From contig FSRV01000001.1 in NCBI GenBank assembly GCA_900142905.1, positions 4,464,001 to 4,528,000 of the forward strand: a stretch of 64,000 nt of DNA, written 5' to 3'. The first letter of the stretch is position 1. The number at the start of each line of letters is the position of its first letter. This DNA comes from Burkholderia sp. GAS332. Its GTDB lineage: Bacteria > Pseudomonadota > Gammaproteobacteria > Burkholderiales > Burkholderiaceae. Shown here piece by piece: positions 1-64,000 of this stretch. Position numbers and translations under genes: made by a program. The notes below the pieces were generated by a model that worked only from the letters and a program-made list of their open reading frames with translations, was not told the origin of the DNA and did not search any database.

Positions 1-728
1 ATCCCGACGCCGCTCGCCACCATGTGGCGAATGGTTTCCAGCGACGACCCTTCGAAGGTCTTCTGAATACCGTCCGCGTTTTGCGAGAAACGCATCAGTT
101 CAGGGCAGACGCCCAGCACATGGTCACGGAAGCAATGGCCGCTGCCGAGCAGCAGCATGGTTTCCTGCTTCAAATCTTCGGCGTCGATCTTCGGACGGTT
201 TTCCCACTCGTGACCGGATGGCAGCGCGACGACAAACGGCTCGTCATAGAGCGGGCGCTGCATCAGGCCCGTTTCCGGGAACGGCAACGCCATGATGGCG
301 ACGTCGATTTCGCCTTGCTTGAGCAGTTCGATCAGCTTGACCGTGTAGTTTTCCTGCAGCATCAGCGGCATCTGCGGGACGCGCTTGATCATCTGTTTGA
401 CGAGCGTAGGCAGCAGATACGGCCCGATCGTATAGATCACGCCGAGGCGCAGCGGCCCGACCAGCGGATCTTTGCCTTGCTTGGCGATTTCCTTGATGGC
501 AAGCGTTTGTTCGAGGACGCGTTGCGCTTGCGTGACGATCTGCTCGCCGATCGGCGTGACGCTGACTTCGCTGGTGCCGCGTTCGAAGATCTGAACGTTG
601 AGCTCGTCTTCGAGCTTTTTGATTGCCACCGACAGGGTCGGCTGGCTGACGAAACACGCTTCGGCGGCCCGGCCGAAGTGCCGTTCGCGCGCTACCGCGA
701 CGATGTATTTCAATTCGGTGAGCGTCAT
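1..728 (-). CDS. oxyR: Hydrogen-peroxide sensor and LysR-type regulator OxyR (3' end cut by window edge)
   Basis: This is a LysR-type regulator that activates peroxide-defence genes after disulfide formation. The N-terminus has the usual winged helix-turn-helix (MTLTELKYIVAVARERHFGR, then the SQPTLSVAIKKLED recognition helix). The two redox cysteines are visible in the motif GHCFRDHVLGVC. Counted from the ATG they are residues 199 and 208, the same numbers as in E. coli OxyR, which makes the call secure. The C-terminus lies beyond base 1. It follows recG on the same strand with about 125 bp between them, an arrangement also known in pseudomonads. The spacer holds a dyad suited to autoregulation. 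Confidence 0.95.
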   Translation of the reverse strand, partial: MTLTELKYIVAVARERHFGRAAEACFVSQPTLSVAIKKLEDELNVQIFERGTSEVSVTPIGEQIVTQAQRVLEQTLAIKEIAKQGKDPLVGPLRLGVIYTIGPYLLPTLVKQMIKRVPQMPLMLQENYTVKLIELLKQGEIDVAIMALPFPETGLMQRPLYDEPFVVALPSGHEWENRPKIDAEDLKQETMLLLGSGHCFRDHVLGVCPELMRFSQNADGIQKTFEGSSLETIRHMVASGVG

Positions 729-756
729 TGGGGGACCAATCAGAGCAATGATATTG

Positions 757-779
757 ATAGGTTCTAGTTATACACCTAT
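757..779. promoter_or_regulatory. Inverted repeat ATAGGT-N11-ACCTAT upstream of oxyR
   Basis: A perfect 6-bp inverted repeat lies 29-51 bp upstream of the oxyR start codon in an AT-rich stretch. LysR-type proteins usually bind dyads near their own promoters, and OxyR half-sites contain ATAG/CTAT. Spacing here (ATAG-N15-CTAT) does not match the canonical four-ATAG/CTAT array, so autoregulation is inference. Confidence 0.4.
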
Positions 780-823
780 AGGGTCGGTTCGCCAACCTTT
801 TGGTCTTCTTCGCGGCGCGCGCC

Positions 824-841
824 CGGCGGGACGTCCCGCCG
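824..841 (-). terminator. GC-rich hairpin just downstream of recG
   Basis: CGGCGGGACGTCCCGCCG is self-complementary and begins about 12 bases past the recG stop codon. No T-tract follows in the recG direction, so it may pause or stabilise the transcript rather than act as a classical intrinsic terminator. Confidence 0.35.
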
Positions 842-852
842 GCCGCACAGCC

Positions 853-3246
853 TCAAGCCTTTAGATACTGCTCCCGAGCCCCAAGCCACCGGGCGAGGTG
901 CTGCATCACCACCTCGGGATACTGCTCGAGCAAAGCCGCGGCGGCCTCTCTGGCAGGCTCGATCAGCCACTGATCATTCTGGAGGTCAGCAAAGCGCAAC
1001 ATGGCTGCGCCCGACTGCCGCGCGCCCAGAAATTCCCCTGGCCCACGAATTTCGAGGTCCCTGCGCGCGATTTCAAACCCGTCAGTCGTCTCCCGCATGG
1101 TCTGTAACCGCGCCCGTGCAGTCATCGACAACGGCCCGGTATAGAGCAGCACACACACCGACGCCGCACTCCCGCGCCCCACCCGTCCCCGTAACTGGTG
1201 CAATTGCGCCAAACCGAACCGCTCCGCGTGTTCGATCACCATTAACGATGCGTTCGGCACATCGACCCCCACTTCAATCACCGTGGTCGCGACCAGCAAC
1301 TGCACCTCGTTGCGCGTGAACGCATCCATCACCGCCGCCTTCTCGGCCGGCGCGAGACGTCCGTGCACCAGTCCAACGTTCAGTTCGGGCAACGCGGCTA
1401 CCAGCGTTTCGTACGTCTCCACCGCCGTCTGCAACTGCAAGGTCTCGCTTTCCTCGATCAGCGGACACACCCAGTACACCTGCCGTCCCGTCAACGCAGC
1501 CTCACGCACGCGCCCAATCACCTCTTCGCGCCGCGCGTCGGAGACCAGCTTGGTCAGAATCGGCGTGCGCCCGGGCGGCAATTCATCGATGGTCGAGACG
1601 TCGAGATCGGCGTAGTAGGTCATCGCGAGCGTGCGGGGGATCGGCGTCGCGGACATCATCAATTGATGCGGCTGGAAATCGTGCGCGCCGTCGGCGGCGT
1701 TGCGCGCCTTGGCGCGCAACGCGAGCCGCTGCGCCACGCCAAAGCGGTGCTGTTCGTCGACGATCACCAACCCCAGCCGCGCAAACTCGACCGCGTCCTG
1801 AATGATCGCGTGCGTGCCGATCACGAGTTGCGCGGTGCCGAGCGCGGCGGCTTCGATCGCCGCGCGCTTTTCCTTTGTCTTCAGACTGCCGGCCAGCCAC
1901 GCGACGCTCACGCCCAGCGGCTCCAGCCAGCCGCGCAATTTGCGCGCGTGCTGTTCGGCGAGGATTTCGGTCGGTGCCATCAGCGCGGCCTGGTAGCCGG
2001 CATCAATCGCTTGCGCGGCGGCCAGCGCGGCCACGATCGTCTTGCCGCTACCGACGTCGCCCTGTAAAAGCCGCTGCATCGGATGGGGCTGCGTGAGGTC
2101 GAGCGCGATCTCGCCGCCCACGCGCTCCTGTGCCGCCGTCAGCGAAAACGGCAGCGCCTTCAGCAAACGCGCCACCAGCGCCGACTCATCGCCTTCCTTG
2201 CGACGCTGCATGGCAGGCGCTGCACGCGAGCGGCGCTCATCATGCGCGCGCTTCAGCGACATCTGCTGCGCCAGCAATTCTTCGAACTTGATCCGCACCC
2301 ACGCCGGATGCGTGCCGTCCATCAGCGCGTTTTCATCGGCCTGCACACCCGGATGATGCAGCGTGCGCACCGCGTCCATCAGCGCCGGCACGCCGAGTGG
2401 CTGCATATACGCTTGCGCGATCGGCTCCGGCAGCAGTTCCGGCAAGGACGTACGCGACAACGCGTTGTCGATCGACTTGCGCAGGTACGCCTGGGTCACG
2501 CCCGCGGTGCTCGGATACACCGGTGTCAGCGCCTGCGGCAGCGGCGTATCCTCGTCGACGACACGCACCGCCGGATGCACCATTTCCATGCCGAAGAAAC
2601 CGCCGCGCACGTCGCCGCGCACCCGCAAGCGCGCGCCGATCGCCATCTGCTTGACCTGCGAACCGTAGAAATTCAGAAAGCGCAGCACGAGCTCGTCGCC
2701 TGCGTCGTCGCGCAGTTTCACCAGCAACTGGCGGCGCGGGCGATAGGCGATCTCGTTATCGAACACCACGCCTTCCGTCTGCGCGATGCCGCCCGGCAGC
2801 AGATGTCCTATCGGCGTCAGCGAGGTCTCGTCTTCGTAGCGCATCGGCAGATGCAGCACCAGATCGATGTCGCGCGTGAGACCGAGTTTGGCCAGCTTGT
2901 CGACGGGTTTGGCCGGGGGCTTGGCGCTGGTTTCGGCAGCAGGCTTCCTGGTGGCTTTGCCCGCCGGTTTGCCGGCAGGCTTGTCACCGAATGGGTCAAT
3001 CATTTCACCTTCACGCGCGGCCTTGTCGCTCTCCGGCACGACACTCGCGCCGCGGTCGTTCACGTCCGCCGCCGCTGCTTTGCCCCGCGAGACGCGGCGC
3101 TTGGGCTCGGCGCTCACTTCATCGGTAGCGGAGGGCAATCGGCGTTCGGACAAAGGCATGGGTTGCTTCGCAAGTACAATATCGGCTGTCAAAGGTGTCG
3201 CCGCCATATAGCGCGCGGGCTCGCGGGCCGCTCCGGCGTCCCGCAA
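853..3246 (-). CDS. recG: ATP-dependent DNA helicase RecG
   Basis: RecG remodels stalled replication forks and branch-migrates Holliday junctions. An N-terminal wedge/OB domain (about residues 120-250, containing HLPMRYED) precedes the helicase core, with Walker A GDVGSGKT at 396-403, DEQHRFG from 497 and the C-terminal motif QLRGRVGRG. At 797 aa it is about 100 aa longer than E. coli RecG. The extra N-terminus (1-118) is rich in Lys, Ala and Pro, with repeats such as [13 protein letters not shown]. Internal ATG codons exist at 3207 and 3003; the latter gives 716 aa with a weak AAGG ribosome site and is a serious alternative start. The gene is divergent from queA, and oxyR lies downstream. 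Confidence 0.93.
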
Positions 3247-3307
3247 TCATAGCCGCCCGGCTCCAGCTTCGGCTCAATTCCGTCCCAATTCGCCTCCAGT
3301 CGTCCGC

Positions 3308-4366
3308 ATGTTTACGCTTTCCGATTTCGATTTCGATCTGCCACCCGAGCTGATCGCGCAAGTCGCGCTGCCCGAGCGCAGTGCCAGCCGTCTGCTCGAA
3401 GTGGCCAACCCGGCCGATGCCGCCGACGCTGCGCGCCTGATCGACCGCCGTTTTGCCGAGCTGCCCGAATGCATCGCGGCCGGCGATCTGCTGATCTTCA
3501 ACGATACCAAGGTCCTGAAGGCGCGCTTCCTCGGCCAGAAGGCCAGTGGCGGCAAGATCGAAGTGCTGGTAGAGCGCCTCACCGGCGAGCGCACGGCGCT
3601 CGCGCAGATCCGTGCGAGCAAGAGCCCGCAGCCGGGCACCACGATCCGCCTCGCCGACGCGTTCGATGTGACGGTCGGCGAACGCGTCGAGCCGTTCTAC
3701 ACGCTGCATTTTCCGGACGACTGCCTGACGCTGATCGAGCAATTCGGCCGACTGCCGCTGCCGCCGTACATCGAGCACGATCCCGACGCGACCGACGAAA
3801 CCCGCTACCAGACGGTGTTCGCGCAAAACCCGGGCGCGGTGGCGGCGCCCACCGCCGGCCTGCATTTCGACAACGCGCTGCTCGCGCGGCTCGACGCGAA
3901 AGGTGTGGAACGCGCGACGCTGACGCTGCACGTCGGCGCGGGCACCTTCCAGCCGGTGCGGGTGGAGAATCTGGCCGAGCACAAGATGCACAGCGAGTGG
4001 TACCACCTGCCGCAATCGGTCGCCGACAAGATCGCGGCGACGCGGGCGCGCGGTAATCGCGTGATCGCGGTGGGCACGACGTCGATGCGCGCGCTCGAAG
4101 CCGCCGCGCGCGATGCGGACGCCGCCGGACGCCCGCTCGGCGCGGCCAGCACGGAAACCGACATCTTCATCACGCCGGGCTACACATTCCGCGTGGTCGA
4201 CCGGCTGGTGACCAATTTCCATTTGCCGAAGTCGACGTTGCTGATGCTGGTGTCGGCATTCGCCGGCGTCGAAACGATTCGCGAAGCGTATCGCCACGCG
4301 ATCGAACAGCGTTACCGCTTCTTCAGCTACGGCGACGCGATGCTGCTGACGCGCCGCGACGGCTGA
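3308..4366 (+). CDS. queA: S-adenosylmethionine:tRNA ribosyltransferase-isomerase QueA
   Basis: QueA transfers and isomerises the ribosyl moiety of SAM onto preQ1 at the wobble position of tRNAs with GUN anticodons, forming epoxyqueuosine. The 352-aa protein begins [18 protein letters not shown], the usual QueA N-terminus. It keeps conserved blocks such as [22 protein letters not shown] and the C-terminal [19 protein letters not shown]. Length is normal for the family. It lies directly upstream of tgt, which performs the preceding step (base exchange), so the two form one queuosine unit. recG is divergent, with only 61 bp between the annotated starts. Confidence 0.97.
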
Positions 4367-4432
4367 ACCATTTCGTGCCGCATGGCGATATCCCGTGCGA
4401 CAGCGTTGCGCGCCGGCAGCGCGCGCGGTAGT

Positions 4433-4465
4433 CTGCCGCTCCTTGCTGTGTTGATGTAGCGGCAG
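4433..4465 (+). other. 8-bp dyad with 17-nt loop in the queA-tgt spacer
   Basis: CTGCCGCT pairs perfectly with AGCGGCAG across a 17-nt loop in the 238-bp spacer between queA and tgt. No T-run follows. It could end some queA transcripts or structure the tgt leader; nothing in the sequence decides. It does not resemble a preQ1 riboswitch, since the short A-rich tail is missing. Confidence 0.3.
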
Positions 4466-4601
4466 TCGTTGCTGCCCTCCTGCATCTGCGTGCAGCGACA
4501 GATCCGCGCTGCATCTCGATTTTTCTTTACCCAGCCGCCGTGGCTTACCCGGTGGCGTTCATTGTTCGCGCCGGACTGTTTTCCGGTAGCACAGGAGTTA
4601 A

Positions 4602-5810
<1,209 letters not shown>

Positions 5811-5954
5811 CCGGCGATCGGCAATCAGCTGACAAATTTGCCCGAGGAATCCATCGGCGTCGCGCAGAAAACCTTACAATTAACTTTCGTTGACGCCGAA
5901 AAAGGCTTTAAACGGTTGATCGCAAAGCCGATTCGCCGCGCCGACGCCTGCCTG

Positions 5955-5985
5955 GCCGGTGGTAGAATAACCGGCTGATTTTTTT
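5955..5985 (+). terminator. Hairpin plus T-run between tgt and yajC
   Basis: GCCGGT pairs with ACCGGC around a 9-nt loop, followed within 3 nt by seven T's. This looks like a weak intrinsic terminator for tgt about 145 bp past its stop. It overlaps a TAGAAT hexamer (5963-5968) that could instead be a -10 element for yajC-secDF, so the two readings compete. Confidence 0.4.
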
Positions 5986-6016
5986 GATCGTTTTGACTTA
6001 TAACGGAGAGACCAAC

Positions 6017-6346
6017 GTGTCGTTCATTTCCAATGCCTTCGCCCAAGGCACAGCAGCAGGTGGCATTGAATCGAACCTGATGAGCTTCTTGCCGCTGATC
6101 CTGATGTTCGGCGTGCTGTACTTCATCATGATTCGCCCGCAAATGAAGCGCCAGAAGGAACATCGCAACATGCTCGCCGCCATGGCCAAGGGCGATGAAG
6201 TGGTGACGAATGGCGGCATCGTCGGCAAGGTGACCAAGGTGGGTGAAGCTTACGTCGGCGTCGAAATCTCGGAAGGCACGGAAATTACCGTGCAAAAAGC
6301 GTCGGTCACGACGATTCTCCCGAAGGGCACGATCAAGTCGCTGTAA
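6017..6346 (+). CDS. yajC: Sec translocon accessory subunit YajC
   Basis: YajC is a small single-span inner-membrane protein that associates with SecDF-YidC and the SecYEG translocon. I chose the GTG at 6017, preceded by GGAGAG. This gives 109 aa beginning MSFISNAFAQG, matching E. coli YajC length; an upstream in-frame TTG/ATG-like start would add unneeded residues. One hydrophobic span (about 22-39, SFLPLILMFGVLYFIMI) is followed by the family signature RPQMKRQKEH and a small soluble domain. It is the first gene of yajC-secD-secF. Confidence 0.95.
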   Translation: MSFISNAFAQGTAAGGIESNLMSFLPLILMFGVLYFIMIRPQMKRQKEHRNMLAAMAKGDEVVTNGGIVGKVTKVGEAYVGVEISEGTEITVQKASVTTILPKGTIKSL

Positions 6347-6464
6347 GGCCTGCTCTCTCGCGTCTGGCGCGGCCTCGCCGGCGGTTCTCGCAGAACAACG
6401 CTGAACCGCCCGCGCTCATCGCCGGACGCATCGCTTCCAAGCCAACCTTCCCGTTGGACCACTC

Positions 6465-8504
6465 ATGAATCGTTACCCCCTCTGGAAATATGCCGTGATG
6501 CTGGTGGCTCTGGTCATCGGCCTCGTGTACACGCTGCCCAATCTGTACGGCGAAGCGCCGGCGGTGCAGGTGTCGAGCGGCAAGGCAACGGTCAAGCTCG
6601 ACTCGACCACGCTGTCGGCTGTCGAAGCGGCGCTCGCTGCCAATCAGATCAAGCCTGACGAAGTCACGTTCGACAATTCGTCGCTCAACGCGAACATCCG
6701 CGTGCGTGTGCCTGACACCGACACGCAATTGCGCGTGAAGGACCTGTTGCAGAAGTCGCTGAACAGCGATCCGACCGATCCGCAATTCGTTGTGGCACTG
6801 AATCTGCAAAGCGCATCGCCGCGCTGGCTGACTGCCCTGCACGCGTTGCCGATGTACCTCGGTCTGGACTTGCGCGGTGGCGTGCACTTCCTGCTGCAGG
6901 TCGACATGGCCGGCGCGCTGAACAAGAAGCTCGATTCCGACGCATCGGATGCGCGCACCATGCTGCGTGACAACAACATCCGCGACGGCGGCGTGAACCG
7001 CGTCAACCAGACGGTGGTGATCAATTTCGCCGACCAGGCCACGGCAGACGCGGCATCCAAGCAACTGGGCCGCGGCATCAGCGAACTCCAGTGGGCCTCG
7101 CAAGCGAACCCAGACGGCGGTGTGCAACTGGTCGGCACGTTCACGCCGGTGGTGCAGAAAGCCGTGCAGGACGCCGCGCTCAAGCAGAACATCACCACGC
7201 TGCATAACCGTGTGAACGAACTCGGCGTGGCCGAGCCGGTGATCCAGCAGCAAGGCTCCGACCGTATCGTGGTCGAACTGCCGGGTGTGCAGGACACGGC
7301 GAAGGCCAAGGACATCATCGGCCGCACGGCAACGCTCGAAGCGCGCCTCGCCGATCCGGTCAACACGCATCCGAATCCGGGTGATCCGGTGCCGCCGGGT
7401 GACGAGTTGTTCACCCAGGGCAACCAGACGCCGGTGCTGCTGCGCAAGCAGATCATCTTCACGGGTGACCGCATCATCGACGCGTCGGCGGGCTTCGACG
7501 AACATCAGCGTCCGTCGGTCAACATCCGTCTGGATTCGGCGGGTGGCCGCGCGGTGCGCAGCGTGTCGCGCGACAACATCGGCAAGCCGATGGCGATGGT
7601 GCTGTTCGAAAAGGGTAAGGGCGAAGTGCTGACGGTGGCGACCATCCAGTCTGAACTGGGCGACCGCTTCCAGATCACCGGCCAGCCGACCCCGCAAGCC
7701 GCCGCCGACCTCGCGCTGCTGCTGCGCGCCGGCTCGCTGGCAGCGCCGATGGACATCATCGAAGAACGCACGATCGGTCCGAGCCTCGGCGCGGACAACA
7801 TCCAGAAGGGCTTTCACTCGGTGGTGTGGGGCTTCGTGGCGATCGCCGTCTTCATGATCGCGTACTACATGCTGTTCGGCGTGATCTCGATGATCGGCCT
7901 GTCGGTCAACCTGCTGCTGCTGATCGCCGTGCTGTCCATGTTGCAGGCCACGCTCACCTTGCCGGGTATCGCTGCTATCGCGCTCGCGCTCGGTATGGCG
8001 ATCGACGCGAACGTGCTGATCAACGAACGCATTCGTGAAGAACTGCGCCACGGCGCAGCGCCGCAACTGGCGATCCAGAACGGCTACGCGCATGCATGGG
8101 CGACGATTCTCGACTCGAACGTCACCACGCTGATCGCCGGCCTCGCGCTGCTCGCCTTCGGCTCCGGCCCGGTGCGCGGCTTCGCGATGGTCCACTGTAT
8201 CGGCATCTTGACGTCGATGTTCTCGGCTGTGTTCTTCTCGCGCGGTATCGTCAACTTCTGGTACGGCGGCAAGAAGAAGCTCAAGTCGCTGGCCATCGGC
8301 CAGGTGTGGCGTCCTCAACCGGAAGGTATCGACGGCGCTGCCGCCTACCTCGGTAACGACGATGCTGCGACCGATACCGCACGCGCCGTCGCCGCGGCAA
8401 GCGCCAAGCCCAAGGCGAAAGCTGGGGCCCAGGCGCGTGCCAAACCGACCGTGCGCCGTCGCGACGCGTCTAATACGCCGCAGAAACCGGGTTCATCCCG
8501 CTGA
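6465..8504 (+). CDS. secD: Protein translocase subunit SecD
   Basis: SecD works with SecF to drive late protein translocation using the proton gradient. The 679-aa protein has an N-terminal membrane span (about 7-26), the large periplasmic P1 domain starting near the signature GLDLRGGVHFLLQVDM, and five C-terminal spans with the RND-type segment ALALGMAIDANVLINERIRE. It is about 60 aa longer than E. coli SecD. The extra part is a basic Ala/Lys/Arg-rich tail (PKAKAGAQARAKPTVRRR) after the last span, presumably cytoplasmic. A 118-bp spacer separates it from yajC, with a 7-bp dyad (6381-6387/6403-6409) but no ATG-initiated leader peptide. Confidence 0.97.
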   Translation: MNRYPLWKYAVMLVALVIGLVYTLPNLYGEAPAVQVSSGKATVKLDSTTLSAVEAALAANQIKPDEVTFDNSSLNANIRVRVPDTDTQLRVKDLLQKSLNSDPTDPQFVVALNLQSASPRWLTALHALPMYLGLDLRGGVHFLLQVDMAGALNKKLDSDASDARTMLRDNNIRDGGVNRVNQTVVINFADQATADAASKQLGRGISELQWASQANPDGGVQLVGTFTPVVQKAVQDAALKQNITTLHNRVNELGVAEPVIQQQGSDRIVVELPGVQDTAKAKDIIGRTATLEARLADPVNTHPNPGDPVPPGDELFTQGNQTPVLLRKQIIFTGDRIIDASAGFDEHQRPSVNIRLDSAGGRAVRSVSRDNIGKPMAMVLFEKGKGEVLTVATIQSELGDRFQITGQPTPQAAADLALLLRAGSLAAPMDIIEERTIGPSLGADNIQKGFHSVVWGFVAIAVFMIAYYMLFGVISMIGLSVNLLLLIAVLSMLQATLTLPGIAAIALALGMAIDANVLINERIREELRHGAAPQLAIQNGYAHAWATILDSNVTTLIAGLALLAFGSGPVRGFAMVHCIGILTSMFSAVFFSRGIVNFWYGGKKKLKSLAIGQVWRPQPEGIDGAAAYLGNDDAATDTARAVAAASAKPKAKAGAQARAKPTVRRRDASNTPQKPGSSR

Positions 8505-8522
8505 GTCCCGGAGAACAAGACC

Positions 8523-9473
8523 ATGGAATTTTTCCGTTTTCGCAAAGACATTCCGTTCATGCGGCATGCGTTGATTTTCAACGTAATCTCGCTGCTGACG
8601 TTCGTCGCTGCTGTGTTTTTCCTGCTGCATCGCGGGCTGCATCTGTCGGTGGAATTCACCGGCGGTACCGTCGTCGAAGTGCAGTATCCGGGTGCCGCGC
8701 CGCTCGATCCGGTGCGTAACACGCTCAACAAGCTCGGCTATCCCGACGCGCAAGTGCAGAACTTCGGCACCTCGCGCGACGTGCTGATCCGTCTGCCGCT
8801 CAAGCAAGGCTATACCTCGGCGCAACAGAGCGACCAGGTGATGGGCGCGCTGAAGGGGCAGGATCCGCAGGTGCAGTTGCAACGCGTGGAGTTCGTCGGC
8901 CCGCAGGTCGGCAAGGAACTCGCGACCGACGGCCTGATGGCGCTGGCCTGCGTGGTGATCGGCATCGTGATCTACCTGTCGTTCCGCTTCGAATGGAAGT
9001 ACGCCGTGGCCGGCGTGATCGCGAACTTGCACGACGTGATCATCATTCTCGGCTTCTTCGCGTTCTTCCAGTGGGAGTTCTCACTGTCGGTGCTGGCGGC
9101 GGTGCTTGCAGTGCTCGGCTATTCGGTGAACGAATCCGTCGTTATTTTCGACCGGATTCGCGAAACCTTCCGCCGCGAACGCAAGTTGACCGTGACCGAG
9201 GTGATCAACCACGCGATCACCAGCACGATGTCGCGAACCATCATCACCCACGGTTGTACGCAGATGATGGTGCTGTCGATGTTCCTGTTCGGCGGCCCGA
9301 CGCTGCACTACTTCGCATTGGCGCTGACGGTCGGTATTCTGTTCGGCATCTACTCGTCGGTGTTCGTCGCGGCGGCACTCGCCATGTGGCTCGGCGTGAA
9401 GCGTGAAGATCTGTTGAAGGACAAGAAGGAACGCACCGATCCAGACGATCCGAACGCAGGCGCGCAAGTCTGA
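8523..9473 (+). CDS. secF: Protein translocase subunit SecF
   Basis: SecF is the SecD partner of the Sec export machinery. The protein has 316 aa, close to E. coli SecF (323). It shows an N-terminal span (about 17-35), the VEFTGGTVVEVQY signature of the periplasmic P4 domain, and five C-terminal spans including VNESVVIFDRIRE, the segment equivalent to the SecD motif. It begins 18 bp after secD and ends 27 bp before a strong terminator, so it closes the operon. Confidence 0.97.
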   Translation: MEFFRFRKDIPFMRHALIFNVISLLTFVAAVFFLLHRGLHLSVEFTGGTVVEVQYPGAAPLDPVRNTLNKLGYPDAQVQNFGTSRDVLIRLPLKQGYTSAQQSDQVMGALKGQDPQVQLQRVEFVGPQVGKELATDGLMALACVVIGIVIYLSFRFEWKYAVAGVIANLHDVIIILGFFAFFQWEFSLSVLAAVLAVLGYSVNESVVIFDRIRETFRRERKLTVTEVINHAITSTMSRTIITHGCTQMMVLSMFLFGGPTLHYFALALTVGILFGIYSSVFVAAALAMWLGVKREDLLKDKKERTDPDDPNAGAQV

Positions 9474-9500
9474 GCTTGCTGTAGGCAGACCTCGCAATGT

Positions 9501-9530
9501 AAAAGGCCGGTTCTCTCGAACCGGCCTTTT
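9501..9530 (+). terminator. Intrinsic terminator after secF
   Basis: A perfect 13-bp stem (AAAAGGCCGGTTC / GAACCGGCCTTTT) with a TCTC loop follows secF. The A and T flanks make it work in either direction, and it also faces the convergent MFS gene. Confidence 0.93.
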
Positions 9531-9635
9531 ACGTTTACCGCCTTTGCCGTCCTGTTCTGTCTCGCTGTCCACGCACCCTACACGCTCGCCGAGCGCTGTC
9601 GCGCAACAGGTACAGCAGGACAGCGCGGCAACGCG

Positions 9636-10913
9636 TTAGCGGAACCCAAGCTTGCGGCGCGCCGCCATCAGCGCCACCAGGCTGATGACCGCGGCAAAAA
9701 TCATGTAGTAGCTCGGCGCGGCCTTCGACCCCGTGAAGCTGATCAGCCATGCGATGATGAACGGCCCAAAGCCGCCGAAGATCGTGACGGCGATGTTATA
9801 GGCCAGCGACATGCCGGTCGTACGCGTTTGCACTGGGAACATCTCGGAGAGCAAACCCGGCAGCGCCGCGAAGTAGCCGGTCATCAGAAAGCCGAACACG
9901 ATCTGCAGCACCATCAGCGTGCCGAAGGTCGGATGCGCGACCAGATACACGAACGCTGGGTTGATCAGCACGAGAAGCAGCAGCGCCGATATCAGCATGA
10001 TCGTGGTGCGCCCGTGGCGGTCCGACAGATGGCCGACCAGTGGCGAAAACACCATCTGAATCACACCGGTCAGCGCAATCGCGGCGAACGCAACCGACGG
10101 CGCCAACCCCAATTGCTTCACGCCGTAAGTCGGCATGAACAGCACCAGATAGGTCGACACCGTCCCGAGCACCACCACGCCGATCGCAATAAGCAGGCGG
10201 AGCTTCTGGCTGGTGAAGGTATCGCGCAGCGGCGTGGTGGTTTGCTCAGCCGCGAGAAACTCAGGCGTTTCGTCGAGTTTGGTGCGGATGTACCACGCAA
10301 CCGGCCCGATCAGGAGACCAAAGAAGAACGGCACACGCCAGCCCCACGAGGCCATCTGCTCCGGCGACAGCTTGCCGGTCAACAGTACGCCGAAGCCGGC
10401 GGCGAGCAGCGTGGTGAGCCCCTGGCTCGCAACCTGCCAGCTTGCGAAGAAACCACGCCGCCCCGGTACGTGTTCCGCGAGAAAAGCCGTGGCACTACCG
10501 AACTCGCCGCCTGCCGAAAAGCCTTGCATCAGACGCGCCAACACGAGAATCACGGGCGCGGCAATGCCGATGCTTTGATACGTCGGCAGAACCGCGATGA
10601 TCAGCGTGCCGCACATCATCAGCAGGATCGACAAGGTGAGCGCCGCTTTGCGTCCGGCGCGGTCGGCGTAAGCACCGATCACGATCGCGCCAAGCGGCCG
10701 CATGAAGAACGACACGCCGAAGGTACCCAGCGTCAGCAGCAGTGAAACCGTGTCGTTGCCCGCCGGAAAAAACAGCTTCGCGATGATGACCGCGAAAAAA
10801 CCGTACACCACCAGATCGAACCATTCCAGCGCGTTGCCGATCGAGGCGGCGACCACCGCGCGCCACGAATTGCGCCGGCTTCCCGCCAGGCTTGCCGCTG
10901 TCGTTGCATTCAT
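9636..10913 (-). CDS. MFS transporter, metabolite:H+ symporter (MHS) type, probably for a di/tricarboxylate
   Basis: The 425-aa protein has 12 predicted spans. It carries the MHS N-terminal signature ASIGNALEWFDLVVYGFFA and the MFS loop motif GAYADRAGRKAAL after span 2. MHS members move organic acids such as citrate, tricarballylate, alpha-ketoglutarate or proline betaine with protons. The closest impression is the CitA/TcuC group, but substrate cannot be fixed from sequence alone. I chose the ATG at 10913 because GGAG lies 6 nt upstream; a TTG four codons earlier is less likely. It stands alone, convergent with secF. Confidence 0.85.
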   Translation of the reverse strand: MNATTAASLAGSRRNSWRAVVAASIGNALEWFDLVVYGFFAVIIAKLFFPAGNDTVSLLLTLGTFGVSFFMRPLGAIVIGAYADRAGRKAALTLSILLMMCGTLIIAVLPTYQSIGIAAPVILVLARLMQGFSAGGEFGSATAFLAEHVPGRRGFFASWQVASQGLTTLLAAGFGVLLTGKLSPEQMASWGWRVPFFFGLLIGPVAWYIRTKLDETPEFLAAEQTTTPLRDTFTSQKLRLLIAIGVVVLGTVSTYLVLFMPTYGVKQLGLAPSVAFAAIALTGVIQMVFSPLVGHLSDRHGRTTIMLISALLLLVLINPAFVYLVAHPTFGTLMVLQIVFGFLMTGYFAALPGLLSEMFPVQTRTTGMSLAYNIAVTIFGGFGPFIIAWLISFTGSKAAPSYYMIFAAVISLVALMAARRKLGFR

Positions 10914-11093
10914 GCAGATCTCCAATGCGCGCGAATATTATTAATGTAGGCCTTGCGCCCCCACTCTGCCGAACTGGATGCGCGCACAACCAATACGGCG
11001 TCAGCGCTCTATGTACCTGAAAAATTAAAACGAGGCGAGCGGCAAATTGGCGATGGCCACGGCATAGGGCTTCCGGCGCTTCACACAGGCAAT

Positions 11094-11134
11094 AAAAAAC
11101 CGCTTCATCGCAAAAGCGAACGAAGCGGTTTTTT
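11094..11134. terminator. Bidirectional terminator downstream of the cytochrome b561/YceI operon
   Basis: AAAAAACCGCTTC pairs perfectly with GAAGCGGTTTTTT; a short inner TCGC/GCGA stem caps it around an AAAA loop. It sits about 70 bp past the stop of the last gene of the operon read on the minus strand. Confidence 0.9.
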
Positions 11135-11202
11135 TGTTGCGGCGCAACGGCCGCGCCACGCGTGGGATTAAATATGAATACGCAACAGGCTCGTTAAAGC
11201 GT

Positions 11203-11784
11203 TTATTGCTTGATGCCTTCAGCTTGAATATGCAGCTTGGTATCCATGTTGAAGCCGTACTTCGCGCCGAAATCCATGCCGTAATCGTTGCGGTTGAAAT
11301 GCGCGCTCGCTTCCACGCCGCACACTTCGCGCTTGAGCACCGGGTGCTGCATGCACTTGAACGATTCGATCGTCAGGTTCAGCGGCTTGGTCACGCCGCG
11401 GATCGTCAAGCTGCCGATCACTTCGACCGGCTTATCGCCGTCGAACTTGATATCGGTGCCTTTGTAGGTCACCGACGGATACTTGGTCACGTCGAAGAAC
11501 GTGTCTGTCTTCAGATGGTCGTCGAGCTTGGTGTTGCCGGTTTCGACCGAAGCCGGATCAACCGTGACGTCCACCGTGCCGGTTTTCGCCGCGCGGTCGA
11601 GCGTGACCGTGCCGGAGCTCTTGGTGAACTTGCCGCGCCACACCGAGAGGCCGCCGAAGTGATCCGCCTCGAAGCTCGGATACGTGTGGGTCGGGTCGAG
11701 CTGATAGGTGTCCGCTGCGGCAAACGCGCCGAGCGAGAAAGAAGAAGCCAATGCGCCGACGGCGATCAACAGGGATGTTTTCAA
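11203..11784 (-). CDS. Secreted YceI-family lipid-binding protein (second copy)
   Basis: YceI proteins are periplasmic lipocalin-like beta barrels that bind polyisoprenoid chains and are often induced by stress or high pH. I chose the TTG at 11784, which has AAGGAG 6 nt upstream. It gives 193 aa starting [15 protein letters not shown] with a signal peptide cleaved near GAFA-AAD. The family core begins [20 protein letters not shown] and includes [22 protein letters not shown]. It lies 66 bp after another yceI gene, and both follow a cytochrome b561, a pairing common in proteobacteria. The exact ligand is unknown. Confidence 0.9.
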
Positions 11785-11850
11785 TTCATGCTCCTTATGT
11801 TTCTGCAATGCCTGAAGGAAAGCGGCTGCGCGCCAAGCGCGCAGCGAACG

Positions 11851-12414
11851 TCACTTGCGTGCTGCAACGATATGAAACTTGATCACCACCTCATCGGCGA
11901 CCACAGAAGTGTCTTTCCATTCGCCGGTGCCGATGTCGAATTGCGAACGCTTGATCGGCAGTGACCCGTCGAACGTCTGCGTCGCGCCCTGCTCGGTGAC
12001 CGTGACCGGCACCACGACGGTCTGCGATTTACCCTTGATGGTCAGCTTGCCCGTGACTTTGAACTGATTCCCGCCGGCCGGCGCAATCGCGCTCGACACG
12101 AAGGTGGCAGTCGGATAGGTCTTCGCGTCGAACCAGTCCTTGCCGCGCACCTGGTCGTTGTAGCTGTCGTCGCCGAGATCGTAAGTGCCCACGTCGATGC
12201 TGAACTGCGCACTGCCGTCGGCCGGTTTTGCCGGATCGAACTTCACCTGCGCGGTGAATTTACCGAACTTGCCTTCCACCGGCACGTTCATCTGCTTCGA
12301 CGTTGCCGTCACCGAGCTTTTAGCGACGTCGACCTGCGCGAGCGCACTGCCGGCCGCGGTCAGCGAGGCCGCCGCGACCGCGGCGAGCATGTAGCGATAA
12401 AACGAAACTTTCAT
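11851..12414 (-). CDS. Secreted YceI-family lipid-binding protein (first copy)
   Basis: The 187-aa protein starts at the ATG at 12414 (AAGGA 5 nt upstream). It has a signal peptide (MKVSFYRYMLAAVAAASLTA, cleaved after SALA). The mature part shows YceI features: FGKFTAQVKFDPAKPADGSA, then DWFDAKTYPTATFVSS and KGKSQTVVVPVTV. It differs clearly from the downstream copy, so this is an old paralogous pair rather than a recent duplication. It begins 8 bp after the cytochrome b561 gene, suggesting translational coupling and a shared role in membrane redox or isoprenoid-quinone handling, which remains inference. Confidence 0.9.
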   Translation of the reverse strand: MKVSFYRYMLAAVAAASLTAAGSALAQVDVAKSSVTATSKQMNVPVEGKFGKFTAQVKFDPAKPADGSAQFSIDVGTYDLGDDSYNDQVRGKDWFDAKTYPTATFVSSAIAPAGGNQFKVTGKLTIKGKSQTVVVPVTVTEQGATQTFDGSLPIKRSQFDIGTGEWKDTSVVADEVVIKFHIVAARK

Positions 12415-12422
12415 GGTTATCC

Positions 12423-12983
12423 TTATTTGATGAAAGGGAGCATGCGCGACAGCAGGCCGTCGCGATCCAGCCATTGATGCTTGAGCGCCGCCGCGACATG
12501 CAGCGCGACCAGCACAAGCAAGGTGTAATTCAACGCGATGTGCACGTTCTTCAGCAGTTCCTTGAGATGCGGGTCCGGTGCGATCAGACGCGGCAGCGGA
12601 ATCAGACCGAGGTACACCACCGGCACGTTGGCCGCCGAGCTATACAGATAGCCGGAGACGGGAATCACGATCATCAGCACGTAGAGCAGCAGATGCGTGA
12701 GATGCGCGGCGCCGCGCTGCCAGGCCGGCATGCGGCGCGGCATCGGCGGGGCTGCGTGGGTGGCGCGCCACAGAATGCGCAACACGGCAAGCGCGAACAC
12801 CGTCACGCCGATCCACTTGTGGTACGAAAAGTAGCGCAGCTTGGTGGGCGTGAAGCCGGGGATGTCGGTCATCACCCAACCGAGCGCGAAGCCGCACACG
12901 ATCAGCAGCGCGATCAGCCAGTGAAAGGCGATGGCAGTCCGCGTGTACGACTCGCGGCCACCGAATGAAGGATTGAGTGCCAT
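12423..12983 (-). CDS. Cytochrome b561 (CybB family)
   Basis: This is a four-span di-heme membrane cytochrome that passes electrons between quinol and periplasmic acceptors; E. coli CybB acts as a superoxide:ubiquinone oxidoreductase. The 186-aa protein shows spans at about 17-38, 55-72, 92-112 and 150-170. Candidate heme-ligand histidines sit in AIAFHWLIA, SYHKWIG, NVHIALNY and ALHVAAALKHQW. It heads a minus-strand operon with two yceI genes and is divergent from pqiA across a 417-bp gap. Confidence 0.92.
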   Translation of the reverse strand: MALNPSFGGRESYTRTAIAFHWLIALLIVCGFALGWVMTDIPGFTPTKLRYFSYHKWIGVTVFALAVLRILWRATHAAPPMPRRMPAWQRGAAHLTHLLLYVLMIVIPVSGYLYSSAANVPVVYLGLIPLPRLIAPDPHLKELLKNVHIALNYTLLVLVALHVAAALKHQWLDRDGLLSRMLPFIK

Positions 12984-13400
12984 GACAGGTCAACGCAAGC
13001 TAAGAGAAGTTAACGGCGCAGCCGACCCTGCTATTCCACGCTGCCCATGCATGTTGCATTGTGCGACTCGATAGAAAGCGTGGTGGCTGCGGCACACGCC
13101 AAGGCCGCCATGCTACCGCAAGCGGAAAAAGCTGGCAGCGGTTGCCCGGAATGCGGTCAGGCGGAAAGTTTTTATGCGTGCAGAATGGTATTGAACAATT
13201 GGGGACGAATGGTGTCAGAAGTGAGTATTTTTATGTAAGACTAGCCCTGCCTCCGATGCCGCCTGGTCCACCGGTTGCACCGGATGCAATGGCCGGCCCG
13301 ACGACGAAGCGCGTTTGGTACTATTGCTCCACGCTTTCTCCCGGCCTGCCCTAAAACCGGCATTGCATGCTTCCCCTCACGTCGTTCGCCCTTCTGCCGT
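12984..13400. other. 417-bp divergent intergenic region without a recognisable gene
   Basis: It separates the cytochrome b561 operon from the pqi operon and must hold promoters for both. I see no RNA gene, terminator or convincing coding frame. One 63-codon frame at 13047-13238 has no ribosome site and no family likeness. Confidence 0.5.
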
Positions 13401-14156
13401 ATGGAACATGACAACCTGATCGCGTGCCATGAATGCGATGCGCTGTTCCGCAAGCCCCGGCTTGTCGGGCGGGTGGTCGCATGCTGTCCGCGCTGCGGCG
13501 CGACGCTCTATCGCGGCGTCTCCCGCAAGCTCGACAGTATTTGTGCGATGACACTGGCCGCGCTGATCACCTTCGTGATCGCCCAGGCTTTCCCGATCGT
13601 CGAACTCGAAACCAGCGGCATCACCTCGCAAACCACGCTGTTCGGCGCGCTCATCGCGCTGTGGGGCGAGGACATGCAGATCGTCGCGGTCATGGTGTTC
13701 TGTTCGACCATTCTGTTCCCGCTGACCGAGCTGGTCGCCCTGCTCTACGTGCTGATCCCCCTGCGCGCCGGCTACGTGCCACCCGCCTTCAACCGCGTAT
13801 TGCGCGCCATTCAATTCGTGCGGCCGTGGGGCATGATCGAAGTGTTCATGCTCGGCGTGCTGATCACCATTGTGAAGATGGTGAGTCTCGCGCGCGTGAT
13901 TCCCGAAGCAGCGCTATTCGCGTTCGGTGTGCTGACGCTGATGATCGCGGTGGTCCTCACGTTCGATCCACGCGTGCTGTGGGACCTTGCCGACGAAATG
14001 GAAAACCCCAACCAGAAACCGCAGCCGCGAAGCTCCGCGGACAGTGCGGCGGCTGCCGTCAGTTCGCTTGCCGGGCCACCCCCGCCGCCTGACGTGCAAG
14101 GCGCGCCCCAATCCGCATTGCCACCGGGCGTGCCGCCGGCGCCGCATCAGGGATGA
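13401..14156 (+). CDS. Paraquat-inducible protein A domain protein (first PqiA half)
   Basis: This inner-membrane protein of the Pqi intermembrane lipid-transport system corresponds to one repeat of E. coli PqiA, which is a two-repeat protein of about 417 aa. From the ATG at 13401 it has 251 aa. A cytoplasmic zinc-ribbon-like segment comes first (CHEC at 9-12, CPRC at 29-32), then four spans (starting near 51, 88, 137 and 168) with the PqiA core QAFPIVELETSG. The C-terminus is a Pro-rich tail (SLAGPPPPPDVQG). The second half follows 7 bp later. Confidence 0.9.
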   Translation: MEHDNLIACHECDALFRKPRLVGRVVACCPRCGATLYRGVSRKLDSICAMTLAALITFVIAQAFPIVELETSGITSQTTLFGALIALWGEDMQIVAVMVFCSTILFPLTELVALLYVLIPLRAGYVPPAFNRVLRAIQFVRPWGMIEVFMLGVLITIVKMVSLARVIPEAALFAFGVLTLMIAVVLTFDPRVLWDLADEMENPNQKPQPRSSADSAAAAVSSLAGPPPPPDVQGAPQSALPPGVPPAPHQG

Positions 14157-14163
14157 GTGCACG

Positions 14164-14814
14164 ATGAAATACGTGACCGCCAAGCGCGCGGGTCTGGTCG
14201 CTTGCCATGCGTGCGGACGCGTCGAGCCGCGTATCCGCTCCGTCACGCCGCAGCACTGTGGACGCTGCGGCGCGGTCCTTCACTCGCGCCACCCCGATAG
14301 CCTGATGCGCACCTGGGCACTGCTGATCGCCGCGGCCTTGCTGTATATTCCCGCGAATCTGCTGCCGGTGATGCATACGTCCTCGCTACTCGGTTCGGAA
14401 GACGACACCATCATGAGCGGTGTCGTGTACTTCTGGACCTCGGGCGACTGGCCGTTGGCCGTGATCGTGTTCATCGCCAGCATCATGGTGCCGATGCTCA
14501 AGCTCAGTGTGCTGGTGCTGCTCACAGCCACCGCGCAGCGCCGCTCGCGCTGGCGGCCGGATCAGCGCACCACGCTGTACCGGATGGTCGAAAAGATCGG
14601 GCGCTGGTCGATGCTCGACGTGTTCGTCGTCACACTGACCGTCGCGCTGGTGCGTTTCAAGTCGCTTGCTGTGATCACGGCCGGGCCGGGCGCAATCGCC
14701 TTCGGCTCGGTGGTGATTCTGACGATGATGGCATCCATGCAATTCGATCCACGGCTCATCTGGGACAACGTGGAAGGCAGCACTCAAAAACCTCAGGACC
14801 TCGACCATGACTAG
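14164..14814 (+). CDS. Paraquat-inducible protein A domain protein (second PqiA half)
   Basis: The 216-aa product has the same plan as the preceding gene. A double zinc-ribbon-like motif (CHAC near 17, CGRC near 38) is followed by four spans, with LYIPANLLPVM and the conserved GDWPLAVIVFIASIMVPMLKL. Together the two genes equal the fused PqiA of enterobacteria. The stop overlaps the pqiB start by 8 bp, so translation is coupled. PqiA is thought to act as the membrane anchor or permease for the MCE protein PqiB. Confidence 0.9.
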   Translation: MKYVTAKRAGLVACHACGRVEPRIRSVTPQHCGRCGAVLHSRHPDSLMRTWALLIAAALLYIPANLLPVMHTSSLLGSEDDTIMSGVVYFWTSGDWPLAVIVFIASIMVPMLKLSVLVLLTATAQRRSRWRPDQRTTLYRMVEKIGRWSMLDVFVVTLTVALVRFKSLAVITAGPGAIAFGSVVILTMMASMQFDPRLIWDNVEGSTQKPQDLDHD

Positions 14815-16465
14815 CCCGCAAGGACCGACGCCCGCCTCCGATGCGCCGCGCAACGATTCGAACGGACCCAAGCTGCCGCCCCAACTGCCAGACCCCGACA
14901 TCGAGCCGCGCAGCCGCTGGCTGCCCTCGCTCGTCTGGGTGATTCCGCTGATCGCCGCGCTGATCGGCCTCGCGCTCGTGATCAAGTCGGTGACCGAAAA
15001 AGGCCCGACCATCACAATCACGTTCACCAGCGCCGAAGGGCTCGAGCCCGGCAAGACCAAGGTCAAGTACAAGGACGTCGACGTCGGCTCGGTGAAGACC
15101 ATCACGCTCTCGAAAGATCTGTCGCACGTGCTGGTTCAGGTGCAGCTCACCAAGGAAGGCGAAGACTTCGCGGTCAAGGATTCGCGCTTCTGGGTGGTGC
15201 GCCCTCGGGTCGGCGCGAGTGGCGTGTCCGGACTGACCACGCTGCTTTCGGGCGCCTACATCGGCGCGGACGCCGGCCATTCACCGGACACCGAGAAGGA
15301 CTTCGTCGGCCTCGAAACGCCGCCGCCTATCACCGGCGACCAGAAGGGCCACCAGTTCGTTCTGCACGGCGAGTCGCTTGGCTCGATCGACATCGGCTCG
15401 CCGATTTTCTACCGGCGCGTACAGGTCGGCCAGGTGGTCGGCTTCTCGCTGGACAAGGACGGCACCGGCGTGACGATGCAGGTGTTCGTGTCGGCGCCAT
15501 TCGACCAGTACGTCGGCACCAATTCGCGCTGGTGGCATGCGAGCGGCGTCGATCTGCGGCTCGATTCGAGCGGCTTCAAGCTGAATACGCAGTCGCTTGC
15601 GACGGTGATCGTCGGTGGCCTGTCGTTCCAGTCGCCGCCTGGTCAGGGTGTCGGCGCGCAGGCGCCGAACAACATGACGTTCCGCCTCGGCTCGGATGAA
15701 CAGGACGCGATGCGCGAACCGGACGGCGTCCCATTGCGTGTGGTGATGAACTTCAATCAGTCGCTGCGTGGGCTATCGGTCGGCGCGACGGTCGATTTCC
15801 GCGGCATCGTGCTCGGTCAGGTGACCAACATCGGTATCGACTACGATCCGAAGACGCGCAGCTTCACGATGCCGGTGACGATGAACCTGTACCCGGACCG
15901 CCTCGGCAAGCGTTTCCGCGAAACCGCGCCGACGCCGGGCACCCTCGCGGGGCAAACCTTGCTGCAACAGCTCGTCAAGCATGGTCTGCGCGGCCAGTTG
16001 CGCACCGGCAATCTGATTACGAGCCAGTTGTACGTGGCGCTCGATATCTTCCCGAAAGCGCCGCCGGCCACGGTTGACGTCACGGGCGATCCGCTCGAAT
16101 TGCCGACCATTCCGAACACGCTCGACGAACTGCAACTGCAAGTCGCCGACATTGCGAAGAAGCTCGACAAGGTGCCGTTCGACGAGATCGGTACGAACCT
16201 GAACAGCGCGCTGAAGAATGCTGACCAGCTGTTCACGCGACTCGACAAGGAAGTCGTGCCGGAGGCGCGCGACACCCTGGCGGCGGCGAAACAGACTTTC
16301 GGTTCGGCCCAGGCGACGTTGCAGCAGGACTCGCCGTTGCAGTCGGATGTTCATCAGGCGTTGCAGGAACTGACCCGCACGTTGCAGTCGCTGAATGCGC
16401 TGTCGGATTATCTGGAGCGTCATCCGGAATCGTTATTGCGCGGTAAATCAGGAGATAAACCATGA
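14807..16465 (+). CDS. pqiB: Intermembrane transport MCE protein PqiB
   Basis: PqiB forms a hexameric tunnel of stacked MCE rings bridging inner and outer membranes for lipid traffic. The 552-aa protein has one N-terminal span (about 40-62, WLPSLVWVIPLIAALIGLAL). Three MCE domains follow (near 65-160, 175-260 and 290-400; each with a G-x-P/T-V-x-Y/F-x-G type core such as GSPIFYRRVQVGQVVG). The C-terminal helical needle region (about 430-550) includes FDEIGTNLNSALKNADQLF. Length matches E. coli PqiB (546). It overlaps both neighbours (8 and 4 bp), the pattern of a tight pqiA-pqiB-pqiC operon. Confidence 0.95.
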   Translation: MTSPQGPTPASDAPRNDSNGPKLPPQLPDPDIEPRSRWLPSLVWVIPLIAALIGLALVIKSVTEKGPTITITFTSAEGLEPGKTKVKYKDVDVGSVKTITLSKDLSHVLVQVQLTKEGEDFAVKDSRFWVVRPRVGASGVSGLTTLLSGAYIGADAGHSPDTEKDFVGLETPPPITGDQKGHQFVLHGESLGSIDIGSPIFYRRVQVGQVVGFSLDKDGTGVTMQVFVSAPFDQYVGTNSRWWHASGVDLRLDSSGFKLNTQSLATVIVGGLSFQSPPGQGVGAQAPNNMTFRLGSDEQDAMREPDGVPLRVVMNFNQSLRGLSVGATVDFRGIVLGQVTNIGIDYDPKTRSFTMPVTMNLYPDRLGKRFRETAPTPGTLAGQTLLQQLVKHGLRGQLRTGNLITSQLYVALDIFPKAPPATVDVTGDPLELPTIPNTLDELQLQVADIAKKLDKVPFDEIGTNLNSALKNADQLFTRLDKEVVPEARDTLAAAKQTFGSAQATLQQDSPLQSDVHQALQELTRTLQSLNALSDYLERHPESLLRGKSGDKP

Positions 16466-17190
16466 TGTTTGCCCGGCTCCCCCGCCCGCCGCGCGGGCTT
16501 GTGCGCGGCGCTGTTTATGTCGGTGCTCTGGCCGGACTGGTGGCGATGGCGGCGTGTTCGTCGCCGAGCAGCCGCTTTTATACGCTCGGCGCGGATGGCG
16601 CGGCTGCCGGATCCGCGGCGCCGGTTAGCGCCCGGACGTCGGCTGCGCCGGCGTGGCTGATTGAAGTCGCGCCGATCGATGTCCCGCCGCAGGTGGCGAA
16701 GAATCAGCTGGTAGTGCAGACGGGACCGACGCAGGTTCAGGTGCTCGAACAGGAGCGTTGGGCTTCGTTGCCGGGTGACGAGATTCGTCGGGCGTTGTCG
16801 ACGAGTCTGACGCAGCAGTTGGGTACGATCGATGTGTATGGGACTGCGTATTCGGATGCGACGCCGGTGTACCGGGTTAGCATGAATGTGCAGCGGTTCG
16901 AGTCATGGCCGGGGTCGCATGCGTTGATCGATGCGGTTTGGAGTGTGCGGGCTGTGCGGGGTACGGCTGTGATGACTTGCCGGAGTGTGGTGAGTGAGCC
17001 GGTTAGCGGTGGGTATGATGCGCTTGTTGATGGGCATCGGGCCGCGTTGCAGCAGATTGCTGGGCAGGTGGCTAGCGCTGTGAAGACTATGGCCGCTGCT
17101 GCTCCGCAAGGGAAGGTTGGGGCTAAGGGTGCTGGTTTTGCCGTGCCGGCGTGTCCTTCTGCTGTTGCTGCTGCTGGTGCGAGTAGTTGA
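16462..17190 (+). CDS. pqiC: PqiC-type outer-membrane lipoprotein (ABC-type auxiliary component)
   Basis: PqiC is the outer-membrane lipoprotein that docks on the PqiB needle. The 242-aa protein has a signal peptide ending in a lipobox (VAMAAC, Cys at about 32). The family core follows: SRFYTLG, then WLIEVAPIDVPPQVAKNQLVVQTG and a C-terminal QIAGQVASAVK helix. It overlaps pqiB by 4 bp. From about 16,780 onward the coding strand becomes strikingly G+T rich (codons such as GGG, GTG, TGT), unlike the C-ending codons upstream. This drift continues into the repeat island downstream. Confidence 0.88.
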   Translation: MMFARLPRPPRGLVRGAVYVGALAGLVAMAACSSPSSRFYTLGADGAAAGSAAPVSARTSAAPAWLIEVAPIDVPPQVAKNQLVVQTGPTQVQVLEQERWASLPGDEIRRALSTSLTQQLGTIDVYGTAYSDATPVYRVSMNVQRFESWPGSHALIDAVWSVRAVRGTAVMTCRSVVSEPVSGGYDALVDGHRAALQQIAGQVASAVKTMAAAAPQGKVGAKGAGFAVPACPSAVAAAGASS

Positions 17191-17266
17191 CGGTTTTGTT
17201 TGCCCTGCGGGCGCGTGGTTGTTTGCAGGCGCTTCGCGGGGTGATGTTTTCGGTTGGGGCCTGGCG

Positions 17267-17407
17267 GTGTTGACATTTCCTTGGGTTGGTTGCCCGCGCG
17301 GCGCTTTCTTGACTGTGAGCCTATGGCGTTGGCCTTTCCTTGATCTGTTTGCCTGCGCGGCGCTTTCTGTCTGTTTGCCTACAGCGTTGGCCTTTCCTTG
17401 ATCTGAC
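17267..17407. repeat. About 58-bp tandem repeat, two full copies plus a partial third
   Basis: Copies begin at about 17267 (degenerate), 17326 and 17384. They share GCGTTGGCCTTTCCTTGATC at the start, and the first two share GCGCGGCGCTTTCT in the middle. The third copy runs into the 85-bp perfect inverted arm. The array is non-coding and G+T rich. Confidence 0.7.
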
Positions 17408-17468
17408 TTTTTGGCCTCTCCTTGATTTGTTAGTGGTCTATTAGCGTTGCCCCTGTGCGGGGCGGCAC
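17384..17468. repeat. Left outer arm (85 bp) of a long inverted repeat
   Basis: The reverse complement of these 85 bases is identical at every position to 19332-19416. The arm ends exactly at the CAC target duplication of the IS3 element; its inner continuation resumes after the IS at 18711. Confidence 0.95.
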
Positions 17469-17510
17469 TGTAGTGGTCAAGTAAACATGGACACCCTGAA
17501 AGGGGAAACA

Positions 17511-18347
17511 TTAAAAAAGTGAAGCTTCGCATCGTGCCGGCGGTAGATCGTCTGCCGCCGAATGAATGCGCCTGTAGTTGTAAAAGCCGTCGATGTAGGC
17601 CCCGATGTCGCGTTCGGCATGCGCGTGATCGGGGTACCCTTTCTCGTTGATCCATTCGCTTTTCAGACTTCTAAAGAATCGTTCCACCGGCGCGTTGTCC
17701 CAGCAGTTTCCCTTTCTGCTCATGCTCTGGATGATGCTGTTTGCCTTCAGTTCGTTCACGAAGTGCGCGCTGGTGTACTGGCATCCCTGATCCGAGTGGA
17801 ACATCAGGCCCGGCGGCGGCTTTCGATGGTCCCGAGCCTGCTGCAAAGCCTTTAGAACCAGCACCGTGTCGGGCACCAGTGCAAACGCCCAGCCGACGAT
17901 ACGGCGCGAATACAGATCCATCACGATAGCCAGGTAGGACCAGCCCTGAAGCGTTCTCACGTAGGTAATGTCTCCCGCCCACACCTGGTTGATCGACGGC
18001 GGCTCGAAACGACGCTCAAGCAGATTCGGGGCAACCAGTGCTTCACCGTCAGCTTTGCGGTAGCGATGCGTCCGTCGTCGGGCCACCGCCAGTTGCGCCT
18101 CCTTCATCAATGAGCGTGCGCGGTAACGTCCTATCGCGTGGCCTCGCTGCTGCAATGCCAGGGCCATCCTGCGGCTGCCATAGCTGGCGCGGCTTTCGCG
18201 GTGAATTTCACGCACTGCCGCGAGCAGGGTGGGTGAAGCAGCGGCCTTGACGGGCCGCCCGGCAAAGGCGTAATAGCTGCTTCGCGGCACCTTCAGCAAC
18301 CGGCACATCACATTCACTGGCCAGGCCTTCTTCAGCGAATGGATCAC
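17511..18347 (-). CDS. IS3-family transposase OrfB (DDE integrase catalytic domain)
   Basis: This is the catalytic half of the transposase. The 278-aa frame has an N-terminal HTH_21-like region (YGSRRMALALQQRGHAIGR) and a retroviral-integrase-type DDE core: Asp in WAGDITYV, Asp in FHSDQGCQYTS and Glu in NAPVERFFRSLKSE. The C-terminal YNYRRIHSA motif is typical of IS3. The initiating codon shown is a GTG at 18347. In practice the active product is probably an OrfAB fusion made by -1 frameshifting in orfA, since the frame is open back to the A7 tract. Confidence 0.95.
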   Translation of the reverse strand: MIHSLKKAWPVNVMCRLLKVPRSSYYAFAGRPVKAAASPTLLAAVREIHRESRASYGSRRMALALQQRGHAIGRYRARSLMKEAQLAVARRRTHRYRKADGEALVAPNLLERRFEPPSINQVWAGDITYVRTLQGWSYLAIVMDLYSRRIVGWAFALVPDTVLVLKALQQARDHRKPPPGLMFHSDQGCQYTSAHFVNELKANSIIQSMSRKGNCWDNAPVERFFRSLKSEWINEKGYPDHAHAERDIGAYIDGFYNYRRIHSAADDLPPARCEASLF

Positions 18348-18646
18348 TTCGAGGAGCGATCCATTTCCTTGACGAAGAAGGCCGTGGATTTTTTTAGTAT
18401 CTCGCGCTCCCTTTCGAGCTCGATTACCCGCGCTTCCAGTTCCCGGATCCGCCGCTGATCAGCCGTGATCTGCACCTCCGTGCGCGGCGGCTCGGCCTGT
18501 TCAGCTCGCCACTGCGCGACCCATCGCCGCAACGCCGTGTCCCCCACGCCCAGTGCCTCGCAGGCCTTGGCGAATGAATAACCCTGCGCCACGACCAGTT
18601 GCACCGCTTCTGCCTTGAATTCGTCGCTTATGTTCCGTCTGCTCAT
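18344..18646 (-). CDS. IS3-family transposase OrfA (helix-turn-helix, leucine zipper)
   Basis: This 100-aa DNA-binding protein starts MSRRNISDEFKAEAVQLVV. It has an HTH_Tnp_1 domain (about 8-50) and a C-terminal coiled coil (IRELEARVIELEREREILKK, 68-87) for multimerisation. It overlaps orfB by 4 bp; slippage at the A7 tract near its end would fuse it to the catalytic domain. Confidence 0.93.
   Translation of the reverse strand: MSRRNISDEFKAEAVQLVVAQGYSFAKACEALGVGDTALRRWVAQWRAEQAEPPRTEVQITADQRRIRELEARVIELEREREILKKSTAFFVKEMDRSSK
18389..18395 (-). promoter_or_regulatory. A7 slippery tract for -1 frameshift between orfA and orfB
   Basis: On the minus strand seven A's follow CT, read in the orfA frame as CTA-AAA-AAA. 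A -1 shift there gives an open reading through LKKIHGLLRQGNGSLLEV directly into the OrfB frame, as expected for IS3-family OrfAB production. Confidence 0.8.
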
Positions 18647-18710
18647 CTCTCACCTCAGTTGGAGAATTATCCCCTTTAGAGGTGTCCAGAGTCATTGGAC
18701 CACTACACAC

Positions 18711-18846
18711 TTACTTTCTTTGCCGCCGCAAAGAAAGATAAGCAAAGAAAGCGGCTAGAAGCCCCTGCTAAGCGGGTCCCCCGCACAGCTACGGTAGTGG
18801 TGCATCTGGAATCTGTGCCCTCGCACATTCAGCCTTGGTGACAAAG
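18711..18846. repeat. Left inner arm of the long inverted repeat
   Basis: It is the inverted counterpart of about 19193-19331 at roughly 90% identity by eye. It contains a hairpin with a 10-bp stem (CTTTCTTTGC / GCAAAGAAAG, 18714-18737). Before the IS insertion it was continuous with 17384-17468. Confidence 0.9.
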
Positions 18847-18953
18847 CAGTCATACTTCCGGCGGCGCTGCGCGCGCCGAAGAGCAATTCTTAAAACCACC
18901 CGCTACGTTTAAGCTCTCGTGTCTTGCGCTGCACCGTAACTCGTCATTGCATC

Positions 18954-19031
18954 GCCACTGCGAGTGCCACTGCCACTGCCACTGCGAGTGCGAGTGCGAG
19001 TGCGAGTGCGAGTGCGAGTGCGAGTGCGAGT
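18954..19031. repeat. Hexanucleotide tandem array, 13 units of GCGAGT/GCCACT
   Basis: Units in order: GCCACT, GCGAGT, three GCCACT, then eight GCGAGT. No unit creates a stop, so open frames pass through with Cys/His/Glu or Arg/Val repeats, but no gene signals support coding. It sits near the centre of the inverted-repeat element. Confidence 0.95.
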
Positions 19032-19192
19032 GCGACAGATCGAGATTTCATTTGAAGTGTGGTTCGCCCATGAATGCAGAGGCGCTTCGGCGAGGCGAGG
19101 CCGATGGCCCCCACCGCCCCCAAACGAAGCCCTTGGTTTCCCTGGCAGACCCATCCGCGACGCACGCAGTGCGGAGTGGGCGCTGATGAGCC

Positions 19193-19416
19193 CTTTGTCA
19201 CCAACGCTGAATGTGCGAGGGCACAGATTCCAGATGCACCACTACCGTAACTGTGCGAGAAACCCGCTTAGCAGGGGCTTCGAGCCGCTTTCTTTTGCCT
19301 ACTTTTCTTTGCGGCCGGCAAAGAAAAGTAGGTGCCGCCCCGCACAGGGGCAACGCTAATAGACCACTAACAAATCAAGGAGAGGCCAAAAAGTCAGATC
19401 AAGGAAAGGCCAACGC
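19193..19416. repeat. Right arm of the long inverted repeat, uninterrupted
   Basis: This arm contains both segments found split on the left: the ~138-bp inner part and the perfect 85-bp outer part (19332-19416). Within it lies a 15-bp perfect hairpin stem (19298-19312 / 19318-19332, loop GGCCG). Weaker similarity to the left side continues to about 19460 (GCGCCGCGAAGGC against GCCTGCGCGGCGC). Confidence 0.95.
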
Positions 19417-19564
19417 CACAGGCACACAGACGAACAAGCGCCGCGAAGGCAAAAAAGCAAAATAGTGCAAAACATCAACCAGCACAAAAACCACATGCCA
19501 TATCCTTCCAGCTAACCGAACCCTAAGCGCCGCAGGCAACAACCCCGTAGGGCAAAAAACCAAA
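19417..19564. other. A+C-rich spacer before the gcr-like gene
   Basis: The 148 bp between the repeat arm and the next gene are strongly A+C rich on the + strand, with several A-runs. They must hold the promoter for the gene at 19565, but no -35/-10 pair stands out and no strong ribosome site is visible. Confidence 0.5.
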
Positions 19565-21697
19565 ATGTTCACCTCAATCAAAAGATTCATAAAAAAATGG
19601 CGAGCCTCCCGCGACGGCGGCCACCAACTGGACGCGCTCCTAGCGATCGCAGACAAGACGGCGCCCTATCCAGACCGCAGTGAATGGCTGATCGAGCTCG
19701 CCCACTGGATCCACCGCGGCCGCGCCGTCCAACCCGAGCAACTCGATAACACCGTCGAAAACGCTACCTCACGCTCAACCCTGGCGCACGCAAGAGTCCG
19801 TTATCTCCTCCACGTGCTGGACCGTAACCCGGCCTGGAAGGCCAACGTCGCCGGCATTCTCCGCGCGCTCCTGCGCGAAAGCGACGGCCTCTCGCTTCTC
19901 TGCGATGCAGGCATGCCCGTGCACTCCGGCTTCTTCGGCGCACTCTTCGAACGCCTCGAAGCCTCACTTATCCCCCCCGCGCCGAACCGGCGCGATCTGC
20001 GCGCGATCGTCACCCTGATGTTCAGCCAGGAACGCGACGCCGAATGGATCGCCAGTCTGCCAACCGATCTGCTCACCCGCATCCGCGCCCTCTTCGACTA
20101 TGAAGAGGACGACAACGAACATCGCGACACCACCCCGTTCTCGCTCGACCTGCTGGCCGCCCTGCACAATCTCACCTGCCAGATCAGTTCGACCGGTCTC
20201 TCGCAAACAGTCCGCAGCCGTCTCGGCGAAGTGGACGCCGGCGATGCCAGCGACGTGCGCGTCGCCATGGAAAAGCAGCCGTTCTACCGGCTCACGCGCG
20301 CCATGCTCGCCGTCGAAGCGGCCCATCAGGACGTCAGTGCAGGCGCCCCGCAAGACAAGCTGCTGCATGAGGTCAACTATCTGCGCCTGCTGCTCGACGA
20401 ATGCCGCAGCGCTACCGACAACGTCTTCGCCCATCTCTATCGCAACGGCGTCAGTGTCGATATCGTGTTCCAGGTCGAACGGATGCGCATGCGCATCGTG
20501 CGCGCGGAGCACCTGCTGAACACCTGGATGGCGCCGGACGATCCGCACGCCGGCGCGCGTCTCACCGCCGAACTGGTGAACGCCAATCACGCAAGCCAGA
20601 GCGTCGCGCATCTCGTGCGCAGCAATTTCTCATTGCTGGCGCGCAAGGTCGTCGAGTACAGCGCCGATACCGGCGAGCACTACATCGCACGCGATCGCGC
20701 CGAATACCTGAAGATGCTGCGCATGGCAGCCGGCGGCGGACTCGTCACCGTGGTCACGGTCTGCGTGAAATTCGCCATCACCGGCGTACATCTGCAATCG
20801 ATGTTCGAAGGCCTGCTCGCCGGCATCAACTATGCGGCCAGCTTCCTGCTGATTCACTTCCTGCACTTCTCGCTCGCCACCAAGCAGCCGGCGATGACCG
20901 CACCCACGCTCGCCCGCGAATTGGACGGCGTCGGCACGCCGGCAGGCGTCGACAGCTTCGTGAGTTCGGTCACCGCATTGATGCGCACGCAGGCAGCCGC
21001 CGTGCTCGGCAACGTGCTGTTGGTGTTTCCCGTGTGCTTCGGCGTGCAATTACTGTGGCATGCGCTGTTCAACGCCAACATCATTTCGCCCGAGAAAGCC
21101 CACGCCACACTGCACTCGTTCTCGCTGCTGGGACCGACGCCGTTCTATGCCGCGCTGACCGGCGTGTTGCTGTGGTCGTCGAGTTTGCTGTCAGGGTGGG
21201 CGGACAACTGGTTCGTCCTGCATCGCGTGGCCGATGCGCTCGCCTATAACCGGCGCCTGCGCATGACGCTCGGCGTGGCCGGCGCGGCCCGGCTCGCCGC
21301 GTTTTGCCGCACGAACGTGGCGGGCGTCGTGGGCAACATCACGCTCGGCCTGATGCTTGGCCTCGTGCCGGCGATCCTCACCGCCTTCGCCTTCACGTTC
21401 GAGGTGCGTCACGTGACGCTGAGCGCCGGCTCGATCGGCATCGCACTCGGCGTGCTCGGCAAAGACGCGTTGAAGTTGCCGGAGTTGTGGTGGGCGGTCG
21501 CGGGCGTCGGCAGCATGGCGATCCTCAACGTGGCCGTGAGTTTCGCGCTCGCCTTCTACATGGCGGTGAAATCGCGCGACTTGCGGCGCAATGCGGTGCG
21601 CTCGCTGCGCGGCGCGATCTGGCAACGGGTGTTCAGGCATCCGCTGGAGCTGGTATGGCCGGCCAAAACGGCCCCGCACCCCGACCGCGTACAATAG
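19565..21697 (+). CDS. Polytopic membrane protein of the 'site-specific recombinase Gcr' family (PF10136-like)
   Basis: The 710-aa protein matches my memory of the family annotated as site-specific recombinase (Gcr, COG4389) in Burkholderiales and Neisseria. The N-terminal half (1-380) is soluble and helical, with LLHEVNYLRLLLDECR and VFQVERMRMRIVRAEHLLNTW. From about residue 388 there are six or more hydrophobic spans, for example MAAGGGLVTVVTVCVKFAI and NITLGLMLGLVPAILTAFAF. I see no tyrosine- or serine-recombinase catalytic pattern, so the recombinase label is doubtful. Its true function is unknown. The start lacks a clear ribosome site, and early codons are A+C rich. rlmL-like follows 30 bp later. 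Confidence 0.8.
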   Translation: MFTSIKRFIKKWRASRDGGHQLDALLAIADKTAPYPDRSEWLIELAHWIHRGRAVQPEQLDNTVENATSRSTLAHARVRYLLHVLDRNPAWKANVAGILRALLRESDGLSLLCDAGMPVHSGFFGALFERLEASLIPPAPNRRDLRAIVTLMFSQERDAEWIASLPTDLLTRIRALFDYEEDDNEHRDTTPFSLDLLAALHNLTCQISSTGLSQTVRSRLGEVDAGDASDVRVAMEKQPFYRLTRAMLAVEAAHQDVSAGAPQDKLLHEVNYLRLLLDECRSATDNVFAHLYRNGVSVDIVFQVERMRMRIVRAEHLLNTWMAPDDPHAGARLTAELVNANHASQSVAHLVRSNFSLLARKVVEYSADTGEHYIARDRAEYLKMLRMAAGGGLVTVVTVCVKFAITGVHLQSMFEGLLAGINYAASFLLIHFLHFSLATKQPAMTAPTLARELDGVGTPAGVDSFVSSVTALMRTQAAAVLGNVLLVFPVCFGVQLLWHALFNANIISPEKAHATLHSFSLLGPTPFYAALTGVLLWSSSLLSGWADNWFVLHRVADALAYNRRLRMTLGVAGAARLAAFCRTNVAGVVGNITLGLMLGLVPAILTAFAFTFEVRHVTLSAGSIGIALGVLGKDALKLPELWWAVAGVGSMAILNVAVSFALAFYMAVKSRDLRRNAVRSLRGAIWQRVFRHPLELVWPAKTAPHPDRVQ
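21690..21695 (+). promoter_or_regulatory. Possible -10 element (TACAAT) for the methyltransferase gene
   Basis: TACAAT lies inside the last codons of the upstream gene, 33 bp before the methyltransferase ATG. No good -35 is visible, so an independent promoter is only possible. Confidence 0.3.
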
Positions 21698-21727
21698 CGC
21701 CTTATCTAACGCCTTCCGGCAACCTCA

Positions 21728-23023
21728 ATGTCCTTCGATTTCTTCCTTCCCTGTCCGCGCGGCCTTGAAGCCTCGCTCGCCACCGAGCTCGCCGAAATTG
21801 CCGCGAAGCACCTGAACGGCGCGCCGTTCACGGCCGGCGCGCAAGTGCCCGGCGGCGTGCATTTCCGCGGAGGCTGGGCCGCCGGCATGGCCGCCAACCT
21901 GCACTCGCGCCTCGCGAGCCGCGTGCTGCTGAAAATCGCGCATCGGCCGTATCGCAGCGAACAGGACATTTACGCGCTCGCGCTCGAACAGCGCTGGGAG
22001 CAGTGGTTCTCGGCGAACGAAACGCTGCGCGTGGACGTCACCGCGATCAAATCGCCGCTGCGCAGCCTCGAATTCACGACGCTGCGCGTCAAGGACGCGA
22101 TCTGCGACCGTCTGCGTGAAGTGAGCGGTGCGCGTCCGAACATCGACACCGCCATGCCCGACGTGCGCGTGTTCGCGTTCCTCACCGCCACCGATTGCAC
22201 GCTCTACCTCGACACCTCCGGCGACCCGCTCTTCAAGCGCGGCTGGCGCCTCGACAAGGGTGCGGCGCCGCTGCGCGAGAATCTCGCGGCCGGCATCCTG
22301 CGTCTGACCGGCTGGACCGCCGGCACGCCGCTGTACGACCCGATGTGCGGCAGTGGCACCTTCCTCGCGGAAGCCGCGCAAGTGGCGCTGAATATCGCGC
22401 CGGGCGCGGAGCGCCGCTTCGGCTTCGAGAAGCTCAAGCAATTCGAGGCCAAGACCTGGCAAACGCTGAAGGCCGCCGCGCTCGACGCCAAGCACGCCGC
22501 CCGCACCTCGCGCGCCGATCTGCAGATTTTCGGTAGCGATATTTCCGGCGACATGCTGGACAAGGCGCGTGCGAACTTCCAGCGCGCCGGTCTGCCGTCG
22601 ATTCCGCTCAAACAGGTCGACGCGCGCGGCATGACCGCACCGTCGTCCGAGCCGGGCATTCTCGTCGCGAATCCGCCGTATGGCGAGCGGATCGAAGTGC
22701 GCGGCCGCAACGCACGCGGCGAAATCCGCGAAGGCCGCGCCACGCGTGAAGGCCGTGACGACGACAGCTTCCACCGAGCCCAGGAAGAAGCGCCGGACAG
22801 CGAGTTTTTCCAGTCGCTCGGCGATGCGCTGAAGCAGCGCTTTACCGGCTGGCATGCGTTTATTCTCACTTCGGATCGCAAGCTGCCGGGCCAGTTGCGT
22901 CTGCGTGAATCGACCAAAACGCCGCTCTTTAACGGCGCGCTCGAATGCCGGCTGTTCCGCTTCGATCTGATCGCGGGTAGCGTCCGGCAACGGCCGCAGA
23001 ACAACGACACGCCAGCAACCTGA
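21728..23023 (+). CDS. THUMP-domain class I SAM-dependent RNA methyltransferase, RlmL/YcbY N-terminal type
   Basis: The likely role is N2-methylation of a guanine in 23S rRNA (G2445 for E. coli RlmL). The 431-aa protein starts FDFFLPCPRGLEASLATELA, then has a THUMP domain (about 45-160) with KSPLRSLEFTTLRVKDAI. The Rossmann methyltransferase fold follows, with YDPMCGSGTFLAEAA (about 203-217), FGSDISGDML, and the catalytic NPPYGER at 315-321. It lacks the C-terminal RlmK half found in the E. coli fusion. An unusual charged insert rich in Arg/Gly (RGRNARGEIREGRATREGR) follows the NPPY motif. A terminator closes the gene. Confidence 0.92.
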   Translation: MSFDFFLPCPRGLEASLATELAEIAAKHLNGAPFTAGAQVPGGVHFRGGWAAGMAANLHSRLASRVLLKIAHRPYRSEQDIYALALEQRWEQWFSANETLRVDVTAIKSPLRSLEFTTLRVKDAICDRLREVSGARPNIDTAMPDVRVFAFLTATDCTLYLDTSGDPLFKRGWRLDKGAAPLRENLAAGILRLTGWTAGTPLYDPMCGSGTFLAEAAQVALNIAPGAERRFGFEKLKQFEAKTWQTLKAAALDAKHAARTSRADLQIFGSDISGDMLDKARANFQRAGLPSIPLKQVDARGMTAPSSEPGILVANPPYGERIEVRGRNARGEIREGRATREGRDDDSFHRAQEEAPDSEFFQSLGDALKQRFTGWHAFILTSDRKLPGQLRLRESTKTPLFNGALECRLFRFDLIAGSVRQRPQNNDTPAT

Positions 23024-23050
23024 GCTTGAGCTTGAGCCTGAGCAGCATCG

Positions 23051-23087
23051 AAAAAAGCCGCGGATCCAATCCGCGGCTTTTTTTGCC
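23051..23087 (+). terminator. Intrinsic terminator after the rRNA methyltransferase gene
   Basis: AAAAAAGCCGCGGAT pairs with ATCCGCGGCTTTTTT around a CCA loop and ends in a T-run, 27 bp past the stop codon. Confidence 0.93.
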
Positions 23088-23170
23088 TGTACCTCAGCGA
23101 TCGGCCGGCGTTGGGCTCCTCCTGCTGCCACCCCGACTTCTCCGCCCCTCTGCTCCAGCCCGCCGCACCA

Positions 23171-23278
23171 TCTCTGCCCTCTCTGCCCTCTCTGCCCTCT
23201 CTGCCCTCTCTGCCCTCTCTGCCCTCTCTGCCCTCTCTGCCCTCTCTGCCATCGCTGCCATCGCTGCCATCGCTGCCA
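23171..23278. repeat. 9-bp tandem repeat (VNTR), 12 units
   Basis: Eight units TCTCTGCCC are followed by TCTCTGCCA and three TCGCTGCCA, then it degenerates. It fills the spacer between the terminator and the VOC gene. The open frames it creates (LSA or AER repeats) have no supporting signals. Confidence 0.95.
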
Positions 23279-23442
23279 TCCCGCCATTGCTGCCAGCGCA
23301 CATGCTCGCTCATCGTCCGCCACGTCCTTTTGCCACACCCGCCACTCCCTACTGACACTACGCTGTCAGTAGCCCCCACGCACACTCCTTCTCACGCCAT
23401 CCGGCGCTTTGCACGGCTTACCGCCATTCACAGGAGAGTGTC

Positions 23443-23826
23443 ATGTCCGCATCATCCAAAGTTGTTGCGTGGTTCGAGATTCCGTCCGTCGATTTCGATC
23501 GCGCCGTTCGCTTTTATGAAGCCGCGCTCGACGTCAAACTGAATCGCCAGGAAATCGGCGGCCAGCCGATTGCCATCTTCGGCTACGAGGAACCGGCCAC
23601 CGGCGGCGCAATCGTCCATAGCCCGTCGATGAAGCCGGCCGGCGACGGTGTGCTCGTCTATCTGAACGCGCAACCGACCGTCGACGCCACCCTCGCCCGC
23701 GTCGAAAAGGCCGGCGGCAAGACCGATGGTCCGGTGATCAAGCTACCGCAGGACATCGGCTACATCGCGTTCTTCACCGATACGGAAGGCAACCGCCTCG
23801 GCCTGCACTCGCTGACCAACGGTTAA
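23443..23826 (+). CDS. VOC-superfamily (glyoxalase/bleomycin-resistance-like) protein
   Basis: This is a 127-aa one-domain protein with AGGAG 7 nt before the ATG. The fold signature is clear: VAWFEIPSVDFDRAVRFYEAAL at the start (paired beta-alpha-beta units) and GYIAFFTDTEGNRLGLHS at the end. The second half keeps a Glu in TDTEGNRLGLHS, but the metal-ligand set of true glyoxalase I is incomplete. It resembles 'PhnB/YdcJ-like' VOC proteins often found beside regulators, and a WYL-type regulator gene follows 125 bp later. Substrate unknown. Confidence 0.85.
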   Translation: MSASSKVVAWFEIPSVDFDRAVRFYEAALDVKLNRQEIGGQPIAIFGYEEPATGGAIVHSPSMKPAGDGVLVYLNAQPTVDATLARVEKAGGKTDGPVIKLPQDIGYIAFFTDTEGNRLGLHSLTNG

Positions 23827-23951
23827 TACACCACGCGACGCGACGCACCAGCGCGGCGGCCAGCAGGCACCGCGCAGAACGCCGACCGGAGCGCAACATG
23901 CGGCGCTATCATCGTGGGGCTGTCCCCGTCCTTTTCTACAAGACGCCCACG

Positions 23952-24638
23952 ATGACGCGCCGCGCCGACCGCCTGTTCCAGATCGCCGAACTGTTACGCG
24001 GACGGCGTCTGACTACCGCGCAACAACTCGCCGACTGGCTGAATATCTCGCTGCGCACCGTCTATCGCGACGTGCGCGATCTGCAACTGTCAGGCGTGCC
24101 AATCGAAGGCGAAGCGGGTATCGGCTATCGGTTGAGCCGCGCGGCGAGCCTGCCGCCCCTCACCTTCACCGCCGATGAACTGGCCGCGCTCGCAGCCGGC
24201 GCGCGGATGCTCGAATCGTGGGGCGGCGCCGGTTTCGCGAGCGGGGCGCGCGGGGCGCTGGCGAAGATCGCCTCGGCGATGCCCGCCGACAAGCGCGTAA
24301 CGCTCGAACGTCTGGCGATCTTCGCGCCGTCGTTTCACATCAAGGCGGATTTTTCAGCGAAGGTGGATGCGCTGCATCGGGCAATCGATGCACGTCAGGT
24401 GGCGAGCTTTGCCTATACCGATGCAAATGGCGCGGCGACCGAGCGGCGCGTGTGGCCGCTGGCCCTGGCTTATTGGGGCGCGCGTTGGACACTCGGCGCG
24501 TGGTGCGAATTGCGCAGCGATTTCCGCAATTTCGGGTTGGAGAGGATCCAAGATCTTCAGGTGCTCGAATCGTATCCGGATCAGGAAGGACGACGCTTGG
24601 CGGATTGGCTTCGGCATGTGAATGCGAAGCCGCGGTAA
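23952..24638 (+). CDS. YafY-type transcriptional regulator, HTH_11 plus WYL domain
   Basis: The 228-aa protein starts at the ATG at 23952 (MTRRADRLFQIAELLRG). Residues 5-60 form a DeoR-like winged helix (LTTAQQLADWLNISLRTVYRDVRDLQ). Residues 125-215 form a WYL ligand-sensing domain, although the eponymous Trp-Tyr-Leu motif is altered (LAYWGARWTLGAWCE). Such proteins often regulate an adjacent VOC or stress gene; the upstream VOC gene is the obvious candidate, by inference. It is convergent with pntB. Confidence 0.88.
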   Translation: MTRRADRLFQIAELLRGRRLTTAQQLADWLNISLRTVYRDVRDLQLSGVPIEGEAGIGYRLSRAASLPPLTFTADELAALAAGARMLESWGGAGFASGARGALAKIASAMPADKRVTLERLAIFAPSFHIKADFSAKVDALHRAIDARQVASFAYTDANGAATERRVWPLALAYWGARWTLGAWCELRSDFRNFGLERIQDLQVLESYPDQEGRRLADWLRHVNAKPR

Positions 24639-24670
24639 GGATGCAGACGCGCCCAGGCTGCATGACCGAC

Positions 24671-24704
24671 GGTTCGCCGCCCGCCCCGAGGCAAGCCGCG
24701 AACC
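24671..24704. terminator. Dyad between convergent regulator and pntB genes
   Basis: GGTTCGC and GCGAACC are complementary across a 20-nt loop in the 77-bp gap between two converging genes. No T-run is present, so a terminator role is only suggested by position. Confidence 0.3.
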
Positions 24705-24715
24705 GCCAAGGCGCG

Positions 24716-26170
24716 TTACTCCACCGCCTTCACCATATCTTCGATCACCTTCTTCGCGTCGCCGAACACCATCATCGTCTTGTCCATGTAGAACAGGTCG
24801 TTGTCGAGACCGGCGTAACCCGCCGCCATCGACCGCTTGTTCACGATAACCGTGCGCGCCTTGTACGCCTCAATGATCGGCATGCCCGCGATCGGCGACT
24901 TCGGATCGGTCTTCGCCGCCGGATTCACCACGTCGTTCGCGCCGAGCACCAGCACCACGTCGACCTGACCGAACTCGCCGTTGATGTCGTCCATTTCGTA
25001 GACCATGTCGTACGGCACTTCGGCTTCGGCGAGCAGCACGTTCATGTGTCCCGGCATCCGACCGGCCACCGGGTGAATCGCGTACTTCACCTCGATGCCC
25101 TTCTCGACCAGCTTGTCGGTCAGCTCCTTCAACGCATGCTGTGCACGCGCGACCGCGAGCCCATAACCCGGCACGATCACCACCGTTTCAGCATTGCCGA
25201 GCATGAACGACGCATCATCGGCCGAACCGGATTTCACCGGACGCTGCTCCGCCGACCCACCCGCCGCCGCTGCGCCCGCTTCATTCCCGAAGCCGCCGAG
25301 AATCACGTTGAAGAACGAGCGGTTCATCGCGCGGCACATGATGTACGACAGGATCGCACCCGACGAACCCACCAGCGAGCCCGCAATAATCAGCATCGGA
25401 TTGTTCAGCGAGAAGCCGATGCCCGCCGCCGCCCAGCCCGAATACGAGTTGAGCATCGACACCACCACCGGCATATCCGCGCCGCCGATCGGAATGATGA
25501 TCAGCACACCGAGCACGAACGCAATCAGCGTCATGATGATGAACGGCAGCCACGATTGCGTGAGGAAGAAGATCACGCCGAAGCCGAGCATGGCGAGCGC
25601 GAGCAGCAGGTTGATCAGGTGCTGCCCTGCATAGACGACCGGTGCGCCCTGGAACAGCCGGAACTTGTACTTGCCCGACAGCTTGCCGAACGCGATCACC
25701 GACCCGGAGAACGTAATCGCGCCGACGAACGTGCCGATAAACAGCTCGACGCGATTGCCGTAAGGCAGGAAGCCCGGAATCGGATTGTCCGGATCGACGA
25801 GGCCGAAGGCCGACGGCTCCGACACCACCGCATACGCGATACAGACTGCGGCAAGACCGATCAGCGAGTGCATCGCCGCGACCAGTTCCGGCATCTTGGT
25901 CATCTCGACGCGCGCCGCGACGAACGCGCCGATCGCGCCGCCGACAATCAGCGCGGCAAACAGCAGGCCAAGGCCGAGCGCCAGATTCGAGCCGAGCCCG
26001 GCGGCCTGCTTAACGATCAGCGCAATGGTCGTAAGAATGGCAATCGCCATCCCGACCATGCCGAAGGTGTTGCCGGTGCGCGCCGTCTTCGGATTCGACA
26101 GCCCCTTGAGCGCCTGGATGAAGCAGACCGACGCGACCAGATAAAGCAGCGTGACGACGTTCAGACTCAT
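24716..26170 (-). CDS. pntB: NAD(P) transhydrogenase beta subunit PntB
   Basis: PntB carries the NADP-binding domain III and part of the proton channel of the membrane transhydrogenase, which makes NADPH from NADH using the proton gradient. The 484-aa protein has about nine spans (1-270) and a soluble Rossmann domain (about 305-484) with VIVPGYGLAVARAQHALKEL, HPVAGRMPGHMNVLLAEA and the NADP loop VLVLGANDVVNPAA. The start overlaps the stop of the preceding small subunit (TAATG), so translation is coupled. It is the last gene of pntAA-pntAB-pntB. Confidence 0.97.
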   Translation of the reverse strand: MSLNVVTLLYLVASVCFIQALKGLSNPKTARTGNTFGMVGMAIAILTTIALIVKQAAGLGSNLALGLGLLFAALIVGGAIGAFVAARVEMTKMPELVAAMHSLIGLAAVCIAYAVVSEPSAFGLVDPDNPIPGFLPYGNRVELFIGTFVGAITFSGSVIAFGKLSGKYKFRLFQGAPVVYAGQHLINLLLALAMLGFGVIFFLTQSWLPFIIMTLIAFVLGVLIIIPIGGADMPVVVSMLNSYSGWAAAGIGFSLNNPMLIIAGSLVGSSGAILSYIMCRAMNRSFFNVILGGFGNEAGAAAAGGSAEQRPVKSGSADDASFMLGNAETVVIVPGYGLAVARAQHALKELTDKLVEKGIEVKYAIHPVAGRMPGHMNVLLAEAEVPYDMVYEMDDINGEFGQVDVVLVLGANDVVNPAAKTDPKSPIAGMPIIEAYKARTVIVNKRSMAAGYAGLDNDLFYMDKTMMVFGDAKKVIEDMVKAVE

Positions 26171-26511
26171 TACGCGTTCTCCCTGGTCGTGGATTGTGCC
26201 TTGTCAGCGGGGAGCTTCTTCGGCTCTTTCTTGCGGAACATCTCCAGCATTCGCCTCGTCACGAGAAATCCGCCGAACACGTTCACCGCCGCGAGCGCGA
26301 CGGCCAGCGTGCCGAAGAACTTGCCGGGCGTGCCGAGCGTGAGGCCCGCGGCCAGCATCGCGCCGACGATCACGATCGCCGAGATCGCGTTGGTCACGGC
26401 CATCAGCGGCGTGTGCAGCGCGGGCGTGACGTTCCAGACGACGTGATAGCCGACGTAGATCGCCAGCACGAAGATGATCAGGTTGATGACGGTGTGGTTG
26501 ATGACTTCCAT
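26170..26511 (-). CDS. pntAB: NAD(P) transhydrogenase alpha subunit, membrane part (PntAB)
   Basis: This 113-aa membrane piece equals the C-terminal part of fused enterobacterial PntA. Three hydrophobic spans are seen ([35 protein letters not shown] and [20 protein letters not shown]). Residues beyond the last span are basic and face the cytoplasm. It lies 27 bp after pntAA and overlaps pntB. The three-gene split is common in beta- and alphaproteobacteria. Confidence 0.95.
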
Positions 26512-26538
26512 CGCCGTTCTCCTAGGTAGTAATTCGCT

Positions 26539-27681
26539 TCAGGTCTTGCGCGTGACTTCGCCGTCGCGGGCCAGCAGCGTGGCCGCGACGATGTCGTCTG
26601 CGAGATCGATGTTCAGGGCGCCTTCCTTGGTGATGATCAGCTTGAGGAAGTCGAGCAGGTTGCGCGCGTATAAGGACGACGCGTCGGCGGGCACCATCGA
26701 GGCCAGGTTCGTATAGCCGACGATCGTCACGCCATGCTTCAGGACGACCTGATCGGCTTCGGTGAGCGGACAGTTGCCGCCGCGCCGGCCTTCGTACTCG
26801 GCGCCGCGTCCTGCCGCCAGGTCCACCAGCACGGAGCCGGGTTTCATCGCCTGCACGGTTTCCACCGAGATCAGCGTCGGTGCGGCCCGGCCTGGAATCA
26901 GCGCGGTGGAAATCACCACGTCGGCCTGTTTGGCCCGCTCGTGGACCAGCACCGACTGGCGCGCCAGCCACGAAGGCGGCATCGGCCGCGCATAACCGCC
27001 CACGCCCTGCGCGGCTTCGCGCTCTTCATCGGTTTCGTAAGGCACATCGAGGAATTTGGCGCCGAGCGATTCGATCTGCTCCTTGACCGCCGGACGCACG
27101 TCGGAGGCTTCGATCACCGCGCCCAGGCGCTTGGCGGTCGCAATCGCCTGCAGACCGGCCACGCCCGCGCCGAGAATCAGCACACGGGCCGCTTTCACGG
27201 TACCCGCAGCGGTCATCAGCATCGGCATGAAGCGCGGATAAAGCGTGGCCGCCAGCAGCACCGCCTTGTACCCGGCAATGTTCGCCTGCGATGACAGCAC
27301 GTCGAGGCTCTGCGCGCGGGTAGTCCGCGGCGCGGCTTCCAAAGCGAACGCGGTGACGCCCGCAGCCGCCAGCTTTGATGAGTTTTCGGTATTAAACGGA
27401 TCGAGCATGCCGACCAGCGTCGCGCCGCGCTTCAGAAGCGGCAACTCGGCATCAGTCGGGGACTGGACCTTGAGGACGAGATCAGCCCCAAAAGCAGTGG
27501 CCGCGTCGACGATTTCCGCGCCGGCGGCTGTAAAGGCTTCGTCAGGAAAACTGGCGCCGGTGCCGGCGCCGCTCTGGATCGTGACCCGGTGGCCCTGGGT
27601 CACGTACTTCTTGACCGTTTCGGGCGTCGCGGCGACGCGGGTTTCGTGCGCGCGCGTCTCGGCTGGCACTCCGATGTGCAT
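26539..27681 (-). CDS. pntAA: NAD(P) transhydrogenase alpha subunit, NAD-binding part (PntAA)
   Basis: This is soluble domain I, which binds NAD(H). It starts at the ATG at 27681, directly after GGAGGAG, giving 380 aa beginning MHIGVPAETRAHETRVAATP, the AlaDH/PNT N-terminal signature. The Rossmann segment is ARVLILGAGVAGLQAIATAKRLGA (two clauses within about 168-191) and the mobile loop region reads GGYARPMPPSWLARQ. It heads the pnt operon and is divergent from the Nudix gene. Confidence 0.96.
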   Translation of the reverse strand: MHIGVPAETRAHETRVAATPETVKKYVTQGHRVTIQSGAGTGASFPDEAFTAAGAEIVDAATAFGADLVLKVQSPTDAELPLLKRGATLVGMLDPFNTENSSKLAAAGVTAFALEAAPRTTRAQSLDVLSSQANIAGYKAVLLAATLYPRFMPMLMTAAGTVKAARVLILGAGVAGLQAIATAKRLGAVIEASDVRPAVKEQIESLGAKFLDVPYETDEEREAAQGVGGYARPMPPSWLARQSVLVHERAKQADVVISTALIPGRAAPTLISVETVQAMKPGSVLVDLAAGRGAEYEGRRGGNCPLTEADQVVLKHGVTIVGYTNLASMVPADASSLYARNLLDFLKLIITKEGALNIDLADDIVAATLLARDGEVTRKT

Positions 27682-27854
27682 CTTTTCTCCTCCTCGACTT
27701 CCTGTTTTACGACAGAGCTGCCGACGAGGCACGCCGGCTTGCAAGTGCAACGGCTAACGGCCTCACTTTAACCGAAACCTGGGGGTGCGCAGAAATCGGG
27801 GACAATCCGGGGGTCTTGATCGCCCGCTTCCCGGCAGCCCTGGCCCATAAACGG

Positions 27855-27860
27855 TAAAAT
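27855..27860 (+). promoter_or_regulatory. Possible -10 element (TAAAAT) very close to the Nudix start codon
   Basis: TAAAAT ends 8 bp before the ATG of the Nudix gene. A good -10 so near would give a nearly leaderless message. The matching -35 is poor, so the assignment is weak. Confidence 0.3.
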
Positions 27861-27868
27861 GCGCACCC

Positions 27869-28351
27869 ATGAAACCGGAAACCTGGCTGCCGCACGTCAC
27901 CGTTGCGGCCATCGTCGAGCGTGACGGGCGTTTTCTCGTGGTCGAGGAACATACCGCCGACGGCCTGCGCCTGAATCAGCCCGCCGGCCATCTGGAAGCG
28001 GGCGAAACGCTTCTGGAAGCGGTCATCCGCGAAACGCTCGAAGAAACCGCCCATCCGTTCACGCCCGAGGCGCTGGTCGGCATGTATATGACGCATTTCG
28101 AGCGGCCCGGCAGTGAGGGCGTGACGTATCTGCGCTTCACCTATTGCGGCACGAGCGGCGCAGCGGATGTAGAGCGCACGCTCGATCCCGACATTGTCCG
28201 CACGCTGTGGATGAGCGCCGACGAATTGCGCGCGTGCCCTGAGCGGCATCGCACCCCGCTCGTCATGCAATGTCTCGACGATTACCTCGCGGGGCGGCGT
28301 TTCCCGCTCGACTTCGTGCACACGCATTCGGTCGGGCGCAAGCAGGCATAA
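27869..28351 (+). CDS. Nudix hydrolase, NudJ (YmfB)-like
   Basis: The enzyme hydrolyses phosphoanhydride bonds in nucleotide or isoprenoid pyrophosphates; E. coli NudJ acts on HMP-PP and nucleoside triphosphates. The 160-aa protein has a Nudix box at 40-61 (G-x5-E-x7-RETLEET-A). It fits GX5EX7REUXEEXGU except that the final Gly is Ala. LNQPAGHLEAGE is characteristic of NudJ. The following gene is mnmA, as in E. coli (nudJ-mnmA), which supports the subfamily. No ribosome site is visible at the start. Confidence 0.9.
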   Translation: MKPETWLPHVTVAAIVERDGRFLVVEEHTADGLRLNQPAGHLEAGETLLEAVIRETLEETAHPFTPEALVGMYMTHFERPGSEGVTYLRFTYCGTSGAADVERTLDPDIVRTLWMSADELRACPERHRTPLVMQCLDDYLAGRRFPLDFVHTHSVGRKQA

Positions 28352-28485
28352 ATAGACGTAAGCAGGGATTGCCAGGCCTCCCCCGTCATAAACGGGCCAG
28401 AGCCGTCATGAGCGGCCAGCCAGGCGACCGGGCAACACGGTCAACCCACGATCAATGAAGTCACGCAGTACCCAGTGAGCACCTT

Positions 28486-29667
28486 ATGAGCAAGCAGAAA
28501 GTCGTAGTAGGCATGTCGGGCGGCGTCGATTCGTCGGTTACCGCGTGGCTGCTGAAGGAACAAGGCTACGACGTGGTCGGCCTGTTCATGAAAAACTGGG
28601 AAGACGACGACGACAGCGAGTACTGTTCGACACGGCAGGACTGGATCGACGTCGTCTCGGTGGCGGACCTGATCGGCATCGACGTCGAAGCGGTCAACTT
28701 CGCCGCCGAGTACAAAGACCGCGTGTTTGCCGAATTTCTGCGCGAGTACTCGGCCGGCCGCACGCCGAATCCGGACGTGCTGTGCAACGCTGAAATCAAG
28801 TTCAAGGCCTTCCTCGATCACGCGATGTCGCTCGGCGCGGAAACCATCGCGACCGGCCACTATGCGCGCGTGCGTGAGAACAACGGCCGCTTCGAACTGT
28901 TAAAGGCGTTAGATCATACGAAGGATCAATCGTACTTCCTGCATCGCCTGAATCAGGCGCAGTTGTCGAAAACGCTGTTTCCTCTGGGCGAGATCCCGAA
29001 AACCAAGGTCCGCGAGATCGCCGAGCAGATCGCGCTGCCGAATGCGAAGAAGAAAGATTCGACCGGCATTTGCTTTATCGGTGAACGGCCGTTCCGCGAC
29101 TTCCTGAACCGCTATCTGCCGACCCAACCCGGTCCGATGAAAACCACCGACGGCAAAGTGGTCGGCGAACACATCGGTCTCGCGTTCTACACGTTCGGAC
29201 AGCGTAAGGGCATCGGCCTCGGCGGCAGCAAGGACGGCAGCGGCGAGCCATGGTTCGTCGCCGGGAAGGATATTGCGTCGAACACGCTGTATGTCGCGCA
29301 AGGCCACGACCATCCGTGGCTGCTCAGCCATACGTTGAGCGCGGGCAATACGAGCTGGGTGGCAGGCGAGCCGCCGGCCGACGGCTTCGCGTGCGGCGCG
29401 AAAACCCGCTACCGGCAAGCGGATGCGCCGTGCACGTTCAGCGCGGCTGCAAGCGCGGCTGCAAGTGTGGCGGGCGACGCGACGGGTGTTGGTGGTGACC
29501 TCTTCGAACTGAATTTCGACGCCGCCCAATGGGCTGTCACACCGGGGCAATCTGCGGTGCTCTACGATGGCGACGTGTGTCTCGGCGGCGGCATCATCGA
29601 ACACGCGGTGACCGGCCAGCCAACGGCGCGCCAGCCGCAAAAGGCTGCGTTGCTCACCGCCCGTTGA
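28486..29667 (+). CDS. mnmA: tRNA-specific 2-thiouridylase MnmA
   Basis: MnmA activates U34 of Lys, Glu and Gln tRNAs with ATP and inserts sulfur. The 393-aa protein has the PP-loop SGGVDSS at 11-17. The catalytic cysteine pair is C100 ([12 protein letters not shown]) and C196 ([13 protein letters not shown]), matching C102/C199 of E. coli. [13 protein letters not shown] is also conserved. Near the C-terminus an Ala/Gly-rich insertion (about 318-334) comes from a short DNA repeat (GCAAGCGCGGCT); it probably forms a surface loop. Confidence 0.97.
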
Positions 29668-29906
29668 GCCATGGGTTCGATCGTGCGGCAACGCCTGGCG
29701 TCGCCGCACCCGCTTTACCTTCCTGTCTCACCTGCATGCCGCATCTTTAAGCTTCTGACTTCACGCTTCACCCACGCGATTCACCTTCGAGCCGCAGCTA
29801 GCTTCACCATAACAAGCAGTTGTTCGTTTCCCTTCGCGACGGATTCCGTCTGCGCCGACAGCGTCGACGATCCCTCCGCGACGATCCTCACTGCACTGGA
29901 GTCCCC

Positions 29907-31517
29907 ATGTTTTCTCGACGTTATCTGGCGATGTGGTGCGCAGTTGCTCTGCTCGCCCTCTGTGCGGTGCTGGCCGCGACGCATCACATTTCGTGGTTCT
30001 GGATCATCGTACCGGTGGCGCTCGTCGCGCTCGGCTTGTTCGACCTGAACCAGCAACGCCACGCGATTCTGCGCAACTACCCGCTGTGGGGCCACTTCCG
30101 TTTCCTGTTCGAATTCATCCGCCCGGAAATCCGCCAGTATTTCGTCGAGGACGATACCGACGAGAAACCGTTCTCTCGCGCGCAACGCAGCATCGTCTAT
30201 CAGCGCGCGAAGAACGACGTGGATAGCCGCCCGTACGGCACCGAACTCGACGTCAAAGCTGTCGCGCACGAATGGATCAGCCACTCGCTCGCGCCGACCA
30301 AAATCGATAACCACGACTTTCGTATCGTCGTCGGACCGGACCGTGCGCAGCCCTACTCGATGTCGATCTTCAACGTCTCCGCGATGAGCTTCGGCTCGCT
30401 GTCGGCGAACGCGATCATGGCGCTGAACCTCGGTGCGAAGAAAGGCAACTTCGCGCACGACACGGGCGAAGGCTCGATGTCGAAATACCACCGCGAGCAT
30501 GGTGGCGACATCATCTGGGAAATCGCTTCGGGTTACTTCGGCTGCCGTAACGACGACGGCACCTTCAGCGCAGAGAAGTTTGCGAAGCAGGCCGCTGAGC
30601 CGCAAGTGAAGATGATCGAGGTGAAGCTCTCGCAAGGCGCGAAGCCCGGTCACGGCGGCGTGCTGCCGGCTGCGAAGATCACGCCCGAGATTGCGGAAAC
30701 GCGCGGCGTGCCGATAGGCCGCGATTGCATCTCGCCCGCCACCCACTCCGAATTCTCGACGCCGCGCGGCCTGCTCGAATTTGTCGACCGCTTGCGCACG
30801 CTGTCCGGCGGCAAGCCGACCGGGTTCAAGCTGTGCATCGGGCATCCGTGGGAATTCTTCGGCATTGCGAAGGCCATGCTGGAGACGGGGATTCTGCCGG
30901 ACTTCATCGTGGTCGACGGTGCGGAGGGCGGCACGGGCGCAGCGCCGCTGGAATTCACCGATCACGTCGGCGTGCCGTTGCAGGAAGGCCTGCTGCTGGT
31001 GCATAACACGCTGGTCGGTATCGGCTTGCGTCAGCGCGTCCGCATCGGCGCAAGCGGCAAGATGATTACCGCATTCGACATCACGAAGACGCTGGCGATC
31101 GGTGCGGATTGGGTCAACGCGGCGCGTGGCTTCATGTTCGCGGTCGGTTGCATTCAGGCGCAGACCTGCCACACCGGCCGCTGTCCGACGGGCGTCGCGA
31201 CGCAGGATCCGGTGCGCCAGCGTGCTTTGGTGGTGCCGGACAAGGCCGATCGCGTGTTCAACTTCCATCACAATACGCTGCATGCGCTGAAGGAAATCAT
31301 TCAGGCCACGGGGCTCAAGCACCCAGCGGAACTGCGCGCGCATCACATCGTGCGGCGGGTATCGTCGCATGAGGTCAGGTTGATGTCCGAACTGTTGAAG
31401 TATCTCGAACCGAACGATCTGCTGAACGGCAACTATCGCTACACGCTGTACGAAAAATATTGGCCTATGGCGCAAAGCGATTCGTTTGCGCCGAAGATCG
31501 AACTAGCCGCGACGTAA
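29907..31517 (+). CDS. Membrane-anchored FMN-binding glutamate-synthase-domain protein
   Basis: The 536-aa protein starts at the ATG at 29907 after CTGGAG. Residues 5-47 contain two hydrophobic spans; the rest is the FMN-binding (beta/alpha)8 domain of glutamate synthase: FNVSAMSFGSLSANAIMALN, KPGHGGVLPAAKITPEIA, FIVVDGAEGGTGAAP and NAARGFMFAVGCIQAQTC. Cysteines in CHTGRCPTGVAT (first one at about 421) recall the Fe-S cluster region. There is no glutaminase domain and no gltD partner here, so it is not a complete glutamate synthase. Its electron partner and substrate are unknown. Confidence 0.85.
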   Translation: MFSRRYLAMWCAVALLALCAVLAATHHISWFWIIVPVALVALGLFDLNQQRHAILRNYPLWGHFRFLFEFIRPEIRQYFVEDDTDEKPFSRAQRSIVYQRAKNDVDSRPYGTELDVKAVAHEWISHSLAPTKIDNHDFRIVVGPDRAQPYSMSIFNVSAMSFGSLSANAIMALNLGAKKGNFAHDTGEGSMSKYHREHGGDIIWEIASGYFGCRNDDGTFSAEKFAKQAAEPQVKMIEVKLSQGAKPGHGGVLPAAKITPEIAETRGVPIGRDCISPATHSEFSTPRGLLEFVDRLRTLSGGKPTGFKLCIGHPWEFFGIAKAMLETGILPDFIVVDGAEGGTGAAPLEFTDHVGVPLQEGLLLVHNTLVGIGLRQRVRIGASGKMITAFDITKTLAIGADWVNAARGFMFAVGCIQAQTCHTGRCPTGVATQDPVRQRALVVPDKADRVFNFHHNTLHALKEIIQATGLKHPAELRAHHIVRRVSSHEVRLMSELLKYLEPNDLLNGNYRYTLYEKYWPMAQSDSFAPKIELAAT

Positions 31518-31527
31518 GCCGATTGTA

Positions 31528-31557
31528 GCGGCGATTGGCTCGTGAGCCGATCGCCGC
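31528..31557 (+). terminator. Strong hairpin after the glutamate-synthase-domain gene
   Basis: GCGGCGATTGGCTC can pair with GAGCCGATCGCCGC (one G-T pair), starting 11 bp after the stop. The T-rich run is about 20 bp away, so efficiency is uncertain. Confidence 0.5.
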
Positions 31558-31674
31558 CTGAGTCTTAGATTTTGACGGCAAGTTCTTGCAGAAAAATAAG
31601 AATCCTTAAGAGCTCGTCTCATATACAAGGACAGCGGCGAACCGTACATTTGCGGGGGTCTCTTTTCCCGCTCA

Positions 31675-32526
31675 ATGTCCATGGTTACGCCCTCTTCTGT
31701 CCCGCTGCCGCTCGGCGAGCACACGCGACTCGTCCAGACCCGTCATGGCTGGATGCTCGCCAATCCAAACGACTTCTATCTCGGCCGCGCACTCATCGAA
31801 TACGGTGAATGCAGCGAACTCGAATCTGCCGTGTTGCGACAGTTGCTGGTGCAACCTGGCATCGTCGTGGAAGTCGGCGCGAATATCGGCGTGCATACGG
31901 TCATGCTCGCGCGTGAAGCGCAGGCGCGTCGCCAGGTGCTCGTCGCGTTCGAGCCTCAGCCGGTGATCTTTCAGAATCTCTGTGCGAATCTCGCGGCCAA
32001 TGGTGTGCGTAACGTGCTGGCCTGGCCGTATGCGTGCGGGGCGACTGCGGGGACGCTGCATTTTGCGCAGCCGGACTATGATGCGCCGGGCAACTTCGGT
32101 GGGGTGTCGATGCAGACGGAGGCCGCGGCGGATACGCTCCCGGTTCCGTGCGTGCGCCTGGACGACGTGCTGCGCTCGCATACGGTTGGACTGCTGAAGC
32201 TCGACGTGGAAGGGTTCGAGTTGAACGCGCTGCTGGGGGCTGAGGAAACGATTGGCCGCTCGCGGCCTGTGATTTATGTGGAGAACGACCGGCTCGATCA
32301 GTCACAGGCGCTGATCGAGTGGTTGTGGTCGAAGGAATACCGGTTGTGGTGGCACTTGCCGCCTTTGTTCAACACGGGCAATTTCTTTGGACGCGCGGAG
32401 AATATCTACGGCCGCCTGGTGTCGTGCAATATGCTCGCGCTACCGAGGGAGCTGGAAATGGAGATTGATGGGTTTGTCGAGGTGACGGATTCGGCAACGC
32501 ATGCGTTGATGAGTTTGAGCAGTTAG
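31675..32526 (+). CDS. FkbM-family SAM-dependent methyltransferase
   Basis: FkbM-type enzymes O-methylate sugars or other small molecules. The 283-aa protein shows SAM-binding motif I as VVEVGANIGVHTVMLA (about 64-79), the acidic turn VAFEPQP, and the FkbM-specific VGLLKLDVEGFELNALLGA with the following VIYVENDR. The first two ATG codons (31675, 31681) are both possible; no ribosome site distinguishes them. It stands alone between two hairpins. No glycosyltransferase or polysaccharide genes are near, so the acceptor cannot be inferred. Confidence 0.88.
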   Translation: MSMVTPSSVPLPLGEHTRLVQTRHGWMLANPNDFYLGRALIEYGECSELESAVLRQLLVQPGIVVEVGANIGVHTVMLAREAQARRQVLVAFEPQPVIFQNLCANLAANGVRNVLAWPYACGATAGTLHFAQPDYDAPGNFGGVSMQTEAAADTLPVPCVRLDDVLRSHTVGLLKLDVEGFELNALLGAEETIGRSRPVIYVENDRLDQSQALIEWLWSKEYRLWWHLPPLFNTGNFFGRAENIYGRLVSCNMLALPRELEMEIDGFVEVTDSATHALMSLSS

Positions 32527-32566
32527 TAACGCACAGGGGCACTTCCCGAGACGACAAACGACAATC

Positions 32567-32589
32567 GGCCGCCTGAAGCGGCCTTTTTT
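32567..32589 (+). terminator. Intrinsic terminator after the FkbM gene
   Basis: GGCCGC / GCGGCC stem, CTGAA loop, followed at once by six T's; 40 bp after the stop codon. Confidence 0.88.
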
Positions 32590-32629
32590 CGTTTGGAGAA
32601 CCCTCTCAGCGCAGTCCGACCCCGCAAAA

Positions 32630-32658
32630 CGGACACCCCCCTCCCTTTCCGTTAAAAT
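32630..32658 (+). promoter_or_regulatory. Candidate sigma-70 promoter for glyQ operon
   Basis: CGGACA (four of six matches to the -35 consensus), a 17-bp spacer and TAAAAT as -10. It lies about 80 bp upstream of the glyQ start and just beyond the previous terminator. Confidence 0.45.
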
Positions 32659-32736
32659 CTACGGTTTAGCACTTCGCTCCACGGCCAGCTCGCGCGCTCC
32701 GGCGTTTGCGGCGGCCCTATGCCCGAAAGGCACTTC

Positions 32737-33744
32737 ATGCTCACGTTTCAGCAAATCATCCTGACACTGCAGTCCTACTGGGATAAGCAGGGTTGCGCGT
32801 TGCTCCAGCCGATCGACATGGAAGTCGGCGCGGGCACGTCCCACGTCCATACTTTCCTGCGCGCGATCGGTCCGGAACCGTGGCGAGCCGCCTATGTGCA
32901 GCCGTCACGTCGCCCGAAAGACGGCCGCTACGGCGAGAACCCGAACCGCCTGCAGCATTACTACCAGTACCAGGTCGTGCTGAAGCCGGCGCCGGAAAAC
33001 ATCCTCGACCTGTACCTCGGCTCGCTTGAAGCGCTCGGCTTCGATCTGAAGCAGAACGACGTGCGCTTCGTCGAAGACGACTGGGAAAACCCCACGCTCG
33101 GCGCCTGGGGTCTCGGCTGGGAAGTCTGGCTGAACGGCATGGAAGTGACCCAGTTCACCTACTTCCAGCAGGTCGGCGGTCTGGACTGCAAGCCGGTGCT
33201 CGGCGAAATCACCTACGGTCTCGAACGTCTCGCGATGTATCTGCAAAAGGTCGAGAACGTCTACGACCTGGTCTGGACCGAGTGGGAAGAGCAAGGCCCG
33301 AACGGCCCGGAACTCCGCCGCCTGACTTACGGCGACGTGTACCACCAGAACGAAGTCGAACAGTCGACCTACAACTTCGAGCATGCGAACGTCGATCTGC
33401 TGTTCACGTTCTTCAACAGCTATGAAGCAGAAGCCAAGCGCATGATCGAAGCGCAGATTGCGCTGCCCGCTTATGAACTGGTGCTGAAGGCCGGCCACAC
33501 GTTCAACCTGCTCGACGCCCGCGGGGCGATTTCCGTCACGGAACGTGCGGCCTACATCGGCCGGATTCGCGCGCTGTCGCGTCTGGTCGCACAGGCTTAC
33601 TACGACTCGCGCGAGAAGCTCGGTTTCCCGATGCTCGGCAATCCGGTGCACGGCGTGCCCGGCCTGACGACCGACGAACAGGATGCCGCCATGCCCGCCT
33701 GGGCACCGCCGCTGAAAATCGAACGCAAGATCGATCCGGACTGA
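32737..33744 (+). CDS. glyQ: Glycyl-tRNA synthetase alpha subunit
   Basis: GlyQ is the catalytic class II subunit of the (alpha-beta)2 bacterial glycyl-tRNA synthetase. I start it at the ATG at 32737, where AAAGG lies 7 nt upstream, rather than at the ATG 18 bp earlier. This gives 335 aa. Family blocks are all present: [39 protein letters not shown] and [20 protein letters not shown]. It is about 30 aa longer than E. coli GlyQ, mainly by a C-terminal tail rich in Pro and charged residues. It is first of a five-gene operon. Confidence 0.97.
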
Positions 33745-33764
33745 CGAGACGAGAACACCAAGAA

Positions 33765-35864
33765 ATGACTCAACCCCATCAAGCTACCCTGCTCGTCGAG
33801 CTGCTGACCGAAGAACTGCCGCCGAAAGCGCTCGCGCGCCTCGGCGACGCCTTCGCCGAAGGCATTGCGCAGCGCCTCGCGGCGCGCGACCTGGTCGAAG
33901 GCGAACTGTCGTTCGAACGCTACGCCACACCGCGCCGCCTCGCCGTCACGATCAAGAACGTGCGTTCGGTCGCGCCGGAAAAACACGTGCGCGAAAAAGT
34001 GCTGCCGGTTTCCGTCGCGCTCGATAAAGACGGCCAGCCCACCGCGCCGCTCGCCAAGAAACTGGCCGCGCTCGGCTTCCCCGATTTTTCGGTGAACGAC
34101 CTGGAGCGCGCGCAGGACGGTAAGGCCGAAGCCTTCTTCCTGCGCTACGCCGCGCCAGGCGCCACGCTCGCCGAAGGCCTGCAAAGCGCGCTCGACGAAA
34201 CGATCGCCAAGTTGCCAATTCCGAAGCCGATGACGTATCAGCGCCCGGACGGCACCAGTGTGCAGTTCGTGCGTCCGGCGCATCGTCTGACCACGTTGCA
34301 CGGTGAACAGGTCGTGCCGGTCACCGCACTGGGCGTCGATGCCGACGACACCACGCTCGGCCACCGCTTCCTGTCCGAAGGACTCGTGCAGATCCAGCAC
34401 GCGGATTCATACGCCGATACGCTGCTGCACAGGGGCCGCGTGGTCGCGAATTTCGCCGACCGCAAGGAAACCATCCGCACGCATCTGCTCGCGCAAGCCG
34501 ACGGCGACCAGGTCGTGATGCCGGAATCGCTGCTGGATGAAGTGAATTCGCTAGTCGAATGGCCCGTGGTCTACGCCTGCCGTTTCGAGGACGAATTCCT
34601 GCAAGTGCCGCAGGAATGCCTGATCCTGACGATGCAGACGAACCAGAAATACTTCGCGTTGACGGATGCGAACGGCAAGCTGCGCTCGCGCTTCCTGATC
34701 GTGTCGAACATCGAAACGAAGACGCCGGGCGATATCGTCGAAGGTAACGAGCGCGTGGTGCGTCCGCGTCTGGCTGATGCGAAGTTCTTCTTCGAGCAGG
34801 ACAAGAAGAAGCCGCTCGCCGACCGCGTGCCGCTGCTCGCCAACGTCGTCTATCACAACAAACTGGGTTCGGCGCTGCAACGCGTCGAGCGCGTCGAAGC
34901 GCTGGCGGGTGCAATTGCCTCGCTGATCGGCGCGGATGTCGCGCTCGCGAAGCGCGCTGCACGTCTGGCCAAAGCCGACCTGATCACCGACATGGTCGGC
35001 GAATTCCCCGAACTGCAAGGCACGATGGGCACGTACTACGCGCGCCACGATGGCGAGCCGGAAGAAGTCGCGCTGGCTTGCTCGGAACACTACCAGCCGC
35101 GTTTCTCCGGCGATGCATTGCCGGCCACGGCAACCGGCACCGTCGTCGCGCTCGCCGACAAGCTCGAAACGCTGGTCGGCATCTGGGGCATCGGCCTGCA
35201 ACCGACCGGCGAGAAAGACCCGTTCGCGCTGCGCCGTCATGCGCTCGGCGTGCTGCGGATTCTGGTCGAGAAGCAACTGCCGGTCGATCTGGTCGAACTG
35301 CTGCGCACTGCTTACGCGCAATTCGCCGCCGTGCCGGGCGTCGCCGATTCGACGCAAGCGATCTACGAATTCAGTATGGACCGCCTGCGCGGCTTGCTGC
35401 GCGAACGCGGCTACGCGCCGGGCGAAATCGACGCCGTGCTGGCACTGAACCCGACGCGCCTCGACGACATCGTCGCGCGCCTCGATGCAGTGCGCGAATT
35501 CGCGGCGCTGCCGGAAGCGGCCTCGCTCGCGGCAGCCAACAAGCGCATTTCGAACATCCTGAAGAAGTCCGAAAGCGCCACGAACGGTGGCGTGCAGGCC
35601 ACGCTGCTGACCGAAGCGGCGGAAAAAGCCTTGCATGCGCAACTAGAACAGGTCGCACCGCGCGTGCAATCGCAACTCGCCGTGCGCGACTACACGGGCG
35701 CGCTGACCGCGCTCGCCGCGTTGCGCGAACCGGTCGACACGTTCTTCAACGACGTGATGGTCAACGCCGAAGATCCGGCGTTGCGCGCCAACCGTCTGGC
35801 TTTGCTCGGCGCGCTGCATCAGCAGATGAATTGCGTCGCCGACATTTCCCGACTCGCCGCCTGA
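33765..35864 (+). CDS. glyS: Glycyl-tRNA synthetase beta subunit
   Basis: This large subunit binds tRNA-Gly. The 699-aa length is close to E. coli GlyS (689). The N-terminus [20 protein letters not shown], the central [21 protein letters not shown] with [18 protein letters not shown], and the HD-like [21 protein letters not shown] are diagnostic. The C-terminal anticodon-binding helices include [10 protein letters not shown] and [20 protein letters not shown]. It starts 20 bp after glyQ and ends 10 bp before gmhB. Confidence 0.98.
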
Positions 35865-35874
35865 GCCCCGCGCC

Positions 35875-36429
35875 ATGCCGACCAAAAAAGTGGTAATCCT
35901 CGACCGCGACGGCGTGATCAACGTCGATTCCGACGCATTCATCAAGTCGCCGGACGAATGGGTTGCCCTGCCCGGTTCGCTCGAAGCGATCGCGCGACTG
36001 AACCAGGCGGGTTATCGCGTCGCGATCGCGACCAACCAGTCCGGCATCGGCCGCGGTCTCTTCGACATGAACGCGCTCAACGCAATGCATCTGAAAATGC
36101 ATCGCATGGCGGCGGCGGTCGGCGGGCGCATCGACGCGGTGTTCTTCTGTCCGCATACGGCGCAAGATCACTGCGAATGCCGCAAGCCGAAGCCCGGCAT
36201 GCTGAAGATGATCGCCGAGCGTTTCGAAGTCGATCCGCAGCATACGCCGGTGGTCGGCGACGCGATGCGCGACCTGCAAGCGGGCGCGTCGCTCGGCCAT
36301 CCAACGCATCTGGTGCTGACCGGCAAGGGCCGCAAGACGCTCGCCGCCGGCGGCCTGCCCGAAGGCACGCGCGTGCACGACGACCTGCGCGCGTTCGCAC
36401 TCGACTTCCTTGCCGACGCGCACGAGTGA
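35875..36429 (+). CDS. gmhB: D-glycero-D-manno-heptose 1,7-bisphosphate 7-phosphatase
   Basis: GmhB is a HAD-family phosphatase of ADP-heptose synthesis for the lipopolysaccharide core. The 184-aa protein has the nucleophile motif LDRDGVIN (Asp at 10, 12), ATNQSGIGRG, the zinc-binding loop CPHTAQDHCECRKPKPGM and VVGDAMRDLQAGASLG with the Mg-binding Asp. It sits between glyS and plsC, a common order in Burkholderiales, linking it with envelope lipid synthesis. Confidence 0.96.
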   Translation: MPTKKVVILDRDGVINVDSDAFIKSPDEWVALPGSLEAIARLNQAGYRVAIATNQSGIGRGLFDMNALNAMHLKMHRMAAAVGGRIDAVFFCPHTAQDHCECRKPKPGMLKMIAERFEVDPQHTPVVGDAMRDLQAGASLGHPTHLVLTGKGRKTLAAGGLPEGTRVHDDLRAFALDFLADAHE

Positions 36430-36469
36430 CGCGCACCACGCGCGTCCCCCACCCTCACTGACCACGCCG

Positions 36470-37228
36470 ATGCGCTTCATTCGTTCTCTGTTGCTGCTGA
36501 TCTATTTCGTGCTCTTCACGGTGCCGTACGCAACCGCGTGCTTCATCGCGTTTCCGTTCATGCGCGCCGACAATCGCTACTGGATGGCGGCCGGCTGGTG
36601 CCGCGCCACGCTCCACACGGTGCGCTGGCTGAACGGCATCCGCTACAACATCGAGGGCTTTGAGAACCTGCCCGAGGGTCCGGCCGTGCTGCTGTCCAAG
36701 CATCAATCGGCATGGGAAACGCTGGCGTTTCCGGCGCTGATGCCACGCCCGCTGTGCTACGTGTTCAAGCGCGAACTGCTGTACGTGCCGTTCTTCGGCT
36801 GGGCATTGGGCATGCTGAAGATGGTTCACATCGACCGCAAGGAAGGCAAGTACGCGTTCGAATCGGTCATCAAACAAGGCAAGCAACGCATGGCGGAAGG
36901 GGCCTGGGTGATCATGTTTCCGGAAGGCACGCGTACGCCGACCGGCAAGCAAGGCAAGTACAAAACAGGCGGTGCGCGTTTTGCCATTGCCACCGGCGCG
37001 CCCGTCGTGCCGATCGCGCACAACGCCGGACGTGTGTGGCCGCGCAACTCGTTTCTCAAATATGCGGGTATAGTCACAGTGTCGATCGGCAAGCCGATCG
37101 ACACGACGGGGCTCACGCCCGATGAAGTGAACACGCGCGTCGAAACGTGGATCGAAGCTGAAATGCGTCGCATCGATCCTACCGCGTACCGCGCGGCGGA
37201 AAGCACCTCCGCCGCCGCACCAATCTGA
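36470..37228 (+). CDS. plsC: 1-acyl-sn-glycerol-3-phosphate acyltransferase
   Basis: The enzyme acylates lysophosphatidic acid to phosphatidic acid at the inner membrane. From the ATG at 36470 it has 252 aa, with an N-terminal span (about 4-28). The acyltransferase motif reads KHQSAWETL, an H-x4-E form instead of H-x4-D. FPEGTRTPTGKQGKYKTGGA (block III) and APVVPIAHN (block IV) are clear. The H-x4-E variant is known among lysophosphatidic acyltransferases and need not mean loss of activity. Fourth gene of the glyQ operon. Confidence 0.93.
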   Translation: MRFIRSLLLLIYFVLFTVPYATACFIAFPFMRADNRYWMAAGWCRATLHTVRWLNGIRYNIEGFENLPEGPAVLLSKHQSAWETLAFPALMPRPLCYVFKRELLYVPFFGWALGMLKMVHIDRKEGKYAFESVIKQGKQRMAEGAWVIMFPEGTRTPTGKQGKYKTGGARFAIATGAPVVPIAHNAGRVWPRNSFLKYAGIVTVSIGKPIDTTGLTPDEVNTRVETWIEAEMRRIDPTAYRAAESTSAAAPI

Positions 37229-37260
37229 CGCGCCCGCGCCCTCGAAGGCGTATTTGCGCG

Positions 37261-38163
37261 ATGCCGAATCCGATGCAGAAGTCTCCTACGCCGCAGCCCG
37301 CTGCGGCGCTTGATAACCGGCAGCTCGATCTCCCGCTCTTCGCTGAGCCGGGGTCGACGTCGTCGTCCCCGTCACCGTCCGAGCCTTCAACGGGCTCGCA
37401 GAGCGGGCAGCAACCGGCCGTGCCGCTCGCACCGGACGGCAGCAAGCTGCGCAGCCTCACCCTCGGTTCGCGCACGCTGCACTACGTGCTCAAACGCTCG
37501 GCACGCCGCTCGATCGGCTTTGCGATCGACAGCACCGGCTTGATGATCACTGCACCACGCTGGGTCACGCTCGCGGATATCGAAACCGCCATCACCGAAA
37601 AGCAGCGTTGGATTTTTACGAAGCTGATCGAATGGCAAACGCGTGTCGAACAGCGTGCGTTGCCCAAGGTTGACTGGAAAGATGGTGCGGAAGTGCCGTA
37701 TCTCGGCCAGCCGGTGCGCGTAAAGCTCGGCTCGCCACAAGGCACGCTCGCGTTCAACGCGGAGGAAGCCGCGCTGCAAGTGCCGCTGCCGTTGCAAGCG
37801 GACCCTCAGCAGATCAAGGATCGTGTGCAAGGCTGGCTGCAAGGCGAAGCAAAACGCCTGTTCGGCGAGCGCCTCGAGATCTACGCAGAGAAGCTGGGCG
37901 TCAACTATCGCGCGTATGCACTCTCTTCGGCGGCCACGCGTTGGGGCAGCTGTTCGAGCGACGGCAAAATCCGCCTGAACTGGCGGCTCATCCACTTCCC
38001 GCTGTCGATCATCGATTACGTCGTCGCGCACGAGCTCGCGCATCTGCGCGAGATGAATCACAGTCCGCGCTTCTGGCAAACAGTCGAATCGATTTTTCCG
38101 GAATTCCGCGAAGCGCGGCAGACGTTGAAGTCGCATCCGCCGGAATTGCTGCCGACGCTTTAA
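37261..38163 (+). CDS. YgjP-like M48-family/SprT-fold metal-dependent hydrolase (DUF45)
   Basis: The 300-aa protein has the zinc-hydrolase motif VAHELAHLREMNHSPRFW (HExxH written as HELAH, third His downstream) and the preceding SSAATRWGSCSSDGKIRLNW block typical of YgjP. E. coli YgjP has been described as a nucleoside triphosphate hydrolase (UTP), while the fold is that of minigluzincin peptidases. The first ~65 residues are Ser/Pro-rich and likely disordered. It is the last gene of the glyQ-glyS-gmhB-plsC operon (32-bp spacing). Confidence 0.9.
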   Translation: MPNPMQKSPTPQPAAALDNRQLDLPLFAEPGSTSSSPSPSEPSTGSQSGQQPAVPLAPDGSKLRSLTLGSRTLHYVLKRSARRSIGFAIDSTGLMITAPRWVTLADIETAITEKQRWIFTKLIEWQTRVEQRALPKVDWKDGAEVPYLGQPVRVKLGSPQGTLAFNAEEAALQVPLPLQADPQQIKDRVQGWLQGEAKRLFGERLEIYAEKLGVNYRAYALSSAATRWGSCSSDGKIRLNWRLIHFPLSIIDYVVAHELAHLREMNHSPRFWQTVESIFPEFREARQTLKSHPPELLPTL

Positions 38164-38244
38164 AGCCTACGGGCCTGCTTCGGCCCTTCAAGACTTCGGT
38201 CTTCGGCCTTCGGTCATGAAGCCTTGGAGCCTTGGAGCCTTGAA

Positions 38245-38271
38245 GCCGGCGCCTCAACGCGAAGCGCCGGC
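38245..38271. terminator. Hairpin between convergent ygjP-like and SnoaL-like genes
   Basis: GCCGGCGC pairs with GCGCCGGC around an 11-nt loop. Just upstream is a 9-bp direct repeat GCCTTGGAG (two copies plus a third variant). Without a T-run it is a probable two-way transcription stop by position only. Confidence 0.45.
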
Positions 38272-38288
38272 CTTCAGAAGCCCGCAAC

Positions 38289-38687
38289 TCAGTCCGTACA
38301 GAAGGTTTCCTGCAGGTGACGCCACGTCACCTTGCCGTGCGCGTCGAGGTCCATCACCGCAGTCGAGCGCCGCACGTTCGCATTGCCCGCGCTGTCGCGC
38401 TGATACTCACGATATTTCACCACTGCACCCGACGGATACTCGGACACGATCTCCATATCGCGGATCGTGATCTGCGAGCCGGGGCGCGCGCCGTTCAGCT
38501 TCGCGAAAATCTCGCGCAGGCCCGTGAAGTCCAGTGCGAGACCGGACGGCATGACCAGCGTGAATTGCGGTGCGAAGCGCGCCATGATGCGATCCAGCGC
38601 GCCGTGATCCGCGGAGCCGTCGAATAAAGCCTGGATTTCGACGTGGATGTCGCCAAGTTCTTTGAAGTAGGGATTGCTGTTATTCAT
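38289..38687 (-). CDS. SnoaL/NTF2-like (DUF4440-type) small protein
   Basis: The 132-aa protein has an alpha+beta cone-fold pattern: an N-terminal helix (FKELGDIHVEIQALFDGSAD), then LDRIMARFAPQFTLVMPSG, LTGLREIFAKL-like helix and strands with WRHLQETFCTD at the end. Proteins of this fold are isomerase- or hydrolase-like or only ligand-binding; no catalytic residue can be fixed. It follows gloA by 26 bp on the same strand, so the two are probably cotranscribed. Confidence 0.75.
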   Translation of the reverse strand: MNNSNPYFKELGDIHVEIQALFDGSADHGALDRIMARFAPQFTLVMPSGLALDFTGLREIFAKLNGARPGSQITIRDMEIVSEYPSGAVVKYREYQRDSAGNANVRRSTAVMDLDAHGKVTWRHLQETFCTD

Positions 38688-38713
38688 CGCTTGTCCTCGC
38701 CCCGCCGCTTACG

Positions 38714-39100
38714 TCACTTTTTCTTCTGAATGAACTCGATCTTGTAGCCGTCCGGATCTTCGACGAAGGCGATCACGGTGGTGCCGTGTTTCATCGGACC
38801 CGCTTCGCGCACGACCTTGCCGCCCTGGGCCTTGATCTTGTCGCATGCCGCGTACGCGTCTTCGACTTCGACTGCGAGGTGCCCGAAGCCGGTGCCGAGG
38901 TCATACGACGGCGTGTCCCAGTTGTGGGTGAGTTCAAGGACGGTGCCGTCGCGTTCGTCTTCATAGCCCACGAAAGCAAGCGTGAACTTGCCGTCCGGAT
39001 AGTCATCGCGGCGCAGCAATTTCATCCCGAGCAGGTCGGTGTAGAAGGCAATCGAACGGTCCAGGTCGCCGACCCGGAGCATGGTATGAAGCAGGCGCAT
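38714..39100 (-). CDS. gloA: Lactoylglutathione lyase (glyoxalase I)
   Basis: GloA converts the hemithioacetal of methylglyoxal and glutathione to S-lactoylglutathione. From the ATG at 39100 (GGGAG upstream) it has 128 aa starting [20 protein letters not shown]. Metal ligands are visible: His5, Glu in VLELTHNWD, His in GFGHLAVEV and Glu in GYKIEFIQ. The size equals the short Ni-dependent E. coli type (135 aa). An upstream in-frame start is not needed. Confidence 0.96.
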
Positions 39101-39164
39101 CGTGTACTCCCTAGTGCGTGATGTCGAGAACGACAATGTACCCGGAATCACGCCACGCTGCAGC

Positions 39165-39196
39165 GCGTGCCACACGCGGCGAGGCGCATGGCACGC
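39165..39196 (-). terminator. Hairpin just downstream of fadD
   Basis: GCGTGCCA and TGGCACGC form an 8-bp stem starting 7 bp past the fadD stop. No T-run follows. It separates fadD from gloA. Confidence 0.35.
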
Positions 39197-39202
39197 CCGT
39201 TT

Positions 39203-40855
39203 TCAGCCCGCGCTCTTCACCTCGTCGCGCAATGCGCGCCGCAGAATCTTGCCGACGTTGGTCTTCGGCAACTCGCTGCGGAACTCGATGATCTTGGGAC
39301 GCTTGTACCCCGTCAGTTGCTCCTTGCAGAACGAAAAAATATCCGCGTCGGTGAGCGCCGGATCTTTCTTCACCACGTAGAGCTTCACGACCTCGCCAGC
39401 GTCCGCGTCCGGCACGCCGACCGCCACGACCTCAAACACGCCCGGGTGCTTCGCCACCACATCCTCGATTTCGTTCGGATAGACGTTGAATCCCGACACC
39501 AGAATCATGTCCTTCTTCCGGTCGACGATCTTCACGAAGCCCTCTTCCGTCATCACACCGATGTCGCCGGATTTGAAGAAGCCATCCGGCGTCATCACCT
39601 TCGCGGTTTCATCAGGACGGTTCCAGTAGCCGGCCATCACCTGCGGCCCACGAATGCAGATTTCGCCGCGTTCGCCGAGCGGCACTTCGTGGCCGGCGTC
39701 GTCGCGGATCGAAATATCCGTGGACGGCAACGGCAAGCCGACCGTTCCGGTGAACGCGGTGGACATCGGCAGATTGGTCGTGGCGCACGGCGAGGTTTCC
39801 GAGAGCCCATAGCCTTCGACGATCGGCACGCCGGTCAGCGCTTGCCAACGTTGCGCGACAGCCTGCTGCACAGCCATGCCGCCACCGTTCGATTGGACCA
39901 GCTTGGAGAAGTCGAGCGTTTTGAAGTCGGGTTCGTTCAGCAGCGCGTTGAACATGGTGTTCACACCGGGGAACGAGCTGATCGCGTAGCCTTGCAAGGC
40001 TTTGATCAGCCCCGGCAGATCGCGCGGATTCGGAATCAGGATGCCCATGCCGCCGCAACGCATCGTCAGCAGGCCGCAGACCGTCAGCCCAAAGATGTGA
40101 TACAGCGGCAGCGCGACGACCACGATGAACTGCTTGATGTCGGTACGCCCGCGATAGACCGGCTCGCGCCACAACTCCGTTTGCAGAACGTTGGCGATCA
40201 GATTGCCGTGCAGCAAGGTGGCGCCCTTCGAGACGCCGGTGGTGCCACCGGTGTATTGCAACACCGCCACATCGTCTTGCGTAAGCGTGACAGGTGTGAA
40301 GCCCGCGTCCGAACCACGCGCGATGGCATCGTTCAGCGTAATACGCGCAGTTGGCGGCACATTGTCCGCAACCTCAGGACTACCCGCGCCGAGCATCTCG
40401 CCGATCGAGGTCAGCACGACATGCCTGATCGACGTATTCGCCTGCACGGCCTCGAGCGTCTTCGCGAACGGTTCGAGCAGCACGATCGCTTCCGCGCCGC
40501 TGTCGTTCAGCTGATGCTCGAGTTCACGTGGCGTGTACAGCGGATTGACGTTCACCACCACGTAACCGGCACGCAGGATGGCCGCCATGGCCACCGGATA
40601 CTGCAACACATTTGGCAACATCACGGCAATGCGCGCCCCACGCGCAAGGCCTAGCCATTGAAACCACGCCGCGAGGTGGCGCGACTTCGCATCGAGCTCG
40701 CCGTAAGTCAGCTCGCGGCCCATGCAGATGAACGCGCGTTCTGCCGCGTGCGTCTCAAAACTCTGCTCCAGCAAGTCGCCAAGGGAGCTGAACTGCGTAG
40801 TATCGACCTCCGCCGGTACGCCCGGCGGATAAGACTTCAACCAGATTTTTTCCAT
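39203..40855 (-). CDS. fadD: Long-chain fatty-acid-CoA ligase
   Basis: The enzyme activates fatty acids to acyl-CoA via an acyl-adenylate. The 550-aa protein has the ATP-binding P-loop YTGGTTGVSKG at 201-211, the adenylation motif VEGYGLSETSP and GDIGVMTEEGFVKIVDRKKD with the C-terminal PKTNVGKILRRALR lysine. A strong ribosome site (AAGGAGGAG) precedes the ATG, and a 14-bp palindrome lies just before that. It is 83 bp downstream of the alkyl sulfatase gene on the same strand, so it may handle fatty acids derived from alkyl sulfates. Confidence 0.95.
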   Translation of the reverse strand: MEKIWLKSYPPGVPAEVDTTQFSSLGDLLEQSFETHAAERAFICMGRELTYGELDAKSRHLAAWFQWLGLARGARIAVMLPNVLQYPVAMAAILRAGYVVVNVNPLYTPRELEHQLNDSGAEAIVLLEPFAKTLEAVQANTSIRHVVLTSIGEMLGAGSPEVADNVPPTARITLNDAIARGSDAGFTPVTLTQDDVAVLQYTGGTTGVSKGATLLHGNLIANVLQTELWREPVYRGRTDIKQFIVVVALPLYHIFGLTVCGLLTMRCGGMGILIPNPRDLPGLIKALQGYAISSFPGVNTMFNALLNEPDFKTLDFSKLVQSNGGGMAVQQAVAQRWQALTGVPIVEGYGLSETSPCATTNLPMSTAFTGTVGLPLPSTDISIRDDAGHEVPLGERGEICIRGPQVMAGYWNRPDETAKVMTPDGFFKSGDIGVMTEEGFVKIVDRKKDMILVSGFNVYPNEIEDVVAKHPGVFEVVAVGVPDADAGEVVKLYVVKKDPALTDADIFSFCKEQLTGYKRPKIIEFRSELPKTNVGKILRRALRDEVKSAG

Positions 40856-40872
40856 GTCTCCTCCTTAGGTTT

Positions 40873-40886
40873 CGCATCGCGATGCG
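40873..40886. promoter_or_regulatory. Perfect 14-bp palindrome upstream of fadD
   Basis: CGCATCGCGATGCG lies 17 bp before the fadD ATG and next to its ribosome site. It could be an operator or an RNA hairpin affecting translation. It differs from the TetR dyad upstream. Confidence 0.35.
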
Positions 40887-40938
40887 CCAATGCACGATGT
40901 GCCACAGCGCCGGCGCGCCGATGCGAGCCGCTCTGCTT

Positions 40939-42759
40939 CTATCGCGTAGTCAGCGCGGGCATTCGCCGCGCGGGCTGGTCGAAGCAATCGAAGAAGCTGC
41001 GCAACTGCCCGGCCGTGCCACGCTCGAGCACTACTGTGCCGTTCTCGAGGCACTTCGGCAACTGCGTTGCCATGTCGCGCAGCATGCCGTACAAGGTGCT
41101 GGTTTCAAGCGCGAGTTGAACGTCGACCGCCGAAGGGGTGCGCTCGTGAATCTGCAACACGCCACGCCGTAGTTCGAGCGCATGCGTTTCATTGCGATCC
41201 GTCACGCGGAATGCGAGCGTCATCTGCACGTCGGCGCAACGTGCCGGATCGACGTTCACGCTGAAGCGCTGGAACACATTGCGCAACGGTTGGGCGCGCA
41301 ACACGTCCGCCGAGGCGAGACTCGCGCTGCCCCCAAACGGGAGTTCGTCGTAGGCGTGTTCGAGTTCGCGCGCCGCGCTCAGATACCAATTGCGCCAGTT
41401 GGTGTTCACCGTGCGGTAGCCCAATTCGCGCAACGCAGTCGCTTTGAGCTTGCGCGCGTCGGCATCGGATTTATCGAGGCGCACCAGCAGCGTGGCCAGC
41501 TCCGCGGCCCAGCGCCAGTCCGACTCGTCCAACGCCACGCGTGCCGCGGCGCGCACCGCTTCCACGCCGCCCATCATCTTGATCATGCGCGCCGACCGTT
41601 CAGCCCGCGGCAGCGGATCGAGCGACGCCGGATCGCCGTCGAACCAGCCGAGTTGACCGCTATAAACCTGTCGTACCGAATGCTTGACCGTGCCGTAGTA
41701 CTCGCCGAGCCAGGCATGCTCGGCGAGATGCGGCGGCAGAGCGGGAATGGCCTCGGCGAGTTCGTCCGGGCTCAGACCGAAGTTCATGTGACGGATGGTC
41801 TGGTCGTGGATGAACTGGATGGCGTCGCGATACACGCACAGCACCTCGGCGACATACTGCGCGCCCGATACCGGCCGCCCGTGCGCCGGCACCATATGGG
41901 TCGCGTTGAAGCCGCGCATCATGTCGATGGTCTGATACCAGCGCACCGGATCGCGGTAACGCGTGCCGCGCAACGTATGCACGTTCGCCAGACACTCGCC
42001 CTGGATCACTTCCGCCGACAGCAGCACGCCCAGCTCGGGCAGCCACATGACGATTTCGTCGTCAGCTTCCGAGGGCGCGTAGCGGAACTCGAAGCGCACG
42101 CCCGCCAGCACGATATCGAGCTTGTCGTCGAACACACGCGTGGGCGCGAAGAAGCTCGCCGGCTCGGCGATCAGCACCGGTCCGATGCCCGCGTTGACCT
42201 TGCCGGTCGCGCCGGCCGGCAGCAGGGTGCCGAAGCTGTACGCCGAACGCGTGGCGAGAATCGGTGCGACGAGGTTCGCGTTGTTGATCACGGTGTCCAT
42301 CAACGAGCGGTGCGCGATGATCTCCACGCTGCCCGCCTCGAGCGCGGCCTCCTCGACGAAGGCCCGCACGCCGCCCGTGTGGTCCGTGTGGTTGTGCGTG
42401 TAGACCACGGCCTTGACCGGCAGCCCGGCGTGCCGCGGATCGATCGCGCAGAAGTCCTCATAGATGCGTTTCGCTGCGGACACCGCCTCGGTCGCGTCAA
42501 TCACCACGATGCCGTCGTCGCCGACCACGAAGATGATGTTCGCGATCGCATAACCGACCGCGCAATACACGCGCTCGGCGACACGATAGATGCGCTGCGC
42601 CATGCGCCGCGAGTGTTCGGTCAGGCGCGGCGGCACGGTCGGCGCGGCAATGGCGAAGGCGAGATTCACGCCGGCGTCGAACGCGACATCGAGCGGTTCG
42701 CCGATATGCGGCGCGTCGAAGGCGGGATTACGAACTAGTTCGGGGCAACATGAGCTCAT
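40939..42759 (-). CDS. Alkyl sulfatase, metallo-beta-lactamase fold (SdsA1/BDS1 family)
   Basis: These zinc enzymes split sulfate from alkyl sulfates such as dodecyl sulfate, giving alcohol and sulfate. The 606-aa protein shows the binuclear zinc motif THNHTDHTGG at 121-130, a further ligand region (EIVMWLPELGVLLSAEVIQGE), the dimerisation domain around HAWLGEYYGTVKHSVRQVYSGQ, and a C-terminal SCP2-like domain from about 480. No signal peptide is visible, unlike the secreted SdsA1, so it may act in the cytoplasm. A TetR gene lies upstream, with a shared operator dyad between them, and fadD follows. Confidence 0.93.
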   Translation of the reverse strand: MSSCCPELVRNPAFDAPHIGEPLDVAFDAGVNLAFAIAAPTVPPRLTEHSRRMAQRIYRVAERVYCAVGYAIANIIFVVGDDGIVVIDATEAVSAAKRIYEDFCAIDPRHAGLPVKAVVYTHNHTDHTGGVRAFVEEAALEAGSVEIIAHRSLMDTVINNANLVAPILATRSAYSFGTLLPAGATGKVNAGIGPVLIAEPASFFAPTRVFDDKLDIVLAGVRFEFRYAPSEADDEIVMWLPELGVLLSAEVIQGECLANVHTLRGTRYRDPVRWYQTIDMMRGFNATHMVPAHGRPVSGAQYVAEVLCVYRDAIQFIHDQTIRHMNFGLSPDELAEAIPALPPHLAEHAWLGEYYGTVKHSVRQVYSGQLGWFDGDPASLDPLPRAERSARMIKMMGGVEAVRAAARVALDESDWRWAAELATLLVRLDKSDADARKLKATALRELGYRTVNTNWRNWYLSAARELEHAYDELPFGGSASLASADVLRAQPLRNVFQRFSVNVDPARCADVQMTLAFRVTDRNETHALELRRGVLQIHERTPSAVDVQLALETSTLYGMLRDMATQLPKCLENGTVVLERGTAGQLRSFFDCFDQPARRMPALTTR

Positions 42760-42835
42760 GCGGTGTCTCCTTGAATATTCGGCTGCGCGTAGCAGGAATC
42801 GCGCGGCAACTGGATCGGTTGTCGATTAATGGAAT

Positions 42836-42851
42836 CGGAATTCTGATTCCG
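42836..42851. promoter_or_regulatory. Putative TetR operator upstream of the alkyl sulfatase gene
   Basis: CGGAATTCTGATTCCG has half-sites CGGAAT and ATTCCG spaced by 4 bp, lies 77 bp before the sulfatase start and is surrounded by AT-rich DNA. The same half-sites and spacing occur in the TetR gene's own upstream region. Confidence 0.7.
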
Positions 42852-42868
42852 ATTTTTAAGTAAAAAAA

Positions 42869-43558
42869 TCAGCCGTCCGGCAAACCGAGACAGCGTCGCA
42901 AACGAACTTGCAGCCATGACCGCAGTTGCCGGCTGGTGAGCGACAAAGGACCCGGATCGTTCAGCACGCTGTTGACCAGCATGCCGAGAATCATCTGCAG
43001 CGTGGCGCGTACTTCGAATTCGAGCGACTGGGTCGCGTTGTCATCGCTCTTGATGCCGCGCGACTGCGCCAACGCGCTGACGAGACGCGGCACGACGATC
43101 GCCAGAACCTCGTGATTGGTCGATTTCACGGCGTCCCAGCTCGACTTGCGCTGCGACGCCCGCAGCAACGACGCGTGATACAGCCCGCGATTGCGCCGGA
43201 ACGTCGCGACATAAAACGAAATGACCGCGTCGGCAAGCGTGCCCGCATCGTTCGAACGCCAGGCCGGATCGCGCTCGACGGTCTCGCGCACGTACGCGAG
43301 CCCCTCTTCCATCGCCGCGTCCTGGACGACTTCGAAGAAGCTGTCCTTATTGTCGAAGCGGCGATAAAACGCGCCGATCGACGTACCCGCACGCTCGACG
43401 ATATCGTTGATCGACAGATCGTCGAGATTGCCGCTCGTTTCGATCAGCTCGCGACCGGCTTGCAACATGCGAACGAGACCCTGCTGGCTGCGCGTCTGAA
43501 GCGGCGCCGCGATACTGCTGGGCTGCGCTTCGCGGCCGCGTGGTGAAGTCGTCGTCAT
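42869..43558 (-). CDS. TetR-family transcriptional regulator, probable repressor of the alkyl sulfatase gene
   Basis: The 229-aa protein (ATG at 43558, MTTTSPRGREAQ) has a TetR helix-turn-helix at about 30-75: ISNDIVERAG-type helix LSINDIVERAGTSIGAFYRR followed by FDNKDSFFEVV. The rest is the helical ligand-binding domain. It lies 109 bp upstream of the alkyl sulfatase gene, same strand. A 16-bp dyad of the same type precedes both genes, consistent with autoregulation and control of the sulfatase. The ligand may be an alkyl sulfate, fatty alcohol or acyl-CoA; this is inference. Confidence 0.9.
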   Translation of the reverse strand: MTTTSPRGREAQPSSIAAPLQTRSQQGLVRMLQAGRELIETSGNLDDLSINDIVERAGTSIGAFYRRFDNKDSFFEVVQDAAMEEGLAYVRETVERDPAWRSNDAGTLADAVISFYVATFRRNRGLYHASLLRASQRKSSWDAVKSTNHEVLAIVVPRLVSALAQSRGIKSDDNATQSLEFEVRATLQMILGMLVNSVLNDPGPLSLTSRQLRSWLQVRLRRCLGLPDG

Positions 43559-43611
43559 ACGGTGTTCAGCCTGAGTTCGCTGCACTGAGAAAGTGGAAAT
43601 TCACGGCAAAC

Positions 43612-43627
43612 CGGAATCTGGATTCCG
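43612..43627. promoter_or_regulatory. Putative TetR operator upstream of the TetR gene
   Basis: CGGAATCTGGATTCCG sits in a longer perfect palindrome, CCGGAATC-TG-GATTCCGG (43611-43628), 54 bp before the TetR start. It matches the sulfatase-side dyad at both half-sites. Confidence 0.7.
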
Positions 43628-43676
43628 GATCGTCCGCGATTGTGATCGCGGTGTCAACCGCATCCAGGGTAATCAC

Positions 43677-43685
43677 GGGGGGGGG
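43677..43685. repeat. Homopolymer of nine G's upstream of the TetR gene
   Basis: A G9 run lies between the LysR stop and the TetR operator. Such tracts can vary in length during replication; here it would alter spacing upstream of the TetR promoter, not a reading frame. Confidence 0.9.
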
Positions 43686-43709
43686 TCACACAATCGCCCA
43701 GGCGACCGT

Positions 43710-44678
43710 TCAGCGGCCCACTCGCGTCGCCAATGCGTCGGGATTCAGCAAGCCCTGCGCGGCACGGTTGGCGTCCTCCATCACCTGTTCGGCGAGTCCC
43801 AACGCGGAATGCGCGGCGGGCGAAGGCGTGCGCTCAGCCAGATACACCAGCGCGAATTCCAGCGCGAGACGCGGCGGATTGACGAGCGGAATGCGCGCCA
43901 GCCGCCGCGTCTCCAGATCGCGCCGCACCGCGGACGCCGTGGAGAACAGCACGGCATCGGTCTGCGCCACGACGTCCTTCAGCACCGCCACGTCGTTGCA
44001 TTCGATCTGCAACGGGATCTGCTCGTGCGCACGGTATTTGAGCAGGCGATGCAGGGCATCCTTCATGAACGCGGGCAAAGTCACCGACACCAGCGGAAAC
44101 TCGCGCAACGCTGAGAGCGGCACCGTGTCGCGCGCAAACAAGGGATGATCCGGTCGCGCGAACCAGCCGCCCTCGTGGCGCGGCAGACGCTGCAACGTGA
44201 CATCCGGCGTCACGGGCGGCACACGGCGGTCGGTGACCAGAAAGTCGATCTGCTCGGCGCGCAGCTTGGCGAGCAGCCCATCGCCTTCGCCAAGTTCGAT
44301 CGCCACTTTAATCTTCGGAAAGCGCCGCGCGAACTCCACCAGCAGGTCCGGCAGCAGCACGACCGCCGCGTAGGGTCCGAGGCCGATGCGCACCTCGCCG
44401 AGTTCGTGCGCCTTCAGCAGTTCGACGTCGCGAAACAGGCAGCGCGTTTCGAACAACACGCGCCGGGCGCGCTCGACCAGCAGCCGCCCGGCCGCCGTCA
44501 TTGCGACGCCGCGTGCCGCGCGGTCGAACAGTTTCATGCCGACTTCCTCTTCGAGCGCCTGAATGCTGCGGCTCAACGCCGGCTGGCTCAGATGAACCCG
44601 CTCGGCCGCGCGCGCAAAACTGCCTTCCTCCGCGAGCGCGATAAGATGGGTAAGGCGGCGGGAATTGACCTCATGCAT
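43710..44678 (-). CDS. LysR-type transcriptional regulator
   Basis: The 322-aa protein (ATG at 44678) begins MHEVNSRRLTHLIALAEEGS. Its HTH reads SFARAAERVHLSQPALSRSI. The C-terminal two-lobe inducer domain (about 95-300) includes GEVRIGLGPYAAVVLLPDLL. It is divergent from the MFS permease gene with 102 bp between the starts, the usual layout for a LysR protein and its target. The inducer is unknown. Confidence 0.92.
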   Translation of the reverse strand: MHEVNSRRLTHLIALAEEGSFARAAERVHLSQPALSRSIQALEEEVGMKLFDRAARGVAMTAAGRLLVERARRVLFETRCLFRDVELLKAHELGEVRIGLGPYAAVVLLPDLLVEFARRFPKIKVAIELGEGDGLLAKLRAEQIDFLVTDRRVPPVTPDVTLQRLPRHEGGWFARPDHPLFARDTVPLSALREFPLVSVTLPAFMKDALHRLLKYRAHEQIPLQIECNDVAVLKDVVAQTDAVLFSTASAVRRDLETRRLARIPLVNPPRLALEFALVYLAERTPSPAAHSALGLAEQVMEDANRAAQGLLNPDALATRVGR

Positions 44679-44780
44679 AGCTTGCAAGCTCCCGATGACG
44701 AGAATGCACTTGAACAATTCGTTTATACCACCTCAAATGGGCGAAAACCCAGCGCCCCGCGCGAGAATTGGAGACACGTT

Positions 44781-46127
44781 TTGCCCACCATCCCCAGCAG
44801 CACGAAACGCTGCACGGCGCTCGGCGCCGACGCTACGCCGGCTCACCCCACCCACGCACGCGACTCCGCGCAGGGGCGCCGCTGGGTGATTGTCGCCTCG
44901 CTGTTCCTGTTCATGCTGATCAACTTCGCCGACAAGGCCGTGATCGGTCTGGTCGCGATCCCCATGATGCATGACATGCAGTTGACGCACGGTCAGTTCG
45001 GCCTCGTCGGCAGTGCGTTTTTTGTGTTGTTCTCGATTTCGGGTATCGCCGTCGGCCTGATTGCCGACCGCGTCAATATGAAATGGCTGCTCGCCGCACT
45101 CGCGCTGATCTGGGCGGTGGCGCAGTTGCCGCTCGCATGGCCGACCAGCTTTGCCGTGTTGTTGTTATGCCGGGTCCTGCTGGGTGCGGGCGAAGGGCCG
45201 GCGGCGCCACTCGCGCTGCATGTGGTCTACACCTGGTTCGACGACCACGAGCGCAATCTGCCCACCACCATCGTTCTACAAGGGGCGACCGCAGGCGTCA
45301 TCATCGCGGGACCGTTGCTCACCTATATCTCGCAACAGTGGCACTGGCACGCGACCTTTCTCACGCTCGGCGCAGTCGGCGTCGGCTGGACTGCTTTGTG
45401 GCTGTGCCTGGGCAAGACGGGCAATCGTCAGCACAACCCATCACCCGCGTTTGCCGCCGCGGCGGCCGGCCCGCGCGCTGCGCCATTGCGCTTTCGGCGC
45501 ATGCTCAGCGACCGCACCGTCATCGGCGTGATGCTGCAATGCTTTGTCGGCTACGCGGTGGTCGCGATCGGTTTCACCTGGGTGCCCGCGTATTTCCGGC
45601 TCGGCCTCGGCTTTGATGCGACCCGGGCCGGTTGGTTGTTCGCGCTGCAAGTCGCCGCGCAGATCCCGCTCGGCATCGCGCTCGCCATGGTTTCGCATCG
45701 AATGCTCAAGCGCGGCGTGCCATCGAAGGCGGCGCGCGGCAAACTGATCAGCGCGGCCTGCGTGGTCAGCGGGTTGGCGTACTGCTCACTGTTGTTCGGT
45801 GCGCCGCCGTTCGTCAAGATCGCGTTGATGGGGCTCGCCAGCGCGTTGGCGATTCAGACTTTCACCTTCGGCCCGATGCTGGTCGCCGAAGTCGCGCCCG
45901 TGGTGCGGCGCGGAGCGCTGCTCGCGATCACCAACTCGATCGTCACCACCGCCGGACTGATCGGCCCCGTCGCGATGGGCAAGCTGGTCGGCGTGGCCGG
46001 CGACGCCCGTGGCTATGAGATCGGCTTCGGGATAACCGGCGTGTTGCTGCTGATCGTCGGTGCGGCGGGTTTCGTGTTGATCGATCCACAGCGGTCGAAG
46101 CGGCGCATGGAAGGCTCGCCTGAGTGA
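44781..46127 (+). CDS. MFS transporter, ACS (anion:cation symporter)-like
   Basis: I place the start at the TTG at 44781, which has GGAGA 6 nt upstream; the frame is open further left but only as antisense of the LysR gene. This gives 448 aa with 12 spans from about residue 35. The N-terminal span motif LFMLINFADKAVIGLVAIPM resembles ACS-family uptake systems for organic anions (hexuronates, aromatic acids). GLIADRVNMKWLLA is the loop 2-3 motif. The substrate is unknown; the divergent LysR regulator probably controls it. Confidence 0.82.
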   Translation: MPTIPSSTKRCTALGADATPAHPTHARDSAQGRRWVIVASLFLFMLINFADKAVIGLVAIPMMHDMQLTHGQFGLVGSAFFVLFSISGIAVGLIADRVNMKWLLAALALIWAVAQLPLAWPTSFAVLLLCRVLLGAGEGPAAPLALHVVYTWFDDHERNLPTTIVLQGATAGVIIAGPLLTYISQQWHWHATFLTLGAVGVGWTALWLCLGKTGNRQHNPSPAFAAAAAGPRAAPLRFRRMLSDRTVIGVMLQCFVGYAVVAIGFTWVPAYFRLGLGFDATRAGWLFALQVAAQIPLGIALAMVSHRMLKRGVPSKAARGKLISAACVVSGLAYCSLLFGAPPFVKIALMGLASALAIQTFTFGPMLVAEVAPVVRRGALLAITNSIVTTAGLIGPVAMGKLVGVAGDARGYEIGFGITGVLLLIVGAAGFVLIDPQRSKRRMEGSPE

Positions 46128-46134
46128 GACTCGC

Positions 46135-46157
46135 GCCACACTTACGTGTGGCCTTTG
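46135..46157 (+). terminator. Hairpin downstream of the MFS gene
   Basis: GCCACAC / GTGTGGC stem with a TTAC loop, 8 bp past the stop. T-rich patches (CTTT, CTTTT) follow within 15 bp. Confidence 0.5.
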
Positions 46158-46381
46158 CGTGACTTTTGCGTCGCCTTTGCGCCCCATCCGGGCCGCTTCC
46201 TTCACGTGCGGTTATGCGGCTTGCCACCCCCCTTCCTGCGTCATCCGAGTCATTGACTAAATTCATCTGACGGTACATTCTTCTGCACACCGTCCAACTA
46301 CGGCATCCTAAGAGACGGCATAGCACACAGAGCGAATCCAGCAGAAACTGACCCAGATCTGTTCTACTCGAGGACTACCGT

Positions 46382-49300
46382 ATGCGTCGTGCATGCTCGC
46401 GGCATGTGCCTGTTCGTTTGCGTCTACTCGAAGCCCTTTCGTCCGCGCTCGGAATAGCGCTCCTTGTGCCATGCGAGCCTGCGTTCGCCGCCTGTGACAA
46501 TACTGCGCCGGTCAGCGGCCAGACCGTCACGTGCAGCAACACTGCCCCCAACCCGTCCACTGGGCCGATCGCCGCGGTCACCGGCAGCACCAACGTCGCG
46601 GTGAACGTGCAGACAGGTGCCGAACTGGACGTGAGCGGCGACAACGGCATCCTCGTATACGACCGCAGCCCGGTCACCAACCTCGGGACAATCCGCGTCA
46701 CGGGCGACACGTTCGACGGCATCTCAGCGCACGGAACGGGCGCCGGGCAAAACGCGCTGACTAATCGCGGCTTGATCGTGACGACCGGCAGCGAGTCCGA
46801 AGGCATGTTCAATAGCGCGGCCGCGGTCACGATGCTCAACGACACGACGGGCATCATCCAGACGAGCGGCAGCAATTCTATTGCGATGCACGATTTCGCC
46901 AGCCCCGGCGGCGGTACGCTCACCAACAACGGCCAGCTTTCGACTACTGGGGACGGCTCCGCCGGCATGGCCGCGCAGACGAATAACGACACGCTCGTCA
47001 ACAACGGCACGATCACGACAACGGGCGCCGGCGCGCCGGGTATCTTCACAAATGGCAACGCGGTCAGCGGACCTGGCAACAACGTGATCACGAACGCGGG
47101 CATGATCAGCACCTCGGGTGTGAGCTCGAGCGGCATTGTCTCGAACGACAGGTCGCCAGGCGTCATCACCAACACCGGTTCGATAACGGTAAGCGGGTCG
47201 GGCAGCCTCGGCGCCTACATCTCAGGCAACGTCACGCTCAACAATGAAGCTGGCGCAAGCATCGTCAGCAAGCAGGGCAACGGCATCGATGCGAATGGTG
47301 GCGGCACGTTCAACAATGCCGGCACCCTCTCCGCGCAAAACGTCACGCTCTCGTTTGCCTACGCTGGCGCCACCGTCAACAATACCGGCACGCTCGAATC
47401 CGCCACCACGGAGGCCATTGCCGCAACCGGTGCTATCGACATCACCATCAACAACACCGGCACCATCGCGGGTGGCAACGGCAGCGCGATCTGGACGGAT
47501 ACCGGCAACGACACGCTCAACTGGAGTGCCGGCACGATCGCCGGTTTTATCCGGCTCGGCACAGGCCACGATACCGCCACGCTGACCGGCCTGACTGACA
47601 CCAATCTCGCCGGTGTGCCGCTGCTTGCGGGCGGCAATGTTTCGAGTGTTCTCAACTTCAACAACACTCAGACGAACGGTCTTAGCCGCTTCACAAACTG
47701 GTCGACCATCAACGCCACGAACGGCAGCCAGCTCACGCTCGACAACAACGGTCTGACGCTCGGCAATAGCGGCACGCTGACCGGCACGCTCAATGTCGAT
47801 TCAAGCAGTACGGTGTTTGCGGGTGGCTTTGGCGGCACGGCGACGATCGCGCCGGCGACCTCCGGTCAGCTCGTGAACGTCAACAATGCGGGCACCATCG
47901 ATCTGACCAACGGCGCGACGGCTACGCGCAATACGCTGGCAATCAACGGCAACTACACGGGGCTCAACGGCCGCTTGCTGCTGCAGACGGTGCTGGGCGG
48001 AGACGGCTCGCCGAGCGACAAGCTGGTGATCGCGCAAGGTGTCGGCTCGGGCAATACTTCGCTCGGCGTCACCAACGTCGGCGGCTCCGGCGGCGCCACG
48101 CTCACGGACGGTATCCTCGTGGTGCAGGCGAGCAACGGCGCGACGACCACGGCGAGTGCATTCACGCTGCCGAAACCACTGACCGCAGGCGCTTATACCT
48201 ACTACCTGTTCAAGGGCGGCGTGAGCGCGGGAACGGCGGACAACTGGTATTTGCGCTCGAGTCTGGCTGCGGCGCCTACGCCAACGGCAGCGCCTGCACC
48301 TGCACCTGCACCTACCCCCACACCTACACCAACGCCTACACCAACGCCTTCGCCGTCACCAACGCCTTCGCCGTCACCAACACCGACGCCCACACCCGCA
48401 CAAGCGGGCCCCGTTGCCGCCGCCGGCACCCCTTCCCTACCCGCCCCGCCACCCGCAGGCTCGGCGCCGACGCCGCTCTACCGGATGGAGGTGCCCGTCT
48501 ATGCCGAGGTCCCGGTTCTTACGCGCGAACTCGGTATCGTGCAGATCGGCACCTTCCATGACCGCCAGGGCGAGCAGGCGCTGCTGGACGAAAGCGGCCC
48601 GCTGGCCGCCGCATGGTCGCGTGTCTGGGGCGAGCACACCTCGCAGAGCAGCGGCGGTGCCGCCAACCCCGAGTTCAGCGGCACGATGGCCGGCGTGCAA
48701 GTGGGTCAGGATATCTACGCGGATCGCAGCGCAAGCGGTCAGCGCAATCACTACGGTTTCTTCATCGGCTTTGCCCGCGCCCAAGGCGACGTGAACGGTT
48801 TCGCGCTCGGTTTCCCCGATCTGTCGGCCGGGCGGCTTTCGATCAATGCCTACAGCGCAGGCGTTTACTGGACGCACATCGGTCCAGGCGGCTGGTACAC
48901 CGATGCAGTTGCGATGGGCAGCGCGTTGACGCTCGATCCGTCGTCGCATCAGGGCATCGGTGCGAGCACGCATGGACATGCCGTGACGACGTCGCTGGAA
49001 GCCGGCCTGCCGATTCCACTGCGCGCCAATCTCAGTCTCGAACCACAAGCACAACTGATCTGGCAGCACGCCTCGATCAACGATCTCAACGACGGCATTT
49101 CGAACGTATCGTTTCACGCGGCAAATGGCCTGGTGGGCCGGCTCGGCCTACGCCTGCAAGGCAGCTTCGAAGGCGCGGGCACGCAGTGGCAACCCTATCT
49201 GCGCGCGAATCTGTGGCGCTATTTCAACGGCACCGATAGCGCGACCTTCGCCGGCACGACCGTGATTCCCACCGATGTCGCCGCCACGGCCGCCCAGTTC

Positions 49301-49429
49301 GGCATCGGCATGGTTGCGCATTTGAGCGCGCGCGGCAGCGTGTTCGCCACCGCGAGTTACACCATGAACGTGAACGGCGAGCACCGCAGCACGGTGGAGG
49401 GCAATCTAGGCGCGCGCTGGAGTTGGTAA
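46382..49429 (+). CDS. Autotransporter (type Va secretion) outer-membrane protein
   Basis: This 1,015-aa surface protein probably has a signal peptide of about 36 residues (ending EPAFA). The passenger (about 37-600) is rich in Asn, Gly, Thr and repeated LVNNGTI/ITNTGSI-like strands typical of a right-handed beta helix. A Pro/Thr/Ser/Ala linker (about 632-680) follows, then an autotransporter beta barrel (about 720-1015, AAWSRVWGEHTSQSSGG to the C-terminal GNLGARWSW with aromatic last residue). No protease triad or RGD motif is evident. Function is likely adhesion, by family only. The DNA of the linker is a hexamer-type repeat (48286-48405) and could vary in length. It ends 4 bp from a convergent porin gene. 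Confidence 0.9.
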   Translation: MRRACSRHVPVRLRLLEALSSALGIALLVPCEPAFAACDNTAPVSGQTVTCSNTAPNPSTGPIAAVTGSTNVAVNVQTGAELDVSGDNGILVYDRSPVTNLGTIRVTGDTFDGISAHGTGAGQNALTNRGLIVTTGSESEGMFNSAAAVTMLNDTTGIIQTSGSNSIAMHDFASPGGGTLTNNGQLSTTGDGSAGMAAQTNNDTLVNNGTITTTGAGAPGIFTNGNAVSGPGNNVITNAGMISTSGVSSSGIVSNDRSPGVITNTGSITVSGSGSLGAYISGNVTLNNEAGASIVSKQGNGIDANGGGTFNNAGTLSAQNVTLSFAYAGATVNNTGTLESATTEAIAATGAIDITINNTGTIAGGNGSAIWTDTGNDTLNWSAGTIAGFIRLGTGHDTATLTGLTDTNLAGVPLLAGGNVSSVLNFNNTQTNGLSRFTNWSTINATNGSQLTLDNNGLTLGNSGTLTGTLNVDSSSTVFAGGFGGTATIAPATSGQLVNVNNAGTIDLTNGATATRNTLAINGNYTGLNGRLLLQTVLGGDGSPSDKLVIAQGVGSGNTSLGVTNVGGSGGATLTDGILVVQASNGATTTASAFTLPKPLTAGAYTYYLFKGGVSAGTADNWYLRSSLAAAPTPTAAPAPAPAPTPTPTPTPTPTPSPSPTPSPSPTPTPTPAQAGPVAAAGTPSLPAPPPAGSAPTPLYRMEVPVYAEVPVLTRELGIVQIGTFHDRQGEQALLDESGPLAAAWSRVWGEHTSQSSGGAANPEFSGTMAGVQVGQDIYADRSASGQRNHYGFFIGFARAQGDVNGFALGFPDLSAGRLSINAYSAGVYWTHIGPGGWYTDAVAMGSALTLDPSSHQGIGASTHGHAVTTSLEAGLPIPLRANLSLEPQAQLIWQHASINDLNDGISNVSFHAANGLVGRLGLRLQGSFEGAGTQWQPYLRANLWRYFNGTDSATFAGTTVIPTDVAATAAQFGIGMVAHLSARGSVFATASYTMNVNGEHRSTVEGNLGARWSW
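48286..48405 (+). repeat. Short-period repeats encoding the Pro/Thr linker
   Basis: Units such as CACCTG, ACACCAACGCCT and TCGCCGTCACCAACGCCT recur in tandem inside the autotransporter gene, coding for alternating Pro-Thr/Ser/Ala. All units are multiples of three, so length change would keep the frame. Confidence 0.85.
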
Positions 49430-49433
49430 GTCC

Positions 49434-50543
49434 TCAGAACTGATGCCGCACGCCGGCCATCAACCCGATCTGGCTACCCTTCTGCGCAAGCCCGACACCG
49501 TTGACGCCCTGCAACTGCGCGCCGATCAGGTCGCCCCGGTACAGCGAGTAATCGCCTTCCAGATAGACATCGGTGCGCCTCGACAGGTTGTAGTCGGCGA
49601 CCAGTTGATACTGCCATGCCGAGCCGTCCTGTGCGGCGGTCTTGCCGTCCTGCAGCGTGCGCCAGACATTCGCGGCGAAGTGCCACGCGGTGCCGACCTG
49701 TTGCGTGATGCCACCCATGATCATGCGACGCCGCGAAAAGTCCGTGTACTTGAGCGCCGCCAACGCGGGCGCGGTGAACGGCCCGTTGGCGAAATTCGAA
49801 AAGCCGGCGTCATTCTGATCGACGATATAGCCGACGGAGAACCGGGTCATGTCCCACGTGTACGATCCGCCGAAGGTCCACGCCTTCGCGGCTGCGCCGT
49901 TGAGCGAATCTTTCGAGTCCTGATACGCGCCGCCGAAGGTGAACGGACCACCCGGTGCGTAAGCGAGCGCCACGCCGACCTGGCTGCCGTACGAATTGCC
50001 CGCATTGCCGCCGAATGCGTAGCCGGCCGCAAGATGGAAACCGTCATATTTCGCCTGGTACTGCACCTGGTTACTGGTCCAGATACCGCCCGTCATGGTC
50101 ACTTCCGGCTGAAAACTGAAATCGTACGGAATCCAGAGATTGCTGCCGTAGCCGCCGATGGTAATGCCCTCGATCATCGCGTTGTACTGACGGCCGAAGA
50201 TGACCTGGCCATAGGAATCCGAGCGCACGCCCACTTGCGCTTCATTGAAGAACGGCAAGGTGGGATCGCTTTGGCCGGTATTCATGTAGAAACGGTTTTC
50301 GAGCTTGAAGAACGTCGACCAGCCGCCGCCCAGATCCTCGACGCCTCTGATCCCCCAGCGGCTCTCCGTCATGCCACCGTTGCCGAGTCCGATCGACGAA
50401 TCACCGGCCTGGTTTGCGTGGGTCAGATAGTGCACGCTTTCGTCGATTACACCGTAGAGCGTCACGCTCGATTGGGCATGTGCCATATGGCACGCCAACG
50501 CCGTGGGCACGGCCGCCATGGCCCACTTGCATGCGTTCTTCAT
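49434..50543 (-). CDS. OmpC-type (Burkholderia/Neisseria-like) trimeric porin
   Basis: The 369-aa outer-membrane porin has a 23-residue signal peptide (ending MAHA) followed by QSSVTLYGVIDESVHYLTHA, the classical start of gram-negative porins in Burkholderiales. Loop and strand motifs include SRWGIRGVEDLGGGWSTFFKLEN, FNEAQVGVRS-type and VIFGRQYNAM. It ends with the barrel signature MAGVRHQF, C-terminal Phe. Solute specificity is unknown. It is convergent with the autotransporter gene, only 4 bp apart, with no terminator between. Confidence 0.95.
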   Translation of the reverse strand: MKNACKWAMAAVPTALACHMAHAQSSVTLYGVIDESVHYLTHANQAGDSSIGLGNGGMTESRWGIRGVEDLGGGWSTFFKLENRFYMNTGQSDPTLPFFNEAQVGVRSDSYGQVIFGRQYNAMIEGITIGGYGSNLWIPYDFSFQPEVTMTGGIWTSNQVQYQAKYDGFHLAAGYAFGGNAGNSYGSQVGVALAYAPGGPFTFGGAYQDSKDSLNGAAAKAWTFGGSYTWDMTRFSVGYIVDQNDAGFSNFANGPFTAPALAALKYTDFSRRRMIMGGITQQVGTAWHFAANVWRTLQDGKTAAQDGSAWQYQLVADYNLSRRTDVYLEGDYSLYRGDLIGAQLQGVNGVGLAQKGSQIGLMAGVRHQF

Positions 50544-50898
50544 ATCGTCTCCTCGTACAGGTTCCCGCTTTGCGCGGATATTTCGACACCGTCACGCCTG
50601 ATGCAAAGTGCCGGCACGCTGCTCATTTGAGACCGCGCAAATCGGCAGGTACGGTGCAGGCTCCGCATCGGAACCTTGCATGACGGCCCATACAGGCTGT
50701 TTGAATGAGCTGACGAAATGCGTGTGGGTGAACCTTAGCGCGAAACCTGGGGAGCAAGAAAATAGACTGACGTAAGTGTTGTTATGTTATCGAAGGGCTT
50801 GCAGCTTGTAAGAAGCACGCGTAGGCGGTGGGGTCATCGCATGGCGGCGCGGACGGTTTTGATATCGTATGACTTATGACCGCCACGCCACCCAACCC
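50544..50898. other. 355-bp divergent intergenic region (porin / DMT exporter)
   Basis: This gap must contain the porin promoter and that of the DMT gene. GGAG-like ribosome bases are seen before the porin ATG. AT-rich tracts near 50755-50790 are the most promoter-like part. No small gene or RNA is convincing. Confidence 0.5.
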
Positions 50899-51834
50899 AT
50901 GAGCACCACTGCCCTACCCACGCGCCGCCCGCCAGATAGCTTCGCCATCCTGCTGATGGTCGGCTTGTGCGCAATCTGGGGACTCCAGCAAGTCGCGATC
51001 AAAAGCACCAACGCGGCGCTGCCGCCGGTATTCCAGGCGGGCCTGCGCTCAGCGATCGCGGCCGTTCTGGTATGGGGCTGGGCGCGCTCGCGCGGCACGC
51101 CGCTCTTTCGCGACGACGGCACGTTGGGCGCGGGCTTGCTCGCGGGCGTGCTGTTCGCGGGGGAATTCGTCTGTATTTTTCTCGGCCTGACGCTGACCAG
51201 CGCCTCGCGCATGGCGGTCTTTCTGTACACCGCACCGTGCTTCACCGCGCTCGGGCTGCACTGGTTCGTCGACGGCGACCGGATGCGGCGCATTCAGTGG
51301 TTCGGTACACTGGTGGCGTTTTCGGGTATGGCGCTGGCATTCGCGGACGGCTTCCTGCACGGCCATGCGGCGCAGGGCTCGACGCTCAAGGGCGTCGCCG
51401 GCGACGCGCTCGGCGTGCTGGCCGGCATCGCGTGGGCCGCGACCACCGTGGTGGTGCGCGCCACGCGCCTCGCCCAATCGAGCGCCAGCAAAACCCTGTT
51501 CTATCAATTGACGGTGTCGGCGGTGGTGTTGCTCGCGCTCGCGGTGGGGCTGGGCCAGGCACACGTGGAAGCCGTCACGCCGCTGGCCGTGATGAGCCTC
51601 GCGTATCAGGCGGTGATCGTGGCGTTCGTCAGCTATCTGGTGTGGTTCTGGCTGTTGACGCGTTACATCGCGTCGCGCCTGTCGGTGTTCTCGTTCCTGA
51701 CGCCGTTGTTCGGCGTGACCTTCGGCGTGCTGTTGCTCGGCGAGTCGTTCAACCTGCGCTTCCTGATGGCCGCGGCGCTGGTGCTGATCGGCATTGCGCT
51801 GGTCAATGCGCCGGCGAAGCGGGTTGCTGCTTAA
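50899..51834 (+). CDS. DMT-superfamily (EamA) permease
   Basis: The protein has ten predicted spans and two EamA repeats (about 17-145 and 165-305). It starts FAILLMVGLCAIWGLQQVAIK, the common first helix with the WG signature, and ends FLTPLFGVTFGVLLLGESF in the second repeat. Such permeases export amino acids, metabolites or drugs. The ATG at 50899 (311 aa) is chosen; an ATG 30 bp earlier is possible, and neither has a clear ribosome site. Convergent with ksgA. Confidence 0.88.
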   Translation: MSTTALPTRRPPDSFAILLMVGLCAIWGLQQVAIKSTNAALPPVFQAGLRSAIAAVLVWGWARSRGTPLFRDDGTLGAGLLAGVLFAGEFVCIFLGLTLTSASRMAVFLYTAPCFTALGLHWFVDGDRMRRIQWFGTLVAFSGMALAFADGFLHGHAAQGSTLKGVAGDALGVLAGIAWAATTVVVRATRLAQSSASKTLFYQLTVSAVVLLALAVGLGQAHVEAVTPLAVMSLAYQAVIVAFVSYLVWFWLLTRYIASRLSVFSFLTPLFGVTFGVLLLGESFNLRFLMAAALVLIGIALVNAPAKRVAA

Positions 51835-51851
51835 GGCGTGGGGTGTTTCAC

Positions 51852-51874
51852 GCGCGCTGCAGGACGCAGCGCGC
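51852..51874. terminator. Hairpin terminator between convergent DMT and ksgA genes
   Basis: GCGCGCTGC pairs perfectly with GCAGCGCGC around an AGGAC loop, with TTCCTT following on the plus strand. Confidence 0.55.
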
Positions 51875-51899
51875 TTCCTTCAGGACCGTGCAACGCCGC

Positions 51900-52772
51900 T
51901 CAGGCGTCGTCAGTCTCGGTGTCCGCGGCCGTGGCGCCACGCGACGGCGAAGCCGCCACGATCTGCGCCACACGCACATATTCGGCCACCGGCACATCTT
52001 CGGCGCGGCGCTGCAGATCGAAGCCTAGCGCGTCGAAATCCACCGCGTCACGAAACGCTGCCAAGGTGTTGCGCAGCATCTTGCGCCGCTGCGAGAAGGC
52101 CGCCGTCACCACTTCGCCGAGCACACGCTCGTCCACGGCCGGCAGTTCATGCAGTTCGTACGGGATCATCCGCACGATCGCCGAATCGACCTTCGGCGGC
52201 GGCTGAAACGCTTCGGGCGGCACGTCGAGTTGCTTGTCGATCACGTAGCGGTATTGCAGCATCACCGAAAGGCGGCTGAACGCCTTGGTGCCCGGCTCCG
52301 CCACCATGCGGTCGACCACTTCGTTTTGCAGCATGAAATGCTGATCGATCACGCGATCCGCGAACGCGGTCAGATGAAACAGCAAGGGGCTCGAAATGTT
52401 GTACGGCAGATTGCCGACAATGCGCAACGACGCCTTCTCACCCGGCGCTGCCAGTGTACCGAAGTCGAACGCAAGGGCATCGCCCGCATGCAACTCGAGC
52501 AGGTTGCCGAATTTTGTCTTGAGGCGGCCGATCAGATCGCGATCCAGCTCGACAGCGTGCAACGGTGCTTCGGGCGTCGCCAGACGCTCGATCAGCGGTC
52601 CAGTGAGCGCGCCGAGCCCCGGCCCAATCTCGACCATGCGCTCGCCGCGCTGCGGCCGGATCACGTCGACGATCGAATCGATCACGCCCATATCGACCAG
52701 AAAATTCTGCCCGAAACGCTTGCGCGCGATATGGCCTTGGTGCCGGCCCGGTTGCTGTCTGCTGGTGGACAT
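51900..52772 (-). CDS. ksgA: 16S rRNA dimethyladenosine transferase (RsmA/KsgA)
   Basis: KsgA dimethylates A1518 and A1519 in helix 45 during 30S maturation. The 290-aa protein has [22 protein letters not shown] motif [14 protein letters not shown], the acidic [11 protein letters not shown], and the catalytic [27 protein letters not shown] and [12 protein letters not shown] in the C-terminal domain are also diagnostic. It is the last gene of lptD-surA-pdxA-ksgA, after a 145-bp spacer with GGAACAACCCG-type direct repeats. Confidence 0.97.
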
Positions 52773-52917
52773 CGAAGAAACGCTTTAGGAAAACTGCTTG
52801 AGAATAGGAACAACCCGGGAACGAGCCGGGAACAACCCGCGAACCAACCAGGAACACGCGCAACGAACGCGCAAACGGCAAACAGCGCTCACGGCCCCGC
52901 TCTGCGCGACTGCCGGC

Positions 52918-53931
52918 TCAGCCCCCGCGGCGGTGCTGCGCCATCGAAACCGCCGTATCGATCGCGGCGATCAGACTGCCCGCGTCGGCACGGCCGGTGC
53001 CGGCCAGATCGAGCGCGGTGCCGTGATCCACCGAGGTGCGGATGATCGGCAAGCCCAGCGTGATGTTGATGCCTTCGCCAAACGTTGCGTACTTCAACAC
53101 CGGCAGACCCTGATCGTGGAACATCGCCAGCACGCAGTCGGCCTGCTCCAGATAACGCGGCTGGAACAAGGTGTCCGCCGGATAAGGGCCCGGTGCGTCA
53201 ATGCCTTGCTCGTTCGCGAGCTTCAGTGCCGGCGAAATCACCTCGATTTCCTCACGGCCCAGATAACCGTTTTCGCCCGCATGCGGGTTCAAACCCGTCA
53301 CGAGGATACGCGGCGCGGGCAAACCAAAGTGGTGGCGCAGATCGTGATCGACGATGCGCAGCGTCTCGACGATACCCTCGATCGTCAGCGCGGCGGAGAC
53401 GTCTTTGAGCGGCAGATGCGTGGTAGCGAGCGCGACGCGCAACGGGCGCTTGCCGGTGCCCGCCAGCATCATCACCACGCGCGGCGTGTGCGTGCGCTCG
53501 GCCAGATATTCCGTGTGGCCGGTGAACGGCACACCGGCATCGTTGATGGTGCTTTTTTGCAGCGGCGCGGTCACGATCGCGTCGAACGTGCCGGCCACGG
53601 CGCCGTCGATCGCGCTGTCGAGCAGATCGAGCACGTAGCGGCCGTTGGCGGCGTCCAGCTTGCCGGCCAGCGAGGGCGCGCCGAGCGCCCGATGCTGCAC
53701 CCGCACGCGCTTGCCGCCCGCCAGCAGCAGCGCCCAATCGACGCCCACCGCACGCGCGCGTTCAGCCAGCAAATCCGCATCGCCCAGCACGGTGAACTGT
53801 GCACCCGGCCAATGCGCCGCCGCGCCCGCCAGCGCCTGCGCGGTCAGCTCAGGCCCCACGCCGGCCGGCTCGCCGGTCGTGATCGCGATCTGCAACGGAA
53901 GAGGGCTGGTGGACTGCGCGGCGGTGGTCAT
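52918..53931 (-). CDS. pdxA: 4-hydroxythreonine-4-phosphate dehydrogenase
   Basis: PdxA oxidises 4-phosphohydroxy-L-threonine in vitamin B6 (pyridoxal phosphate) synthesis. The 337-aa protein has the start [18 protein letters not shown], the metal-site histidines in [12 protein letters not shown] and the C-terminal [17 protein letters not shown]. Length fits E. coli PdxA (329). It begins only 5 bp after surA, in the classical envelope-stress operon order. Confidence 0.97.
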
Positions 53932-53936
53932 GATGA

Positions 53937-55292
53937 TTATTGCAGGCTTGCCTGGACAGGTTTTACTTCGACGTAGGCCGTATCGCGCAATTCCCGCAGC
54001 CAGTCCGCGTAGGCCTGTTCCGCCTTGCGCTGACCGATCGCCTGACGCGCCAGATCCATCTGCTGCGAAACCGAGCCTTCCGATTCGCGGCGGCCCAGCA
54101 CCTGAATCAGGTGATAGCCGTATTCGCTGCGCACCGGGTCGCTGATCTGACCGTCCTGCAGGCTGTTCATGGCGCGCTCGAATTCCGGCACCGTCTCGCC
54201 CGGGCTGATCCAGCCGAGGTCGCCGCCTTGCGACGCCGAACCGTCCTGCGAGTAGGTATGCGCGAACTTCGAGAAGTCGCCGCCTGCGGCAATCTCGCTC
54301 TTGATTTCGAGCAGCTTCTGACGCGCTTGCGGCTCGGACATGCCGTCGCCGACGCGCAGCAGAATGTGGCGAACGTGCGTTTGCACGAGCTTCGGTGCGT
54401 CGGAGCTGGTGCCCTGGCCGGCGCGACGATCGACGAGGCGCACGATTTCGAAGCCGTCGTTGGTGCGGATCAGATCCGGATCGACCTCACCCGGGCGCAG
54501 CGTCGAAGCGGCCTTGACGAACTCAGGCGGCAGCTTGGACATCGGCTGGAAACCCGTATCGCCGCCTTTCGACGCATCCGGTGCTTGCGAATTCGACTTC
54601 GCCAGCTTTTCGAAGTCGGCGCCGCCCTTGGCTTCGGCCAGCAGGGCCTGAGCCTTTTTCTGCGCGGCTTCGATGTCGGATTCCGAGGCGTTCAACGGCG
54701 CCTTCACGAAGATATGCTGAAGGTGCAGATCGCTCGTCAGGCCGGCATTCGGGCCGCGCTGGCTGGCGATGTAGTTCGCGACCTCGGCGTCCGACACCGT
54801 GACCTTGCTGTCCACTTCCTTCTCACGCAAACGCGAGAGCGTGAGCTCGGTGCGTGCGTCGTTCGTGAAGGTGGTCCAGGGCACGCCTTGCGCCTCGATA
54901 CGCGCGCGATAGATGTCGAGCGTCATGTTGTTCGCCTGCGCGAGCCGCTCGAGCGTTTTTTGCACGGTGGCGTCGTCGATGGTGATGCCGTCTTCTTTCG
55001 CCTTCTGCAACTGGATGCGTTCCAGCACCATCTGGTTGAGCACCTGCTGGCGCAACTGGTCCATCGGCGGGACCGGCGCGTTCTGCTGGTTCAGCCGGTG
55101 GGTGATCAGGCCAATGCGCTCGTCGAGCTCGCGCCGCGTGATGACACCGTTGTTGACCACCGCGGCAATGGTATCGACCGTCTGGCCGTTATTGCCGGAC
55201 GACAGCGCCTGCGCCTGAACCGGCGCAACCGACAGGAAAGACGCCGCAGCGGCAAGACCGGCCGCAAGCGTTGCCAAGCGAAGCTTTTTCAT
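53937..55292 (-). CDS. surA: Periplasmic chaperone and peptidyl-prolyl isomerase SurA
   Basis: SurA escorts outer-membrane proteins to the BAM complex. From the ATG at 55292 it has 451 aa with a signal peptide ([20 protein letters not shown], cleaved near PVQA). The SurA N-terminal chaperone domain contains [20 protein letters not shown]. Two parvulin domains follow (about 190-295, [11 protein letters not shown]; about 310-410, [16 protein letters not shown] with [16 protein letters not shown]). It sits between lptD, one of its main clients, and pdxA. Confidence 0.97.
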
Positions 55293-55368
55293 GATTGCCA
55301 CAGATACTCCAATGATGTCGGGCGCGCCTGGCCCGTCTTTTCGCATGCTATAAATGATCGGGCGAGCG

Positions 55369-57735
55369 TCATTCGTAATTGGTGAAACGCGCTTCCGGCG
55401 GCGGCGGCGGCGGCAACGGCGTGTACCCGGCCACGCTGGCGCGGAACGCGGGAATCAGCCCGTTGTCGACGGCCGCCAGGCCCTTGAACGTCAACTGCGC
55501 GAGAAACCGCGTGCTCGACTGATTCTGCCCCGAGGTGTTCAGGCCGTTCGCATAGCGCTGAATCCCGGCGCCGAACGTCCAGCAGTCGGCGTCGTATTGC
55601 AGGCCGATCAGACCGTCGACGATCCGATGCCCGCCGAGATCGTAATTGAAGCGCCCGACCCCATATACCCGGTGCGTCAACGGCCATTGCCCCGAGATCA
55701 GCACCTGATTGATCGGCTGGTCGTCCAGCGTGGTGTTCGCGCGGGTGTAGCGGTACGCGACGTTGATCACCTTGCCGCTGGCCGGACTGAAGCCGAAGCC
55801 GATGCTCGTCTTCGTCAACTGGTTGCTGTCGGCATTATATTGGAACGCCGTTTCCGAAGCGAAACCGGCGCCGAGCTTGAGCGACGCACCCGCGATCAGG
55901 TCCGAATGCGTGGCCTGCGTGCTGGTCTCGGTCGGCAGCAGCGTAACGCGTTGATCCTGGAAATAGTACTGCTGCGCAATCACGAAACGCGCACGTTCGT
56001 CGCCGGTCGCCGGGTCGATGAAGCGCGTGGTGAGCGCCGCGGTCAGGCGGTTCGCATCCGCAATCCGGTCGTTACCGACGAAGGTGTTCGGCGTGAAGAT
56101 TTCCGCCAGCCCGAAATCGGAATCGGCCGTATCGAACAGCGGTGCCTGCGACTGATTGCGGTACGGCGTGTAGACGTAGTAAAGCCGGGGCTCCAGCGTC
56201 TGGATGTAATCCTGGCCGAAAATCCGCACCGAACGATCGAACACCAGGCCGGTATCGAAGCTCAGCGTCGGGATCGATTCAGTGAAATTCTTCGGCGAGC
56301 CGGCCGGCAGGTCGGTGCCAATATTGCTCAGGTTGTACGACGCAAAGTGCCACTGCACCTTCGGCGTGACGAAGTAACCGGGCCCGACCACCGAATACGA
56401 CAGGTACGGGTTGAACATCACCCGCTGACCCTGGGTGGTGTCCGCGGTGGTGATGCGGAAATTCGAGTAGTCCGCTTCCGCGCCGTAATCGAAGCCGTCG
56501 ATGTTGTACTTCGCGTACTTCACGTTCAACTGCGGCTCGCGGCCGTACGGCGCCACCGAAGGCGTCAGCGTCTGCCAGTGCTGTTCGCGGGCGAGCACCG
56601 ACCACGGGCCGTTGTTGTAGGTCAACCCGGCTTCCTGCTGATACAGGAGCTGGGTGCCGTTCATGAACTGACTGACCGACGACGACAAGTCTTCCGGATA
56701 CGTGTTGTCCGAAACCTTGTTGTAGTAGATATAACCGCCGAACCCGTTGCCGAAGTTCTGGTTGTGCTGGATATACAGCGCGTAGCGGTTGGTATGGGTC
56801 AGGTGGTCGTCCGGCAGGAACTCGCCGGTGATCGAGCCAGAATACGTAGGCGACAGATAACGGAAGGTCGACTGCAACTGCACGCCGCGCTTCGAGATCA
56901 GACGCGGCGTGACCGTCAGGTCGCGATTCGGCGCGATGTTGAAGTAGTACGGTACCGACAGTTCGAAGCCGTTCGACGAACTCAGCGAAAACGTGGGCGG
57001 CAGGATACCGCTGCGCCGGTCGCCCGACAGCGGGAACGACAGCCACGGCGAAGCGAACACCGGCACGCCCTGGAAGAACAGCACGCTGTTGTACGCGACG
57101 CCTTCGTCCGCACCGGTGTCGAAATCGAACTCGGTGCCCTTGAGGTACCAGGCCGGGTTGTCCGTACACGAGCAAGCCGTGTACGTGCCCTTTGTGAACA
57201 CCGAGCGCTCGTTGTCGAGCATGTCGACGCGCTCCGCGCTGCCCGAGCCACCGGTCACGTTGAAGTGGTACTTCGGCGCGGACATGTAGCCTTCGCTCGA
57301 GTCCACCCGCATATGCGCTTCCGGGCCGTTGAACGTGGCGCCGTTGTTGTTCAGGTGCACCTGGCCATACGCGTCGGCCATGTCCGTGTCCTGATCGTAG
57401 TGCAGGGCGTCGGCCTTGATGATGAAGGTATTGCGCCGCACCTCGGCCGAGCCTTTCGCGGCCAGGTCCTGGTCGGTAGTGCCGCTGGTCGAGTCGCCGA
57501 GTACGAAGGTGGCCGCCTTCTGCCCTGACTGCAGCGGATGTTCTTCAAGCTGCGGGGCGAGTTGCATGCCCCAGGGCGCGTCGATAGGTTGCGGCTGCGC
57601 GGCTTCCCCCACCAGCTGGGCGTGCGCAAGCGCGGGCATCAGGCCCGGAACGGCGATCAACGCCGCGACGAGCCGCCTTTTGCGCGGGACTACAGCACAA
57701 GAGGGAGTCGTTTGGGAAAGCTGTCTAGGCGGCAT
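55369..57735 (-). CDS. lptD: LPS-assembly outer-membrane protein LptD
   Basis: LptD inserts lipopolysaccharide into the outer leaflet. The 788-aa protein has a signal peptide (about 1-39, ending ALAHA), the LptA/OstA-like jellyroll (about 95-190, [19 protein letters not shown]) and the barrel with LptD signatures ([45 protein letters not shown]). Mature cysteines are C188 and C190 (ACSC) and C718 (DADCWTF). E. coli LptD has four cysteines, two N-terminal-side and an adjacent pair near the end, so the disulfide layout differs here. [11 protein letters not shown] tail follows the last strand. Confidence 0.97.
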
Positions 57736-57957
57736 GTATCGTTTGGCGAATCGGCCCGTCCGTCAGCTTTTGTAGTCACGATCCACCGCCTGCACATCCC
57801 GACCGTGACAGTCGGCTGTACATCAATATTTACAATCTGTCGAACGATGAGGCGGGCGGTAAAGCGGAACACGCGAAAGCTGGCGTGAGTCGCGTCAAAA
57901 AAGTCGTGGGGTATTATATGGCAAGACGTTGCCCCTCTGAATTTGCCGCCGGTTTTC

Positions 57958-59049
57958 ATGACGCTGCCCTCTGCCCAAGACACCCCCCAAGATTTCACCG
58001 ACAGCCGCCTCGAACTGCTCAAGGCCTGGCTGAACGCCCACGCAGCACGCTATGCGCTCGAACTCGACACGCTTGCCCCGGCTTCGTCCGACGCCAGTTT
58101 TCGCCGCTATTTCCGGCTCGCCGGTAAGGCGGCGGAAGGCGAAAGCACCGGCACCCTGATCGCCGTCGATGCCCCGCCGCCCGAAAAGTGCCGCGAATTT
58201 GTGCAAATCGCACAATTGCTCGAGGCCGCCAACGTGCATGTGCCGCGCGTGCTGGAGGTCGACTTCGACGCCGGCTTCATGCTCGTCACCGATCTGGGCA
58301 CCGATTCGTACCTCGGCGCGCTGACCGAGGCGCAAAGCGGCGATGACCCGCCCCGCGCCCGCTCGCTGATGCGCGACGCGCTCGATGCGCTGATCCGCTG
58401 GCAGCTCACGTCGCGCGAAGGCGTGCTGCCACCGTTCGACGAAGCCTTCCTGCGCCGCGAGATGGAATTGATGCCCGAGTGGTTCCTCGGCCGCCATCTG
58501 AGCCGTGAGGTCGACGAAAAGACCCGCGGGGTGCTCGATCGCACCTTCGCGCTGTTGATCGCCAGCGCCCGGGCGCAGCCGCAGGTCTTCATGCTACGCG
58601 ATTTCATGCCGCGCAATCTGATGATCGCGGCCGAGCCCAATCCCGTGAATCCCGGCGTGCTGGACTTCCAGGACGCGGTGTACGGCCCGATCACCTACGA
58701 CGTCGCGTCGTTGCTGCGCGATGCTTTCCTCAGCTGGGACGAAGAATTTGAGCTGGATTGCTTCGTGTACTACTGGGAGCGCGCGAAAAAAGCCGGCCTG
58801 CCCGTCGATCCGGATTTCGGCGAGTTCTACCGCCAGGTCGAGTGGATGGGACTGCAACGGCACATCAAGGTGTTGGGCCTGTTCTGCCGGATCAACTACC
58901 GCGACAGCAAACCGCATTACATGAAGGATCTGCCGCGTTTCATCGGCTATGCCCGCAAGGTCGCTGAGCGCTATGCGCCGCTGCGTCCGTTCGCGAAGCT
59001 GCTCGACGATCTCGAAGGCCGCGCTAATGAAGTCGGCTACACGTTCTGA
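57958..59049 (+). CDS. amgK: Anomeric N-acetylmuramate/N-acetylglucosamine kinase AmgK
   Basis: AmgK phosphorylates MurNAc at the anomeric position in the peptidoglycan recycling bypass, first shown in Pseudomonas putida. The 363-aa protein (ATG at 57958) has an aminoglycoside-phosphotransferase fold: FRRYFRLAG, LVTDLGTDSYLGAL, the catalytic loop LRDFMPRNLM and metal Asp in LDFQDAVYGPITYD. The partner gene murU begins 3 bp after it. The pair is divergent from lptD across about 220 bp, as in pseudomonads, which supports AmgK over a generic kinase. Confidence 0.93.
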   Translation: MTLPSAQDTPQDFTDSRLELLKAWLNAHAARYALELDTLAPASSDASFRRYFRLAGKAAEGESTGTLIAVDAPPPEKCREFVQIAQLLEAANVHVPRVLEVDFDAGFMLVTDLGTDSYLGALTEAQSGDDPPRARSLMRDALDALIRWQLTSREGVLPPFDEAFLRREMELMPEWFLGRHLSREVDEKTRGVLDRTFALLIASARAQPQVFMLRDFMPRNLMIAAEPNPVNPGVLDFQDAVYGPITYDVASLLRDAFLSWDEEFELDCFVYYWERAKKAGLPVDPDFGEFYRQVEWMGLQRHIKVLGLFCRINYRDSKPHYMKDLPRFIGYARKVAERYAPLRPFAKLLDDLEGRANEVGYTF

Positions 59050-59052
59050 CCG

Positions 59053-59766
59053 ATGACGATGTCCCTGAAGAAAGCGATGATTTTCGCCGCCGGGCGCGGC
59101 GAACGCATGCGTCCGTTGACCGACGCGTGCCCGAAGCCTTTGCTCGAAGTGGGCGGCAAACCGCTGATCGTTTGGCAGATCGAGCGCCTCGCGCGCGCCG
59201 GTTTTCAAACCATTGTGATCAACCATGCGTGGCTTGGCGAGCGGATCGAAGCCGCGCTCGGCGACGGTTCGCGCTGGGGCGTGCAACTGCGCTACTCGGC
59301 CGAACATGAAGCGCTGGAGACGGCAGGCGGGATCGTGCAGGCGTTGCCGCTGTTGGAAGATGAGGGCAGGAGCGAGGTATTCGTCGCAGTCAGTGGTGAC
59401 GTCTACGCGGATTTCGACTACGCGACGCTGAATACGCGCGCCGAAGCGCTGAAGGCGCTAACCGGGCCCGGCATGCATCTGGTGATGGTGCCGAACCCGG
59501 CGTTTCATCCGAACGGCGACTTCGGGTTGCGCGACGGAACGCTCTCGCTCGATGCGCAACCGCGCTTCACGTTCGGCAACATCGGACTCTACGACACACG
59601 CATGTTTCGCGATCTGCCGCGCGGCACGCGGCGCGCGCTGACGCCTTACTATCGCGAGACGATTGCAAGCGGCCTCGCGAGCGGCGAATTGTATGAAGGC
59701 TTGTGGGAAAACGTCGGCACGCCTGCGCAGCTGCAGGCTTTGGATCAGCGTTTGCGCGCACGCTGA
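59053..59766 (+). CDS. murU: N-acetylmuramate alpha-1-phosphate uridylyltransferase MurU
   Basis: MurU makes UDP-MurNAc from MurNAc-1-phosphate, completing the recycling shunt that bypasses MurA and gives intrinsic fosfomycin tolerance. The 237-aa nucleotidyltransferase has the signature FAAGRGERMRPLTDACPKPL, FVAVSGDVYADFDY and the C-terminal LWENVGTPAQLQALD. Length fits P. putida MurU. The ATG is 3 bp past amgK. Convergent with the Atm1-type ABC gene. Confidence 0.94.
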   Translation: MTMSLKKAMIFAAGRGERMRPLTDACPKPLLEVGGKPLIVWQIERLARAGFQTIVINHAWLGERIEAALGDGSRWGVQLRYSAEHEALETAGGIVQALPLLEDEGRSEVFVAVSGDVYADFDYATLNTRAEALKALTGPGMHLVMVPNPAFHPNGDFGLRDGTLSLDAQPRFTFGNIGLYDTRMFRDLPRGTRRALTPYYRETIASGLASGELYEGLWENVGTPAQLQALDQRLRAR

Positions 59767-59777
59767 GTACAAGAAGG

Positions 59778-59814
59778 CGTTGAGCGGCACCGTGCGATAA
59801 CGCGCCGCTCAACG
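59778..59814 (+). terminator. Hairpin downstream of murU
   Basis: CGTTGAGCGGC pairs perfectly with GCCGCTCAACG across a 15-nt loop, 11 bp after the murU stop. No T-run follows. Confidence 0.4.
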
Positions 59815-59924
59815 TGCTACGACCAAGGCCAGAGGTCTGGCGCCGAATGCTAAGCGCTCAGCGCCGAGCACACGCTTGACGCGCCATCGAGCAAGCAAAC
59901 GCGGCGCACCTCACTGCCGCTTGC

Positions 59925-61814
59925 TTAACGTCCGCCATCCCCCGCCCCTACCGTTTCAGCCGACTCCGACGCCTCTGCGGCACGTTGCTGCTGCAACGCC
60001 CACATCTGCGCGAAGAGGCCGTTGGCGCGCAGCAACTCGGCGTGCGTCCCACGCTCGACGATGCGTCCCTTGTCCATCACGATGATCTGCTGCGCGTGCA
60101 CTACCGTCGACAGCCGGTGCGCGATGATCAGCGTCGTACGCTCGCGGGCGATCTGATCGAGTTCATGCTGGATCGCGCGCTCCGAACGCGAATCGAGCGC
60201 CGACGTGGCCTCGTCGAACAGCAGAATCGGCGGATTCTTGAGGATGGTCCGCGCGATCGCGACGCGCTGCTTTTCACCGCCCGACAACTTCAGGCCACGC
60301 TCGCCGACCGGCGTCTCGTACCCCTTCGGCAGCCCTTCGATGAAGTCGTGAATATGCGCCGCGCGCGCCGCCGCGATCACTTCCTCACGCGTGGCCGACG
60401 GACGGCCATAAGCGATGTTGTAGTAGATCGAATCGTTGAACAGCACCGTATCCTGCGGCACGATGCCGATCGAAGCACGCAGCGAATCCTGCGTGACGTC
60501 GCGAATATCCTGCCCGTCGATGGTGATCGCACCGCCCGTCGCGCGATCCAGATCATAGAAGCGGAACATCAGCCGCGCGAGCGTCGATTTGCCCGAGCCG
60601 CTATGCCCGACCACCGCCGTGGTGCTGCCCGCCGGAATCGTGAAGCTCACGTCGTGCAGAATCTGCCGCGCCGGCTCATACGAGAAGTTCACATGCTCGA
60701 AGCGCACCTGCGCACCGCTCACCTGCAACTCGGGCGCGTCCGGCACATCGGGCACCTCCTGGGCCGCGCCAAGCAGCGTGAACATGCGGTCCATATCGGT
60801 GAGGCTCTGTTTCAGTTCCCGATACACGACGCCGAGAAAATTCAGCGGAATATAGAGCTGCAACATGAAGGTGTTGATCAACACCAGATCGCCGAGCGTG
60901 AGGCGCCCGGCCATCACGCCTTCGGTCGCGCGCCACAGAATGAACACGAGCCCCGTGCCGATGATCGCCTGCTGCCCGAAGTTCAGCGCCGACAGCGAAC
61001 GCTGCGATTTGATCGCGGCTGTGCGATAGCGTTTGAGATTTTCGTCGTAACGCTGCGCTTCCCACTCTTCGTTGCCGAAGTACTTCACGGTCTCGTAGTT
61101 GAGCAACGAATCGATCGCGCGCGAATTCGCCTTTGAATCGAGGTCGTTCATCGTGCGGCGAAAATGCGTGCGCCATTCCGTGACTTTTACGGTGAACACG
61201 ATGTAAGCGGCGAGCGCAATGAACGTGACGATCGCGTAATACGCCTCGTATTTGACGACAAAAAATCCCAGTACGAGACTGACTTCGACCAGTGTCGGCA
61301 GGATGCTGTACAGCGAATACGAAATCAGTTGCGTGATGCCGCGCGTGCCGCGTTCGATATCGCGCGACATGCCGCCCGTCTGCCGATCGAGATGAAACCG
61401 CAACGACAGTGCATGCAAATGGCGAAACACTTTCAGCGCGAGCTGCCGCACCGCACTTTCAGTCACCTTCGCAAACAGAATTTCGCGCAGCTCGGTGAAA
61501 AGCGAGGTGGACAGCCGCACCACGGCATAGGCGACCACCATCAGACCGACGCCGCCCAGCAGCACGATGCCAGGGGAGTCGTGCGCACGGCCGAGCGCGG
61601 TGAGATGCTTCACCGACGAGAGGCCGTCGATGATCCGCTTCATCACGATCGGCACGCCGAGATTGGCGACCTTCGCGCCGATCAGGCAGCTCAGCGCAAA
61701 GCCGACGCGCCATTTATAGGTGGCGAGATAGGGCAGCAGGGACAGGATCGTTTGCCAGTCGTTGCGCGGCTGGGTCGAGATCGGGGAAGGTTCGGACGAG
61801 GGCGTACGGCGCAT
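59925..61814 (-). CDS. ABC exporter, half-size, Atm1/heavy-metal-tolerance type
   Basis: The 629-aa half-transporter has a six-span membrane domain (about 25-340) and a nucleotide-binding domain (about 370-610). The latter contains GHSGSGKSTLAR, LSGGEKQRVAIARTIL and LLFDEATSALD, plus the H-loop IIAHRLSTV. Membrane-domain segments KANSRAIDSLLNYETVKYFGNE and DRQTGGMSRDIERGTRGI are characteristic of Atm1/ABCB7 exporters, which move glutathione-linked compounds and protect against heavy metals. The ATG at 61814 gives a normal length; the frame stays open upstream but without family sequence. Confidence 0.92.
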   Translation of the reverse strand: MRRTPSSEPSPISTQPRNDWQTILSLLPYLATYKWRVGFALSCLIGAKVANLGVPIVMKRIIDGLSSVKHLTALGRAHDSPGIVLLGGVGLMVVAYAVVRLSTSLFTELREILFAKVTESAVRQLALKVFRHLHALSLRFHLDRQTGGMSRDIERGTRGITQLISYSLYSILPTLVEVSLVLGFFVVKYEAYYAIVTFIALAAYIVFTVKVTEWRTHFRRTMNDLDSKANSRAIDSLLNYETVKYFGNEEWEAQRYDENLKRYRTAAIKSQRSLSALNFGQQAIIGTGLVFILWRATEGVMAGRLTLGDLVLINTFMLQLYIPLNFLGVVYRELKQSLTDMDRMFTLLGAAQEVPDVPDAPELQVSGAQVRFEHVNFSYEPARQILHDVSFTIPAGSTTAVVGHSGSGKSTLARLMFRFYDLDRATGGAITIDGQDIRDVTQDSLRASIGIVPQDTVLFNDSIYYNIAYGRPSATREEVIAAARAAHIHDFIEGLPKGYETPVGERGLKLSGGEKQRVAIARTILKNPPILLFDEATSALDSRSERAIQHELDQIARERTTLIIAHRLSTVVHAQQIIVMDKGRIVERGTHAELLRANGLFAQMWALQQQRAAEASESAETVGAGDGGR

Positions 61815-62123
61815 GGGATCGGCTGGGGAGAGTATGGAAGCGACGGAGTTCGCAGCGGCGCGCCGACCGGCAGCGCGCAAACTCCACGCCCTGCTCCATG
61901 TCGCGCGACCCGGCTGGGCGCTTTCCCGTACAATTCCTGATCTTTCTATTGTCGCAGAAGCTGGCTGGCGCCGCTTTTCATGGGCCGTCCGGCTGTCGGT
62001 TGCACGTGGGCCATGCGGCTGTGCTGTACCGCTGCGTTGCACCGCTATGTCGTGCAGTTGTCGTGAAATCCCCCGCCTGCCTGTCGAGCCGACCAAGCCA
62101 TTACGAATTTCAAGGGTGCCCCG
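61815..62123. other. 309-bp divergent spacer between the ABC exporter and the thioesterase gene
   Basis: It contains a TACAAT hexamer at about 61925 that could be a -10 element, but no matched -35 is clear. Nothing else is recognised: no RNA gene, no coding frame with a ribosome site. Confidence 0.45.
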
Positions 62124-62519
62124 ATGACCGATCTCCTTCAACTCCCGCAAAAGTCTTGCGCGCTGCGCGTCGTGCCGCAACCGTCGGACGCGAACGTCCA
62201 CGGCGACGTGTTCGGCGGCTGGATCATGGCGCAAGTGGATATCGCCGGCTCGATTCCGGCCAGCCGCCGTGCCAACGGGCGGGTGGCGACCATCGCAGTC
62301 AATTCGTTCGTCTTCAAGCAACCGGTGTTCGTCGGCGATCTGCTGAGCTTCTACGCGGATATCGTCAAGACGGGCAACACCTCGGTGACGGTGGAAGTCG
62401 AGGTCTACGCGCAGCGCATGAGCCTGACCGAAGACGTGGTGAAGGTGACCGAGGCGACCCTGACCTACGTCGCAACCGACAGCGACCGGCGCCCACGCGC
62501 GCTGCCGGTGCTGGATTGA
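62124..62519 (+). CDS. Acyl-CoA thioesterase, YciA-like hotdog protein
   Basis: The 131-aa enzyme hydrolyses acyl-CoA thioesters in the cytoplasm. The hotdog core is PSDANVHGDVFGGWIMAQVD, with the catalytic Asp in the NxxGDxFGG pattern, followed by VNSFVFKQPVFVGDLLSFYA and a beta sheet ending EATLTYVATD. Length equals E. coli YciA (132). Confidence 0.93.
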   Translation: MTDLLQLPQKSCALRVVPQPSDANVHGDVFGGWIMAQVDIAGSIPASRRANGRVATIAVNSFVFKQPVFVGDLLSFYADIVKTGNTSVTVEVEVYAQRMSLTEDVVKVTEATLTYVATDSDRRPRALPVLD

Positions 62520-62539
62520 GCAGCGGACATTGAACGAAA

Positions 62540-62561
62540 ACGAGGCGCCTGAGCGCCTCGT
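62540..62561 (+). terminator. Hairpin terminator after the thioesterase gene
   Basis: ACGAGGCGC pairs perfectly with GCGCCTCGT around a CTGA loop, 20 bp past the stop; only a loose T-rich run (CTATCTTCAT) follows. Confidence 0.55.
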
Positions 62562-62690
62562 CTATCTTCATACCTTGTGCTTGTGCCGGGTTGCGTTTGC
62601 AAGGTTGCGTTTGTCAGGCTGCATTTGCCAAGCTCCCCCAGCGCAAGCACGACCGGGGGCCGGCAACCTCCATCCGGCCCGCAGCCCCGC

Positions 62691-63026
62691 TTACTGGCTC
62701 GCCGCCGCGCCCGCCGCCGCCTTCTTCTGCGCGTTCTGGAGATCCGTCGGATAGTTCGGATCGTTGCGCGACGGGTTATACCCGTTGCTTTCCAGTTGCT
62801 TCAACTCGGCATTCTTCTTCGCCCGCGCCTGCTTGCGGGCAGCCTTGCGTTGCGCCTTGGCGGCAGCCTTGGATGCGGCCGCCGGATTGGCCGCAGTGGC
62901 GGCAGTGGCTTGATCGCCCGCCTGAGCACTACCGCCGCTTTGCGCGAACGCCGGTGCAACCGAAGCCGCGCTCAGTACAACCGATGTCAGCAGGACTGCC
63001 CATTTCTTTGCAGGTGAAGACGTCAT
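62691..63026 (-). CDS. Small secreted DUF4148-like protein
   Basis: From the ATG at 63026 (GGAGAG upstream) the gene codes for 111 aa: a signal peptide (MTSSPAKKWAVLLTSVVLSA, cleaved after PAFA), a long Ala/Lys/Arg-rich region (KAAAKAQRKAARKQARAKK), then ELKQLESNGYNPSRNDPNYP near the end. The last block is the hallmark of DUF4148, a family almost confined to Burkholderiales with no known function. The basic coiled segment is unusually long compared with typical members, as I recall them. A GGGCCGG/CCGGCCC dyad (62657-62680) lies just after the stop. Confidence 0.75.
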   Translation of the reverse strand: MTSSPAKKWAVLLTSVVLSAASVAPAFAQSGGSAQAGDQATAATAANPAAASKAAAKAQRKAARKQARAKKNAELKQLESNGYNPSRNDPNYPTDLQNAQKKAAAGAAASQ

Positions 63027-63240
63027 TGTTCTCTCCAGTCGTATTGGAAGATATTCGACGGCGAAACGCCCATAACAGAGTGCGAGCAGCGAAAAGCGGG
63101 CGCAACGCCACGTGAATCGATGCTTCATGGTTCCCGGTAAAGTCTGAGATGGGAATCCCGAATATATACGACTGACACTCGCGCGCAAACCGGTAATCCC
63201 CCGCGAACGGCGACCCGCGCGCGCCACTCGACACAGAATC

Positions 63241-64000
63241 TCACCCGCCGCTACGCAAATAGGCGTCGACCTGCGCGTCGATCCATTGTGCGAAATGCGC
63301 CTGTTTCGCGTTCAGGATCTCGCGTTGCTGCCACACCAGCCAGTACGGATAGCGATACGGCACGCGAATGTCCGTGATCTGCACCAAGTCGCCTCGCGCC
63401 AGCGCGTGCGCGACGAGGCTGCGCCGTTCGAGCGCGACACCCTGCCCGAGCAGCACCGCGCTGATCACGATATTCGAATCGTTCGCCGACAGCACCAGCG
63501 CTTCAGCGGCCGGCTCGGCGACCTGCGCCGCCTGGCACCAGTCGCTCCATGGCGCATCGGGGCTCGAGATCAGCGGACACGCGAGCACGTCCTCGGCCGT
63601 GCGCGGAAAACGGCCATTTGGCCCAAGCGAGAAATGCGGCGCCGCAACCACGAGCATGTCGTCGTCGAATAGTTTCTGTTGCGCGACGTCGGGCCAATGT
63701 CCCTGCCCCATGCGAATACCAATGTCACTCGTGCCCTGGCGAAAATCCTCGATCTGCAGATTCGTCAGGAGGCGGACGCGATAGTACGGATGCGCCTCAC
63801 GGAAGCTCGCGAGGCGCGGCACGAGCCAATGCTGCGCGAACGACGGCACGGTCGCGATCACCAGTTCGCTTTCGTGCGGGCGCGCCTGCGCGCGGCGCGT
63901 CGCCTGCGTGATGTCGCGCAACGCCGAGCGTATTTCGAGCGCGTAGAGCCGGCCGTCGTCGGTGAGCCGCAGGCCGCGCGCTTCACGCACGAACAGCGCG
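63241..64000 (-). CDS. LysR-type regulator, GcvA-like (5' end beyond the window)
   Basis: This is the C-terminal part (about 253 codons) of a LysR regulator; the DNA-binding start lies past base 64000. The visible part starts FVREARGLRLTDDGR, the end of the HTH linker. The inducer domain continues with VIATVPSFAQHWLVPRLASFREAHP, a stretch shared by GcvA-type regulators, and VLLGQGVALERRSLV. The target cannot be named. Confidence 0.88.
   Translation of the reverse strand, partial: ALFVREARGLRLTDDGRLYALEIRSALRDITQATRRAQARPHESELVIATVPSFAQHWLVPRLASFREAHPYYRVRLLTNLQIEDFRQGTSDIGIRMGQGHWPDVAQQKLFDDDMLVVAAPHFSLGPNGRFPRTAEDVLACPLISSPDAPWSDWCQAAQVAEPAAEALVLSANDSNIVISAVLLGQGVALERRSLVAHALARGDLVQITDIRVPYRYPYWLVWQQREILNAKQAHFAQWIDAQVDAYLRSGG

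What the first reader, a model, noticed from the sequence alone, without database searches (positions are those of the whole stretch)
17384..19416. Large inverted-repeat element with hexamer core, split by an IS
Segments 17384-17468 plus 18711-18846 mirror 19193-19416. Removing the IS leaves two arms of roughly 220 bp around a 346-bp centre that carries 13 hexamer units. Each arm holds its own hairpin (10-bp and 15-bp stems). No coding gene explains it. It looks like a non-autonomous palindromic or REP-like element family, possibly able to form a cruciform. I recall similar GCAAAGAAAGTAGGTGCC motifs elsewhere in Burkholderiales genomes, but cannot verify that here.
Basis: seen in the sequence. 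Interest (0 to 1): 0.7.

Follow-up and report, generated by a model that had tools for sequence, protein, structure and literature searches.

The report
Palindromic repeats with one-sided mutation scars
The odd inverted repeat is one of dozens of copies of a mobile-looking palindromic element in this soil bacterium, and the DNA just outside each copy looks heavily and lopsidedly mutated for about a kilobase, as if that side were repeatedly left single-stranded.

Summary
An inverted-repeat element lies between pqiC and a PF10136 gene; an IS3-family insertion splits its left arm. It is one of 64 loci in this genome, 46 with both arms. The inner motif occurs in 69 of 144 genus genomes.

The unexpected result is in the flanks. 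Read toward the cap, host DNA loses C and A and gains T and G, fading over about 1.2 kb. The pattern:
- is strongest at third codon positions and keeps its sign whichever way genes point;
- is present at the same genes in species with the element and absent in those without;
- recurs in P. caribensis, a second genus and 97 arms chosen by cap sequence alone;
- lies on the outer side of unpaired arms, with little on the inner side.

So each arm behaves as a directional source of strand-biased mutation. The sign fits repeated exposure of a 3'-ended single strand, for example after a nick or break at the cap and outward resection. Enzyme and cut are inferred. I found no bacterial precedent in the searches listed.

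The parts
16462..17190 (+). pqiC (ABC_trans_aux); left flank, its 3' part carries the footprint
   Evidence: PF03886 148 bits. Third positions in the last third: C 0.07, T 0.49; first third: C 0.28, T 0.20.
17191..17409 (.). left tail: G/T-rich degenerate tandem units of about 58 bp, reaching the pqiC stop codon
   Evidence: direct repeats D2, D3 and inverted pairs I3, I7 with the right tail
17410..17468 (-). left arm, outer cap box with the GCCCC/GGGGC hairpin at 17449-17463
   Evidence: I2; conserved block in 99 own-genome arms
17469..18707 (-). IS3-family insertion (orfB 17514-18347, orfA 18347-18646), 3-bp duplication CAC on both sides
   Evidence: terminal inverted repeats I4; NF033516 320 bits; rve and HTH_Tnp_1; duplication read
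18711..18743 (-). left arm, long cap hairpin (decayed, about 10-bp stem)
   Evidence: read; pair I5 with the right arm
18744..18846 (-). left arm, inner module with the 19-mer TAGTGGTGCATCTGGAATC at 18795-18813
   Evidence: I1; 113 genome hits with up to 3 mismatches, the 100 listed (best first) are exact
18847..19192 (.). centre, 346 bp, with two different end motifs and a variable middle
   Evidence: 46 centres, 182-1476 bp
18954..19031 (.). 13 hexamer units (GCCACT/GCGAGT)
   Evidence: some other centres have different tandem units or none
19193..19296 (+). right arm, inner module with GATTCCAGATGCACCACTA at 19226-19244
19297..19333 (+). right arm, long cap hairpin with 15-bp perfect stem
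   Evidence: I9; predicted DNA fold
19334..19376 (+). right arm, second cap hairpin (GCCCC GCACA GGGGC, 19337-19351) and conserved outer box
   Evidence: overlaps the Rfam RF02421 match 19322-19425 (42.6 bits, gathering 44)
19377..19564 (.). right tail: A/C-rich degenerate repeat units up to the start of the next gene
19565..21697 (+). SpecificRecomb family gene; right flank, its 5' part carries the footprint
   Evidence: PF10136 724 bits. Third-position G+T 0.29 in the first 600 bp, 0.48 at 1200-2100.

Best explanation
The element is a non-autonomous palindromic repeat whose working part is the cap at the outer end of each arm (two adjacent hairpins plus an outer box). Shown: caps are flanked on their outer side by about 1-1.3 kb of host DNA in which the strand pointing toward the cap has less C and A and more T and G. 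This does not need paired arms, keeps its sign with either gene direction, is equal on both sides of pairs, and goes with presence of the element. Inferred: the cap is recurrently nicked or broken in a fixed orientation. The 5'-ended strand is then removed outward and the 3'-ended strand stays single-stranded, deaminates, and is fixed when repair by recombination copies it. Pairs of arms simply put two such directional sites back to back. The enzyme is unknown; a HUH-type or other hairpin nuclease, or a mobilising transposase acting on one end, would fit.
For: Averaged over 46 pairs, GC skew goes from about 0.02 or less in size beyond 1.5 kb to +0.28 left and -0.27 right at 200-300 bp; TA skew from about 0.05 or less to +0.31 and -0.32. 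Composition read toward the element: C 0.31 to 0.21, T 0.19 to 0.28, A 0.18 to 0.15, G 0.32 to 0.36. Third codon positions (genes called by my own crude script) in genes pointing toward the element: C 0.39 to 0.13, T 0.14 to 0.33; in genes pointing away, the same strand C 0.37 to 0.21, T 0.10 to 0.21. In the 64-kb window the switch across the element is 0.26 against a background sd of 0.043. Same gene in 30 species: third-position G+T in the first 600 bp is 0.22-0.34 in 16 with arms upstream, 0.39-0.52 in 12 without; mean composition at 1200-2100 bp is nearly the same (p 6e-6 with two doubtful rows counted as absent). pqiC last 120 codons: C 0.149, T 0.367 with (8 species) versus C 0.338, T 0.133 without (11). 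Unpaired arms: 13 of own genome, outer 0.627 versus inner 0.518, p 0.0005; 12 in named species, 0.637 versus 0.513, p 0.001. P. caribensis (20 elements) and a second genus (18 pairs) show it with other inner modules. A composition-only scan of 581 kb of P. caribensis put cap pairs at the 7 strongest switches and 9 of the top 10. Two strains differ 1.86% at 50-200 bp from the cap against 0.67-0.89% beyond 400 bp, with C/T:A/G 22:6 in that nearest bin (20 of 40 flanks aligned).
Against: No nuclease, break or single-stranded intermediate was seen. The two strands of the cap fold equally well (-22.1 and -21.8 kcal/mol), so hairpin strength does not explain the one-sidedness. The polarised substitution table at the window gene is mixed: in codons 0-200 G>A 0.203 versus 0.060 fits, but G>C 0.181 versus 0.038 (C to G on the exposed strand) is raised just as much, which simple deamination does not give; in codons 200-400 G>A is only 0.047 versus 0.032 while C>T, the opposite sense, is 0.080 versus 0.030; and at codons 400-710 G>A and G>C are also about 2-fold higher in element species. 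In the strain comparison the C/T excess is only in the nearest bin (15:16 at 200-400 bp), which partly lies in repetitive tails. Three of 13 unpaired arms have raised inner values, 0.57-0.60, perhaps decayed partners. An insertion that splits the arm does not weaken the footprint (0.642 on split sides, 0.617 on intact sides of the same elements, 14 pairs, p 0.04 in the other direction). Species in the ortholog test are related, so they are not independent. The one Y1 transposase relative above cut-off has no cap beside it, and 143 of 144 genus genomes have a Y1 match whether or not the inner motif is there.
Confidence: 0.4

Rival explanations
1. The cap is a directional control site for end resection (Chi-like): RecBCD-type enzymes arriving from the inner side switch at the cap and leave a 3'-ended tail on its far, outer side. 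Breaks happen elsewhere; the cap only decides where single strands begin.
For: Gives the right strand, one-sidedness for unpaired arms and equal strength in pairs and singles. TGGTG in the 19-mer resembles E. coli Chi (recalled, weak).
Against: Chi sites are short and unstructured (recalled); the shared part here is a hairpin block of about 75 bp. The inner half with the 19-mer has no match in the P. caribensis and Caballeronia places examined, where the footprint persists. Fork-related breaks predict a stronger origin side; left and right are equal (paired p 0.24).
Confidence: 0.2
2. Polymerases stall at cap hairpins during replication and restart further on, leaving gaps that mutate.
For: Gap length would be Okazaki-sized, as seen; a block on each strand gives opposite signs on the two sides of a pair.
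Against: A hairpin that folds equally in both strands should scar both sides of an unpaired arm; the inner side shows little or nothing.
Confidence: 0.1
3. Selection, not mutation: G/T-rich strands pointing toward the cap are favoured, for example for strand exchange or element function.
For: C to G as well as C to T changes are raised, and the substitution table is not a clean deamination spectrum. Known recombination signals are G/T-rich (recalled).
Against: Change is strongest at third codon positions, lowers GC content and extends over host coding sequence with a smooth decay.
Confidence: 0.13
4. Ordinary REP/MITE-like repeat that prefers to insert where composition already switches; the flanks are a pre-existing target.
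For: Copies lie close to gene ends; palindromic repeats are common in bacteria.
Against: Orthologous genes without the element lack the switch. A species that seems to have lost the element (only tails left, L134) keeps a partial footprint, 0.33. The pattern continues into gene bodies.
Confidence: 0.05
5. Transcription running into the element exposes the coding strand of both flanks.
For: Sign fits genes pointing toward the element, which are a little stronger.
Against: 39 of 91 nearest called genes point away and show the same sign and nearly the same size.
Confidence: 0.03

Closest known systems
REP / BIME / REPIN repeats (RAYT-linked)
   Same: High-copy palindromes near gene ends, often inverted pairs, hairpins; target sites for specific insertion sequences, as reported for REPs in PMC1525189 (abstract read).
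   Different: Much larger unit (arms near 200 bp, cap-to-cap distance about 450-1000 bp in most pairs), conserved two-hairpin cap, no cap beside the Y1 transposase gene examined, and a kilobase one-sided composition scar that I have not seen reported for REPs in the searches listed.
MITEs
   Same: Terminal inverted repeats, near-constant unit length within one species (23 cap pairs of 547-553 bp spacing in one P. caribensis replicon).
   Different: No parent transposon or target duplication found; arms also stand alone.
Rfam RF02421 Bp1_684 (candidate Burkholderia sRNA)
   Same: Overlaps cap and outer box of both arms (42.6 and 28.2 bits).
   Different: Below the gathering score of 44. In PMC3521395 (passages found by term) it is one of the candidates taken to RT-PCR; the word 'repeat' does not occur in that text.
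Fragile palindromes causing flank mutagenesis in yeast (PMC3681665, abstract and outline read)
   Same: Inverted-repeat breakage raises mutation in genes on the flanks, explained by long single strands.
   Different: There the fragile motif itself is the inverted repeat and both sides are affected; here the pattern is natural, needs no paired arms and is one-sided.

Membership tests
REP/REPIN | high-copy, extragenic, palindromic, inverted pairs | tested here: met
   64 loci, 46 with paired arms; placement near gene ends by my own gene calls
REP/REPIN | short 20-40 bp unit with an unpaired GTAG or CGTC tag | tested here: inconclusive
   GTAGG stands at the foot of the long cap hairpin but is paired within that stem, and the unit is far longer
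REP/REPIN | cognate RAYT gene flanked by the same repeat | tested here: not met
   the Y1_Tnp hit above cut-off (REP_Tyr_transpos 57.7 bits, cut-off 80) has no cap within 1.5 kb, nor has the weaker second hit; 143 of 144 genus genomes have a Y1 match
MITE | terminal inverted repeats, near-constant length copies | tested here: met
MITE | target-site duplication | tested here: inconclusive
   sites without the element found but tails and divergence blur the junction
MITE | related transposase between the same ends | tested here: inconclusive
   46 centres printed, the long ones in part; the two longest were read, one holds what I recognise as an IS66-associated remnant; no family search was run on the centres
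Rfam Bp1_684 | score at or above gathering cut-off | tested here: not met
   42.6 versus 44 bits
Replication terminus (Ter-like polar block) | effect depends on replication direction | tested here: not met
   left and right footprints equal in 45 pairs and similar in each chromosome sector; origin placed only by rough skew
Chi-like site | protects from RecBCD/AddAB and stimulates recombination | not testable with these tools
   needs a biochemical or genetic assay

The most novel reading that the evidence does not exclude
A family of bacterial repeat elements acts as built-in directional mutators: each copy repeatedly opens about a kilobase of neighbouring chromosome on one fixed side and one fixed strand, so that roughly 1% of the genome (my estimate, about 100 arms times 1 kb), including ends of ordinary genes, evolves under a separate strand-biased mutation regime.
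Probability: 0.55. Interest if true: 0.9.

Novelty: new variant of a known kind. Interest (0 to 1): 0.75.

Why it matters
Mutation rate and spectrum in bacteria are usually treated as set by replication strand, transcription and sequence context. Here a repeat seems to impose its own local, one-sided, strand-specific spectrum over about 1.2 kb, visible from sequence alone in two genera. That would make local single-strand exposure readable as a fossil in the genome, gives a handle to find the enzyme that does it, and warns that genes beside such repeats can mislead codon-usage, selection and phylogeny analyses. It also offers a natural system for break or gap induced mutagenesis, which I otherwise know mainly from engineered palindromes (recalled, and PMC3681665 abstract).

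Tried and rejected
1. Autonomous mobile partner inside the arms: the two longest centres (L066 1476 bp, L065 839 bp) were read; L066 has a gene I recognise as IS66-associated, so probably an inserted remnant. No family search was run on the centres.

2. RAYT as the driver: Y1_Tnp gives two hits in the genome, one over the cut-off, neither with a cap nearby; 143 of 144 genus genomes have a match. Not excluded as enzyme, but presence does not track the element.

3. Transcription and replication direction as cause: disfavoured by gene orientation and left/right equality.

4. Long palindrome as the cause: unpaired arms are as strong as pairs.

5. Strand-specific hairpin strength: both strands fold alike.

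6. Target duplication at sites without the element: not resolved.

7. Printed record: searches, judged by titles and starts of abstracts in the listings, showed no paper on this repeat or on such scars in bacteria; six motif strings of cap and 19-mer gave 0 papers. Four papers were opened: one by term search (PMC3521395), three by abstract and outline (PMC1525189, PMC3681665, PMC6061781). The library holds open-licence papers only.

Rows dropped: of 18 loci without a pair, one search used 17 (L039, a partial cap, left out) and one search used 13 (also without L031, L041, L078, which carry insertions, and L043, truncated). L121 (contig edge, 0.30) and L134 (tails only, 0.33) were counted as absent and left out. 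One side of L045 was too short. Of 20 loci fetched from other species, 17 entered. From I used the 80 listed stretches of 120 found. T>C rests on 2 sites and is not used. The pattern had one A too few, so its zero for P. caribensis is void; one search replaced it. The script stopped on an empty last bin after printing the table used here.
Full report
WHAT IS THERE. Inverted pairs 17369-17468 / 19332-19431 and 18744-18853 / 19186-19295 are 96% and 92% complementary, interrupted on the left by an IS3-family insertion 17469-18707. The right arm has a perfect 15-bp stem next to a second hairpin GCCCC-GCACA-GGGGC; I call these two hairpins plus the box outside them the cap. Inside lies an inner module with a 19-mer, GATTCCAGATGCACCACTA, then a 346-bp centre with 13 hexamers. 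Outside the cap come degenerate tandem units of about 58 bp that reach the neighbouring genes.

A FAMILY, NOT A CHANCE PAIR. In this 10.4-Mb genome the inner motif has 113 hits and the outer motif 96, evenly on both strands, against 3 and 0 for the patterns read backwards. They group in 64 places; 46 have both arms facing each other and 18 do not. Centres run from 182 to 1476 bp with two recurrent, different ends and a variable middle; some hold hexamers or other tandem repeats, some none. At a 2-mismatch limit 69 of 144 genus genomes have the inner motif, 1 to 235 copies. A 20-base cap hairpin motif (1 mismatch) is found in 63 of 329 genomes drawn from the family, in numbers only in the own genus and one other, g3 (I take g3 to be Caballeronia because Caballeronia plasmids carry the cap). 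In one P. caribensis replicon 23 cap pairs have a near-constant spacing of 547-553 bp, with a different inner module and different tails. So the element is modular and looks mobile; the cap is what the lineages share.

THE FLANKS. Reading the sequences around the copies, the DNA left of an element looked G/T-rich and the DNA right of it A/C-rich, into the coding ends of genes. Averaged over the 46 pairs, GC skew is about 0.02 or less in size beyond 1.5 kb and reaches +0.28 (left) and -0.27 (right) at 200-300 bp; TA skew +0.31 and -0.32. Read toward the element, C falls from 0.31 to 0.21, T rises from 0.19 to 0.28, A falls from 0.18 to 0.15 and G rises from 0.32 to 0.36. Third codon positions change most (genes called by my own crude script): C 0.39 to 0.13 and T 0.14 to 0.33 in genes pointing at the element. 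In genes pointing away the same strand changes in the same sense, C 0.37 to 0.21 and T 0.10 to 0.21. In the 100-700 bp zone 44 of 45 left and 45 of 45 right sides exceed one half, and left and right are equal (paired p 0.24). In the 64-kb window the switch across the element is 0.26, against a background sd of 0.043.

IS THE ELEMENT THE CAUSE? At the window locus I compared the right-hand gene in 30 species. Sixteen have element arms upstream: third-position G+T in the first 600 bp is 0.22-0.34. Twelve have none: 0.39-0.52. L134 has no core but keeps tails and lies at 0.33; L121 ends at a contig edge and lies at 0.30. Counting both as absent, p is 6e-6; at 1200-2100 bp the group means are nearly the same. 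The left gene pqiC agrees: last 120 codons C 0.149, T 0.367 in 8 species with the element, C 0.338, T 0.133 in 11 without. In six of the species without it pqiC and the next gene are 1 bp apart. Species are related, so this p-value is not a count of independent events; the 46 loci within one genome are closer to independent. A polarised substitution table for the right-hand gene is mixed: in codons 0-200 G>A (0.203 versus 0.060) fits, G>C is raised as much (0.181 versus 0.038), and in codons 200-400 the opposite change C>T is raised (0.080 versus 0.030) while G>A hardly is (0.047 versus 0.032).

REPLICATION OF THE RESULT. Twenty of the 23 P. caribensis pairs, with another inner module: 0.67-0.69 at 100-200 bp, 0.58 at 300-600, 0.52-0.54 at 1000-1500. 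Seventeen pairs from four other genomes of the genus: 0.64 and 0.63 at 100-300 bp, 0.51-0.52 at 1000-1500. Eighteen pairs picked from the listed hits of six genomes of genus g3: 0.615, 0.551, 0.517 in the bins 100-200, 300-600, 1000-1500. Ninety-seven arms in the 80 listed stretches fetched by cap sequence alone: 0.664 at 100-200 bp (91 of 94 above one half), 0.594 at 300-600, 0.506 at 1500-2500. Conversely, a scan of 581 kb of P. caribensis by composition only put cap pairs at the 7 strongest switches and 9 of the top 10; those stretches were chosen near expected element places, though 5 of 13 held no cap. Two P. caribensis strains, compared at the 20 of 40 flanks that aligned, differ by 1.86% at 50-200 bp from caps against 0.67-0.89% beyond 400 bp, with C/T:A/G 22:6 in that nearest bin but 15:16 in the next; G/T:A/C is 26:13 within 1.1 kb and 1:11 beyond. 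This suggests the process is still active, with the caveat that the nearest bin includes repetitive tails.

THE SCAR IS ONE-SIDED. Unpaired arms are a natural experiment. In 13 of them in this genome the outer side has 0.627 and the inner side 0.518 (p 0.0005); three of the 13 inner values are raised, 0.57-0.60, perhaps from decayed partners. The 17 used first gave the same picture. In 12 unpaired caps of named species it is 0.637 and 0.513 (p 0.001). Pairs are not stronger than singles (0.610 versus 0.637). Thus the long palindrome is not needed, and each cap seems to work outward on its own.

HOW IT MAY WORK. The depleted strand is the one whose 3' end points at the cap. Loss of C with gain of T, and loss of A with gain of G, is what hydrolytic deamination of that strand would do when it is single-stranded (general knowledge). 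Outward replication or outward transcription would expose the other strand. Inward transcription is disfavoured by gene orientation, a polar fork block by left/right equality, and hairpin stalling by the one-sidedness with equal folding of both strands. What remains is removal of the 5'-ended strand outward from the cap: a fixed-orientation nick or break at the cap, or a Chi-like switch of a resecting enzyme at the cap. C to G changes are also raised, so repair of the single strand is not simple copying, or selection has a part. The nuclease is not identified; the Y1 transposase relative does not track the element.

INSERTION TRAP. Besides the IS in the window, at least four other insertion types sit at fixed points in the arms of this genome. 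A gap of the size of one of them (1369 bp) splits the second hairpin at 11 loci; its ends, read at four loci, show a duplication of about 10 bp. This resembles reports that specific insertion sequences choose REP palindromes (PMC1525189, abstract read).

WHAT IS KNOWN. The repeat is closest to REP/BIME repeats and MITEs but fails or leaves open defining features of both (see membership table). Rfam has a candidate sRNA, Bp1_684, that overlaps the cap just below its cut-off (PMC3521395, passages read). For yeast, inverted-repeat breakage is known to mutate flanking genes (PMC3681665, abstract and outline). In the listings I saw no paper on this repeat or on one-sided scars beside bacterial repeats; most subscription journals are not in that library.

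VERDICT. A real, widespread palindromic repeat family, best filed as a new variant of REP/MITE-like repeats, with a strong and unexpected property: each cap looks like a directional source of strand-biased mutation. The composition pattern is well supported; the mechanism is a commitment at about 0.4.

Noticed in passing
window 17469-18707; L031, L033-L036, L041, L044, L045, L047, L053, L056, L063, L064, L071, L075, L078, L091, L093: At least five kinds of insertion sequence sit at fixed points inside the arms' hairpins (sizes, ends of 15 insertions printed); the 1369-bp kind shows a duplication of about 10 bp in the second hairpin (read in L031, L036).
   Followed up: partly
L134 (genome G450), pqiC to next gene: Intergenic DNA with only left and right tails and the G/T to A/C switch: looks like a place where the element core was lost but the scar remains.
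   Followed up: partly
G000:C1:440211-440501 (L097): Y1 transposase relative (REP_Tyr_transpos 57.7 bits, cut-off 80); a Y1 match is found in 143 of 144 genus genomes; function unknown.
   Followed up: partly
L066 3662-5137: Element centre carrying a gene and fragment that look IS66-associated, by eye.
   Followed up: no
L087: An unpaired arm whose inner side faces what looks, by eye, like an rRNA operon promoter region.
   Followed up: no
whole genome G000: No listed hit of either motif lies on the third contig (about 0.8 Mb), only on the two large ones (outer motif: all 96 listed; inner motif: 100 of 113 listed).
   Followed up: no
window 19322-19425 and 17373-17474: Sub-threshold Rfam matches to Bp1_684, a candidate sRNA that may in fact be a repeat-derived family.
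   Followed up: partly
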